Shown: positions 1 to 40,694 of the stretch, one piece after another
Layout: every line of letters starts with the position of its first letter
Numbering within the stretch: position 1 is the stretch's first letter
Source: Syntrophaceae bacterium
GTDB taxonomy: Bacteria > Desulfobacterota > Syntrophia > Syntrophales > UBA2185
Reading direction: 5' to 3'
NCBI GenBank assembly: GCA_003142635.1
Contig: PLMX01000219.1
Location: forward strand, 1-40,694
Length of the DNA: 40,694 nucleotides
Program-made: the position numbers and the translations under genes
Notes under the pieces: generated by a model
Database searches by the model: none
Told to the model about the DNA's origin: nothing
Seen by the model: only the letters and a program-made list of their open reading frames with translations

Positions 1-295
1 CAAATTGTTATAACTCAACTTTAGCTGTACCATACTGACTAAAGACCATTGTAGGGTACAATATTTAAAAAAATTGTATTCTATTATTTACGCAAAGTCA
101 AGGCATATCTTATTTTATTTCAATAATTTATTCACAAACCAATAAGATGGTCACCAGTCTGCAATGATGCGTAACCGATATAAAAATATACAATGGCACA
201 AACTGATGGAAGCTGTCTCGGACAGAATTGCGGATCAACTTCTGCATATTCATAATCATAGTATTAGTCTACTGCTATACATATATTAAACCGTT

Positions 296-493
296 ATGGG
301 ACCCAACTGGTTCATTAATAATCAGAAGCTGAAATTTTTGCCTGGTGACAGCGTGATGGTGAGGGGGAAGAAATTAGGTTCCTCGCTCATAGCTATAGAA
401 GTCAGCAAGGGCGAATGGACCATGAAACTTCGTAATGAAGATGATGGCCAGCCAAGCTGGGAATGCTGTTTCCCCGGACAAGGTAACTTGTAG
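296..493 (+). CDS. Small orphan protein, possibly a fragment
   Basis: This is a 65-residue ORF with an in-frame stop 9 bases before its ATG, so it cannot extend upstream. The middle (roughly residues 17-55) is a run of short alternating beta-like stretches ending in LRNEDDGQPSW. That resembles the C-terminal ends of some small bacterial beta-rich proteins of unknown function, a weak impression only. There is no signal peptide and no clear Shine-Dalgarno sequence before the ATG. It lies in AT-rich DNA just left of a tRNA-Glu fragment, so it could be the left-over end of a gene broken by an integration or deletion event. No function is assigned, and it may not be expressed. Confidence 0.35.
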   Translation: MGPNWFINNQKLKFLPGDSVMVRGKKLGSSLIAIEVSKGEWTMKLRNEDDGQPSWECCFPGQGNL

Positions 494-571
494 TAGGAAA
501 CCGGCGACCCACCCAATTTTTTTAGCTGGTTTTAAAAATTTACCCTTGCGGAATAAAGCCGTTCCATCGAA

Positions 572-615
572 CTTTCACGCCGGAAACCCGGGTTCGAATC
601 CCGGCGGGGACGCCA
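572..615 (+). pseudogene. 3' half of tRNA-Glu (UUC), likely att-site scar
   Basis: The stretch begins with an anticodon-loop sequence CTTTCAC (anticodon TTC). It continues with the 3' anticodon-stem strand GCCGG, a short variable region, and a perfect T arm (CCGGG at 588-592, TTCGAAT loop, CCCGG at 600-604). It ends with a 3' acceptor strand CGGGGAC, discriminator G and an encoded CCA (613-615). The 5' half is absent: no D arm, no CCGGC anticodon-stem strand and no GTCCCCG acceptor strand lie upstream. A break inside the anticodon loop is typical of tyrosine-recombinase integration into tRNA genes, so this is read as an attL/attR-type remnant, not a working tRNA. Confidence 0.75.
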
Positions 616-892
616 GATACGTTGGGGAGTTAGGAGTTATCCTGATTCCCTTTTTTTTATGCGCGGCACTTTTTGTGGACTTCAACCAGTAATAAACACA
701 GTTATGTCTATATGAGTCCTCATCAAGCCTTTAATTACAAAACACCGTTGCAATTTCTCGGACACAATGGCATTGTTCATTATAGTTATCCATCGGATCC
801 GTCTCACATGCAGCGAATAGGTACACCCCTTGGCGCATAGCGCCTAAGAGTGCCATTCTATGGGTGAGTGAGGTGCGCCTTAGGAGTTCATA
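616..892. other. Intergenic stretch without a recognisable gene
   Basis: Between the tRNA-Glu fragment and the exported-protein gene I see no convincing ORF or RNA gene. Near its right end are a short inverted GGCGC/GCGCC-type sequence around 832-844 and the Shine-Dalgarno sequence TAGGAG just before the ATG at 893. Together with 1-571 it is visibly richer in A and T than the operons to the right, which fits an integrated or degraded mobile segment. Confidence 0.4.
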
Positions 893-1525
893 ATGAAAAC
901 AGCTTCAAAGATTCTAATGATAGTTTTGCTGTTGCTTGGCCTTTCGTTGCCATTGGCATACAAGGCGCACGCGATGGCCCAGATTTCTCTTCAAAACAAC
1001 ACCGACCTCTGGCTGAACCTCTACATTGACGGTAATTTTGGCTGCGGCCCGGTGATGCCGAGCGGATTTTGTGTTTCGAGCGTCAAACCGGGAAGCCACT
1101 TATTGGAAGCGAGAAAGAGGAACGATGTCATATCGTCCGAGACTGGCGTTAACATTGGAGATGGAACGTCCCCGACTTGGACGGTGACCATTAAAGACCC
1201 CAATCAGGAACTCATCAAGAAGATAGATGGAGCGAGATATGTCAGTCACAGGTCATATCATGGAGATAGATATGCCTCGGAAGCAGAGCTCGACCTCACT
1301 ATCAGTGGAACCACGCTTATCTGGAGGTTTCGTTTTACATGGGCCTCACCTGAGGTCCAAATGCCTCGCCCAATCGGGACATGGAAGGAATTTGACCGGA
1401 TGCAAATTATCGGACGCGAAGCTACCAGTAGCACATCCGGACATAGCAAATTTACTATCAGCGAAGACGGCAGCAGCATAACCGAGAATGGTACAGACGG
1501 CACCTTCACGTACTCCCGTCAGTAA
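893..1525 (+). CDS. Exported protein of unknown function
   Basis: This is a 210-residue protein with a classical signal peptide: MKTASK, then a Leu/Ile/Val-rich core, ending near AYKAHA about residue 27. It should be exported to the periplasm or beyond. The mature part starts with a beta-rich segment containing NNTDLWLNLYIDG and two cysteines (FGCG and GFCV) that could form a disulphide, followed by Ser/Thr-rich beta-like sequence. I do not recognise a named family. The start is supported by TAGGAG seven bases upstream. It stands alone, convergent with the minus-strand operon at 1612, and has no obvious partner gene. Confidence 0.7.
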   Translation: MKTASKILMIVLLLLGLSLPLAYKAHAMAQISLQNNTDLWLNLYIDGNFGCGPVMPSGFCVSSVKPGSHLLEARKRNDVISSETGVNIGDGTSPTWTVTIKDPNQELIKKIDGARYVSHRSYHGDRYASEAELDLTISGTTLIWRFRFTWASPEVQMPRPIGTWKEFDRMQIIGREATSSTSGHSKFTISEDGSSITENGTDGTFTYSRQ

Positions 1526-1611
1526 AGGTATACGGAAAAAGATGAGAACGAAAACGAAAGGCATCGGCGCGTTATTTAAATCGTTATGCCCATTGGCTTA
1601 ATCGATCGAGA

Positions 1612-2793
1612 TCAGTAGCAGCGTCTTGAACCGAGGGAGCCTTCGATTTCGGAAAGCGTTTTGAGTTTCTCCACGACTTCTACGAAAGAAGACGCGGCGT
1701 ATTCTATTTCATCCGGTGTATTTATTATCCCGAGGCTAAATCTTACTGTTCCCTGCGCCGTTTCCTTGGGTATCTCCATGGCCGAGAGGACATGTGAGAT
1801 TTCAACTGAGTGAGATGTGCAGGCAGAGCCGGCGGAGACGGCAATGCCCCTCGTGTCAAGGTCGCGGACAATTGTCTCAGCCATGATCGCAGGAACGGAT
1901 ACGCTGAGGCAGTTGGGCAATCTTGAGAGAGGATGACCGTTTATCACGAGACCCGGTACAGCGGCTGAAATACGCTTCTCGAGTGCATCGCGCATTTTTC
2001 TGATTTCATCCATGCGTACCGCAACAGTTTCCTTTGCGAGCTCACATGCCTTCCCCAATCCTGCGATGTATGCGACATTCTCTGTGCCGCTCCTCATGTC
2101 CCCCTCCTGTCCCCCGCCGTGGAGAATGGGATCAATCTTGATCCCCGCCCTGATGTACAGGACCCCGATGCCTTTCGGGCCATGGAATTTGTGCGCGGAA
2201 ATGGAAAGGAGATCGATGGACATCTCTTTAACATCGAGATGCACCTTTCCCGCTGACTGCACGGCATCCGTGTGAAAGGGGATGCCTCTTTCAGCGGCGA
2301 TCCTTCCTATCTCGGAGACAGGCTCGATGGTCCCCACTTCGTTATTCGCGTGCATGACGCTTATGAGGATGGTTTTATCCGTCAATGCTTTCCTGACGTC
2401 TTCCGGATTCACAATGCCGTGCCGGTCAACAGGGAGATAGGTTACGCTGATGCCGTTTCTTTCGAGATACTGACAGGTCTTGAGGACGGCGTGGTGCTCG
2501 ATTGCGGAGGTGACGATATGATTGCCGCGATCTTTGCGGGCGCGGGCGATACCCTGGATGGCGAGATTGTTTGCCTCTGTCCCGCCGCTCGTAAACACGA
2601 TCTCCGAGGCATTGGCGCCGATGAGGTCTGCCACTTTGCCCCTCGCTTTTTCCACGGCCTCCCTGGCCTTTTTGCCCAGGGCGTGAGCGCTCGAGGGATT
2701 GCCGAAGGAATGCCGCAGGAACGGCAGCATGGCTTTGAGGACATCCGGATGCAGCGGCGCGGTCGCGCAATGGTCAAGATAAACGGTCTTCAT
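1612..2793 (-). CDS. Cysteine desulfurase (NifS/IscS family)
   Basis: This is a 393-residue PLP enzyme that takes sulfur from L-cysteine, leaving an enzyme persulfide for Fe-S cluster or other sulfur-carrier assembly. Family landmarks are TSGGTEANNLAI (68-79), the PLP lysine in SAHKFHGPKG (Lys202) and the persulfide cysteine in SAGSACTS (Cys325). The usual N-terminal LDNAATTP reads LDHCATAPLHP here, a mild deviation. The short segment round Cys325 is more NifS-like than SufS-like. It is the last gene of the minus-strand catabolic operon, 44 bp after the Fe-S flavoenzyme, so it may supply clusters to the operon's Fe-S proteins. It could instead be a general NifS, as no scaffold gene is adjacent. 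AAAGGA precedes the ATG. Confidence 0.9.
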   Translation of the reverse strand: MKTVYLDHCATAPLHPDVLKAMLPFLRHSFGNPSSAHALGKKAREAVEKARGKVADLIGANASEIVFTSGGTEANNLAIQGIARARKDRGNHIVTSAIEHHAVLKTCQYLERNGISVTYLPVDRHGIVNPEDVRKALTDKTILISVMHANNEVGTIEPVSEIGRIAAERGIPFHTDAVQSAGKVHLDVKEMSIDLLSISAHKFHGPKGIGVLYIRAGIKIDPILHGGGQEGDMRSGTENVAYIAGLGKACELAKETVAVRMDEIRKMRDALEKRISAAVPGLVINGHPLSRLPNCLSVSVPAIMAETIVRDLDTRGIAVSAGSACTSHSVEISHVLSAMEIPKETAQGTVRFSLGIINTPDEIEYAASSFVEVVEKLKTLSEIEGSLGSRRCY

Positions 2794-2837
2794 GCAAATT
2801 CCTTTAGAGTGTTTCCGTCAGGTGCAGATACTGCGTC

Positions 2838-4778
2838 TTAAATCTTCCTGCCGATAGTAAAACCTTCTTCAATCGCTTCTTTTATCATACGGGGGTTGGC
2901 GCAATCGCCGATTGTGTATACTTCGGCAATCTTCGCCCTGGTCTTTTCATCGAAGGTGGGGTTTGACTTAAAGCCCACGGCGAGCACCACCGTATCTCCT
3001 TTAAAGAAACCGGCGACCCCCTTCTGCTCTATCTTTACACCCTCTTTCGTTATCTCCTGCACGATGGTGTTAGCTTCCATTTTGATTCCCGCTTTCTTTA
3101 ATCTCGCGAGAAAGAAAGGCCTGTATGTGGGAGATACATTGTCCGCCATGCGGCTCAACATCTCTATAACGGTGACCTGGGTGACACCTTTTGCGCGTTC
3201 GAGGAGAAATTCCGCCGTCTCGCAGCCGACCATGCCGCCTCCGACAATGAGGACACTACCGCCGCTCACGGTCTTGGCGCCGGTCAATACGTCTTCCGCC
3301 AACACCACATGTGGACCAGCCACACCGGGTATATTCGGAATGAGCGACGAGGAGCCGGTAGCCATTATCAGGACGTCGGGCTTTTCTCTTTCTACTGTGG
3401 CAGGTGTTACATCGCTTCTCAGTCTGATTTCCACGCCGGCCTTCCGCACGCGGGCTGCGAGGCTCGTGACCAGGGACTGAATTTCGTTCTTGTAAGGCGG
3501 TATGGAGGCGATGAGAAGTTTCCCCCCCAACTCGTTTCCTCTATCGTAGAGCGTGACCTTGTGGCCTCTTGCTGCGGCCGTCATCGCCGCTTCCATGCCG
3601 CCGGGGCCGCCGCCGATCACGAATACCTTCTTGGATTTTTTTGCGGGTTCGATTGCGAATTCCCCTTCTTTTCCCGCGAGAGGATTGACCGAGCAACTGG
3701 TAGATACCGCCGTCCCCCAGTCTCTATATGTTGCCAGTATCTCCGTGAGGCAATTGGAGCATGCTAAGCAGGGAACAATCTCCTCGAATCTTCCTTCCCG
3801 CGCCTTGTTGGGAAGTTCCGGATCGGCCAGCAGCGCCCGGGCCATGCCGGTCATGTCAGCCTTGCCCTCGGCAATCGCTTTCTCGGCAACGACGGGGTCG
3901 TTTATGCGATTGGCCGCGATGACGGGAATGCCGACCCAGCCTTTGATCTTCTCTGCAAGATGCAGGAAGGCTCCTTTCGGGAGCACTGCCTGGACGGTGG
4001 GCACGGGTGATTCATGCCAGCCTGTGTAAACGTTAATCATCTGGATGCCGGCCTTTTCGAGGATGCGCGCCACTTCCTTCGAATCCTCGATGGTGTGCCC
4101 TCCCTCCATCTGCTCTGCGACGTTGAGACGGCAGCCGATGGGGAAGTCTCTGCCCACTTCCTTTCTCATGCTCGCGATAACTTCGAGGATGATCCTCATC
4201 CGGTTTTCCAGACTGCCGCCGTATTCGTCCACGCGTTTATTAGTGATGGGAGAGAGAAAGCGGTTCAAGAGATAGCCTCCGCCTACGAGCACCTCGACCG
4301 CGTCACAGCCGCCCTCACGGGACCTGCGGGCAGCCTGTCCGTATTCTCTGACAAGATATTGTATCTCAGGAACGGTAAGAGGCCTCGCTGTTGTGCGCGT
4401 CATCTGGTTTAACACTGCTGACGGGCCGACCACCTCGGCAATCCCATCCTTGAACATTACATGATACGAGGTGATGAGCTGCGCGGCGATCTTCGCCCCG
4501 TGCGCGTGCACTGCGTCTGTGAGCTTGCGTACGCCGGGAAGAAAGCGGTCATCGTATAAGCCGGGCTCTAAGGGCGATCCTGCATGAACCGGCGAGAAGG
4601 GAACGATGATAAGCCCGACTCCTCCCTTTGCCCTCGCCGCAAAAAAAGTGATGAGGCGATCGCCGATTGTCTCATCAAGCTCGCAGTAGCCCGTGGTGAG
4701 CGGCAGCATGACGATCCTGTTTTTTACTTTCATTGTGCCGATGTCGATGGGGTTGAATAAATGCTCAAACTGTTGCAT
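2838..4778 (-). CDS. NADH:flavin oxidoreductase / 2,4-dienoyl-CoA reductase family (FMN, 4Fe-4S, FAD)
   Basis: This 646-residue protein has the full three-part architecture of 2,4-dienoyl-CoA reductase, enoate reductase and trimethylamine dehydrogenase. An N-terminal OYE-like TIM barrel (about 5-330) is followed by a 4Fe-4S cysteine cluster and a C-terminal FAD/NAD(P)H domain starting at the dinucleotide motif GGGPGG (389-394), with a second one at IVGGGMVGCE. The cysteines are 337, 340, 343 and 362: C-x2-C-x2-C as in trimethylamine dehydrogenase, with a longer gap to the fourth. Such enzymes reduce activated C=C bonds of enoates or enoyl-CoAs. In this operon a role in reducing an unsaturated CoA intermediate is plausible but unproven. 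GAGGAG precedes the ATG. Confidence 0.88.
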   Translation of the reverse strand: MQQFEHLFNPIDIGTMKVKNRIVMLPLTTGYCELDETIGDRLITFFAARAKGGVGLIIVPFSPVHAGSPLEPGLYDDRFLPGVRKLTDAVHAHGAKIAAQLITSYHVMFKDGIAEVVGPSAVLNQMTRTTARPLTVPEIQYLVREYGQAARRSREGGCDAVEVLVGGGYLLNRFLSPITNKRVDEYGGSLENRMRIILEVIASMRKEVGRDFPIGCRLNVAEQMEGGHTIEDSKEVARILEKAGIQMINVYTGWHESPVPTVQAVLPKGAFLHLAEKIKGWVGIPVIAANRINDPVVAEKAIAEGKADMTGMARALLADPELPNKAREGRFEEIVPCLACSNCLTEILATYRDWGTAVSTSCSVNPLAGKEGEFAIEPAKKSKKVFVIGGGPGGMEAAMTAAARGHKVTLYDRGNELGGKLLIASIPPYKNEIQSLVTSLAARVRKAGVEIRLRSDVTPATVEREKPDVLIMATGSSSLIPNIPGVAGPHVVLAEDVLTGAKTVSGGSVLIVGGGMVGCETAEFLLERAKGVTQVTVIEMLSRMADNVSPTYRPFFLARLKKAGIKMEANTIVQEITKEGVKIEQKGVAGFFKGDTVVLAVGFKSNPTFDEKTRAKIAEVYTIGDCANPRMIKEAIEEGFTIGRKI

Positions 4779-4870
4779 TACGAAAACTCCTCAGCGGTAT
4801 TTGGATACTTAAGATTATGTGGCTATTTTCGTACTACGGGTTAAAAACCGTTCGCAAGTATAAACACTGG

Positions 4871-4930
4871 ACTCCCGCCTCCGCGGGAGTGACACATACT
4901 TATCTGTCATTTCGAGCCGTGCGAGAAATC
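4871..4930. repeat. Intergenic hairpin plus TGTCATTTCGAG-type repeat
   Basis: The 154-bp gap between the BKACE gene and the flavoenzyme gene holds a perfect 8-bp hairpin (ACTCCCGC 4871-4878, loop CTCC, GCGGGAGT 4883-4890). About 15 bp further comes TGTCATTTCGAGC (4905-4917) followed by GCGAGAAATC (4921-4930). The second part is the kind of intergenic repeat scattered in many deltaproteobacterial chromosomes. There is no T-run after the hairpin on the minus strand, so it is more likely a repeat or mRNA-stabilising structure than a strong terminator. Confidence 0.55.
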
Positions 4931-4932
4931 CT

Positions 4933-5856
4933 TTAATAATTGACCTTGTCTATTCCCTTAAGGCCCAGGATGTGGCGGGCCTCGTCCGGTGTCGCCGGAT
5001 CGATGCCAAGCTCGCGCGCCATGCGCACCATCTTGGCAACCTGTTCGGCATTGCTCTTCGCCATCTTGCCGCGGTCCAGGTAGAGGTTATCCTCCAGCCC
5101 CACCCGGCAATTCCCTCCGATGAGGAGGGACTGGGTGCAGATGGGAAACTGTGCCCGGCCGGCGACACAGACGGAAAATTCGAAATCGCCGATCTGCTTC
5201 TTTGCATAATCCACAAGGAACATGAGATTTTCCGAACTCGGCGTAATGCCGCCGAGGACGCCCATGACGAACTGGATGTAGACGGGCTTTTTGACATATC
5301 CCGCCTGGATCATGAAAGCGACGTTGTTTACCATGCCGGAATCATATATCTCGAATTCCGGTTTCGTTCCGTGCTCGGCGAAAATTGCGCAGTATTCCTT
5401 CATGGACTTGAAGGTGTTCGGGAAAATAAAATCTTCGGACATGCCCAGGTACTGCTTCTCCCAGGGGAATTTGAATTCCTTAAATCTCGGGATTGCAGGG
5501 AACAGGGCGAAATTGATCGACCCGGCATTGAAAGACGCCAGTTCCGGTTTATACAAGGTAACGGGCGCCACACGCTGTTCGACGGACATGCCCATACCTC
5601 CGCCGGTTGTGATGCAGACGACGATGTTGCACCGGCTCTTGATGCTGGTGATGATCTGTTTCATCAGTTCGAGGTCCGGCACAGGCATGCCGTTCTCCGG
5701 GTTGCGCGCGTGGACATGGCACACGGCTGCGCCTGCCTCATAGGCCCGCACGGCCTCGTCTGCGATCTGCTGAGGAGTGATGGGTAAATATTCCGACATC
5801 GTCGGGGTGTGAATACTGCCGGTAATGGCCGCGGTGATAACAGCTTTCTCTTTCAT
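4933..5856 (-). CDS. Beta-keto acid cleavage enzyme (BKACE / Kce family)
   Basis: This is a 307-residue protein of the BKACE family (PF05853, former DUF849). Characterised members condense a beta-keto acid with acetyl-CoA and cleave it to acetoacetate and a shorter CoA ester, for example 3-keto-5-aminohexanoate cleavage in lysine fermentation. The metal-binding pair is visible as CHVHARN (His47, His49), followed by the family segments TTGGGMGM and ASFNAGSINF, and Glu255 in VGLEDN is the likely third ligand. It sits between the 4-hydroxybutyryl-CoA dehydratase-like gene (24 bp upstream) and the flavoenzyme. That suggests the pathway yields a beta-keto acid rather than a beta-ketoacyl-CoA at this point. 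Its substrate cannot be told from sequence. AAGGAG precedes the ATG. Confidence 0.9.
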   Translation of the reverse strand: MKEKAVITAAITGSIHTPTMSEYLPITPQQIADEAVRAYEAGAAVCHVHARNPENGMPVPDLELMKQIITSIKSRCNIVVCITTGGGMGMSVEQRVAPVTLYKPELASFNAGSINFALFPAIPRFKEFKFPWEKQYLGMSEDFIFPNTFKSMKEYCAIFAEHGTKPEFEIYDSGMVNNVAFMIQAGYVKKPVYIQFVMGVLGGITPSSENLMFLVDYAKKQIGDFEFSVCVAGRAQFPICTQSLLIGGNCRVGLEDNLYLDRGKMAKSNAEQVAKMVRMARELGIDPATPDEARHILGLKGIDKVNY

Positions 5857-5880
5857 CTCTATCTGCTCCTTTTTTAATTG

Positions 5881-7353
5881 TCATTTTTGACTGGACAAGA
5901 TTCCCGCTAATCTTTCTGCCGCTTTTCTGTCGCGCTTGAAATCCGTCATCAGGCGAAAATTCAATCGCTGCGTCGCCGGAGGCCCGGCCGCAATCACGGA
6001 AAGGATGGTCGTCGGCGCAGAAAGTCCCGACAAAGACTCGCACAGCCGCGCCATCTTCAAACGGTCATGGACATCCACGCCTTCCCTCCCTTTATGGTAT
6101 TTGGCCAGGAGCTCTCCCACCTTCGGTATCTTGAGATCCCGGCTGCTGGGTCTGGTAATTAGGATGCCGCCGCCGATATCGGCGAGCGTCTGCCCCGCGC
6201 GCAGTATGGCGTCGTTCATATATATCTTTGCCGCATTTATGGAGAGGGTCTCGGGCAGCATCACGCCGGAGTCCGTGGCCGTGGCCAAAGCGGCGGAGCC
6301 TGCCACAAGGCCGTAGAGAGTTTCTGCATCTACGCTCATGTTGATGAGTTTGTCTTGCACGTGCGTCTTGCCGGCGACGCCGTTGTAATCGGCCATCGCC
6401 GCTCCCGCTCCGATGGATAGATCGATGTAACCGCACCGGCAGGCGGAGGAGGCGAAACGCTGGAAATCTGAGAAGCGATGAACAAGGCTCGCAGTCGCCT
6501 TCCATTCGCCGCAGAGGAAAACCCGTTCCCAGGGGACAAAGACGTTATCAAAGAGGATGTGGGCGCTCTGATGCATGCCGAATGCCGCATTGCCGATATC
6601 TTCAGTCTCCATCGCAATGAACTTTGCGTTGGAACACGCGGAATCGTTCACATGGATCACGCCTTTCGCGTCTCCCGGAACGGAAAAGGCGACGGCGTAA
6701 GCCTCATCGTTTGGGCCAAGGGCCGTCGTCGGCACCACGAGCCGTTCATGGGCAATGGGCGCGCCGGACTGCTGGAGTTTTGCCCCGTTGACGATGATGC
6801 CGTCCGGGGTGCGCTCGACAATCCTGACATAAAGGTCGGGATCAGCCTGACGGTGCGGCGGGAGCGATCGGTCTCCCTTGGCGTCAGTGATGTTGCCGGA
6901 GACCGTCAGGTCATTTTCCTGGCACATGGTCATGTATTTATTGAATCTCTCATGATAGTTCGTCTGTCCCTTGCTCGCTTTATCCACGTCGTGCGTCACC
7001 GACCAGAGCGCATTAATGACGGCGCCGGCTACGCAGCGTCCGCCGAAGCAGCCGCCTGTGTAGCGCATCATGGTGCGCTGCAGTTTCATCCGGGCCATAA
7101 GATCGTCCTGCGATTTGACGATTTTGAGAAAGCGGCTGATCTTTCCGCCCGTGAGATCGCTTTCGGCTGTGATCAACCGGTGCAGTTCCGGATTCAGCTC
7201 GGGATCACTGGCAAGGTCATAGGTTGCCTTAAGGGCATTCACCGCCGGTTTCATAACCGGATGGGAAGCAAAATCGGCAACCTCCTCGCCGTCGATGTAG
7301 AGGACAGTCTTCATCGCCCTTAATGTTTTCAGGTACTCTTTTCCGTTCATCAT
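5881..7353 (-). CDS. 4-hydroxybutyryl-CoA dehydratase / HpaB-family protein with altered cluster ligands
   Basis: This 490-residue protein has the fold of 4-hydroxybutyryl-CoA dehydratase (AbfD) and 4-hydroxyphenylacetate 3-monooxygenases: an N-terminal helical domain, a central beta domain and a C-terminal helical acyl-CoA-dehydrogenase-like domain. In AbfD the [4Fe-4S] cluster is held by Cys99, Cys103, His292 and Cys299. Here the matching region reads GGCFGGRC (Cys102-x4-Cys107, one residue longer), and the His-x6-Cys unit reads FQRFASSAC, giving Gln298-x6-Cys305. Three cysteines are kept but the histidine is glutamine. It may be a dehydratase with changed cluster chemistry, an isomerase-like variant or a different flavin enzyme. 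It is co-transcribed with an acyl-CoA dehydrogenase and BKACE. Confidence 0.85.
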   Translation of the reverse strand: MMNGKEYLKTLRAMKTVLYIDGEEVADFASHPVMKPAVNALKATYDLASDPELNPELHRLITAESDLTGGKISRFLKIVKSQDDLMARMKLQRTMMRYTGGCFGGRCVAGAVINALWSVTHDVDKASKGQTNYHERFNKYMTMCQENDLTVSGNITDAKGDRSLPPHRQADPDLYVRIVERTPDGIIVNGAKLQQSGAPIAHERLVVPTTALGPNDEAYAVAFSVPGDAKGVIHVNDSACSNAKFIAMETEDIGNAAFGMHQSAHILFDNVFVPWERVFLCGEWKATASLVHRFSDFQRFASSACRCGYIDLSIGAGAAMADYNGVAGKTHVQDKLINMSVDAETLYGLVAGSAALATATDSGVMLPETLSINAAKIYMNDAILRAGQTLADIGGGILITRPSSRDLKIPKVGELLAKYHKGREGVDVHDRLKMARLCESLSGLSAPTTILSVIAAGPPATQRLNFRLMTDFKRDRKAAERLAGILSSQK

Positions 7354-7393
7354 CGTCTCGTCACTCCTTAGACTCCGAACAGGCGCCTATGCA

Positions 7394-8659
7394 TTACCAG
7401 CCCTTAATCCACATTTCATCGTCTTCGTAGACCTTCTCGTCGTCCTTGTCGCCGTCCTCAGCATCGATCTCGATCATCCGGCCGGGATTGGCGTCTTTGA
7501 GGATCTCCCGATAGAATTCATGCTGGATGAGAAGGTTCATGATGTCGTTTGTCCCCGTCCATATCTGGATGAGACGGGCATCCCGCACCATCTTCTCAAT
7601 GGGGAAGACGCTCGTGTAGCTGATCCCCCCGACGATCTGCATGGCCAGATTGCAGACATTCCAGGCCGTATCCGTGGCGCATTTTTTTGCTTCGCTCACC
7701 ATCCTCCGTGCGGTGGGCAGGCCAGCATCGACACTCTTGGCCGCCGCGATAGTAAGGGCGCGGGCCGCATCCAGTTGCGTGATGGCATCGGCTACTTTGA
7801 AACTGACGCCCTGGAAATTTCTGATCTTCTGGCCGAAGGCCTTCCTGCGGTCGCTGTATCGAACAGCCACTTCGAGGGCGCCGCGTCCCATTCCGAGCGA
7901 GGCGCCGGCCGAGGTCATGCGTTCGGGGACCATCATCGTGTTGAAGATATTTGCGCCTTCGTTGAGCCCCCCAATCAGGTTGGAAGCTGGGACCTTGACA
8001 TCCTTGAAAAGGAGGCGTCCTGTGCCGCCGCCCCTCGTACCGAGGAGCTTATAAAGGTATTTAGCCTCCACGCCCTCCCGATCTTTTTCAATAAGGATAA
8101 GGCTGATCCTCTCATGAGGCTTGCCCTGCGGGTTGGTGTTGCAGTAGACGATAAAAAAGTCGGCGCCGTCCGCGGCAACAACGAAACGCTTCTGTCCCTT
8201 GATGGTAAAATATCCGTCCTTCAATTCCGCGCGGGTCGTAGCTCCGAAAAAGTCCGACCCGCCGCGCGGCTCCGTGAGGGCCTCGGCGGATACCAGATCT
8301 CCCCTCAGCATCGGTCTGAGAAACTTTTCCTTCTGTTCCTCAGTTCCATAGACATTCAAGGCCTCACCCACGATCGAGGGCATGGCGAAGGCGCAGCCGA
8401 GGGCGGTGCCGAGAACGCCGATTTCCTCGAGTGCGGCTATCTCGCCCGTCCAGGACATGCCGCGGCCGCCGTACTTCCTGGGAAATCTCAAACCGAGGAG
8501 ATTCCTATTGCCCAAATCTTTGACATACTCCCGCGGGTAGCGAATCTCATCCCGGTCCATTTTTTTGAGAAGATCGGGTGACACGTTTTTCTTGACGAAA
8601 TCCCGGACCTCTTGTTTCAAGGCCATTTCTTCCTTGGTTAAGAATACATCCTGAAGCAT
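7394..8659 (-). CDS. Acyl-CoA dehydrogenase (operon-leading copy)
   Basis: This is a 421-residue flavoprotein of the acyl-CoA dehydrogenase family, which introduces a 2,3-double bond into acyl-CoAs and passes electrons to ETF. The N-terminal helical domain, the middle beta domain (EALTEPRGGSD, the FAD/substrate-binding region) and the C-terminal helical domain (IQIWTGTNDIM) are all present. The glutamate used by medium-chain enzymes in the ExGT motif is Thr here (IWTGTNDI). A glutamate in VPERM matches the alternative catalytic position of isovaleryl-CoA dehydrogenase. A C-terminal acidic tail (about 395-415, rich in Asp/Glu) is unusual. It is the first gene of the minus-strand operon. AAGGAG lies eight bases before the ATG. 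Confidence 0.92.
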   Translation of the reverse strand: MLQDVFLTKEEMALKQEVRDFVKKNVSPDLLKKMDRDEIRYPREYVKDLGNRNLLGLRFPRKYGGRGMSWTGEIAALEEIGVLGTALGCAFAMPSIVGEALNVYGTEEQKEKFLRPMLRGDLVSAEALTEPRGGSDFFGATTRAELKDGYFTIKGQKRFVVAADGADFFIVYCNTNPQGKPHERISLILIEKDREGVEAKYLYKLLGTRGGGTGRLLFKDVKVPASNLIGGLNEGANIFNTMMVPERMTSAGASLGMGRGALEVAVRYSDRRKAFGQKIRNFQGVSFKVADAITQLDAARALTIAAAKSVDAGLPTARRMVSEAKKCATDTAWNVCNLAMQIVGGISYTSVFPIEKMVRDARLIQIWTGTNDIMNLLIQHEFYREILKDANPGRMIEIDAEDGDKDDEKVYEDDEMWIKGW

Positions 8660-9066
8660 AGCAATTCTCCTTTCGTTAAATATGATACACCTGTAAAGAG
8701 TTCGTTTTCACACCTGCCTGCGTGTGCGGACTGCAACGGGGCAGGTGTCCTGTATAATTGGCCATGTAGAGCCAGAATTTAATTTTTTAAGACTCCGATA
8801 TGGCAGAAAAATTACATTTTCTTCTGCGTTCGCAAGAATTAGGATTTGACACAGCCTGCGAGATGATATAGTTTTCTTCCAGATGATCTGAGGTTTCATA
8901 AATTTCAAGGGACGATCATGAAGTTTGACGACAGAGGAGATTTTGTGATTCTTCCCCTCAATTAAGGCGGACCGGAGGATATTATCCGGGTTCGCTACTG
9001 CTGCCGACCGCGTTCTCACCCTGCGATAAGCAAGGCATAATAGAAGCAAAATATTACAGAAACGGC

Positions 9067-9095
9067 TTGACAATTTGCCGCGTATATACTATCAA
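9067..9095 (+). promoter_or_regulatory. Sigma70-like promoter for the plus-strand operon
   Basis: A consensus -35 box TTGACA (9067-9072) is followed after 17 bp by TATCAA (9090-9095), four of six matches to the -10 consensus. Transcription would start near 9102, at the left edge of the palindrome at 9103-9127. The downstream gene is the acyl-CoA dehydrogenase at 9427, leaving a 5' leader of about 325 nt. Confidence 0.5.
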
Positions 9096-9102
9096 GAAAC
9101 GC

Positions 9103-9127
9103 ACGGTAAGTAAATGTTACTTACCGT
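9103..9127. promoter_or_regulatory. Perfect palindromic operator (11-bp arms, 3-bp spacer)
   Basis: The left arm ACGGTAAGTAA (9103-9113), spacer ATG and right arm TTACTTACCGT (9117-9127) form a perfect inverted repeat. It lies exactly over the expected start of transcription from the promoter at 9067-9095. The size and symmetry fit a dimeric repressor such as a TetR-family acyl-CoA-responsive regulator. Binding there would block the plus-strand operon. No regulator gene is in this window, and no second copy of the motif was seen. Confidence 0.65.
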
Positions 9128-9426
9128 CTGATTCTTAAGTATCTCGTCTCGATACGGGATGATTGCTCGTTAACAACCCTTAACACATCGCCTGAGATCT
9201 ATACTTCAGTTTGTTTTGAAAGTCAAACCGTGGCGTCTAATTATCAGAAATTTCCGAATAAGAATTCCCGTTCTGTTCATTATGGCCATAAATTATTGGT
9301 GAATATCAAAGTGTTGGACCGGCACAGGCGCATCGGTGCGCGGCTTGCTGTCGCTAATATGTGAAATGGCTGAAGATAATTTCATTGCCGATATCTAATC
9401 TTTAATCGAAAAAGGAGAGGATGAGA

Positions 9427-10587
9427 ATGGATTTCAATCTGAGTGATGAACATCGGATGTTGAGAGACAGCATTGCCAATTTTGCGGAGAAGGAATTGAA
9501 ACCCATTGCCGAAGAGATCGACCGTGAAGACCACTGGCCGGAAGGGCTCTGGCAGAAACTAGCCGATTTGGGAATCATGGGAATTACCGTAGACCCTCTC
9601 TATGGAGGGGCGGGCGCTGATATTCTGTCGGCCGCTTTGGTCTGTGAAGAACTGGCGAAGGCATCCGCAGCGGTAGCGCTGTCCTGGGGGGCGCATGCGA
9701 ACCTGTGCTGCAATAACCTCAACAGTCATGCCAGCGACGCGCAAAAGAGAAAGTACCTGCCTCCCCTTTGTACGGGCCAGCACATCGGCGCTCTCGGACT
9801 GACGGAGCCCAATGCCGGCTCCGACGCGGTGAATATTCAGACGACGGCGAAACGAAATGGGGATCATTACGTAGTGAACGGAACCAAGATGTTCATCACC
9901 AACGGACCCATCGCTGACACCATCGTGCTCTATACGAAGACGGATAAAGGGTCCGGCGCCAAGGGGATTACCGCATTTATCCTCGATACGAAATTTCCCG
10001 GATTTTCCGTCTCCAAGAAATTGAACAAAGTCGGCAATCGGGGATCGGCGACGGGCGAGCTGATACTTCAGGACTGCATGATCCCTGCGGAAAATATCAT
10101 CGGCCAGGAGAACAAGGGCATCGCGGTGATGATGGGGGGATTGGATGTAGAGCGGGCATTTTTCGGGACCTACGCACTGGGTATCGCTGAGGCCGCCTTC
10201 GCCGAATCGATTAAGTATGCGAAGGAGAGGGTGCAGTTCGGAAAACCGATCGCGTCGTTCCAGATGATACAGCAGAAGCTCGCGGACATGTATACGGGGA
10301 TCGAGGCCGCGCGCCTGCTCTGCTATAAGGCGGCGATTCTCGCCGATGCGGCGAAGAAGGGCGGAAAGGGAACGGAAGTCCATCAGATTTCCGCCGCCGC
10401 CATCCTGTATACGGCTGAGATGGCCTGCAGGGTCTGTGAAGAGGCCGTTCAGATTCACGGAGGATACGGGTATTGCCTCGAGTATCCGGTGCAGCGGTTC
10501 TGGCGTGATGCAAAGCTCGGGACCATCGGGGCGGGCACATCCGAGATCAGAAGACTGATCGTGGCGCGGGAAATTCTGGGCATGTGA
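9427..10587 (+). CDS. Isovaleryl-CoA dehydrogenase-type acyl-CoA dehydrogenase
   Basis: This is a 386-residue acyl-CoA dehydrogenase. It has LGLTEPNAGSD (FAD/substrate loop), the middle-domain motif YVVNGTKMFITNG, and the C-terminal signature IGAGTSEIRRLIVAREI. That signature carries no glutamate at the medium-chain catalytic position. The glutamate in GLDVERAFF matches Glu254 of human isovaleryl-CoA dehydrogenase, so a branched or otherwise unusual short acyl-CoA is a reasonable substrate guess. An in-frame ATG at 9421 is too close to the GGAGAGG at 9414-9420, while the ATG at 9427 has a normal 6-base gap, so 9427 is preferred. It opens the plus-strand operon behind the palindromic operator. 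Confidence 0.93.
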   Translation: MDFNLSDEHRMLRDSIANFAEKELKPIAEEIDREDHWPEGLWQKLADLGIMGITVDPLYGGAGADILSAALVCEELAKASAAVALSWGAHANLCCNNLNSHASDAQKRKYLPPLCTGQHIGALGLTEPNAGSDAVNIQTTAKRNGDHYVVNGTKMFITNGPIADTIVLYTKTDKGSGAKGITAFILDTKFPGFSVSKKLNKVGNRGSATGELILQDCMIPAENIIGQENKGIAVMMGGLDVERAFFGTYALGIAEAAFAESIKYAKERVQFGKPIASFQMIQQKLADMYTGIEAARLLCYKAAILADAAKKGGKGTEVHQISAAAILYTAEMACRVCEEAVQIHGGYGYCLEYPVQRFWRDAKLGTIGAGTSEIRRLIVAREILGM

Positions 10588-10635
10588 GGCCGGCCGTTTA
10601 TAATAGTTTCAAGGAGGGAACAGGGAGGTGCGTCC

Positions 10636-11088
10636 GTGGAGAAAAATTATTTTGAGGACTACACAGTAGGTGAGGAATTTGTATCACCGGGAAGGACGAT
10701 CACAGAAACGGACATCGTCTTGTTTTCGGCCTTCACCGGGGACTGGCATCCCCTGCACACCGATGTGGAATACGCTGCAAAGACGCCCTTCAAGGGGAGG
10801 ATCGCCCACGGCATGCTGGGGCTCGTCGTCGGTATGGCCTTGCCGTTCCGCCTGGGGCCTCATGTAGTTCTCCCCAAGAGCTTTATCGCATTTTACGGCA
10901 TGGAGAACGTACGGTTTACGGGCCCTGTGAAGATCGGGGATACCATTCGTTGCGAGGTGAAGATAAAGAGTCTCACGGCGAAAGATGCAAAGCGGGGGAT
11001 CGTCGAGGCGGAGAACATAATCAAGAATCAACGCAACGAGGATGTTATTGTTTATATGACTAAGATCCTTGTTGGAAGGAAATCATAA
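10636..11088 (+). CDS. MaoC-family (R)-specific enoyl-CoA hydratase-like protein
   Basis: This is a 150-residue single hot-dog protein of the MaoC dehydratase family, which hydrates trans-2-enoyl-CoA to (R)-3-hydroxyacyl-CoA or catalyses the reverse. The hydratase-2 motif reads FTGDWHPLH, with the likely catalytic pair Asp36 and His41. The usual Asn of GDxNPxH is His, a common variant in mesaconyl/methylmalyl-type members. GRIAHGML follows as expected. Translation starts at GTG 10636, seven bases after GGAGGT. The gene is 48 bp downstream of the acyl-CoA dehydrogenase and 24 bp upstream of the thiolase-like gene, so the operon supplies oxidation and hydration steps in order. The substrate is not identifiable from sequence. 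Confidence 0.9.
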   Translation: MEKNYFEDYTVGEEFVSPGRTITETDIVLFSAFTGDWHPLHTDVEYAAKTPFKGRIAHGMLGLVVGMALPFRLGPHVVLPKSFIAFYGMENVRFTGPVKIGDTIRCEVKIKSLTAKDAKRGIVEAENIIKNQRNEDVIVYMTKILVGRKS

Positions 11089-11112
11089 AATAGAGAGAAA
11101 GGATATGAAGGT

Positions 11113-12255
11113 ATGGCGAAACAAGTTGCTATTGTAGCGGTTGCGCAGAATGCCGGAGCCGAATCGAAAGACAACTTCTATGACCAGGCCTACGCCGTCA
11201 CGAAGGAGGTCTTGGATAAGGCGGGAATGACGAGGGACGATATCGGCACTGTCATCAGTGCGTCGTCCGACGTCTTTCACGGCGGCATCTCCTGCGCCAA
11301 TTCTTACTATTGGGAAACAACGGGCGCCTTCCTGAAGAACGCCTCACGTCAGGATGGAGAATCCCTTTTCGCCCTGTTTTACGGCGCGATGCGGATCATG
11401 ACCGGGCATTATGATACGGCCCTAGTCATCGGCCTGTGCAAGGGATCTGAAAACCCTCCCAACGATACATGCACGCTCATGTATGCCGATCCCTTTTATC
11501 AAAGAGGTGTCGGATTGACGGAGACGATGGCGGCGGCCTTGCAGATGAGGCTATACATGGAACGATACGGCATCACGGAAGAGCAGTGCGCCAAGGTGGC
11601 AGTGAAGAATCTCGGAAACGGCCTCCGAAACCCATACGCGCATAAAAAAGGGCGCTACACAGTCGATGACATTCTCGGGTCGGAAAGGCTGATCGATCCT
11701 TTGACTGCCCTCCAGGTAGCGCCGAAATCTGAAGGAATGGTAGCGCTCATTCTCGCCTCGGCGAAAAAGGCGAAAGAAATAGCCGACAAACCCGTATGGA
11801 TCAATGGTTTCGGAAGCTCTCTCGATAATTATTATGTCGGTGACCGCGACCTATTGAACGGTCAATTGAAGAATGCAGCAGACAGGGCCTACAAGATGGC
11901 CGGGATTACCGATCCGGAGAAAAAGATCGACGTGGCGGAAATCACGGAGCCTTACGCCTTCCAGGAACTGATGTGGTACGAAGGGTTGGGATTTTGCAAA
12001 GAAGGAGAGGGCGGTCGTCTAATGGACAGCGGCTTCACCGAGATGAATGGACGGATACCAGTCAATCCCTCCGGCGGCGTCCTGGCCAACAATCCCTACG
12101 TGTCGAGAGGACTCCAGCGCGTCGTGGAGGCTGTTCTACAAATCAGAGGCGAGGCCGGAGAGAAGCAGGTTCCCAAGACTGTAAAGACGGCCTTAGCGCA
12201 CGGTACTCATGGCTATGCCGGCCAGTGTCACGCCGTGGCCATTTTGGGCAGATAG
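11113..12255 (+). CDS. Thiolase-like protein lacking the nucleophilic cysteine
   Basis: This is a 380-residue protein of the SCP-x/lipid-transfer thiolase group. The overall thiolase fold features are present, for example NPSGGVLANNP and a C-terminal AHGTHG. However, the segment that carries the acyl-accepting Cys in thiolases reads NASRQDGESLF, with no cysteine; Gln or Ser falls nearest when aligned to the next gene. The His of the usual GHP motif is Asn (NNP). It is therefore probably a non-catalytic or differently acting subunit. It is followed 12 bp later by a second thiolase-like gene with the Cys and then by a DUF35 protein. That order suggests a hetero-oligomer comparable with BbsAB or the archaeal thiolase-DUF35 complexes. 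Confidence 0.85.
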   Translation: MAKQVAIVAVAQNAGAESKDNFYDQAYAVTKEVLDKAGMTRDDIGTVISASSDVFHGGISCANSYYWETTGAFLKNASRQDGESLFALFYGAMRIMTGHYDTALVIGLCKGSENPPNDTCTLMYADPFYQRGVGLTETMAAALQMRLYMERYGITEEQCAKVAVKNLGNGLRNPYAHKKGRYTVDDILGSERLIDPLTALQVAPKSEGMVALILASAKKAKEIADKPVWINGFGSSLDNYYVGDRDLLNGQLKNAADRAYKMAGITDPEKKIDVAEITEPYAFQELMWYEGLGFCKEGEGGRLMDSGFTEMNGRIPVNPSGGVLANNPYVSRGLQRVVEAVLQIRGEAGEKQVPKTVKTALAHGTHGYAGQCHAVAILGR

Positions 12256-12267
12256 GGGGTGGAGCAT

Positions 12268-13434
12268 ATGGGACGACCAGTAGCCATAATAGGTGTAGGA
12301 CAGACGAAACACGGAAGAAGAATGGATGTCAGTTATCCGGATCTCGTGAGAGAAGCCGTCGTGGCTGTGTTTAATGAAACGGGACTGACGCCAAATGATA
12401 TAGACGGAGTTGTATCCGGCACCATGCCTTCCATGATGGAGGGGATTGCGCTGACCCATTTCTATTTTGCCGATGCGATGCAGGCTGCAGGAAAGCCGAT
12501 CATGAAGACAGAGACCTGCGGATCGACAGGCGTCTCCATTGCCCATACGGCCTATTACTGGGTCGCATCGGGCATGGCCGACCTTGTTCTGGCCGTGGGT
12601 CATGAAAAAATGAACGAGGGAAACAGCCAGGCAACCATGACGACGGTGGCCGAGCCATTCTATCAGAGGTATTTTATATCGGGCGCGCCAGGCGTCTTTT
12701 CCATGCAGTCTCAGATGTGGATGGACCGCTATAATATACCGGAAGAGAAAATACGAGACGCCGCCGCCTTCATATCCGTTACGCATCATGACGACGCCTT
12801 TGACAATCCTTATGCCCACATCAAGATGAAGGTCACCATGGACGAGGTGAAGAATGCGCGGATCATTACCTATCCGGTTCGCCTCCTCGATGTATGTCCG
12901 AACTCGGACGGCGCCTGCGCGGTCATCTTTGCTTCCAAGGATATGGTGAAGAAACTCGGGCGAAAACCGGCATGGGTCAAGGGCGTCGGCTACCGGGGTG
13001 AAGAGTATTTCTTCGGCGACAGTGATAAGGTGGTCTGGGAAAGCGCAATCCAGGCGGCAAAGCAGGCTTACGATCAGGCAGGAATAAAGGACCCACGTAA
13101 GGAACTGGATGTGGCAGAGGTCTACAATCCATTCACCTTCCAGGAGATGCTCTTTTACGAATGCTTCGGGTTTTGCGAACCGGGAGAATCCCCGGACATG
13201 GTCTTGAAAGGGACCTTTACGAGAAAAGGGGAACTCCCCTGCGATCCTTCCGGCGGTACCTTGTGCACGAACCCCATTGGGGCGACGGGTCTCATCCGGG
13301 TTGCCGAGGCGGCCCTGCAGGTGATGGGCAAGGCCGGCGATCATCAGGTACCCAAGGCGAAATTGGCGCTCTCCCATGCGATGGGCGGCGTGGATCAATT
13401 CAACGGCATTATGATTCTCGGATCAAAGCTATAG
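12268..13434 (+). CDS. Thiolase-like protein, likely catalytic subunit
   Basis: This is a 388-residue SCP-x-type thiolase. The nucleophile region KTETCGSTGVS keeps the cysteine that accepts the acyl group. Later landmarks are CDPSGGTLCTNPIGATG, where the classical GHP reads TNP, and SHAMGG near the C-terminus in place of the CxGGG motif. It should claisen-cleave a beta-ketoacyl-CoA with CoA, or run the reverse, probably together with the preceding Cys-less paralogue and the following DUF35 protein. A GTG at 12259 is in frame, but the ATG at 12268, placed after GGGGGTGGAG, is the better start. The closest characterised analogue by gene layout is BbsAB of anaerobic toluene degradation. The true substrate is unknown. 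Confidence 0.88.
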   Translation: MGRPVAIIGVGQTKHGRRMDVSYPDLVREAVVAVFNETGLTPNDIDGVVSGTMPSMMEGIALTHFYFADAMQAAGKPIMKTETCGSTGVSIAHTAYYWVASGMADLVLAVGHEKMNEGNSQATMTTVAEPFYQRYFISGAPGVFSMQSQMWMDRYNIPEEKIRDAAAFISVTHHDDAFDNPYAHIKMKVTMDEVKNARIITYPVRLLDVCPNSDGACAVIFASKDMVKKLGRKPAWVKGVGYRGEEYFFGDSDKVVWESAIQAAKQAYDQAGIKDPRKELDVAEVYNPFTFQEMLFYECFGFCEPGESPDMVLKGTFTRKGELPCDPSGGTLCTNPIGATGLIRVAEAALQVMGKAGDHQVPKAKLALSHAMGGVDQFNGIMILGSKL

Positions 13435-13451
13435 GAAATATGGAGGAAGAT

Positions 13452-13916
13452 ATGGAAGCGAAAGAATACAAAACAATCAAAACAGAAATCCGTTTGCCAT
13501 ATGAGCTCGCGTACGGCGCCACGTGGACACGCTTTTTCGAAGGTCTCAAGAATAAAACGATCTTTGGAACGAAATGCACGAAGTGTGGACGTATCCTCGT
13601 TCCGGCGCGCAGTTTTTGCCCGCGCTGCTTTGTCGATACGGATGAGTGGGTGGAGGTATCCCAGGTAGGCACTTTGATTGCCTGGTGTTACACGAATTAT
13701 AAATACTTCGGGATGCCTACGGAGCCTCCCTTTATCGGGTCGCTCATCAGGCTGAACGGAACGGACGTAAATTTTCTCCATCTCATGGGAGGTTTCGATC
13801 TCAACAATTTCGATGAGGTGAAGAAAATAATAAAGAGCGGGATGAAGGTGGAGGCGGTCTGGAGCGACGACAGAAAAGGACACATCATGGATATCAAGTA
13901 CTTCAGGCCTCTGTAG
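13452..13916 (+). CDS. DUF35 Zn-ribbon/OB-fold acyl-CoA-binding partner of thiolase
   Basis: This is a 154-residue protein with an N-terminal rubredoxin-like zinc ribbon (C-x2-C-x10-C-x2-C in CTKCGRILVPARSFCPRC) and a C-terminal OB fold. Such proteins bind the CoA part of the substrate and bridge or complete thiolase and HMG-CoA synthase active sites in archaeal complexes; BbsA is the toluene-pathway example. It directly follows the two thiolase-like genes, which supports a three-component complex. The ATG at 13452 is chosen because GGAGGAAG sits just before it; an in-frame ATG at 13440 has a weaker site. A longer open frame extends back inside the preceding gene but is not coding. Confidence 0.9.
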   Translation: MEAKEYKTIKTEIRLPYELAYGATWTRFFEGLKNKTIFGTKCTKCGRILVPARSFCPRCFVDTDEWVEVSQVGTLIAWCYTNYKYFGMPTEPPFIGSLIRLNGTDVNFLHLMGGFDLNNFDEVKKIIKSGMKVEAVWSDDRKGHIMDIKYFRPL

Positions 13917-14076
13917 TGAAGACGGTCTTTTGTCCTTTTTTAGGCAACAACATGTAGATGCATGAAGAAAAATCGTAAGAAAGGTAGTGATTGTGCAAAG
14001 GTCGGTCAGAGACGGCAGAAGAGGATAAGAGAAAACCTTACGGAAATGGAATCATAGAGAAAAAAGGGGGAATACT
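13917..14076. other. Intergenic spacer with possible weak terminator
   Basis: The 160-bp gap between the DUF35 gene and the CoA-transferase gene starts with short complementary GAC/GTC sequences and TCCTTTTTTAGG at about 13930-13942. That could be a weak terminator or pause site. It ends with GGGGGA just before the ATG at 14077. No promoter is clear, so the CoA-transferase may or may not share the upstream transcript. Confidence 0.3.
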
Positions 14077-15408
14077 ATGAGTTGGCAAGACTATTATAAG
14101 GGTCACGTAATGTCGGCGCAGGATGCCGCGAAGATCCTTCAGTCGGGAGATTGTTTCTGGTTCCCGCTGCTGATGGGACAGCCGTCCATGCTCATTCCGG
14201 ACGCCATTGCAGACAGAAAAGATGAACTCAAAGATGTGGAGTGGATCACATGCCTGACCCTGAGACCATATAAACTTTTTAAACCGGAATACAGGGATAC
14301 ATTCACATTTCTCAGCGGATTTTACAGCACCCCGCATATGCAGCAGATGGCCGCCTCGGAATGGGCGAACTTTATTCCATACCAGAGTTCCGATGCCGGG
14401 CGAAAATACGAGCACAGAAAACGCATCTACAAACGACGGACCGGCATCGTCACCCAGGTCACCCCACCGGATGAACACGGATACGTCAATCTTGGCCTGG
14501 ACACCTTCTATACAGAAGCTGTTATGGACCAGAGCGAGTGGATAATTGCCGAAGTAAATCCGAATATGCCGAGAACTTACGGCCAGACGAACTTCCACGT
14601 CTCAAGGTTCACCGCTTTTGTCGAAAACCCCAACCCCATTATCGCCGTTCCTACGCCTCCGGCGACCGACCTCGAGATTAAGATGGCCGAAAACGTGGTG
14701 GCTCTCCTGAAGGATAGGGACTGCATCCAGGTGGGCATCGGCGCAGTTCCGGCCATGATCAGCAAGCTTCTTGAGAATTCGGGCCTCAAAGACCTGGGCA
14801 TCCATACGGAGATGATGCCGGCCGGGACCCACAAGCTTGTTGAGAAGGGCGTTGTCACCTGCAAGTACAAGAAGGTCAATCCCGGCAAGATCGTTCTGGC
14901 CTTTACCCTCGGCGATAAGGAACTCTATGACTGGATAGGGAACAACCCCATGTGCGAGTTCCGTCCGACCTCCTATGCCAATTACATCCCCGTGATCGCA
15001 CAGGAGGATAACATCGTGGCCATCAACGGGTCCATCGAGGTGGATCTCACCGGTCAGGTCGTCTCGGAGTCCGTCGGCAATATCATTAGATCGGGGACCG
15101 GCGGCCAGCTCGACTTCGTCATCGGCGCCTTCTGGTCCAAGGGCGGCCGTGCGATCAATCTGGTGCCCGCCACAACGATGAACGACACCGTATCACGCAT
15201 CGTCCCCTACATTGCACAGGGGGCGCGCGTGACGGTGCCGAGACATTACACAGGCTATGTGGTCACGGAATACGGCGCCGCGGATCTGTACGGAAGGTCA
15301 GAGCCGGAACGGGCCGTGGAGCTGATCAAGATCGCCCACCCGAAATTCCGGGAAGAGCTGGAAAAGGCGGGCCGCGAGCGGGGATTGATAAAGAAAAAGA
15401 TTTTTTAG
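14077..15408 (+). CDS. Acetyl-CoA hydrolase / 4-hydroxybutyrate CoA-transferase family protein
   Basis: This is a 443-residue member of the 4-hydroxybutyrate/butyrate:acetyl-CoA CoA-transferase and acetyl-CoA hydrolase family. Family landmarks are QVGIGAVP (a CoA-binding Gly-rich loop), GIHTEMM with Glu245 (aligned by position with catalytic Glu238 of clostridial AbfT), NGSIEVDLTGQV, and GTGGQLDFVIGA near the C-terminus. It would move CoA between acetyl-CoA and a carboxylic acid, activating the substrate or recycling the acetoacetate or acid made by BKACE. GGGGGA precedes the ATG. It is closed by a strong terminator at 15429-15454. Whether it acts as a transferase or hydrolase cannot be settled here; the length and motifs favour the transferase. 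Confidence 0.88.
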   Translation: MSWQDYYKGHVMSAQDAAKILQSGDCFWFPLLMGQPSMLIPDAIADRKDELKDVEWITCLTLRPYKLFKPEYRDTFTFLSGFYSTPHMQQMAASEWANFIPYQSSDAGRKYEHRKRIYKRRTGIVTQVTPPDEHGYVNLGLDTFYTEAVMDQSEWIIAEVNPNMPRTYGQTNFHVSRFTAFVENPNPIIAVPTPPATDLEIKMAENVVALLKDRDCIQVGIGAVPAMISKLLENSGLKDLGIHTEMMPAGTHKLVEKGVVTCKYKKVNPGKIVLAFTLGDKELYDWIGNNPMCEFRPTSYANYIPVIAQEDNIVAINGSIEVDLTGQVVSESVGNIIRSGTGGQLDFVIGAFWSKGGRAINLVPATTMNDTVSRIVPYIAQGARVTVPRHYTGYVVTEYGAADLYGRSEPERAVELIKIAHPKFREELEKAGRERGLIKKKIF

Positions 15409-15428
15409 TTTTTAAAAAAGGGAAAAAG

Positions 15429-15462
15429 AGAGGCATCCAACCGCGGATGCCTCTTGCCATTT
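15429..15462 (+). terminator. Rho-independent terminator after the CoA-transferase
   Basis: A perfect 10-bp stem (AGAGGCATCC 15429-15438, loop AACCGC, GGATGCCTCT 15445-15454) is followed by TTGCCATTTT. It lies 20 bp after the CoA-transferase stop codon. It should end the plus-strand operon, or partly attenuate read-through into the acyl-CoA dehydrogenase gene at 15503. Confidence 0.8.
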
Positions 15463-15502
15463 TATCTTCAACTCATGGAGTCCAGGGGCGGAGGGAGGAT
15501 AT

Positions 15503-16654
15503 ATGCATCTGGAATTTACGGAAGAACAAAAAATGCTTCGCGCGAGCGTTAAGACGTTCGCGGAAAAAGAAGTGGCGCCCCTCGCTTATGAAATAGATCG
15601 GGATGAAAGATTCCCCACCGAAAGCTTCAAGAGACTGGCGGAGATGGGTTTGTTGGGCGTTACCGTTCCCGCCGAATATGGCGGCGCAGGAGCCGGCTAT
15701 ACGGAGATGTGCATTATCGGCGAAGAGCTCGGTGTGGTATGCTGCTCCACTTCCGCGACCTGGGGGGCTCACTCGGATTTGTGCGTCGATAATATCCGCC
15801 GTAACGCCAACGAAGCCCAGAAGAAAAAATATCTGCCGCCCCTGTGTGAGGGAAGCAGGATTGGCGGTCTCGCCATGACGGAGCCGTCTTCCGGATCCGA
15901 TGTCCTCTCCATGAAGTTGCGGGCGGAGAGAAAAGGCGATTCTTTCATCTTGAATGGATCGAAGATTTTCATCAGCAACGGTCCGGTGGGAGATGTCTTT
16001 GTCATTTACGCAAAAACAGCTCCGGAGAAGGGGGCGCATGGCGTCTCAGCATTTATTGTAGAGAAGGAATTTCCGGGTTTTTCGCGGGGGAAGAAATTTG
16101 AGAAGATGGGATGGCGCGGTTCGCCGACGGGTGAGCTAGTTTTCGAAGATTGCCGCGTCCCGGCGGAAAATTTGTTGGGAGAGGAGAATAAAGGTGTTGA
16201 CGTTCTCATGAGTGGACTCAACACGGAAAGGATCCTCCTTGGCGCCCTGTCCCTGGGTATCTCCCGTGGGGCTTTCGAATGCGCCCTCAAGTATGCGAAG
16301 GAGAGGGTCCAGTTTGGAAAACCCATCGCCGCCTTTCAGCTGATCCAGGGCAAACTTGCCGATATGTCGATGGAAATTGAACTCTCCAGGCTGATTACAT
16401 ACCAGGGCGCCGCGATGGCGGATCGGGGTCTCCAGCGTGAGCTGAACCTGGTTGCGGCTTATGCGAAACTCTTTACGTCTGAAGTTGCCATGAGGGTCAC
16501 GACGGAGGCGGTGCAGATTTTAGGCGGCTACGGGTATATGAAGGAATTTCCTGTGGAGCGGATGATGCGGGATGCTAAATTGCAGACCATCGGCGGAGGG
16601 ACGTCGGAGATTCAACGGCTCATCATAGCGAGAGAGATATTGAGTTCAAAGTAG
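15503..16654 (+). CDS. Acyl-CoA dehydrogenase, isovaleryl-CoA dehydrogenase-type
   Basis: This 383-residue acyl-CoA dehydrogenase is clearly related to the one at 9427. It has LAMTEPSSGSD, FILNGSKIFISNG, the C-terminal IGGGTSEIQRLIIAREI, and a glutamate in GLNTERILL at the isovaleryl-CoA-dehydrogenase catalytic position. Again there is no glutamate in the medium-chain ExGT position. It is preceded by GGAGGGAGG close to the ATG and by a terminator 48 bp upstream. It may therefore have its own promoter, although none is obvious in that short gap. It is followed 11 bp later by the Cys-rich small protein. Having two similar copies in one locus suggests oxidation of two successive intermediates or of two substrates. 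Confidence 0.93.
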   Translation: MHLEFTEEQKMLRASVKTFAEKEVAPLAYEIDRDERFPTESFKRLAEMGLLGVTVPAEYGGAGAGYTEMCIIGEELGVVCCSTSATWGAHSDLCVDNIRRNANEAQKKKYLPPLCEGSRIGGLAMTEPSSGSDVLSMKLRAERKGDSFILNGSKIFISNGPVGDVFVIYAKTAPEKGAHGVSAFIVEKEFPGFSRGKKFEKMGWRGSPTGELVFEDCRVPAENLLGEENKGVDVLMSGLNTERILLGALSLGISRGAFECALKYAKERVQFGKPIAAFQLIQGKLADMSMEIELSRLITYQGAAMADRGLQRELNLVAAYAKLFTSEVAMRVTTEAVQILGGYGYMKEFPVERMMRDAKLQTIGGGTSEIQRLIIAREILSSK

Positions 16655-16665
16655 ACGGGAAGGCC

Positions 16666-17151
16666 ATGGCTAAGATTCTTGCGTTCCGAAGACCGGAAGA
16701 GAATTGTACAAACTGCTGGTATCACAGACCCCATCGCAGTAATCATAAAGATCAAGCCGTCTCTCCTGTCGGATATTGCCGGCATCCTGATCGTGCGAAG
16801 AATTCCGATCCCGCGCATCCCGCGAGAAAAGAGCTGCTTCTGCCATGCGACCCCGGCAACTGGTGTTCCAAATACGTCAATGCGGATTCATCCGCGATGA
16901 AAAAATTGCAGTTCGTGTCGGGGATAAAGTTCGTCCTCATGTGCACGCAGCAGCGCCTGAAAAGCCATGCTGAGCCATTAGAGAAGGCGGAAGAGTATAG
17001 AGAGCTGGTGGACCAATTCTACATGGAATACAAGAAGCTCATGACAATCAATCAGTACAAAGCCGCAAAAAGAGACCAGAAACATCTTATTGCCTTGATT
17101 GAAGAGGCTCTCGAATATTATAAAAAAGAGACCAAGAACCGAAAGCCTTAA
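16666..17151 (+). CDS. Cys-rich small protein of unknown function
   Basis: This is a 161-residue protein with two parts. The N-terminal 70 residues carry Cys14, Cys17, Cys38, Cys61 and Cys67 in the pattern CTNCWYH ... GYCRHP ... NWCSKY. That layout is seen in small zinc- or Fe-S-binding modules, including high-potential-like small subunits of some glycyl radical enzymes; the likeness is loose. The C-terminal part (about 95-160) is charged and probably helical, with a Glu/Lys-rich tail. The start ATG lies 11 bp after the acyl-CoA dehydrogenase stop, so the two are very likely co-transcribed. It may be an accessory or electron-transfer protein. No named family is recognised. Confidence 0.7.
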   Translation: MAKILAFRRPEENCTNCWYHRPHRSNHKDQAVSPVGYCRHPDRAKNSDPAHPARKELLLPCDPGNWCSKYVNADSSAMKKLQFVSGIKFVLMCTQQRLKSHAEPLEKAEEYRELVDQFYMEYKKLMTINQYKAAKRDQKHLIALIEEALEYYKKETKNRKP

Positions 17152-17207
17152 AAAGCATTGCCGTCAAAGCAGCCAAGATGCGCACTCCATAGCGCGGTCA
17201 TTTCCCC

Positions 17208-17236
17208 TTGACACACAACCCACTTTTCCGTAGACT
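17208..17236 (+). promoter_or_regulatory. Sigma70-like promoter for the MORN-repeat gene
   Basis: TTGACA (17208-17213), a 17-bp spacer and TAGACT (17231-17236; four of six matches) lie about 110 bp before the MORN-protein ATG, in the only non-coding gap upstream of it. Confidence 0.5.
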
Positions 17237-17346
17237 TCCCAAAAGTGCAAGAAGAGTTCCTGTCAGAGATAAATCGTTGAGCTTCGTTTGGATGTGAGAA
17301 TGTCTGAAAGATATCTTTTCGTATCCGCGAAAGCGAGGATAAAAAG

Positions 17347-18618
17347 ATGTCCCCTTTTTTAAGCAAATTTTTCTCGAAGCTATCCGGAAACAAATCTCCC
17401 AAAAGCATGAGTCCGGAAAAGAAAATGATGATGGACGGGCAAGGTACGATGACCTATCCGGGCGGCATGAATTATGTGGGGGAATGGAAAGACGGAAAAT
17501 GGGACGGACAGGGAACGCTGAGCTATCCCGGCGGTTTGCGGTATTCCGGTGAATGGAAGAGCAACAAGATGGACGGCCAGGGAACAATGACCTTCCCGGA
17601 CGGCGCACAATATATAGGCCAATTCAAGAATGGCGAATTCAGCGGCCAGGGGGCGATGATTTTTTCCAACGGGAAAAATTATACCGGTGAGTGGAGGGAT
17701 GGCGAACCCAACGGCCAGGGTTCAATGGCCTTTCCGGACAATTCCAAATACATCGGACAGTTCAAGAATGGCAAATTCAACGGGCAGGGAACCATGACCT
17801 TTCCCGACGGCAAGACTTATGTGGGGCAATTCAAAAATGATTTATTTCATGGGCACGGGACGATCTCCGGCGATGACGGTATGCATTATGTCGGTGAGTG
17901 GAGAGACAACAAGAGGGAGGGGAGGGGCGTTCTGACCCTTCAGGACGACAGAACCTATACAGGACAATTCAAGGATAATGAGATCAACGGAGAAGGTGTT
18001 CTTGCCGAGCCGAGCGGCAAGAGATATGTGGGTCAGTTCAAAGACGGCAAGAAGAATGGACGCGGGACTCTGACGCTGCCCGACGGCACCGAATATGTTT
18101 GCGAATGGAAGAACGACGGGATGAGCGGGAAGGGCATGATAAAGTTCTCCGACGGGAGGACATACGAAGGGCAATTCAAAGACGACAAAATGAACGGGCA
18201 GGGCGTGCTGACCTTTTCCGATGGAAGGAAATACACGGGCCAGTTTAAAGACGGTGTTCTGGAAGGACAGGGGTCTGCCTCATTTCCCGATGGCAGGACG
18301 TATGTGGGTCAGTGGAAAAATGGTCTCTTCGACGGGCAGGGGACTATAACCTACCCTGACGGCGGCGAATATGTGGGCCAGTTTGAGAGCGGCATGCTGC
18401 AGGGACAGGGGACCATGACCAGACCGGACGGGCAATATGTGGGTCAATATAAGAGCGGCAAGAAAAACGGACAGGGGACGATAAACTTTGCCAACGGTGC
18501 AAAGTATGTGGGTCAGTTCAGAAACGACGAGTATCACGGACAGGGGACGTTGACGCTTCCCACCGGCGAGAAATACGTCGGCGAGTGGAAGGACGGCAAG
18601 TTCATGGAAGTTAACTGA
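17347..18618 (+). CDS. MORN-repeat protein (about 17 repeats)
   Basis: This is a 423-residue protein made almost wholly of MORN repeats. After a short basic N-terminus (about 1-30) come some 16 full 23-residue units of the form YVGQFKNGKFNGQGTMTFP, plus partial units at each end. MORN repeats form long beta-hairpin rods and act as protein- or membrane-binding scaffolds. The units alternate loosely between GEW and GQF types, suggesting past duplication of a two-repeat block. One unit has Cys for Gly (YVCEW, about residue 258). There is no signal peptide or membrane segment, so it is probably cytosolic. An in-frame ATG at 17407 is an alternative start. Its partners are unknown. Confidence 0.92.
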   Translation: MSPFLSKFFSKLSGNKSPKSMSPEKKMMMDGQGTMTYPGGMNYVGEWKDGKWDGQGTLSYPGGLRYSGEWKSNKMDGQGTMTFPDGAQYIGQFKNGEFSGQGAMIFSNGKNYTGEWRDGEPNGQGSMAFPDNSKYIGQFKNGKFNGQGTMTFPDGKTYVGQFKNDLFHGHGTISGDDGMHYVGEWRDNKREGRGVLTLQDDRTYTGQFKDNEINGEGVLAEPSGKRYVGQFKDGKKNGRGTLTLPDGTEYVCEWKNDGMSGKGMIKFSDGRTYEGQFKDDKMNGQGVLTFSDGRKYTGQFKDGVLEGQGSASFPDGRTYVGQWKNGLFDGQGTITYPDGGEYVGQFESGMLQGQGTMTRPDGQYVGQYKSGKKNGQGTINFANGAKYVGQFRNDEYHGQGTLTLPTGEKYVGEWKDGKFMEVN

Positions 18619-18726
18619 TTAATGAGAGAGTGTCTCACCTGATTGCAAGGACAGTTTCTTGGACCACCAAGAAGGTATCGGCATTTCGGACGAAGCAGAT
18701 TTTTAGTTCTACGAAAAGATATTGAT

Positions 18727-19551
18727 TTACTCCCGGGCCTTAGTATAACCCGCCTTTATAGCCTCCATCTCAGAATTGAATATTACCTGATGATATGCCT
18801 TTACCTTGTGGTAATATTTCATGCCGGGCAGGTGATACCTTTTGCTGTCGCTGTTTCCGATGACCTTCGCTTTACCCTGCGCAGGCGGAATCTTTGGAGC
18901 CAGGGCGGCAAATTCCTTGGCACTGTCCCGGCGCTTCACCTCGGGCTTCAAAGGTAGAGGAGGCGCAGAAGGCTTCTGAGCGTGATGTTCCGCCAAACTG
19001 CCGGCGGCATGGTCGGGTGAATGTCCCGTCTTCCTGGAGGCCACAGAAGGCATGGGTACGGTTCTTTCACGGGGAATCTCCTTCCTGACATCCTTCGACG
19101 CAGGCGCCTCTCCACTCTCACGCGCGTCATTCTTTGTCGTCGTTATATGGACATAAAGGGAGAAGAAAACAAGGGCCCAAAGGATGATGCTTGACCAGAA
19201 AACGACCTGGAAGGAAGGCTTCCTGAAAAGACTCTTCTCGGCTCTTATTTGCTTGTAAGATGCATTTCCCGAGAAGAAAAGGGACAATTGAGGCAAGTCT
19301 TTGGTTTGATTGGTGGGATCATATTGCATCTCATAACGGTGCAGGACGTCTTTCTTGTTTAATTTCAAATGCGCGGCATATTTCCTTAAATATCTCATGC
19401 TCATCTCGGACCGGGGGATGACATGGAAATTATCTTCTTCTAATGCCTTGATCAGAGGAATGCTTATGCCCGTGGCCTGGGCAATATCCTCGAGCGAAAT
19501 AAGGTGTGATTCCCGCTTCCTTCTTAAATACTGACCAAGGGTCTCTCTCAT
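18727..19551 (-). CDS. RodZ-like membrane-anchored HTH protein with Ada-like C-terminal domain
   Basis: This is a 274-residue protein. Residues 1-75 form a RodZ-type helix-turn-helix (LGQYLRRKRE, then LEDIAQATGISIPLIKALEE). A single membrane segment follows at about 115-136 (VVFWSSIILWALVFFSLYVH). Next comes a Pro/Lys-rich low-complexity linker, and the last 46 residues (KVIGNSDSKRYHLPG to the end) resemble the small metal-binding-like domain often ending in EAxxAGYxxA. In that domain the usual Cys after LPG is Met. RodZ proteins link cell shape to MreB, but no mre genes are nearby and the tail differs from RodZ, so it may be a membrane-tethered regulator. The annotated TTG at 19554 is replaced by ATG 19551. 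Confidence 0.8.
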   Translation of the reverse strand: MRETLGQYLRRKRESHLISLEDIAQATGISIPLIKALEEDNFHVIPRSEMSMRYLRKYAAHLKLNKKDVLHRYEMQYDPTNQTKDLPQLSLFFSGNASYKQIRAEKSLFRKPSFQVVFWSSIILWALVFFSLYVHITTTKNDARESGEAPASKDVRKEIPRERTVPMPSVASRKTGHSPDHAAGSLAEHHAQKPSAPPLPLKPEVKRRDSAKEFAALAPKIPPAQGKAKVIGNSDSKRYHLPGMKYYHKVKAYHQVIFNSEMEAIKAGYTKARE

Positions 19552-19608
19552 CAACCACCAGGGTTAGATATGAATTATTTTTGCGGATGCACTCTTTGAC
19601 AGGCTTAA

Positions 19609-19637
19609 GTATAGTAAGAATGAAATTCCGTGTCAAA
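19609..19637 (-). promoter_or_regulatory. Strong sigma70-like promoter for the RodZ-like gene
   Basis: On the minus strand TTGACA (19637-19632) is followed by exactly 17 bp and TATACT (19614-19609), matching eleven of twelve consensus bases. Transcription would start near 19602, about 50 bp before the ATG at 19551. Confidence 0.7.
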
Positions 19638-19890
19638 AGAAAAAAGGTCCTGACGAAGCTTTTCTTGCCGGAGCGCGGCGTCCGGAAAATTTCCTGCAAA
19701 AAATCTAAAGAAGTATAGGTAAAAATATGGTAAGGAGACTGCAGACAGGTCGAATTCACCATCACGGTTATTGCAAGTAACATCTTTAGTTTCATTTCCC
19801 AAATCGTTGCGAAAACGGTTCCAGGACGTGCCCTGGATTCACACGACTGATTTTCTAAAGAGGGTCAGGAAAAAATGGAGGGAATAAAGT
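19638..19890. other. Remainder of the divergent RodZ-like/acyl-CoA synthetase spacer
   Basis: The part of the 339-bp spacer to the right of the RodZ-like promoter shows no ORF with a ribosome binding site and no clear promoter for the acyl-CoA synthetase. The ribosome binding site GGAGGG lies just before its ATG at 19891. Confidence 0.4.
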
Positions 19891-21549
19891 ATGGCAGATA
19901 ACTGGAAACCTTTGACGGACAAGGAAAAGGCAAGGTACCACACCTTGGATAAGGAGAATGTCGAATTCCTGATGGATCGGTACAACAGGGTTAACCGGTG
20001 GGTTATTGCAGACATGATCCGGCGCAGCAGCTACCACTATCCTGACAAGAAGGCCTTGATCTTCCAGGATAAGACGCTCACCTATACCCAGCTTGAAGAC
20101 GAGTGCAACCGGACAGCCAACGCGCTCGCGGCGCTGGGTATAAAGAAGTACGACCGTGTCGCCATACTGGCTCATAACACGATTCACCACGTCTTGACGT
20201 GGCTTGGATGCGCCAAGATAGGCGCCGTCTACCTGGCGATCAATTATCTCTTGCGGGGAAAGGATATCTCCTACTGCATAAATCATTCGGAGAGCAAGGT
20301 CTTTATCGTGGAGGACAGCCTCTATGACCTGGTGAAGGATGTCCTCAATGATATGCCCACCGTTAAGACATGGATATGGTCCAATCAGGGCGCCGGCAAA
20401 CCGCCTGTCAATGATCTCTTCCGGGATTTTGATGCGTGGTACAAGAAATATCCCGCAGAAGAACCTCCCACAATCCTTCATATCGAGGACCCCGTGCAGA
20501 TGACCTATACGAGCGGCACGGAGACGTTGCCGAAAGGCGTTATCATCAGCAATCAGGCGTTGATGGCCCAATATATGGGGGCTATCATTGACGGGCAGTA
20601 TGATGAGGACGACGTCTCTGTCAATGCCCTTCCCATATATCACTGCGCGCAGCGTGACGTGTTTATGAACCCGATCTTCTGGGTCGGAGGGACAAATATT
20701 CTGATTGCTCCTGATATCGGTCAGATCCTCAAAACCATTGCCGACTACAAAGCTACGCTCTTCTTTGCACCGCCGACAGTCTGGATCGGAATCTTAAGGC
20801 ATCCCGACTTCAGCAAATATGACATCTCCAGTCTGAAAAAAGGCTACTACGGCGCATCTATCATGCCCGTAGAGGTGCTGAAAGAGCTCATGGAACGGTT
20901 GCCCGGCACCAGAATCTACAACTATTACGGCCAGACTGAACTTGCGCCGTACCATACGATTCTCAAGGCGAAGGATGCATTGAGCAAGCTGGGTTCCGCA
21001 GGCATGGGCGGTCTCAACATGGAGACGAGACTCGAAGACGACGCGTTTAAGCCCGTCGATAAACAGGGTATCCCCGGAGAGATCTGCGGCAAGGGCCCCC
21101 ATGCCCTCACCATGTACTTCAAGGATCCGGAGAAGACGGAAGAGGCGATGAAGGGGGGCTGGTTCCATTCGGGCGATGTCGGAGTTATGGATGAGGACAG
21201 ATACATAACCGTTGCCGATCGGAAGAAAGACATGATCAAAACGGGCGGCGAAAATGTCCCGACGCGGGAAGTGGAAGAGGCCATATACCTGGACAAGAGA
21301 GTTCAGGAGGTGGCAGTCATCGGCTTGCCGCATCCCAAGTGGGTTGAGGCGGTAACGGCGGTGATCGTTCCCAAGAAAGGCGAGAAAATCACGGAGCAGG
21401 AAATAATGGAACACTGCCGTAAGGAGCTTGCCCAGTTCAAGTGTCCCAAGGCCGTGATCTTTCTCGATGCCCTTCCCAAGACGCCGACGGGAAAAATACT
21501 CAAGAGAGAAATGCGGACGAGCTATAAAGGGATGTTCGCCGGCAAATAA
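19891..21549 (+). CDS. AMP-forming acyl-CoA synthetase
   Basis: This is a 552-residue ANL-superfamily ligase that activates a carboxylic acid as an acyl-adenylate and then an acyl-CoA. Core motifs are all visible: the phosphate loop MTYTSGTETLPKG (Tyr206 onwards; the usual TTG reads TET, a deviation), YYGQTE, the WFHSGDVG motif, the hinge ADRKKDMIKTGGENV and the catalytic lysine in PTGKILKRE near the C-terminus. It is of the fatty-acid/crotonobetaine-carnitine ligase-like type and the exact acid is unknown. It leads a three-gene unit with a 3-hydroxyacyl-CoA dehydrogenase and a thiolase, i.e. activation plus the last two beta-oxidation steps. GGAGGG precedes the ATG. Confidence 0.93.
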   Translation: MADNWKPLTDKEKARYHTLDKENVEFLMDRYNRVNRWVIADMIRRSSYHYPDKKALIFQDKTLTYTQLEDECNRTANALAALGIKKYDRVAILAHNTIHHVLTWLGCAKIGAVYLAINYLLRGKDISYCINHSESKVFIVEDSLYDLVKDVLNDMPTVKTWIWSNQGAGKPPVNDLFRDFDAWYKKYPAEEPPTILHIEDPVQMTYTSGTETLPKGVIISNQALMAQYMGAIIDGQYDEDDVSVNALPIYHCAQRDVFMNPIFWVGGTNILIAPDIGQILKTIADYKATLFFAPPTVWIGILRHPDFSKYDISSLKKGYYGASIMPVEVLKELMERLPGTRIYNYYGQTELAPYHTILKAKDALSKLGSAGMGGLNMETRLEDDAFKPVDKQGIPGEICGKGPHALTMYFKDPEKTEEAMKGGWFHSGDVGVMDEDRYITVADRKKDMIKTGGENVPTREVEEAIYLDKRVQEVAVIGLPHPKWVEAVTAVIVPKKGEKITEQEIMEHCRKELAQFKCPKAVIFLDALPKTPTGKILKREMRTSYKGMFAGK

Positions 21550-21633
21550 TATCAGGTGGTTCACCATTAGTATTGCACTGTGTAGATGTTTGCACAGGTC
21601 AGAAAATATCAGCATAAGAAAGGGAGATCCGTT

Positions 21634-22491
21634 ATGGAGATTAAGAATGTTTGCGTTTTAGGAGCCGGTTTGATGGGAAGCGGCATTGCGCAGGTGTGCG
21701 CCCAGGCAGGTTTTCAGGTTGCCCTGAGAGACATAGAGCAGAGGTTCGTCGATGCAGGGATGAATACGATCAGGAAGAACCTGAGCCGCGACGTGGAAAA
21801 AGGGAAAAAGACCCAGGAAAATATGGACGCAATTCTGGGCAGAATAAAGCCGACCCTCGACCTCAAAGAGGCAGCAGCCAAGGCGGATATAGTCGTAGAG
21901 GTGGTCATCGAGGTGATGAATGTCAAGAAGCAGGTATATAAGGAGCTGGAACAGACAGTACCGGCACACTGCCTGTTTTTCAGCAACACCTCCGGTCTCT
22001 CCATCACGGAGATGGCGGCTATCACGAAGCGGCCGGAGAGGTTTATCGGGACCCATTTCTTCAATCCCGTACCGGTGATGCGCCTCCTCGAGATCATCAG
22101 AGGCTACGAAACATCTGATGAGACCCTTGCGATTGCCAAGGAATGGGGGAAAAAGATCGGCAAGGAAGTAATCGTTGTAAAGGAAGCCCCCGCCTTTGCG
22201 GTGAACAGAATTCTTTGTATCATGCTTAACGAGGCCTTTTTTGCCCTCGATGAAGGCATAGCCAGCGCAGAGGATATAGACAAGGGCATGATGCTGGGCT
22301 GCAATCATCCCATCGGTCCCCTGGCCCTGTCCGACCTTGTGGGTAATGAGACCCTGCTTCACGTCATGGAGGGTCTGCACAGGGAACTGGGCGACAAATA
22401 CCGTCCTGCGCCCCTGCTGGTGAAGTTGGTCAGGGCAGGACGCTTCGGAAGAAAAACGGGCAAGGGAGTTTATGATTACTCAAAAAAGTAG
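21634..22491 (+). CDS. hbd: 3-hydroxybutyryl-CoA dehydrogenase
   Basis: This 285-residue NAD-dependent enzyme oxidises (S)-3-hydroxyacyl-CoA, chiefly 3-hydroxybutyryl-CoA, to the 3-keto form. It has an N-terminal Rossmann domain ([15 protein letters not shown]), the family motif SNTSGLSI, the catalytic histidine in [11 protein letters not shown], and a C-terminal helical domain with FAVNRIL and [15 protein letters not shown]. The length is normal for Hbd. The open frame reaches back to 21586, but the ATG at 21634 has GGGAG at the right distance and begins at the conserved N-terminus. It lies between the acyl-CoA synthetase and thiolase genes. The MaoC hydratase upstream would make the (R)-isomer, so an (S)-hydratase elsewhere, or a different order of use, is implied. 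Confidence 0.94.
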
Positions 22492-22542
22492 ACGTTCCCA
22501 TTAATGGACAGGGACTGATATCAAGAGAGTGAGAGGAAAATC

Positions 22543-23715
22543 ATGAAAGACGTTTTTATCGTCAGCGCTGTGAGGACTCCTATCGGCAGGCAGAATGGAT
22601 TTCTCAGGAACTGGACGGCCCCGGAACTTCTCGGCGCCGTGCTGGATGAAGCTGTTCGCAGGATTGATCTCGATCCCGCAACCGTGGATGATGTGATTAC
22701 CGGCACCGTGTATCAGATAGGCGAGCAGGGCTTCACCCTGGCGCGCATGGGGGTGTTGGCCTCAAAACTACCCCTGACAGTCCCGGGTGTCTCCGTGAAC
22801 CGACAATGCGGAAGCAGCCTCACTGCGGTGCAGCTCGCACACGGCATGATTGCGTCAGGGACGATGGACGTCGTGATCGCGAGCGGATGCGAGCTCCTGA
22901 CAAAGTACGGGATGTTTTCTGATTTGAACGGCACCCTGTATACAGGGAAGCCCATGGGTAATCCCTTCGGGGCTTTCTATACAAGGAAGTACGGCAAACC
23001 CGATCAGATCGCAGCCGCACAGATGATCGCTGACAAGTGGGCGATCACGCGCGATGAGTGTCATGAGTTTGCCATAGCAAGCCACAGAAAAGCCCATGCG
23101 GCAACTGTAAATGGATATTTTAAAAATGAGATTCTGCCCATAAAGGGTGTAGATAAAGACGGCAACGAGATCGTGAGGGATACGGACGAACCCATCAGGC
23201 CGGATACAACCCAGGAGAGTCTTTATGCACTCAAAGTTCTCCCTAATACCAAGTGGATAACTGCAGGCATATCGAGCACCATCACGGATGGCGCGTCTGC
23301 CGTAGTTCTCATGAGCGAAGAGAAGGTGAAGGAGCTGAAGCTGAAACCCCTTGTCCGCATCGTCGCAAACGCCGTCGTCGGATCCAATCCGGAGATCATG
23401 CTGACAGGCCCCATCTATGTTACGCCCAAGGTTCTCACGAAGGCAGGCCTCTCTATGGACGCGATAGACATCTTCGAGATCAATGAGGCCTTTGCGCCCA
23501 TACCGCTCGCCTGGGCGAAGGAGCTCAAGGCTGATCAGTGTAAACTCAATGTGAACGGAGGCGCCCTTGCCCTCGGCCATCCTGTCGGCAATTCCGGTTG
23601 CCGCCTGACCGTCACGGCAATCAATGAGCTTATGCGGCGAAAGGCCCGGTACGCCCTTGTTTCGCTGTGCACCGGCGGGGGAATGGCTCCGGCGACTATC
23701 TTTGAGAGAGTCTAA
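22543..23715 (+). CDS. Acetyl-CoA C-acyltransferase (beta-oxidation thiolase)
   Basis: This is a 390-residue classical thiolase that cleaves 3-ketoacyl-CoA with CoA to acetyl-CoA and a shortened acyl-CoA. All catalytic motifs are intact, unlike the earlier thiolase pair: the nucleophile Cys89 in VNRQCGSSL, NEAFAP, GGALALGHPVGNSG with the catalytic His, and the second cysteine in SLCTGGGMA. It ends the acyl-CoA synthetase/3-hydroxyacyl-CoA dehydrogenase unit and is followed by a terminator at 23735-23765. The start is supported by GAGAGG upstream. Acetoacetyl-CoA is the likeliest substrate given its neighbours, but chain length cannot be read from sequence. Confidence 0.94.
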   Translation: MKDVFIVSAVRTPIGRQNGFLRNWTAPELLGAVLDEAVRRIDLDPATVDDVITGTVYQIGEQGFTLARMGVLASKLPLTVPGVSVNRQCGSSLTAVQLAHGMIASGTMDVVIASGCELLTKYGMFSDLNGTLYTGKPMGNPFGAFYTRKYGKPDQIAAAQMIADKWAITRDECHEFAIASHRKAHAATVNGYFKNEILPIKGVDKDGNEIVRDTDEPIRPDTTQESLYALKVLPNTKWITAGISSTITDGASAVVLMSEEKVKELKLKPLVRIVANAVVGSNPEIMLTGPIYVTPKVLTKAGLSMDAIDIFEINEAFAPIPLAWAKELKADQCKLNVNGGALALGHPVGNSGCRLTVTAINELMRRKARYALVSLCTGGGMAPATIFERV

Positions 23716-23734
23716 GACGAAGTTTGAAGAAATA

Positions 23735-23773
23735 GAAACCCCGTTTCTTTATGGAGCGGGGTTTCATATTTTG
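23735..23773 (+). terminator. Rho-independent terminator after the thiolase
   Basis: A perfect 9-bp stem (GAAACCCCG 23735-23743 and CGGGGTTTC 23757-23765) with a 13-base loop is followed by ATATTTT. It lies 20 bp after the thiolase stop. Confidence 0.78.
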
Positions 23774-23788
23774 GAAAGAGTTGAGTGA

Positions 23789-23894
23789 ATTCGGTAGCGA
23801 GCGCATTCCCCGCAGCTTGCTGCGGGGTAAGCGAACGAATGACGAACAATAATGTTCCTTAAGAATCGAAGATCCTCCGCAGCTTGCTGCGGAG
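23789..23894. repeat. Dispersed intergenic repeat with two near-identical hairpins
   Basis: This intergenic element starts with ATTCGGTAGCGA (23789-23800) and contains two almost identical palindromes, CCCCGCAGC-tt-GCTGCGGGG (23808-23827) and CTCCGCAGC-tt-GCTGCGGAG (23875-23894). Between them lies TGTTCCTTAAGAATC (23853-23867) and AAGATCCTC. The first and third elements recur in a second copy at 31162-31212, so this is a dispersed repeat family, similar in style to REP/MITE sequences. It carries no gene. Confidence 0.7.
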
Positions 23895-23943
23895 AGCTTC
23901 AATTTCTACGGTGTTGTTCCTCTAAGGAGGGGGGAGTGAGGAT

Positions 23944-24135
23944 ATGAAGCCATTTACGAATCTGTCCGTTGCAGTTTTATCGTTTATTGCCTTCGCGCAC
24001 CTCCTCCGCGTCCTCTTCGGATGGGACGTCATTATCAATGGCCTTTACATTCCCTTATGGGCGAGCGCTATAGCAATCGTATTTTTCGCAGGGATTGCGT
24101 GCATGCTCTGGCGTGAATCGCACATAAGAAAATAA
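23944..24135 (+). CDS. Small membrane protein of unknown function
   Basis: This is a 63-residue protein with two predicted membrane segments (about 7-25 and 34-55) and a short basic tail (WRESHIRK). The form MKPF...HLLRVLFGW...IPLWAS...MLWRE recurs in small bacterial inner-membrane proteins that I know only as hypothetical. A strong Shine-Dalgarno (AGGAGGGGGGAG) precedes the ATG, which argues that it is translated. It stands alone after a repeat-rich spacer, and its role is unknown. Confidence 0.75.
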   Translation: MKPFTNLSVAVLSFIAFAHLLRVLFGWDVIINGLYIPLWASAIAIVFFAGIACMLWRESHIRK

Positions 24136-24276
24136 GACGCCGTATCCGCTGTCCTTGGGCAGGAGGGATTGCTCAAGCACGGTATTTCTTATATGCAGCC
24201 GGGAGAAATACGCAGCGAACCAAACGCTACCGATCACAGCCGCAAACGAACCTCTGTAGATACCTGCCGAATAAAA

Positions 24277-24471
24277 TTATTCTGGTACGTCCTTTTTGCC
24301 TTTGCTGTAGAAGTCTGTCAGAAACACCGTATCTTTTGGAGAAAGATCAAAACGCATGACTGCTTCATTGATAAGTTTCTGAACGGACTTGTTCGGATCA
24401 TCGAGCAGTTTATCAGAAATCCATTTTACAGCTTTGCGAATAGCTTCTCCTTCGGGCATAATCGTGGCCAT
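24277..24471 (-). CDS. Small conserved-looking helical protein
   Basis: This is a 64-residue acidic/basic mixed protein, predicted mostly helical (EAIRKAVKWISDKLLDD, then SVQKLINEAVMRFDL), with no cysteines, signal peptide or membrane segment. The start ATG is preceded by AGGAG at a good distance, and the ORF is compact with codon use like its neighbours, so it is probably real. I do not recognise a named family. Its gene is 33 bp downstream of the DedA gene's end, on the same strand but in the reverse order of transcription (it is transcribed after DedA), so the two may form an operon. Confidence 0.65.
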   Translation of the reverse strand: MATIMPEGEAIRKAVKWISDKLLDDPNKSVQKLINEAVMRFDLSPKDTVFLTDFYSKGKKDVPE

Positions 24472-24510
24472 GGTCCATTCTCCTCACATTACTGAATTTG
24501 GTTAATATCT

Positions 24511-25122
24511 TCATTTCTGTCTTTCATGCTCATTTTCGTTCCCTCCCGTGGCTTTCCAATAGAAAGCTATGACAAGAAATATAGTCACAACAAGTACGAA
24601 GGGTATGATATAGCGATTTGAATATACGGAAACGCGATGCCATTTCTCGCCGAGAAAAAATCCAAGATTCATAAAAACAATCGTCCAGAGCGCCGCCCCT
24701 GAATAGGCAAAGGCGGCAAACACCGGGTACGGCATATTGGATGACCCCGCGAAAATAGCCGTCAGATGTCTTACCCCTGGAATAAAATAACCGGCGAACA
24801 ACGCGAATTTTCCGTATCGCACGTAAAACTTCCTTGCATCTTGAATACGGTCAGGACTTACATTAAGCTTGGCGGAATATCTCTTTATTAACCGGTTTCC
24901 CAATGTCCTGCCAAGGATATAACCAAGCGTTACGCCCGATGAACTTCCCACGAAACAGACTGCAAAGGCATAGAGATAGCTTAATTTGCCTTCATAAACT
25001 AAAAAGCCTACAAATGCAATCAGAGTCTCATCAGGGAAGGGAAGGCCCAGGATTCCCAGACCCAGCGCGACAAAGATGCCGAGATAAGAATATTTGGTGA
25101 TGGTCAGGAGAAGGGCATGCAT
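24511..25122 (-). CDS. DedA-family inner-membrane protein
   Basis: This is a 203-residue multi-pass membrane protein of the DedA/VTT (SNARE-associated) family. Members include UndA/DedA-type flippases that recycle undecaprenyl phosphate and other phospholipids and are needed for membrane homeostasis. The recognition motifs are LGLPFPDETLIAFVGFL near the N-terminus, the re-entrant region GSSSGVTLGYILGR, and FARFF/FAGYFIPGVRHLTAIFAG in the middle, with the conserved Gly-x-x-x-R and Pro-Gly-x-Arg residues. About four to five hydrophobic segments are visible. The size is typical. It lies upstream of the small helical protein on the same strand. Confidence 0.9.
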   Translation of the reverse strand: MHALLLTITKYSYLGIFVALGLGILGLPFPDETLIAFVGFLVYEGKLSYLYAFAVCFVGSSSGVTLGYILGRTLGNRLIKRYSAKLNVSPDRIQDARKFYVRYGKFALFAGYFIPGVRHLTAIFAGSSNMPYPVFAAFAYSGAALWTIVFMNLGFFLGEKWHRVSVYSNRYIIPFVLVVTIFLVIAFYWKATGGNENEHERQK

Positions 25123-25325
25123 TTATGACCCATAGGCACTGTGAAAAAAAGTTGTTTTGCAGTATTATAGAATAAATGCTTTCAAAAATGCGAGCTGAAA
25201 TATAGATGCAAAATCCGGAAAGGGGCTGGACGGTCAGAGGAAAGATCTACATCTCTGTTAATACTGTATGCCCGTAAGGCTTGGGTTTGAAATAGGCGCC
25301 GGAGCATCTTCTCAAAAGAAAAGAA

Positions 25326-25348
25326 TGGGCGAGAGTTTATCCCGCCCA
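25326..25348 (-). terminator. Terminator of the HU gene
   Basis: On the minus strand TGGGCG (25348-25343) pairs with CGCCCA (25331-25326) and is followed by TTCTTTTCTTTT. It lies about 55 bp after the stop codon of the HU gene. Confidence 0.65.
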
Positions 25349-25402
25349 AATCCGTCAAATAGTCTAAAAAATATTGAACTTAGTTCTTATAATGTCTGAA
25401 CG

Positions 25403-25672
25403 TTATTTAATGGCATCTTTCAGTGCCTTGCCGGCAGTAAACTTGGGCACTTTCTTGGCCGCAATCTTGATCGGCTTGCCGGTCTGGGGATTTCTTCCTG
25501 TCCTTGCGGATCTCTTCGCAACGGAGAAAGTTCCAAAACCGACGAGGGTCACCTTGTCTCCTTTTTTCAGGGCCTTCTTGATTGCATCAAGGACGGAATT
25601 AACGGCGCCGACTGCCTCAACCTTGCTGCACGTTGACTTTGCAACCTCATTGATCAGATCTTCTTTGTTCAT
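25403..25672 (-). CDS. HU-family DNA-binding protein
   Basis: This 89-residue histone-like protein bends and compacts DNA as a dimer. The helical dimerisation part ([13 protein letters not shown]...[16 protein letters not shown]) is followed by the beta arms with [11 protein letters not shown], the arm tip [12 protein letters not shown] and the closing [11 protein letters not shown]. The length is normal for HU. The ribosome binding site is GGGAGGAG. It is a single-gene unit ended by the hairpin at 25326-25348. A small hairpin with TCCGCC/GGCGGA arms lies in its upstream region (about 25710-25725). Confidence 0.95.
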
Positions 25673-25987
25673 AGCATCTCCTCCCTTTTGTATTCTAATG
25701 GTCTCGATCCGCCAAAGGCGGAAACATCAGCGTCTTCACATTAATGAATCCTTATAAATTCTGAGCATCAAAAAAGCAACATTAAAATGATCTTATTTCA
25801 ACTTTATTCGGAATCGGTGATAATGGACACAAAGCGGTATTCCAGCCGGAAATTTACTGCACACCCATAAAACTGCCGGGGTCACTCTCTTAAGGAGAGA
25901 AGAGACAGGATATCTCGAGTTTCTGCCTTAGTTGTCAGCAACTGTTTATATTAATCAGCCACGCATCTGGTGACGGCAGAATAGTGA
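25673..25987. other. Spacer between HU and papain-fold-like genes
   Basis: This 315-bp gap has the HU leader on its left and, at about 25888-25912, a short CTCTC/GAGAG hairpin that might serve as the terminator for the minus-strand gene at 25988. I see no gene or RNA in the rest. Confidence 0.35.
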
Positions 25988-26530
25988 CTACAGAACATGC
26001 TGATTTTGCTTTAAAAAATAGGTTTGCGTGGGGTATATTAAATGACGCCTGCTCGATGATGCCTTACGGGTTGTGCATTTGCTGCGGTCCAGGTTCCGCA
26101 AGCCAATTGAATCGAAAAGCCAGATGCGCTTGGACGTGATCTTGCGAACGATCGTCCAGTGGTCATGCAGACCGCCCAGGCTCAGAAGGATGGCCCTCTT
26201 TTCCCCCTTTGCGCGTTTCTCGTGAAGAAACCTTGTCATTTCTGTCCAGAAATCGCTGATCCCCACATCTGTCTGCTTTTGGAAAGGAATTGCCCGGTCT
26301 ATTTTTTCTCCGATAATGTCCTTGAATATACTCCCCATCACCGTTATGCTGATTCCCTCCGCCAGCGTTACAGCGAGATTCTTATTTTCTTCAAGGTAGC
26401 AAATAATCTGAGTAAACAGTTCCTGCGATTCCTCATTACCAAGTCCCCTGATGACGCGCATGGCATTTACTATACTGTATATGCCGCAAAGCGAGTCAAG
26501 GGCGCCCTGTTCATAAGGGTTAAGTTTCAT
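25988..26530 (-). CDS. Papain-fold cysteine-peptidase-like protein
   Basis: This 180-residue protein is without signal peptide. It opens with YEQGALDSLCGIYSIVNAMRV, the Cys-loop (Cys15) of C39-like/papain-fold enzymes. Further on it has HDHWTIVRKI (His124) and WLFDSIGL (Asp140), giving an apparent Cys-His-Asp triad in the right order. The family with this pattern is known mostly from hypothetical proteins. It could be a peptidase or a non-proteolytic relative acting on an unknown substrate. The C-terminal 30 residues are basic (TTRKASSSRRHL). AGGAGAG precedes the ATG. No maturation target or transporter gene is next to it, so a bacteriocin-type role is not suggested by context. Confidence 0.65.
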   Translation of the reverse strand: MKLNPYEQGALDSLCGIYSIVNAMRVIRGLGNEESQELFTQIICYLEENKNLAVTLAEGISITVMGSIFKDIIGEKIDRAIPFQKQTDVGISDFWTEMTRFLHEKRAKGEKRAILLSLGGLHDHWTIVRKITSKRIWLFDSIGLRNLDRSKCTTRKASSSRRHLIYPTQTYFLKQNQHVL

Positions 26531-26756
26531 CGGTCTCTCCTGGGAGGGTTGCTAAAAGAATTCTCCAATGCGGGATATTATGAAAAGGTATTATTTCACA
26601 TTGCTCCGTGCTTGAAAAGAAATCTTTTTGATTTTCTTGGAGAAGCACTATTGTGTTATAATTGTTGCATAATTACACGAATGTCCAACGGGAAGACAGT
26701 TGCGAGGTATGGGGGAACTGTGCCCTGCTTTTAAATATTTTGTTGAGCAAGGAGAT

Positions 26757-28880
26757 TTAACGGATGATATTATACTGGGCCAAGTGGTATCTAATATTTT
26801 CTCCTAACGGCGCCAGTATATTTATGTAATCGTCGGTCCATGACGCACTTCCGTTTAAGCCGTCATCCTTTCCCAGCCTCACCCAACCGCGGTTCACCAA
26901 TGGTTGGAGGCGCGCCGGATTTCTCGCAAGGGCGACGCACCAGGATGCATTCTGGTAATGTTTTAATTTATCTCTTGTTGCCGGTATATTTATGGCGCCA
27001 TAAAGGTTCAGTTGCGCGGATGTGGATTTGATCACGGGTCTGAGTTCATAGTAGCGGTTAGAGACGTGAAAGAGGATGACCCCATCTTGTGCCAGTCTGC
27101 TGAGGTATATCTCCATGGCTTCCCGTGTCAGCAGGTGGGTCGGGATGCCGTCGCCGGTAAAGGCATCCATGTGGATAATGTCATAGTCGTGATCTGCGCC
27201 GTCTGACTTTTGCATAGAGAGTCGCCCGTCGCCGACAATGACGCGAACTTTGACCTTGCAGTCATCCAAATAAGTAAACCACTGCCGGGCAATCTTTTCG
27301 TTGTCAGGGTCTATTTCATAATAGGTGATGCGGTCGATATCTTTTGCATACGCGGCGACAGCGCCCGATCCGAGCCCGAGTACGGCGATTTTCCGCGGCG
27401 TGTTGGTTGTTTGATAGACGTCGGCGATTCCTCCGCCGAGATAGAAATAAGAAATCGGCGTCTGCCGCATGTCCGGATCGAGCAACTGGGCTCCGTGCAG
27501 GGTCCTGCCATGAAGCAGTTTTCTCAGCCCTCCCGGCATACCTTCGACGGACGGCTCGTCCTTAATTCGGTACGTTCCGTAAAAATTCCGATAACGGAAT
27601 TTAATCGGCTCTTGCCATGATGTCCAGGACTCCACGCCTATGACCGCGAGCATAATCGCCATGATCAGGATACGGCCGCCGGCAGCCAGGATGGGGGCGC
27701 CCGGCCGGTAGGGGACAAATAACCTTTCGGAGCACCACCAGAAGGAACAACCTAATAGCAAGAGCAACAAAGGATACTCGAACAGTCCTTTAAACATATA
27801 GGGGGCGATAAGGCTGATGAAGGCCCCGCCTATCCAGCCCCCCAAGGCGATCGCGAGATAGAAATTGGTGAGATGCCCGGGGGACGGTCGGCGCTCATAG
27901 AGCGTGCCGTGTGCAACCAGACAGATCATAAAGAAGGCAGACAGATGTCCGATGATGGCGAACCAATGCGAAGGTCCCCACAGATAAAGTATGAATGTGA
28001 TGAGCAGGATTTCCGGCCATAATATTTTCAGAAACTTGGGAACGCCGCCTCTGTTAGAAAAGGTCACGATGAAGCTGCCCAGATAAAGGGCTAAAGGGAG
28101 AACCCAGGTCAAAGGAAAAGAGCCGACTTCGAGAGCGATGAAGTTAGTGACGGCGAGAAGGAATGCGGAAGGGAGGCTGCTCAGCAGCAGCCACCGAGTA
28201 TAGATTAAAGGCGTAACCTTATCCTTTCCAATTTCACTTGCGACATCTGAAGATTGGATATGCGGCCCCTTATCCGGGCGGAGTTGAAACCAGGCCGCCA
28301 CGCAAATAATCGTATAAACAACATATGTTCCTGCCCAGGCAAGACTTTGTATTCTCAGTCCCACCAGGGGTTCGGCTATAAACGTGTAACCCAGAAGCGC
28401 AATGAGGGACCCTGCATTTGAAGCCGCATAAAGCGGATACGGCTCACGGTGCTCTCCTATTGAAGATCGATAGAGCCATAACTGGGCGACGACGGCCGTT
28501 GTCGAAAGGACAATGAAGGGCAGCGCCACATGCATAAACAAGATGCCGAGGATGTTGAGGAGCGGCGCGTGGGCATCGGGTTGGGCATTGATATTCAACG
28601 GCAGATTTATCAAGGGAAGGGCAAGCAGGAGCAAATGCCAGCCTCCCATTTTCTTTGCACAGAGATGTGCATACAGATACCCGATGAGGAGCATAGCTTG
28701 ATAGAACATCAGGCACGTAAGCCAGACATGGGCCGCACCCCCGAAATAAGGTGTCAGCAGTCGGCCGACAAGGGGCTCCATTCCAAAGAGGAGAAGGGCG
28801 CCGGAAAAAACCATACTCGTAAGCACTATCATAGCCAGCCTCTGGCCGGATGCGCCCGCTGTTGCTGTCGTTTTTCCCAT
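26757..28880 (-). CDS. Membrane-embedded spermidine synthase-like protein
   Basis: This protein of about 707 residues joins a large N-terminal membrane domain (roughly a dozen hydrophobic segments, residues about 20-450) to a C-terminal spermidine synthase-like methyltransferase-fold domain. The latter has the SAM-type loop VLGLGSGAVAAY, the acidic YEIDPDNE and the active-site region IIHMDAFTGDGIP. Such fusions are common in bacteria and archaea, but their product is often unproven: it may be a polyamine or another aminopropylated compound. The start is taken at ATG 28880, just before the first membrane segment. A longer frame to 29057 would run through the glyA promoter and has no good ribosome binding site. 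Confidence 0.82.
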   Translation of the reverse strand: MGKTTATAGASGQRLAMIVLTSMVFSGALLLFGMEPLVGRLLTPYFGGAAHVWLTCLMFYQAMLLIGYLYAHLCAKKMGGWHLLLLALPLINLPLNINAQPDAHAPLLNILGILFMHVALPFIVLSTTAVVAQLWLYRSSIGEHREPYPLYAASNAGSLIALLGYTFIAEPLVGLRIQSLAWAGTYVVYTIICVAAWFQLRPDKGPHIQSSDVASEIGKDKVTPLIYTRWLLLSSLPSAFLLAVTNFIALEVGSFPLTWVLPLALYLGSFIVTFSNRGGVPKFLKILWPEILLITFILYLWGPSHWFAIIGHLSAFFMICLVAHGTLYERRPSPGHLTNFYLAIALGGWIGGAFISLIAPYMFKGLFEYPLLLLLLGCSFWWCSERLFVPYRPGAPILAAGGRILIMAIMLAVIGVESWTSWQEPIKFRYRNFYGTYRIKDEPSVEGMPGGLRKLLHGRTLHGAQLLDPDMRQTPISYFYLGGGIADVYQTTNTPRKIAVLGLGSGAVAAYAKDIDRITYYEIDPDNEKIARQWFTYLDDCKVKVRVIVGDGRLSMQKSDGADHDYDIIHMDAFTGDGIPTHLLTREAMEIYLSRLAQDGVILFHVSNRYYELRPVIKSTSAQLNLYGAINIPATRDKLKHYQNASWCVALARNPARLQPLVNRGWVRLGKDDGLNGSASWTDDYINILAPLGENIRYHLAQYNIIR

Positions 28881-28994
28881 CAAAAAAACCTGAACACCTG
28901 AAATTACTGGCGGCTCTAATATCACATAAGACAGGGAACGGCCATTAAAAATGATTGCATCGACCTTGTGCATAAGAATTTCCAAAACGCCCCC

Positions 28995-29023
28995 TTGAGA
29001 TAAATGCAGACATAGGGTAATAT
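28995..29023 (+). promoter_or_regulatory. Sigma70-like promoter for glyA
   Basis: TTGAGA (28995-29000), a 17-bp spacer and TAATAT (29018-29023) lie 39 bp before the glyA ATG, with AGGAGGAAC in between. Confidence 0.5.
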
Positions 29024-29061
29024 GCCTGCGCTTTGTCATAAAATACAGGAGGAACAAGTTT

Positions 29062-30429
29062 ATGGATTTTCGGAATCTTAAGAAACAGGACCGTGAGATC
29101 TACAAGCTGATCAAGAAGGAGGAAGAGAAGCAGCAGTATAAACTGTCAATGATCCCATCGGAAAACTTTTCCAGTCCCGCAGTGCGGGAGGCCTTATCAT
29201 CAGTATTTGTGCATAAATATGCCGAGGGATATCCTCATAAGAGGTATTATGAAGGAAACCAGTTCGTGGACAATCTTGAAGAACTTTGCCAGCAGAGGGC
29301 AAGGCGGGCCTTCTCTCTCCCTGATGACTGGCATGTGAACGTGCAGCCGCTTGCGGGAGGTAATTCGAATCTGGCCGTTTATAACGGACTTCTAGATCCG
29401 GGAGATACGATCCTGAGCATGTATCTGCCCGATGGCGGACACTTGTCGCATGGTTGGTCATTTCCCGAAAAAGATGAACAGGGATTGGGAGGGCAGGTTG
29501 AGCAGGCCATATATCTGGGCGGGAAGAGAAAAATCAGCATCGTTTCAAAAATTTTCAAAGTGGTACAGTACAAAGTGGAGCCCGGTTCTCGGCTCTTTGA
29601 TTATAAGAAGATCATGGCTATTGCTAAGGAGTACCGCCCGAAGATGATCATCTCAGGGGGTACCGCATATCCGCGCGAAATCGATTATGACGCCCTTTGC
29701 TCTATTGCGAAGGAAGTGGGCGCCTATTATCTTGCGGATATCGCCCATGAGGCCGGCCTCGTGGCAGCGGGCGCCAATAAGTCACCTGTAGGGAAAGCGG
29801 ATGTGATCACTTTTACAACGCATAAGACCATTCGCGGGCCGAGGGGCGCCGTTATCCTGTGCAGAGGCGACTTGGCAGAGAGAATAGATTTCGGTGTCTT
29901 CCCGGGCTTGCAGGGGGGCCCTTTCGAGCACACAATCGCTTCTCTCGCGGTTTGCCTGAAAGAGGCGTGTACGCCGGCATTTAAAAAATATGCCTTCCAG
30001 GTGGTAAAGAATGCTCAGAGGCTTGCGCAGAGATTCATGGAGAAGGGCTACGATGTAGTTTCCGGCGGAACTGACAAGCATCTGGTGCTCATAGATATGA
30101 GAAGCAAGAAACTGTCGGGACGCAATCCTGCCAGAGCCCTTGACCAGGCGGGGATCATCATGAACCGCAATTCGGTCCCCAATGAAACCGGATCGCCGAT
30201 GAACCCATCAGGGCTGCGGATGGGCACGCCGACCATCACCACGCGCGGCATGAAGGAAAAGGAGATGGATAAGATTGCCGAGTGGATTGATTATGTCATT
30301 CGAGTTGTCGGAACTGATTGTGATCTGAAGCCCGCCGAATTTGAAGAGAAAATCAAGAAAATGCCGGAGTTGCGGAAAATTGCCGCCGAAGTGAAAACCC
30401 TTTGCCGGAAATACCCCCTTAATATTTGA
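29062..30429 (+). CDS. glyA: Serine hydroxymethyltransferase
   Basis: This 455-residue PLP enzyme interconverts serine and glycine with tetrahydrofolate and supplies one-carbon units. Visible landmarks are MIPSENFSSPAVREA, KYAEGYPHKRYYEGN, DIAHEAGLVAAG and the PLP lysine in TTHKTIRGPRGA, then GSPMNPSGLRMGTPTITTRG. It is about 35 residues longer than typical bacterial GlyA and carries inserts such as LPDDWHVNVQPLAGG, giving a sequence unlike the E. coli form. It may be one of the more divergent archaeal- or eukaryote-like branches. It has its own promoter (28995-29023) and a strong AGGAGG site. An alternative PLP lyase/aldolase role is unlikely. Confidence 0.9.
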   Translation: MDFRNLKKQDREIYKLIKKEEEKQQYKLSMIPSENFSSPAVREALSSVFVHKYAEGYPHKRYYEGNQFVDNLEELCQQRARRAFSLPDDWHVNVQPLAGGNSNLAVYNGLLDPGDTILSMYLPDGGHLSHGWSFPEKDEQGLGGQVEQAIYLGGKRKISIVSKIFKVVQYKVEPGSRLFDYKKIMAIAKEYRPKMIISGGTAYPREIDYDALCSIAKEVGAYYLADIAHEAGLVAAGANKSPVGKADVITFTTHKTIRGPRGAVILCRGDLAERIDFGVFPGLQGGPFEHTIASLAVCLKEACTPAFKKYAFQVVKNAQRLAQRFMEKGYDVVSGGTDKHLVLIDMRSKKLSGRNPARALDQAGIIMNRNSVPNETGSPMNPSGLRMGTPTITTRGMKEKEMDKIAEWIDYVIRVVGTDCDLKPAEFEEKIKKMPELRKIAAEVKTLCRKYPLNI

Positions 30430-30453
30430 CCGGGCTTAATCCTGCCAATTTTC

Positions 30454-30488
30454 GTGAAGCTCCCCGCCGGCAGGTCGGGGAGCTTCAC
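30454..30488. terminator. Long perfect hairpin after glyA
   Basis: A 13-bp perfect stem (GTGAAGCTCCCCG 30454-30466 and CGGGGAGCTTCAC 30476-30488) with a 9-base loop begins 25 bp after the glyA stop. No T-run follows, so it may stop transcription with help from Rho or simply protect the mRNA 3' end. Confidence 0.55.
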
Positions 30489-30541
30489 GGCCGGGAGCAT
30501 ACCATCAAATCGGATACCATCGCCCGGTCTTCAGGAGGCCA

Positions 30542-30606
30542 AGACAGGGTGTCCTGCCTGTCTCAGGGTCGACACCTGCCGAGCAGCATTTCCTGCTCTA
30601 CAGGTG
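30542..30606. repeat. Cluster of overlapping hairpins, possible structured RNA or repeat
   Basis: In the 235-bp space after glyA, AGACAGG (30542-30548) pairs with CCTGTCT (30557-30563). Then CACCTG-cc-GAGCAG (30573-30586) pairs with CTGCTC-ta-CAGGTG (30593-30606), a two-tier hairpin. An alternative pairing of CAGGGTGTC with GACACCTG is also possible, so the structures compete. The GGCAGGTGTC core, found here on the minus strand, also occurs at 8740-8749. Confidence 0.45.
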
Positions 30607-30664
30607 CCATCTGTATAACAAAACATGCCCGGAACAGAATGCAAAATAGAAATGCGGAATCTGA

Positions 30665-30937
30665 TCACTCCCTATTATGTATAAGGCCCATCATAGCAAG
30701 CACGAGAATGGCGAAGCCGAACGCTATGTAGAGCAAAGTGATGCGATTGAGCTGTAATTCTCCCCTTTCCGTGAACAGCATGACGTTCGAGAGGTAGCTC
30801 CAGTAAATTAGAAAGCTGTAGTTGAGAAGCAGGGCCATCCTGGTGTAGCCGAAAATCAATACAAGTGTAGTGAGGGACAGAAGGGCGAGGATATGAGAAA
30901 GTGGCACCGATAGTTGTGTTGACATTAATGCCTCCAT
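30665..30937 (-). CDS. Small inner-membrane protein of unknown function
   Basis: This is a 90-residue protein with about two to three hydrophobic segments (LSHILALLSLTTLVLIFGY, a middle stretch round LLNYSFLIYWSYLS, and LLYIAFGFAILVLAMMG). No named family is recognised. An open frame extends to 30994, but AAAGGAGG sits six bases before the ATG at 30937, so this start is chosen. A perfect CRP-type palindrome lies about 110 bp upstream (31048-31063), which suggests the gene answers to a CRP/FNR-family regulator. Confidence 0.65.
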   Translation of the reverse strand: MEALMSTQLSVPLSHILALLSLTTLVLIFGYTRMALLLNYSFLIYWSYLSNVMLFTERGELQLNRITLLYIAFGFAILVLAMMGLIHNRE

Positions 30938-31047
30938 ATTACTTTCCTCCTTTCCCAGATGTGCTTGATCTTTGCCCCCTGATTCACTGCCCATTTTTTT
31001 GACACGATCTTTTGGTCAATAATCTAAGCCGCAGCGCCATAAAAAGC

Positions 31048-31063
31048 TGTGATCATGATCACA
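31048..31063. promoter_or_regulatory. Perfect CRP-type palindrome
   Basis: The 16-bp sequence TGTGATCATGATCACA reads the same on both strands and matches the CRP consensus half-site TGTGA-N6-TCACA exactly. It lies between the small membrane-protein gene (start 30937, minus strand) and a repeat-rich spacer, so that gene is the likely target. Confidence 0.65.
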
Positions 31064-31161
31064 CAAAAATCAATACTGATTCCTGCGGGAACATAAGAAT
31101 TTGTGAACTGCATTCCAAAGGCATTTAAAAATGTGAAGGAGGGCTTTGGCAGGTATTTGGG

Positions 31162-31212
31162 ATTCGGCAGCGAATGCCGACGATGCTGTTCCTTAAGAAT
31201 CTAAGATTCTCT
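31162..31212. repeat. Second copy of dispersed repeat
   Basis: ATTCGGCAGCGA (31162-31173) is followed by ACGATGC and TGTTCCTTAAGAATC (31187-31201), then TAAGATTCTC. It matches the copy at 23789-23875 in order and spacing style, but lacks the CCGCAGC hairpins. A related inverted stretch (GCCGATAGATTCGGCAG) lies just downstream. Confidence 0.6.
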
Positions 31213-31376
31213 TATGAAAGCAGAGTGCCGATAGATTCGGCAGATGCATCTACTTTGTCCATCGTTTGAAATTTAAGACGTAGTGAATTTGCAAATGACT
31301 TCTTACGGGATCTCAATACGCAAAGATGTGTTTCCGGATATTGTATGTGATAGTCTAAGAGTAGGTGTTGGTTCTA

Positions 31377-31703
31377 TTACCGTCTACCGCGGCTGCCTCT
31401 GAATCCTCCGCCGGAATCCGACTGGTACGGTCTTGCTCTTCCGCTATCCCTGTCTTTTTTCGGCCTGGCTTCACTGACGACGATTGTATTTCCGTCAAGC
31501 TGGCCGCCGTTGAATTTTTCAATTGCCTCTTTCGCTTCCTCTTCCGAGGCCATCTCGACAAACCCGAATCCTTTGGATAGTCCTGTTAACCTGTCTTTTA
31601 TAATATTTACCGATATGACTTGACCAGCCCCGGCAAAGTTTGACGTCAGATCATCTTCAGTAACCTTGCTGGACAGATTTCCGATGTATAATTTTTTATT
31701 CAT
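31377..31703 (-). CDS. RRM-type RNA-binding protein
   Basis: This is a 108-residue single RNA-recognition-motif protein with a glycine/arginine-rich tail. RNP2 is KLYIGNL (3-9) and RNP1 is KGFGFVEM (around 44-51). The last 25 residues carry repeated RG/GR (GGGFRGSRGRR), as in the small bacterial Rbp proteins that bind RNA and are often cold-regulated. It follows the cold-shock gene on the same strand, separated by the terminator at 31744-31791. The ribosome binding site is AAAGGAG. The targets are unknown. Confidence 0.93.
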   Translation of the reverse strand: MNKKLYIGNLSSKVTEDDLTSNFAGAGQVISVNIIKDRLTGLSKGFGFVEMASEEEAKEAIEKFNGGQLDGNTIVVSEARPKKDRDSGRARPYQSDSGGGFRGSRGRR

Positions 31704-31743
31704 GTATCGTCTCCTTTTGGGTTACCGTAGAAAAACCTGAAGA

Positions 31744-31791
31744 CAGAAAAAGGCACCCCGTTTAAGGTATTTATGGGGGTGCCTCTTTCTG
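31744..31791 (-). terminator. Terminator of the cold-shock gene
   Basis: A long hairpin with arms AGGCACCCC (minus strand, 31784-31776) and GGGGTGCCT (31759-31751), extended by CAGAAA/TTTCTG at its base with one mismatch, is followed on the minus strand by TTTTTCTG. It separates the cold-shock gene from the RRM gene and is symmetrical enough to work in both directions. Confidence 0.8.
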
Positions 31792-31802
31792 TAAAGAACC
31801 TC

Positions 31803-32003
31803 TTATACAGTCTTTACATTAACAGCAGACGGACCTTTTGGACTCTGCTGGACGTCAAATTTGACACGCTGGCCCTCAGATAACGTCCTAAAACCGCTGT
31901 CTTGAATGGCGCTGAAATGAACAAATACATCGCCGCCTTCATCATTAGCAATGAATCCGAATCCCTTCTTCTCATTAAACCACTTAACGACTCCTTCTGA
32001 CAT
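31803..32003 (-). CDS. Cold-shock protein (CspA family)
   Basis: This 66-residue single cold-shock domain protein, a single-stranded nucleic-acid chaperone, has [15 protein letters not shown] (with RNP1), DVFVHFSAI (RNP2) and [11 protein letters not shown]. The length is typical of Csp proteins. The upstream ATG at 32012 is directly against the AGGAGG, whereas ATG 32003 is nine bases from it and gives the usual MSEG start. The gene has a leader of about 170 nt, as in temperature-responsive csp mRNAs. Confidence 0.94.
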
Positions 32004-32209
32004 TGTTTTCATCCTCCTTTCTTAGATTTTTCAAAAGTTGGATTTCCACGTTGACAGAAAGAACAATTCACCATATCCCTTGCGAACATGATGGTCTACC
32101 TTATACTGCAAAATGCCATTACCCAACTTTTTTATGACTTTCTGAACCGTAAAAAGGCCTCTTCCCTCAAATATTGGCCAATCTATTATGACTTTTTATC
32201 GAATGTCAA
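32004..32209 (-). promoter_or_regulatory. Promoter and long 5' leader of the cold-shock gene
   Basis: On the minus strand TTGACA (32209-32204) is followed by 18 bp and TAGATT (32185-32180). Transcription would start near 32173, giving a 5' leader of about 170 nt before the ATG at 32003. Long leaders of this size act as RNA thermosensors in cspA of E. coli. Inference from length only; no fold was computed. Confidence 0.45.
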
Positions 32210-32301
32210 GTTTTTTCTATAAAATCTTTGTGATGAATTAACCGGTGTTCAGCCGGCTTCTGTTCATCTGCCTATCAGGTAAAAAAATTTTGTCGATTTG
32301 A

Positions 32302-32730
32302 TCAGGTAATTCCGAGAAGCTCGATTTCGAAAATCAAATCCTTGCCTGCCAATGGATGGTTCCCATCGAATGTAACGCTCGTATCTGATATGCCGGTCAC
32401 AGTAACTTCGATAACTTGTCCGTCATCCCTGCGGAATTGCAGCCGTTGACCGACGGTCGGCTGAAAGTCTCCCGGGAGCTGATCCCGCTCGAAGATAACC
32501 ACCATTTCTTCAAGGCGCGATCCATACGCCTGGTCGGTCGTGATTCTGGCAGCCTTCGTTTCTCCCACTTGCATTCCCACTACAGCATCTTCAAAGCCGG
32601 GAATGACCTGCCCTCCGCCGATTTTGAATTCGAGAGGACCACAATCCTGGGAGGAATCGAAGACTGAGCCGTCATCAAATGATCCTTTGTAGTGGACTTT
32701 CACATTATCGTCGCTTCCTGCCTTTTTCAT
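32302..32730 (-). CDS. FKBP-type peptidyl-prolyl isomerase, SlyD-like
   Basis: This 142-residue FKBP-fold protein catalyses cis-trans isomerisation of prolyl bonds and helps proteins fold. It starts with VHYKGSFDDGSVFDSS and IPGFEDAVVGMQVGE, then has an inserted flap of the SlyD type (about 70-125) and ends with FDGNHPLAGKDLIFEIELL. The SlyD metal-binding His/Cys-rich tail is absent, so it is a short-tail form. It has no signal peptide and is cytosolic. A GAGGA stretch overlaps the ATG. It stands between the cold-shock and patatin genes on the same strand. Confidence 0.9.
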   Translation of the reverse strand: MKKAGSDDNVKVHYKGSFDDGSVFDSSQDCGPLEFKIGGGQVIPGFEDAVVGMQVGETKAARITTDQAYGSRLEEMVVIFERDQLPGDFQPTVGQRLQFRRDDGQVIEVTVTGISDTSVTFDGNHPLAGKDLIFEIELLGIT

Positions 32731-32838
32731 TCCTCAATTCCTTTCCTTATTTGAGTAACCCTTTCGGTCAGGGGAGAAAAGGGGGCGTTCCTGCATACCC
32801 TGATACCGCTTTTCAGGTCGTGATGAATCCTCAGGGCA

Positions 32839-33759
32839 CTAACGGACGCTGCCTTCCTGTTTCCTTCTGGAAATGATCTGGTTAATCTTGGGAAGTGCAT
32901 TCAGTGCAGCCTTTTCTCCCTCGAGGATGGCTTCATGTCTCTTGGAAAAATCTGCCGCTCCTATGTGCCCCACATCGGGTCTTATCACGACATCTGCCCT
33001 GCCCAGTTGTATCTGGGATATCTTGGCATGCATGATGTCGATTGATTGCAGGATCGTTTCTATGGTGCTCCTGGGGGATGAATTTGCAGGATTCGAGGAT
33101 ATATCGACGGCTATGACGACGTCGGCGCCATATCTTTTTGCCGCATCAATAGCCAGCGGGCTTACGACGCCTCCGTCCACGTATGTCCCGCCTGAAAGTT
33201 TCACCGGCTGGAATATGCCGGGAATCGAAGAGCTTGCCCGCACTGCAGTTCCCGTGTTGCCGGTGCCGAAAACGACTTCTTCACCGGTCTGTATGTTCGT
33301 GGCTACCGCATAAAAAGGGATCTGCAGCTTTTCCATCGGAGTATCCTTTAACGCCCAGTTCACATAATTTTCGAGCCTCTCCCCTTTGACAAATCCATTA
33401 TCCGGGATGGTCAGGTCTATAATATCGTCCCTCTGGATAGAGATAGCCATGGTTTGAAGTGTGTAGGCATCAAATCCATACGCATACAGGCTTCCCACAA
33501 AGCTCCCGGCGCTCGTGCCGACTATCATGTGGATGGGGATTTTATTGGATTCGAGGATCTTAAGCACGCCGATATGCGCAAATCCCCTCGACGCCCCAGC
33601 GCCCAAGACCAGGGCAATCTTGACAGGCTTAGGAGGAGGCAGGAGGGGAGGCGGTTTGGGAACACATGCAAGGGTAGTGAGGATACAGGCTATGATAACT
33701 ATAGATAAGCCGGCATACTTAATTCTCTTCAAAGGGTCCTGATAAGACATCTTTAACAT
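32839..33759 (-). CDS. Patatin-like phospholipase, predicted lipoprotein
   Basis: This is a 306-residue protein of the patatin/RssA family (serine lipid acyl hydrolases with a Ser-Asp dyad). The N-terminal hydrophobic stretch ends in the lipobox LTTLAC (Cys32), so it should be lipid-anchored in the outer or inner membrane. The oxyanion loop GAGASRGFAH (53-62), nucleophile elbow GTSAG (Ser83) and catalytic Asp195 in DGGVVSP are all present. A proline-rich linker (33-45) follows the lipobox. The start at ATG 33759 lacks a strong ribosome site, and an in-frame ATG at 33750 is an alternative. Its lipid substrate is unknown. Confidence 0.88.
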   Translation of the reverse strand: MLKMSYQDPLKRIKYAGLSIVIIACILTTLACVPKPPPLLPPPKPVKIALVLGAGASRGFAHIGVLKILESNKIPIHMIVGTSAGSFVGSLYAYGFDAYTLQTMAISIQRDDIIDLTIPDNGFVKGERLENYVNWALKDTPMEKLQIPFYAVATNIQTGEEVVFGTGNTGTAVRASSSIPGIFQPVKLSGGTYVDGGVVSPLAIDAAKRYGADVVIAVDISSNPANSSPRSTIETILQSIDIMHAKISQIQLGRADVVIRPDVGHIGAADFSKRHEAILEGEKAALNALPKINQIISRRKQEGSVR

Positions 33760-33770
33760 ATATTAAATTT

Positions 33771-33805
33771 TATGGTCAGAAAGGCCTGGGGCCAATCTGA
33801 CCATA
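33771..33805 (-). terminator. Hairpin after the caspase-Cache gene
   Basis: Ten-base arms TATGGTCAGA (33771-33780) and TCTGACCATA (33796-33805) enclose GGCC/GGCC (33783-33786, 33790-33793). The same GGTCAGA-GGCC design recurs at 35226-35258 behind the stand-alone Cache gene, so the two 3' ends are copies. The hairpin would stop transcription after the caspase-Cache gene on the minus strand. Confidence 0.6.
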
Positions 33806-33815
33806 ACTCTTGCGA

Positions 33816-35135
33816 CTACTTATAAAATCCGCAGGCGACGACCAAGTCACCCACTTTTTCGAAAAAGACAGACTTTTGTTCCATCCTTTTATTTGTGGGA
33901 TTGGACCACAAATAATCGACCCAACCTCTGCCTTCACTTCCTATTATACTTATAATTTCGCGAATAAACAACTTCCCATCCGCATCTTTAAGGTCAAGCA
34001 GATTATGACCTACCAGTTTACGATTTGCTCCATGCGACAAGCACCGTCCCTTAAAATCCAACACGTAGATATACAGGTCGCGTTTTACAAATTGGCCAGT
34101 CGAGTCGTCGAATTCCTTGAATGCCTTATCTGTTCCATAGGCAGTCAAATATTTCGCTGCTTTATTTACCAATTCGACCACCTCTGCAGCTGTACCCCTT
34201 CCAGTTCGTTGCGTATATCGCGGTGGTTCTATTTTCGCCAGTGCTTCTCTTTCCCGCTTACAATGTTTGACGCTCCTCTTCCAAATTTCTTCTCTCTTCC
34301 GCCAAACGCTTCGCTTCTTCCATTTCTGACTGGATGGCGGGAGCAGATGCATCGCCAGCTTTTGCTGCTGACTTTCCACCATTTTCCGGAATGAAGAAAA
34401 ATTTCCCTTCCAACGATGATAATTCCCAGGGAACCTGCCCGGTCTCCTTTCGTAGCCTTTGGCGGACACCCTTGAACACATCTTCAATTGTCAGGCCGGG
34501 TCTTTTCATAAACTGTAATAGCGCCGCCGTGTAGGGGCTGTTTCTACCGTCACCATCACGAGCTACACTCCCGGGACCCGTAGAATAGGAGATAAAGGTT
34601 CCCACAGGGGCTGTGTTCACAATTGCGAGACCTCGGCTTGCTGACCGGAAACTCCTTGAGTAAGGATTGTCGCGGCAGGCATCAAGAATAACAATATTCA
34701 GACCATTGTTTGCATTAGCCATCTCATCGAGAATCCGTCCCGCATCTACAGTCTCATACTTTACGTCTGACTCTTTCTCAATCCGGGCACCAACGGGAAT
34801 TAGATAATTGACACCGTTAGCCTGCAAACCATGGCCGGCATAGTAGAACAGACCGACACCGCCACGCTTTAGACGATTACCAAAATCTGCGATCACGTCT
34901 TCCATCGCCCTCAGATTTACATTTTTTTCTAGGGGATGACCGTGAAGCCAAGTTTCTGGAGAGTAGCGGCCATATCTGTTGCGTCATTGACGGGGTTCCT
35001 CAGAGGACCAGAGCTGTAGCTGCTGTTACCAATGACGAGGGCTGTCCGCTGCTCCGTAGCGGCGTGCGATGAAGAAGGGATTGCTAAGGCAAGAAACAGG
35101 CAGGTAATCGCGATTCGTATACAGATGGATTTCAT
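33816..35135 (-). pseudogene. Caspase-like (C14) / coiled-coil / Cache protein, broken by two frameshifts
   Basis: Read across two frame changes this is one gene of about 440 codons. It has a signal peptide (MKSICIRIAITCLFLALA...), the start of a caspase-like domain (TALVIGNSSY), the catalytic His in LFYYAGHGL and Cys in ILDACRDNP. A Glu/Arg-rich coiled coil follows, and last a Cache domain ending in KSVFFEKVGDLVVACG. The first break is near 34929-34936: the frame stops at TAG after GFTVIP, and one more C in the CCCC run would restore LEKNVNLRAMED. The second is near 34259: removing one T restores QTL-KREREAL. The catalytic residues survive, so it may be a recent pseudogene or a double sequencing error. 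It would act in the periplasm, function unknown. Confidence 0.8.
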
Positions 35136-35225
35136 CGAAGTGCTACGCTCCTTCTACAAATCGATGCCACTTTAAACATCAATCACAAACAAATAACCGA
35201 TGTGTCAATGCTTCTTTTCTTAGAA

Positions 35226-35258
35226 TGGTCAGAAAGGCCGAAGCGGCCCTTCTGACCA
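35226..35258 (-). terminator. Hairpin after the stand-alone Cache gene
   Basis: The arms TGGTCAGAA (35226-35234) and TTCTGACCA (35250-35258) enclose GGCC/GGCC with a 5-base loop. It begins 16 bp after the stop codon on the minus strand and closely resembles the hairpin at 33771-33805. Confidence 0.7.
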
Positions 35259-35274
35259 CATTTGGTACACTGCT

Positions 35275-35736
35275 TTACTTGGTCTTATAATATCCACAGA
35301 CGACGATCAGGTCACCCACTTTTTCGAAGAAAACAGACTTTGGCTCAACTTTTTTGGTCTGCGGATTGGTCCAATTGTAATCCATCGTGCCCTTGCCCTT
35401 TGTATTTGCCTCATCGACTATGGCTTTAATAAATTTTTTCCCGTCATTGTCTTTGAGATCAATCAGAGGCTGCCCGATTAGTGAGTGGTTGGCGCCATGA
35501 GACACGACGACGCCCTTCTGGTCCAGCACATAGATGTACAGGTCATCTTTCACAAACTGTCCCATCAGGTCGTCAAATGCCGGAAATGCCTTGGCCTTCC
35601 CGTTAGCCTTGAGATACGCAACAGCCTTGTCCAGCATGCTGTTAGCCTCTTTTGCCGTGCCTCTGGCAGCCAGTGCAAGAGAAGTCATCCCTACCAAAAG
35701 CCCCACTACCAAAATTACCGTAATCAGTTTTTTCAC
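35275..35736 (-). CDS. Periplasmic single-Cache-domain protein
   Basis: This is a 153-residue protein with a signal peptide (KKLITVILVVGLLVGMTSLALAARG) and one Cache-type sensor domain (DLYIYVLDQKGVVVSHGANHSLIGQ, then KSVFFEKVGDLIVVCGYY). No membrane domain or output module follows, so it is probably a soluble periplasmic ligand-binding protein. Translation starts at GTG 35736 behind AAGGAGAGG. It is closely related to the C-terminus of the broken caspase gene downstream, and the shared hairpins suggest a duplication. The cognate ligand is unknown. Confidence 0.87.
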   Translation of the reverse strand: MKKLITVILVVGLLVGMTSLALAARGTAKEANSMLDKAVAYLKANGKAKAFPAFDDLMGQFVKDDLYIYVLDQKGVVVSHGANHSLIGQPLIDLKDNDGKKFIKAIVDEANTKGKGTMDYNWTNPQTKKVEPKSVFFEKVGDLIVVCGYYKTK

Positions 35737-35915
35737 TTCTTCCTCTCCTTTTTTTTGTCTTGGGATTCTCCCACTTTTTGTCGTTTGACGACCTCATAAT
35801 TCTCGTGATTGACCGATTCACTAATTGAACTTGCCACCTCCTTTCCCCCTTGATTGCTGCGTTTTAATAAAGCAGTTGCTAACTTATTCAGAAAGCCGGC
35901 AGTATAAATGATTCT

Positions 35916-37607
35916 TTACTTAACCGTCAGACCACTCACCCGGTAATTGAATTCATAATTCATGGCGCCGCTCCAATTCTGCTGGAATACGCTCTTATAG
36001 CGCGTTCCATCTACAGGGCCGACCGGCTTTCCATAGGTATAGAACCAGTTGATAATTGGGCTCCCCGTAAAACCCAGGGCAATCCAATAGGAACCCGGCA
36101 TGAGGACCGGATTGTCCCGGCCGAAGTCGAAATCCGACCATCTATATCCGGGCTTAAGAGAAAGCTGATCGAGATTGACGAAATCGCTTGTGGAGATGGG
36201 TTGACCGGGCTTCCCCTGATCATCCTGGAAAATATCAACCCAGAGCAAGCCGTCACCGCCAAACTTATGCAGGGCCAGACCGACTTTCTGGAGTCTGACA
36301 GGTTTTCTCAGGACAACGACCTGGGCGTACTGGGTGAGGTTGGTGGTTACATATTCTGCCGTCTCCACGAGGAAGTTCCGGGACATCTCAAATTGATTTA
36401 CCCCGGAGGCCTTCGTCACACGCGGGAATGCAAAATCCACGTTTTCGGGAAACTCCAAATTGCCGTATACAAACGGCACATCATACCTAAGACCTTTTTT
36501 GTCCTCTTCCGCAATCACAGGCGGCGGCGGCGGCGGGACCACTTCGATCTGCTTGAACTCTGCCTTTACTAACGGGGAAAGAATGAGGTTCTTAGGGCCA
36601 TAGGTTTGCCGGTCTCCCTTTACATTAACCTTATCGCTGCTAAAATTACCGGCGATACTCTCCTGGAGTTTTGGCCTTTCCGCATCTTTCATTTGGGACC
36701 ACTTGAGAAGCCCATCATTTTTTGTTTCATTGTTGTCGATGCCGACTTCTATACGCAGGTAACGGGTGGACACGAAGAGCATGGTATTCTGGGGGTCAAA
36801 AGGCACCCAGCCGAGCTCCGGAAACCAGACCTCAACCCATGAATGCCGCCCCTGGCCCATTTTAAAGGTCAGGGTCCCTTTCTGCCAAGCGATATCAAAA
36901 GGCTGGTTGAAAGTGATACCATTGACGATGCGGACAGGTATACCGACAGCCCGAAGCAATGCAGCGGTCAGATGGGAAAAGTTCTGGCAATTACCCTTGC
37001 CGGATTCCAACGAATAAACGGCGTCATATCTGGCGGGCGGGGTCACGTAATGGACGTGATCCACTACCCAGGCGATGACACGCTGCACAGCATCGAACTC
37101 TGTTTTGACATTCGCTGTAAGCTGGGACGCGAGTTCGCGAATGCGGTGGTTATTGGACTGCACCTGCTCTGTCGGTTTAAGATAATCCATTAATTCCGGC
37201 TTCGCCGCCGCCAGAGGAAACGGATCTTGCGTTGAGAGGGCAGGGAGCTTTGTCTCACTCTGGGCGTTGCAGAAAAGGCGCACATCTATGACGTCCGGTG
37301 GTCTAATCCACGTTGCCACGACAATCTGATTGCCGCGCCCGTCGGTGGTATTTTTCTTGTCTTGCGGTTCAGGGGAAAAGGCGAGGCCGAACTCTTTGAT
37401 CTCTTGACGGGACGTTGGCGATTGGAAGCTCTGGGGTACGACAAAGCTGAGAACCATCTTCTGGATGCCTCCGCCTGCCGTGACCTGCTCCTGAAGTTCA
37501 TAGCGGATGCTCGACCCCATGTCCCCCTTGACTGTATAATTTTCAGCCGGGCACAGGACCGGCCATAAAAAGGTTATGCCGAAAATTGCAGCGAACAGCT
37601 TCTTCAT
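35916..37607 (-). CDS. Secreted transglutaminase-like (Transglut_core) protein
   Basis: This is a 563-residue exported protein. It has a signal peptide (KKLFAAIFGITFLWPVLCPAE) and a beta-rich N-terminal region. A transglutaminase-like/papain-fold core follows, with the catalytic Cys207 in GKGNCQNFSHLTAALLRAVG, His255 in GRHSWVEVWF and Asp271 in VPFDPQN, a typical Cys-His-Asp triad. The C-terminal half is beta-sandwich-like with no recognised family. Such proteins may act as peptidases or amidases in the periplasm. The start is taken at ATG 37607, six bases after AAGGAGGGG. The gene lies 20 bp from the PK-domain gene and both are read leftward. The substrate is unknown. Confidence 0.88.
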   Translation of the reverse strand: MKKLFAAIFGITFLWPVLCPAENYTVKGDMGSSIRYELQEQVTAGGGIQKMVLSFVVPQSFQSPTSRQEIKEFGLAFSPEPQDKKNTTDGRGNQIVVATWIRPPDVIDVRLFCNAQSETKLPALSTQDPFPLAAAKPELMDYLKPTEQVQSNNHRIRELASQLTANVKTEFDAVQRVIAWVVDHVHYVTPPARYDAVYSLESGKGNCQNFSHLTAALLRAVGIPVRIVNGITFNQPFDIAWQKGTLTFKMGQGRHSWVEVWFPELGWVPFDPQNTMLFVSTRYLRIEVGIDNNETKNDGLLKWSQMKDAERPKLQESIAGNFSSDKVNVKGDRQTYGPKNLILSPLVKAEFKQIEVVPPPPPPVIAEEDKKGLRYDVPFVYGNLEFPENVDFAFPRVTKASGVNQFEMSRNFLVETAEYVTTNLTQYAQVVVLRKPVRLQKVGLALHKFGGDGLLWVDIFQDDQGKPGQPISTSDFVNLDQLSLKPGYRWSDFDFGRDNPVLMPGSYWIALGFTGSPIINWFYTYGKPVGPVDGTRYKSVFQQNWSGAMNYEFNYRVSGLTVK

Positions 37608-37627
37608 CGTTCCCCTCCTTTTATAGA

Positions 37628-38218
37628 TCAAAACACAGCCGGTTTGCAGATCACTTCCTTCACTTTGAGATCAAAGAAGCGGGCGCTGTTAGCAGGCTTG
37701 AGAACCAATGCTGCATCGACGCCTTGAGCGGTTCCCCCTACGGATATTAGATCTTCGTCAGTTCTCACGAGACCGGCATCTGCGGCCATCAATGTCACTT
37801 CAATTGCGACCTTGACGCCCTGACCGAATACGCGCAGTGTGTGGGCCATGATTTCATCTACCTGATAGGTCTCAAGCTTGTTCCTCACGCCGCGGCCGAC
37901 CCCGCCGAAAGCGTGCTGGCAGGTAAGGACTTTGACACCGTGAGATTCCAATTCCCTTCTGTCCTTTTCGTCCAGTTCCTGAAAGTCGGGCTTCGCGTAG
38001 CCGGTGACATGGGTAACGGCGATGATCTTGATGTCTTTGTCAAGAATCTTCAAGGCTTCAAAGGCAGTTCGTCCGCTCACCGTGGCGATCAGTACCTTTC
38101 CTATGGAAAGCTCCCTGGCCCTCTTGGAGACGGCTTCGAGGACGCCCTTAGTATTTGTCCTTCCTGATTTATGGAAATAACGGCAGGATGCGTCACGGTA
38201 AGGAGAAGATTCAGACAT
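37628..38218 (-). CDS. Stand-alone pyruvate-kinase alpha/beta (C-terminal) domain protein
   Basis: This is a 196-residue protein resembling the C-terminal regulatory domain of pyruvate kinase (PF02887), with no barrel domain. Motifs include KVLIATVSGRTAFEALKIL, IIAVTHVTGYAKPDF and GVDAALVLKPANSARFFDLKVKEVICKP. Such isolated domains occur in several archaea and anaerobic bacteria as proteins of unproven function, sometimes thought to be sensors or binding domains. A GTG at 38221 is also in frame; the ATG at 38218, behind GGAGG, is used. It is followed by the transglutaminase-like gene on the same strand, separated by only 20 bp, so the two are probably co-transcribed. Confidence 0.82.
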   Translation of the reverse strand: MSESSPYRDASCRYFHKSGRTNTKGVLEAVSKRARELSIGKVLIATVSGRTAFEALKILDKDIKIIAVTHVTGYAKPDFQELDEKDRRELESHGVKVLTCQHAFGGVGRGVRNKLETYQVDEIMAHTLRVFGQGVKVAIEVTLMAADAGLVRTDEDLISVGGTAQGVDAALVLKPANSARFFDLKVKEVICKPAVF

Positions 38219-38367
38219 CACAGCTTGCCTCCATAGGAAAATACTTTATGCTGCTTTACAGACGGAATGACAAAGTAGTATATAGGCAAGCATCAGCCGC
38301 GTGTCAATCATAAAATTGAGTTATCTTTCCGCTAATGATCAGGGGCCGCCAAGATGCAAAATATCAT

Positions 38368-38391
38368 TTGACAAAATAGCTTAAGTATATA
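38368..38391 (+). promoter_or_regulatory. Possible promoter for the selenoprotein gene
   Basis: A consensus TTGACA (38368-38373) lies in the AT-rich divergent spacer. A TATATA stands at 38386-38391, but the gap of 12 bp is too short; a less ideal TACGTT fits 16 bp away (38390-38395). The assignment is therefore tentative. Confidence 0.3.
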
Positions 38392-38444
38392 CGTTAGATG
38401 CGAATAAACTGTCAACAAGGCAGCAAATCTGAAAGGAGCATACG

Positions 38445-38759
38445 ATGTTTGAAGTTTCGGAAAAAGCAGTTGAGATGATTCAGGACTTTCTCAAAGACAG
38501 GAGTGAAGAACATATCATCAGGATCATGATGAATGAGGGTGGGTGATCCGGGCCCTCTCTGGGCATGGCTCTGGATGAGTCAAAAGAAGGCGACGAAACG
38601 TTTAAGAAAGACGGGTTGACCTTCATAATCAACAAAGAGGTGCTTGAGTTGGCAAAACCGATTGCAGTAGATTTTGTGACCACACCGCAAGGATCAGGTT
38701 TCAGGCTGACATCCGGCCTGGACGCCGGCAGTTCATGTTGCGGGTCATGCAGTTGTTAA
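38445..38759 (+). CDS. HesB/IscA-like selenoprotein (in-frame UGA = Sec34)
   Basis: Read through the TGA at 38544-38546 this gives a 104-residue A-type (HesB/IscA-like) protein. The N-terminal part is MFEVSEKAVEMIQDFL; the sequence then reads NEGG-U-SGPSLGMALDE and ends CCGSCSC. In IscA the same loop is GCSG with the first metal-binding Cys, and the C-terminal CGCG holds the other two; here selenocysteine takes the first position and a Cys-rich tail replaces the CGCG. HesB-like selenoproteins with GGUSG are known in anaerobic proteobacteria. A bSECIS hairpin could form just after the UGA (38547-38575; UCCGGG with UCUGGA). GAAAGGAG precedes the ATG. Stopping at the TGA would leave 33 residues, so a standard call would start wrongly at 38565. 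Confidence 0.85.
38547..38575 (+). promoter_or_regulatory. Candidate bSECIS element
   Basis: Immediately after the UGA, UCCGGG (38547-38552) can pair with UCUGGA (38570-38575) including G-U pairs. Beyond one C-C mismatch CC (38554-38555) pairs with GG (38567-38568). The loop region contains a run of three G. An alternative inner stem GCCC/GGGC with a UCUCU loop is also possible. The position fits a bacterial SECIS; the fold was not computed. Confidence 0.5.
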
Positions 38760-38774
38760 GATAGCAGGGGGCCT

Positions 38775-39722
38775 ATGACTGAGGAAAGGAAGGCGGATTA
38801 TCTCCGTTACCTTGCTGATGAGTTCATGAAAGCAAAGAGGTACGATGATGCGATCCTCCTCTATCAGAAATTAGTTGAGATGCATCCGGGTGAAGATTCC
38901 TTTCTTCTTTCATTGGGCTGGGCCTATCATGACAGCGGAAGACTCGATGATGCAATCGCCTGCTTCGAGCGCCTTCTTGCCGTTGAACTTGAGCGCAGAG
39001 TTTTTACCGGGTTTGCCTTCGATGAACTTGTAAGGATCTTTAAGGAAAAGGGAGAATATGAGCGTCTTCTTGATATCTGCGAGAGGGCGGCGGCTGCGCA
39101 ACCCGATGACATAGCGCTTCTCAATGATCTTGGTGATGCCTATCTCAAGGCGGGCAAGGCAAGCGAGTCTGTCAGGGTGTTTAGAAAAATGGCGGAAATG
39201 GAACCGGATGCTTCAGCAACGTATTGCAGTCTTGGCAACGCTCTCGTCCATGCGGGGGACTTTGATGGCGCAGAAGCGGCATACGGAAGAGCAGTCGAGA
39301 TTGACCCGTCAGAGGCGGGCACTTTCTATAACAGGCTCGCGAATGTATATTGCAATGGGGGGCATGACGAGCGGGCAGAGGGGGCTTTCAAGAAGTGTCT
39401 CGAATTCCGGTTTGATGATCCCATGTACCACTGCGGTCTTGGCGATGTTCTCGTGAAACAGGGAAAGATTGACGACGCGCATGGCGTCTATGAAAAGGCC
39501 GTTGATCTTCATCGTAGTTCAGCGGGTGCTTACTACAACAGGTTTGGAAATACCCTCGCCCGGGGGAATCGCCACAGCGAGGCGATAGAGGCCTTCAAGA
39601 AGGCGATTGCCGCTGATCCTCATAATCCCTTCTATTATGTCCATCTTGCAGATTCATATGCCGCGCTTGGCTTTTCCGATCAGGCAAAAAAAACTTACCT
39701 TCAGGCCGAATCTCTTAAATGA
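38775..39722 (+). CDS. TPR-repeat protein
   Basis: This is a 315-residue protein made of about eight tetratricopeptide repeats: helix pairs with the usual Gly8/Ala20 pattern, e.g. YDDAILLYQKLVEMHPGE, LDDAIACFERLLAVE, FDGAEAAYGRAVEIDPSE, HSEAIEAFKKAIAADPHN. It has no signal peptide or membrane segment, so it is a cytosolic protein-protein scaffold. It begins 15 bp after the selenoprotein stop with a GGGGG site before the ATG, so the two genes are likely co-transcribed. A functional link between them is possible but unproven. The partner is unknown. Confidence 0.9.
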   Translation: MTEERKADYLRYLADEFMKAKRYDDAILLYQKLVEMHPGEDSFLLSLGWAYHDSGRLDDAIACFERLLAVELERRVFTGFAFDELVRIFKEKGEYERLLDICERAAAAQPDDIALLNDLGDAYLKAGKASESVRVFRKMAEMEPDASATYCSLGNALVHAGDFDGAEAAYGRAVEIDPSEAGTFYNRLANVYCNGGHDERAEGAFKKCLEFRFDDPMYHCGLGDVLVKQGKIDDAHGVYEKAVDLHRSSAGAYYNRFGNTLARGNRHSEAIEAFKKAIAADPHNPFYYVHLADSYAALGFSDQAKKTYLQAESLK

Positions 39723-39817
39723 CGAATTCATGAGAAGCTGCCCTCCCTTCAGGACTTTTTTGAGAGCGGTCCATCTTAAACCGGTGTGAAATTTTTTACG
39801 GGATCGCAGAAAATAAA

Positions 39818-40333
39818 TCAGAGCCGCCCTTTCTTTTTCAGGGCTTCTTTGAAGACGTGGTAAAAGGCTGTATTGTCGGTGAGGCTGCGCTTGAGAATGG
39901 TATCGATATCGTCTATGTTTTTCATGTTGATGATAACATTTACACTCCTATTGAAGGCGGTCATGTTGTCCATAGTGCGGAACCTGTCGCTCAGCAGTGC
40001 CACGAAGATCTGTCTCCTCGTGCCTACGTTAAGATTGGCGAGGGAACTAAGCACTATGTTGGCATCGGGGTTTTCCGTATCAAAATTTTCGTTCAATATG
40101 ACCACATCATAAATGTGGAACCGCATATTTTTGATTGCCTCTTTTATAGACGCAGGTTCTGTAATCTGATAACCCATGGCCCTCAAGGCGCTGCTGATTC
40201 TTTCTCTCGCTGCGGGATTCGCTTCACAGACCAATGCCGTGCCAATGCCCACTTCCACGAAATCGAATGGTTTGTCGGAGGCATCGTATTGGTATGATTC
40301 CTCTTCGTTGAAAATGGTTGTCTCTTCTTCCAT
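39818..40333 (-). CDS. Degenerate response-regulator receiver protein
   Basis: This is a 171-residue protein with a receiver (CheY-like) fold from about residue 30: TALVCEANPAARERISSAL (beta1/alpha1), FHIYDVVILNENF (beta3) and IFVALLSDRF (beta4). The phospho-acceptor Asp at the end of beta3 is Asn (VVILNENF), and the acidic pair at beta1 is reduced to CEAN. It is therefore probably a pseudo-receiver that binds partners without phosphorylation, as seen in FrzS-like proteins. It starts 18 bp after the PilT-type gene and is read in the same direction, so a link to pilus retraction or motility is suggested by context. The N-terminal 28 residues are acidic and disordered. Confidence 0.75.
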   Translation of the reverse strand: MEEETTIFNEEESYQYDASDKPFDFVEVGIGTALVCEANPAARERISSALRAMGYQITEPASIKEAIKNMRFHIYDVVILNENFDTENPDANIVLSSLANLNVGTRRQIFVALLSDRFRTMDNMTAFNRSVNVIINMKNIDDIDTILKRSLTDNTAFYHVFKEALKKKGRL

Positions 40334-40351
40334 GGGGACTTAGCCGCCTCC

Positions 40352-40694
40352 TTATTTCCGTTGCTTGAATCTTCCGTATTCCCTGTCGACCTCGAGCTTG
40401 CCCAGGATATCCGTAGTTTTCTGTCCTCTTTCATTCTTTACAGCATCTATGCCGCGGCCCACCGCTCCCTTGTTGGACGCATAGGCCTTGGCCGTCTCTT
40501 CGCTGATAAAACCCTGTTTGTAGAGATCAATGATGTAATCGTCAAATGTGACCATGCCGAAGGCCTTACCGGCCAGGATGATGTCGTGAAAGGTTTTTCC
40601 TTCCGCTTCTCCGTGCAGAATCGTGTCCCTGACGCGCATGTTGGTGCCCATCACCTCGAAGGCCGCAACTCGACCGCCGTCCTCTCTCGGCAGA
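40352..40694 (-). CDS. pilT: PilT-type pilus retraction ATPase, 3' end only
   Basis: This is the C-terminal 114 residues of a PilT/PilU-type twitching ATPase; the gene begins outside the window. Visible are LPREDGGRVAAFEVM (end of the ATPase core), then RDTILHGEAEGKTFHDII, the family-typical MVTFDDYIIDLYKQGFISEETAKAYA and a charged tail (NERGQKTTDILGK...). PilT hexamers power type IV pilus retraction. PilT and PilU cannot be told apart from the tail alone. The gene is followed at 18 bp by the receiver-like gene. The frame continues to the edge of the window. Confidence 0.88.
   Translation of the reverse strand, partial: LPREDGGRVAAFEVMGTNMRVRDTILHGEAEGKTFHDIILAGKAFGMVTFDDYIIDLYKQGFISEETAKAYASNKGAVGRGIDAVKNERGQKTTDILGKLEVDREYGRFKQRK

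Follow-up and report, generated by a model that had tools for sequence, protein, structure and literature searches.

A HesB/IscA-like gene with an in-frame UGA in a Syntrophaceae bacterium: a very probable selenoprotein with a conserved TPR-repeat neighbour

Does the TGA that interrupts a HesB/IscA-like reading frame in a Syntrophaceae bacterium mark the end of a gene, or is it read as selenocysteine (Sec)? The frame lies in a stretch of 40,694 nt (assembly GCA_003142635.1, contig PLMX01000219.1, positions 1 to 40,694 of the forward strand), which is referred to here as the window. From the letters alone, an initial annotation had proposed that an IscA-type protein is encoded here with Sec in place of the first cluster-binding Cys. 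The features on which this question turns are compiled in Table 1.

Table 1. Positions of the selenoprotein gene, its signals and its neighbours in the window
Feature	Position	Strand	Remarks
Divergent upstream gene, PK_C domain (pyruvate-kinase C-terminal)	37628..38221	-	Conserved neighbour in some relatives
Shine-Dalgarno sequence AAGGAG	38433..38438	+	6 nt before ATG; from sequence
hesB/iscA-like selenoprotein gene	38445..38759	+	104 aa, Sec34, stop TAA 38757-38759
In-frame TGA read as Sec, codon 34	38544..38546	+	At the IscA first cluster-ligand position
Bacterial SECIS hairpin, UGGCUC / loop UGGAU / GAGUCA	38566..38582	+	6-bp stem, ~20 nt past the UGA
TPR-repeat gene	38775..39722	+	Starts 15 nt after the hesB stop

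The reading frame and its homologues

The frame starts with ATG, is open except for one TGA and ends with TAA; the UGA stands in the context GG-U-SG, and the C-terminus of the protein reads CCGSCSC. The ORF, its UGA at codon 34, the context of the UGA and this C-terminus had been claimed beforehand, and all four were confirmed in the sequence. Under the standard code, the region splits into a stub of 33 aa and an ORF of 64 aa that begins at an internal ATG (38565), and only the latter appears in the mechanical ORF list. The expectation that a gene caller would truncate the gene at both ends thus held for the 5' part but not for the 3' end, which is formed by a normal TAA. Other frames with a single TGA were listed within the window, and none had a selenoprotein motif that was evident by eye.

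Profile searches placed the translated product in the NF038090 family (IscA_HesB_Se), with a score of 114 bits against a cut-off of 85 and coverage of residues 1-101 of 101 profile positions. Matches to TIGR00049 and PF01521 lay above the cut-off and above gathering, respectively. The score for the older model TIGR01911 (HesB_rel_seleno), 46.5 bits, fell below its cut-off of 66.35, which speaks against the identification. Homology had been said to continue past the TGA, and it does: NF038090 covers both sides, and comparison with the closest relatives revealed purifying selection 3' of the TGA (pS 0.14-0.18, pN 0.013-0.05), which rules out a pseudogene or a frame that is open by chance.

The NF038090 family was found in 127 of the 155 genomes of the same order, and most matches, among those listed, have exactly one TGA. 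Syntrophaceae MAGs were the nearest named relatives, with a best identity of 97%. We compared codon 34 across 96 sequences, comprising the window's own and 95 loci, three of which duplicate others from the same genomes: TGA was present in 78, TGC/TGT in 12 and neither in 6. TGA thereby occupies the same place in more than 70 homologues from many genera. Sequence relatives in the PDB were AQ_1857, HI1723 and IscA, and in the alignment with AQ_1857 the Cys of its GGCSG motif fell on the Sec codon, as did the Cys of the 12 Cys loci. The proposed position of Sec, at the first cluster Cys of IscA-type proteins, was borne out in this way, and a lack of Cys/Sec alignment among homologues, which the initial annotation had named as grounds for giving up its claim, was not observed.

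Multiple paralogues, 5-7 in number, were seen in three genomes of one genus in another family of the order (G073-G075, family f13). Among them (loci L080, L081, L082, L084, L085, L086), the Sec/Cys ligand had been lost several times: two paralogues carry a Trp codon, TGG, precisely where the UGA would stand, and at this position others lack Cys altogether.

SECIS element and Sec-decoding machinery

A hairpin had been suspected right after the UGA. A SECIS hairpin with covariation indeed exists, but its place is about 20 nt further on (Table 1). Nearer to the UGA, a local hairpin (GCCC/GGGC, 38552-38564) is predicted for the window; it was rejected as the SECIS, as relatives do not keep it. Counted from the last base of the UGA, the loop G of the SECIS (38573) lies 27 nt further on, and bacterial SECIS elements have been described as carrying a G in a small apical loop (PMC1088965). 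The five inner pairs (38567-38571 with 38577-38581) form in each of the 66 distinct Sec homologues that have the core motif, whereas just 5 of the 12 Cys homologues keep the same stem. Stems retained in some Cys homologues (e.g., L026) resemble the remnant SECIS reported for a Desulfitobacterium HesB-like protein (PMC1794560). Another six Sec loci have atypical motifs: four of them keep the stem, and in two (paralogues L128 and L131) one pair is broken; these two count against the main identification.

Codon usage in the stem region was strongly biased. Where the residue eight codons after the UGA is Ala, its codon is GCT in 60/60 cases, against 12% GCT in the rest of these genes. The 66 Sec homologues always use CTG for the Leu that comes next and GAG (66/66) for the Glu, codons with shares of 36% and 41%, respectively, elsewhere. 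Together with the codon that follows, these three build a stem whose loop is UGGAU/UGGAC. Two-sided compensation was also found, in that where Ser (TCT) takes the place of Ala, the partner base is G/A instead of C/T and a U-G or U-A pair results, and one pair varies among G-C, G-U, U-A and U-G types. The observed pairing was reached by 0/20000 permutations; since this test ignores sequence relatedness, we draw support from the agreement in codon bias and from the contrast between Sec and Cys homologues and not from the permutation figure alone. This SECIS escapes Rfam, a scan of the window having given no hit at gathering thresholds.

Sec machinery had been predicted for the genome, and selA (616 bits), selB (390 bits) and selD (377.5 bits) were all found above their cut-offs. 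The selD gene (L019, on contig C108 of the same genome) has an in-frame TGA of its own, within HGAGUACK, which makes SelD a selenoprotein too, and selB exceeded its cut-off in 142 of the 155 genomes of the order. In contrast, selC was absent from this 260-contig assembly, where a tRNA-Sec pattern search and an RF01852 search gave only ordinary tRNAs or nothing; this weighs against the main identification, though the assembly lacks the complete selC-moeA stretch. A tRNA-Sec with the anticodon TCA is present in 3/3 genomes of the same genus, next to a gene that, read from sequence alone, appears moeA-like. This 1.4-kb selC-moeA stretch gave matches of 91-100% identity in the three siblings and none in the genome studied here. 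Because the entire stretch is missing while three siblings match, an assembly gap of the MAG is the simplest reading. Absence of selC or selB from the genome had been singled out in advance as grounds for rejecting the selenoprotein reading; selB is present, and the missing selC stretch looks like such a gap. From hairpin anatomy, covariation and genome content, SelB carrying Sec-tRNA(Sec) would recognise the hairpin and decode the UGA as Sec.

The stub and the 64-aa ORF that the standard code yields, together with the lack of selC in this assembly, might suggest that translation really ends at the TGA, or that the TGA stems from a sequencing error, and that the locus holds a pseudogene or two small ORFs separate from each other. 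This is contradicted by the position-specific conservation of the TGA across many genera, by purifying selection after it, by the covarying SECIS and by the Sec machinery of the genome, and we find it barely conceivable: the conserved TGA and stem have already refuted it for practical purposes. Only marginally more credible, and still highly improbable, is a UGA read as another amino acid (e.g., Trp or Cys) via reassignment or leaky readthrough. Such decoding would fit the TGG codons of paralogues L080 and L081 and the Cys codons of other homologues, but it would not account for a stem that is kept in Sec-coding homologues and decays in Cys ones, nor for the presence of SelA, SelB and a Sec-containing SelD; moreover, other genes here end at TGA as expected, such as the TPR gene (...AESLK-TGA). 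We accordingly favour a Sec-decoded HesB/IscA-like protein, to which we assign a probability of about 96%.

Predicted fold and function of the selenoprotein

An AlphaFold model of the product (pLDDT 84.7), in which the C-terminal Cys tail is disordered (pLDDT <50), matched IscA with a [2Fe-2S] cluster (1x0g), IscA (1r94) and SufA (2d2a), with a Foldseek value of 2.1e-6 to IscA. The fold and the ligand positions are common to the window protein and the A-type carriers IscA/SufA/ErpA (PF01521, TIGR00049). The C-terminal tail of these carriers is CGCG. The window protein differs by Sec for Cys at the first ligand, by its tail CCGSCSC and by its surroundings, as no isc or suf genes were found directly beside it. 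Across 48 homologues, U/C34, C98 and C104 were invariant and C102 nearly so, and a three-Cys ligand pattern has been published for A-type proteins (PMC7144353). An A-type carrier with a selenolate ligand is the reading that best explains the IscA-like model and the match of the conserved positions 34, C98, C102 and C104 to the three-Cys pattern. The product is predicted to take the IscA fold, and Sec34 with Cys98, Cys102 and Cys104 would replace the usual three-Cys ligand set, a predicted arrangement against which the disordered tail of the model counts. By homology, it would most likely bind iron or an Fe-S cluster through the selenolate and may hand iron or the cluster to target proteins in this anaerobe.

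A role as Fe-S carrier is reasonably probable, although Methanococcus in which the gene for its HesB-like selenoprotein had been disrupted showed normal nitrogen fixation (PMC11097638), which argues against it. The protein might instead act in thiol/selenol redox chemistry or in binding selenium or heavy metals. Sec is usually catalytic in redox enzymes, published accounts call the family's function unclear (PMC11097638, PMC13188914), Cys residues differ in number and spacing among the Cys-rich tails, and the genomic partner is a TPR protein rather than isc/suf genes. The IscA fold and the conserved three-ligand pattern, which includes position 34, speak against this alternative, which we consider somewhat unlikely, and the carrier role remains the preferred reading.

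Gene neighbourhood, known relatives and possible significance

A homologue of the TPR-repeat gene was located just downstream of hesB on the same strand in 24 of the 35 loci examined; the set includes 5 Cys loci, at 4 of which no such homologue was found. The TPR gene is likely an operon partner of the selenoprotein gene; a promoter and terminator scan around the pair gave no more than shuffles give. Elsewhere, the window contains a gene for a caspase-domain (Peptidase_C14) protein (34258-34905, minus strand), and near it one for a single-Cache-domain protein (35275-35736, minus strand), to which 33816-34487 (minus strand) looks similar by eye.

The window gene belongs to the already described family of HesB-like selenoproteins, a point that the initial annotation did not mention. 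These have been known since 2005-06, also from other Deltaproteobacteria and from Clostridia, and are listed for Syntrophobacter fumaroxidans, Geobacter sulfurreducens and Syntrophus aciditrophicus (PMC1794560), the last of which is from the same broader group. Shared with the family (NF038090, TIGR01911) are the fold family, Sec at a conserved Cys, a SECIS with an apical-loop G and anaerobic deltaproteobacterial hosts. Nothing essential differs from the proteins of PMC1794560, in the available text of which a conserved downstream TPR neighbour goes unmentioned. MMJJ_08070 of Methanococcus maripaludis, found by mutagenesis and 75Se labelling, is likewise a Sec-containing HesB-like protein, and its function is reported as unclear in PMC11097638, where this work is cited; it differs in being archaeal, with SECIS elements located in the 3' UTR in archaea (PMC1088965). 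A search of the available literature gave no paper in which HesB-like selenoproteins are connected to TPR proteins. The conserved TPR neighbour and an apparent lack of a Cys-type carrier are the only parts for which no description was found.

This lack emerged from a PF01521 search, which matched nine control genomes and detected no Cys-type A-type carrier in the bacterium's own genome or in three genomes of the same genus; as the search missed most Sec genes, the negative result covers intact Cys forms, and the own assembly is ~95% complete. NF038090 found only the Sec gene in the same set of genomes. Since no Cys-type carrier was detected in them and a TPR gene so often adjoins hesB, the selenoprotein of these syntrophic anaerobes might be their only A-type carrier, paired with the co-encoded TPR protein for selenium-dependent Fe-S delivery, a proposal that we regard as tentative and, as a whole, unlikely. 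A 2009 survey reported A-type carriers to be absent from many Delta-Proteobacteria (PMC2682760), and part of this absence could be an artefact of standard-code annotation of a UGA-encoded gene. If the Sec form is the sole A-type carrier, standard-code surveys will report these anaerobes as being without one. The locus itself presents a clean, well-supported UGA-encoded Sec at a metal-ligand position rather than at an obvious redox-catalytic one.
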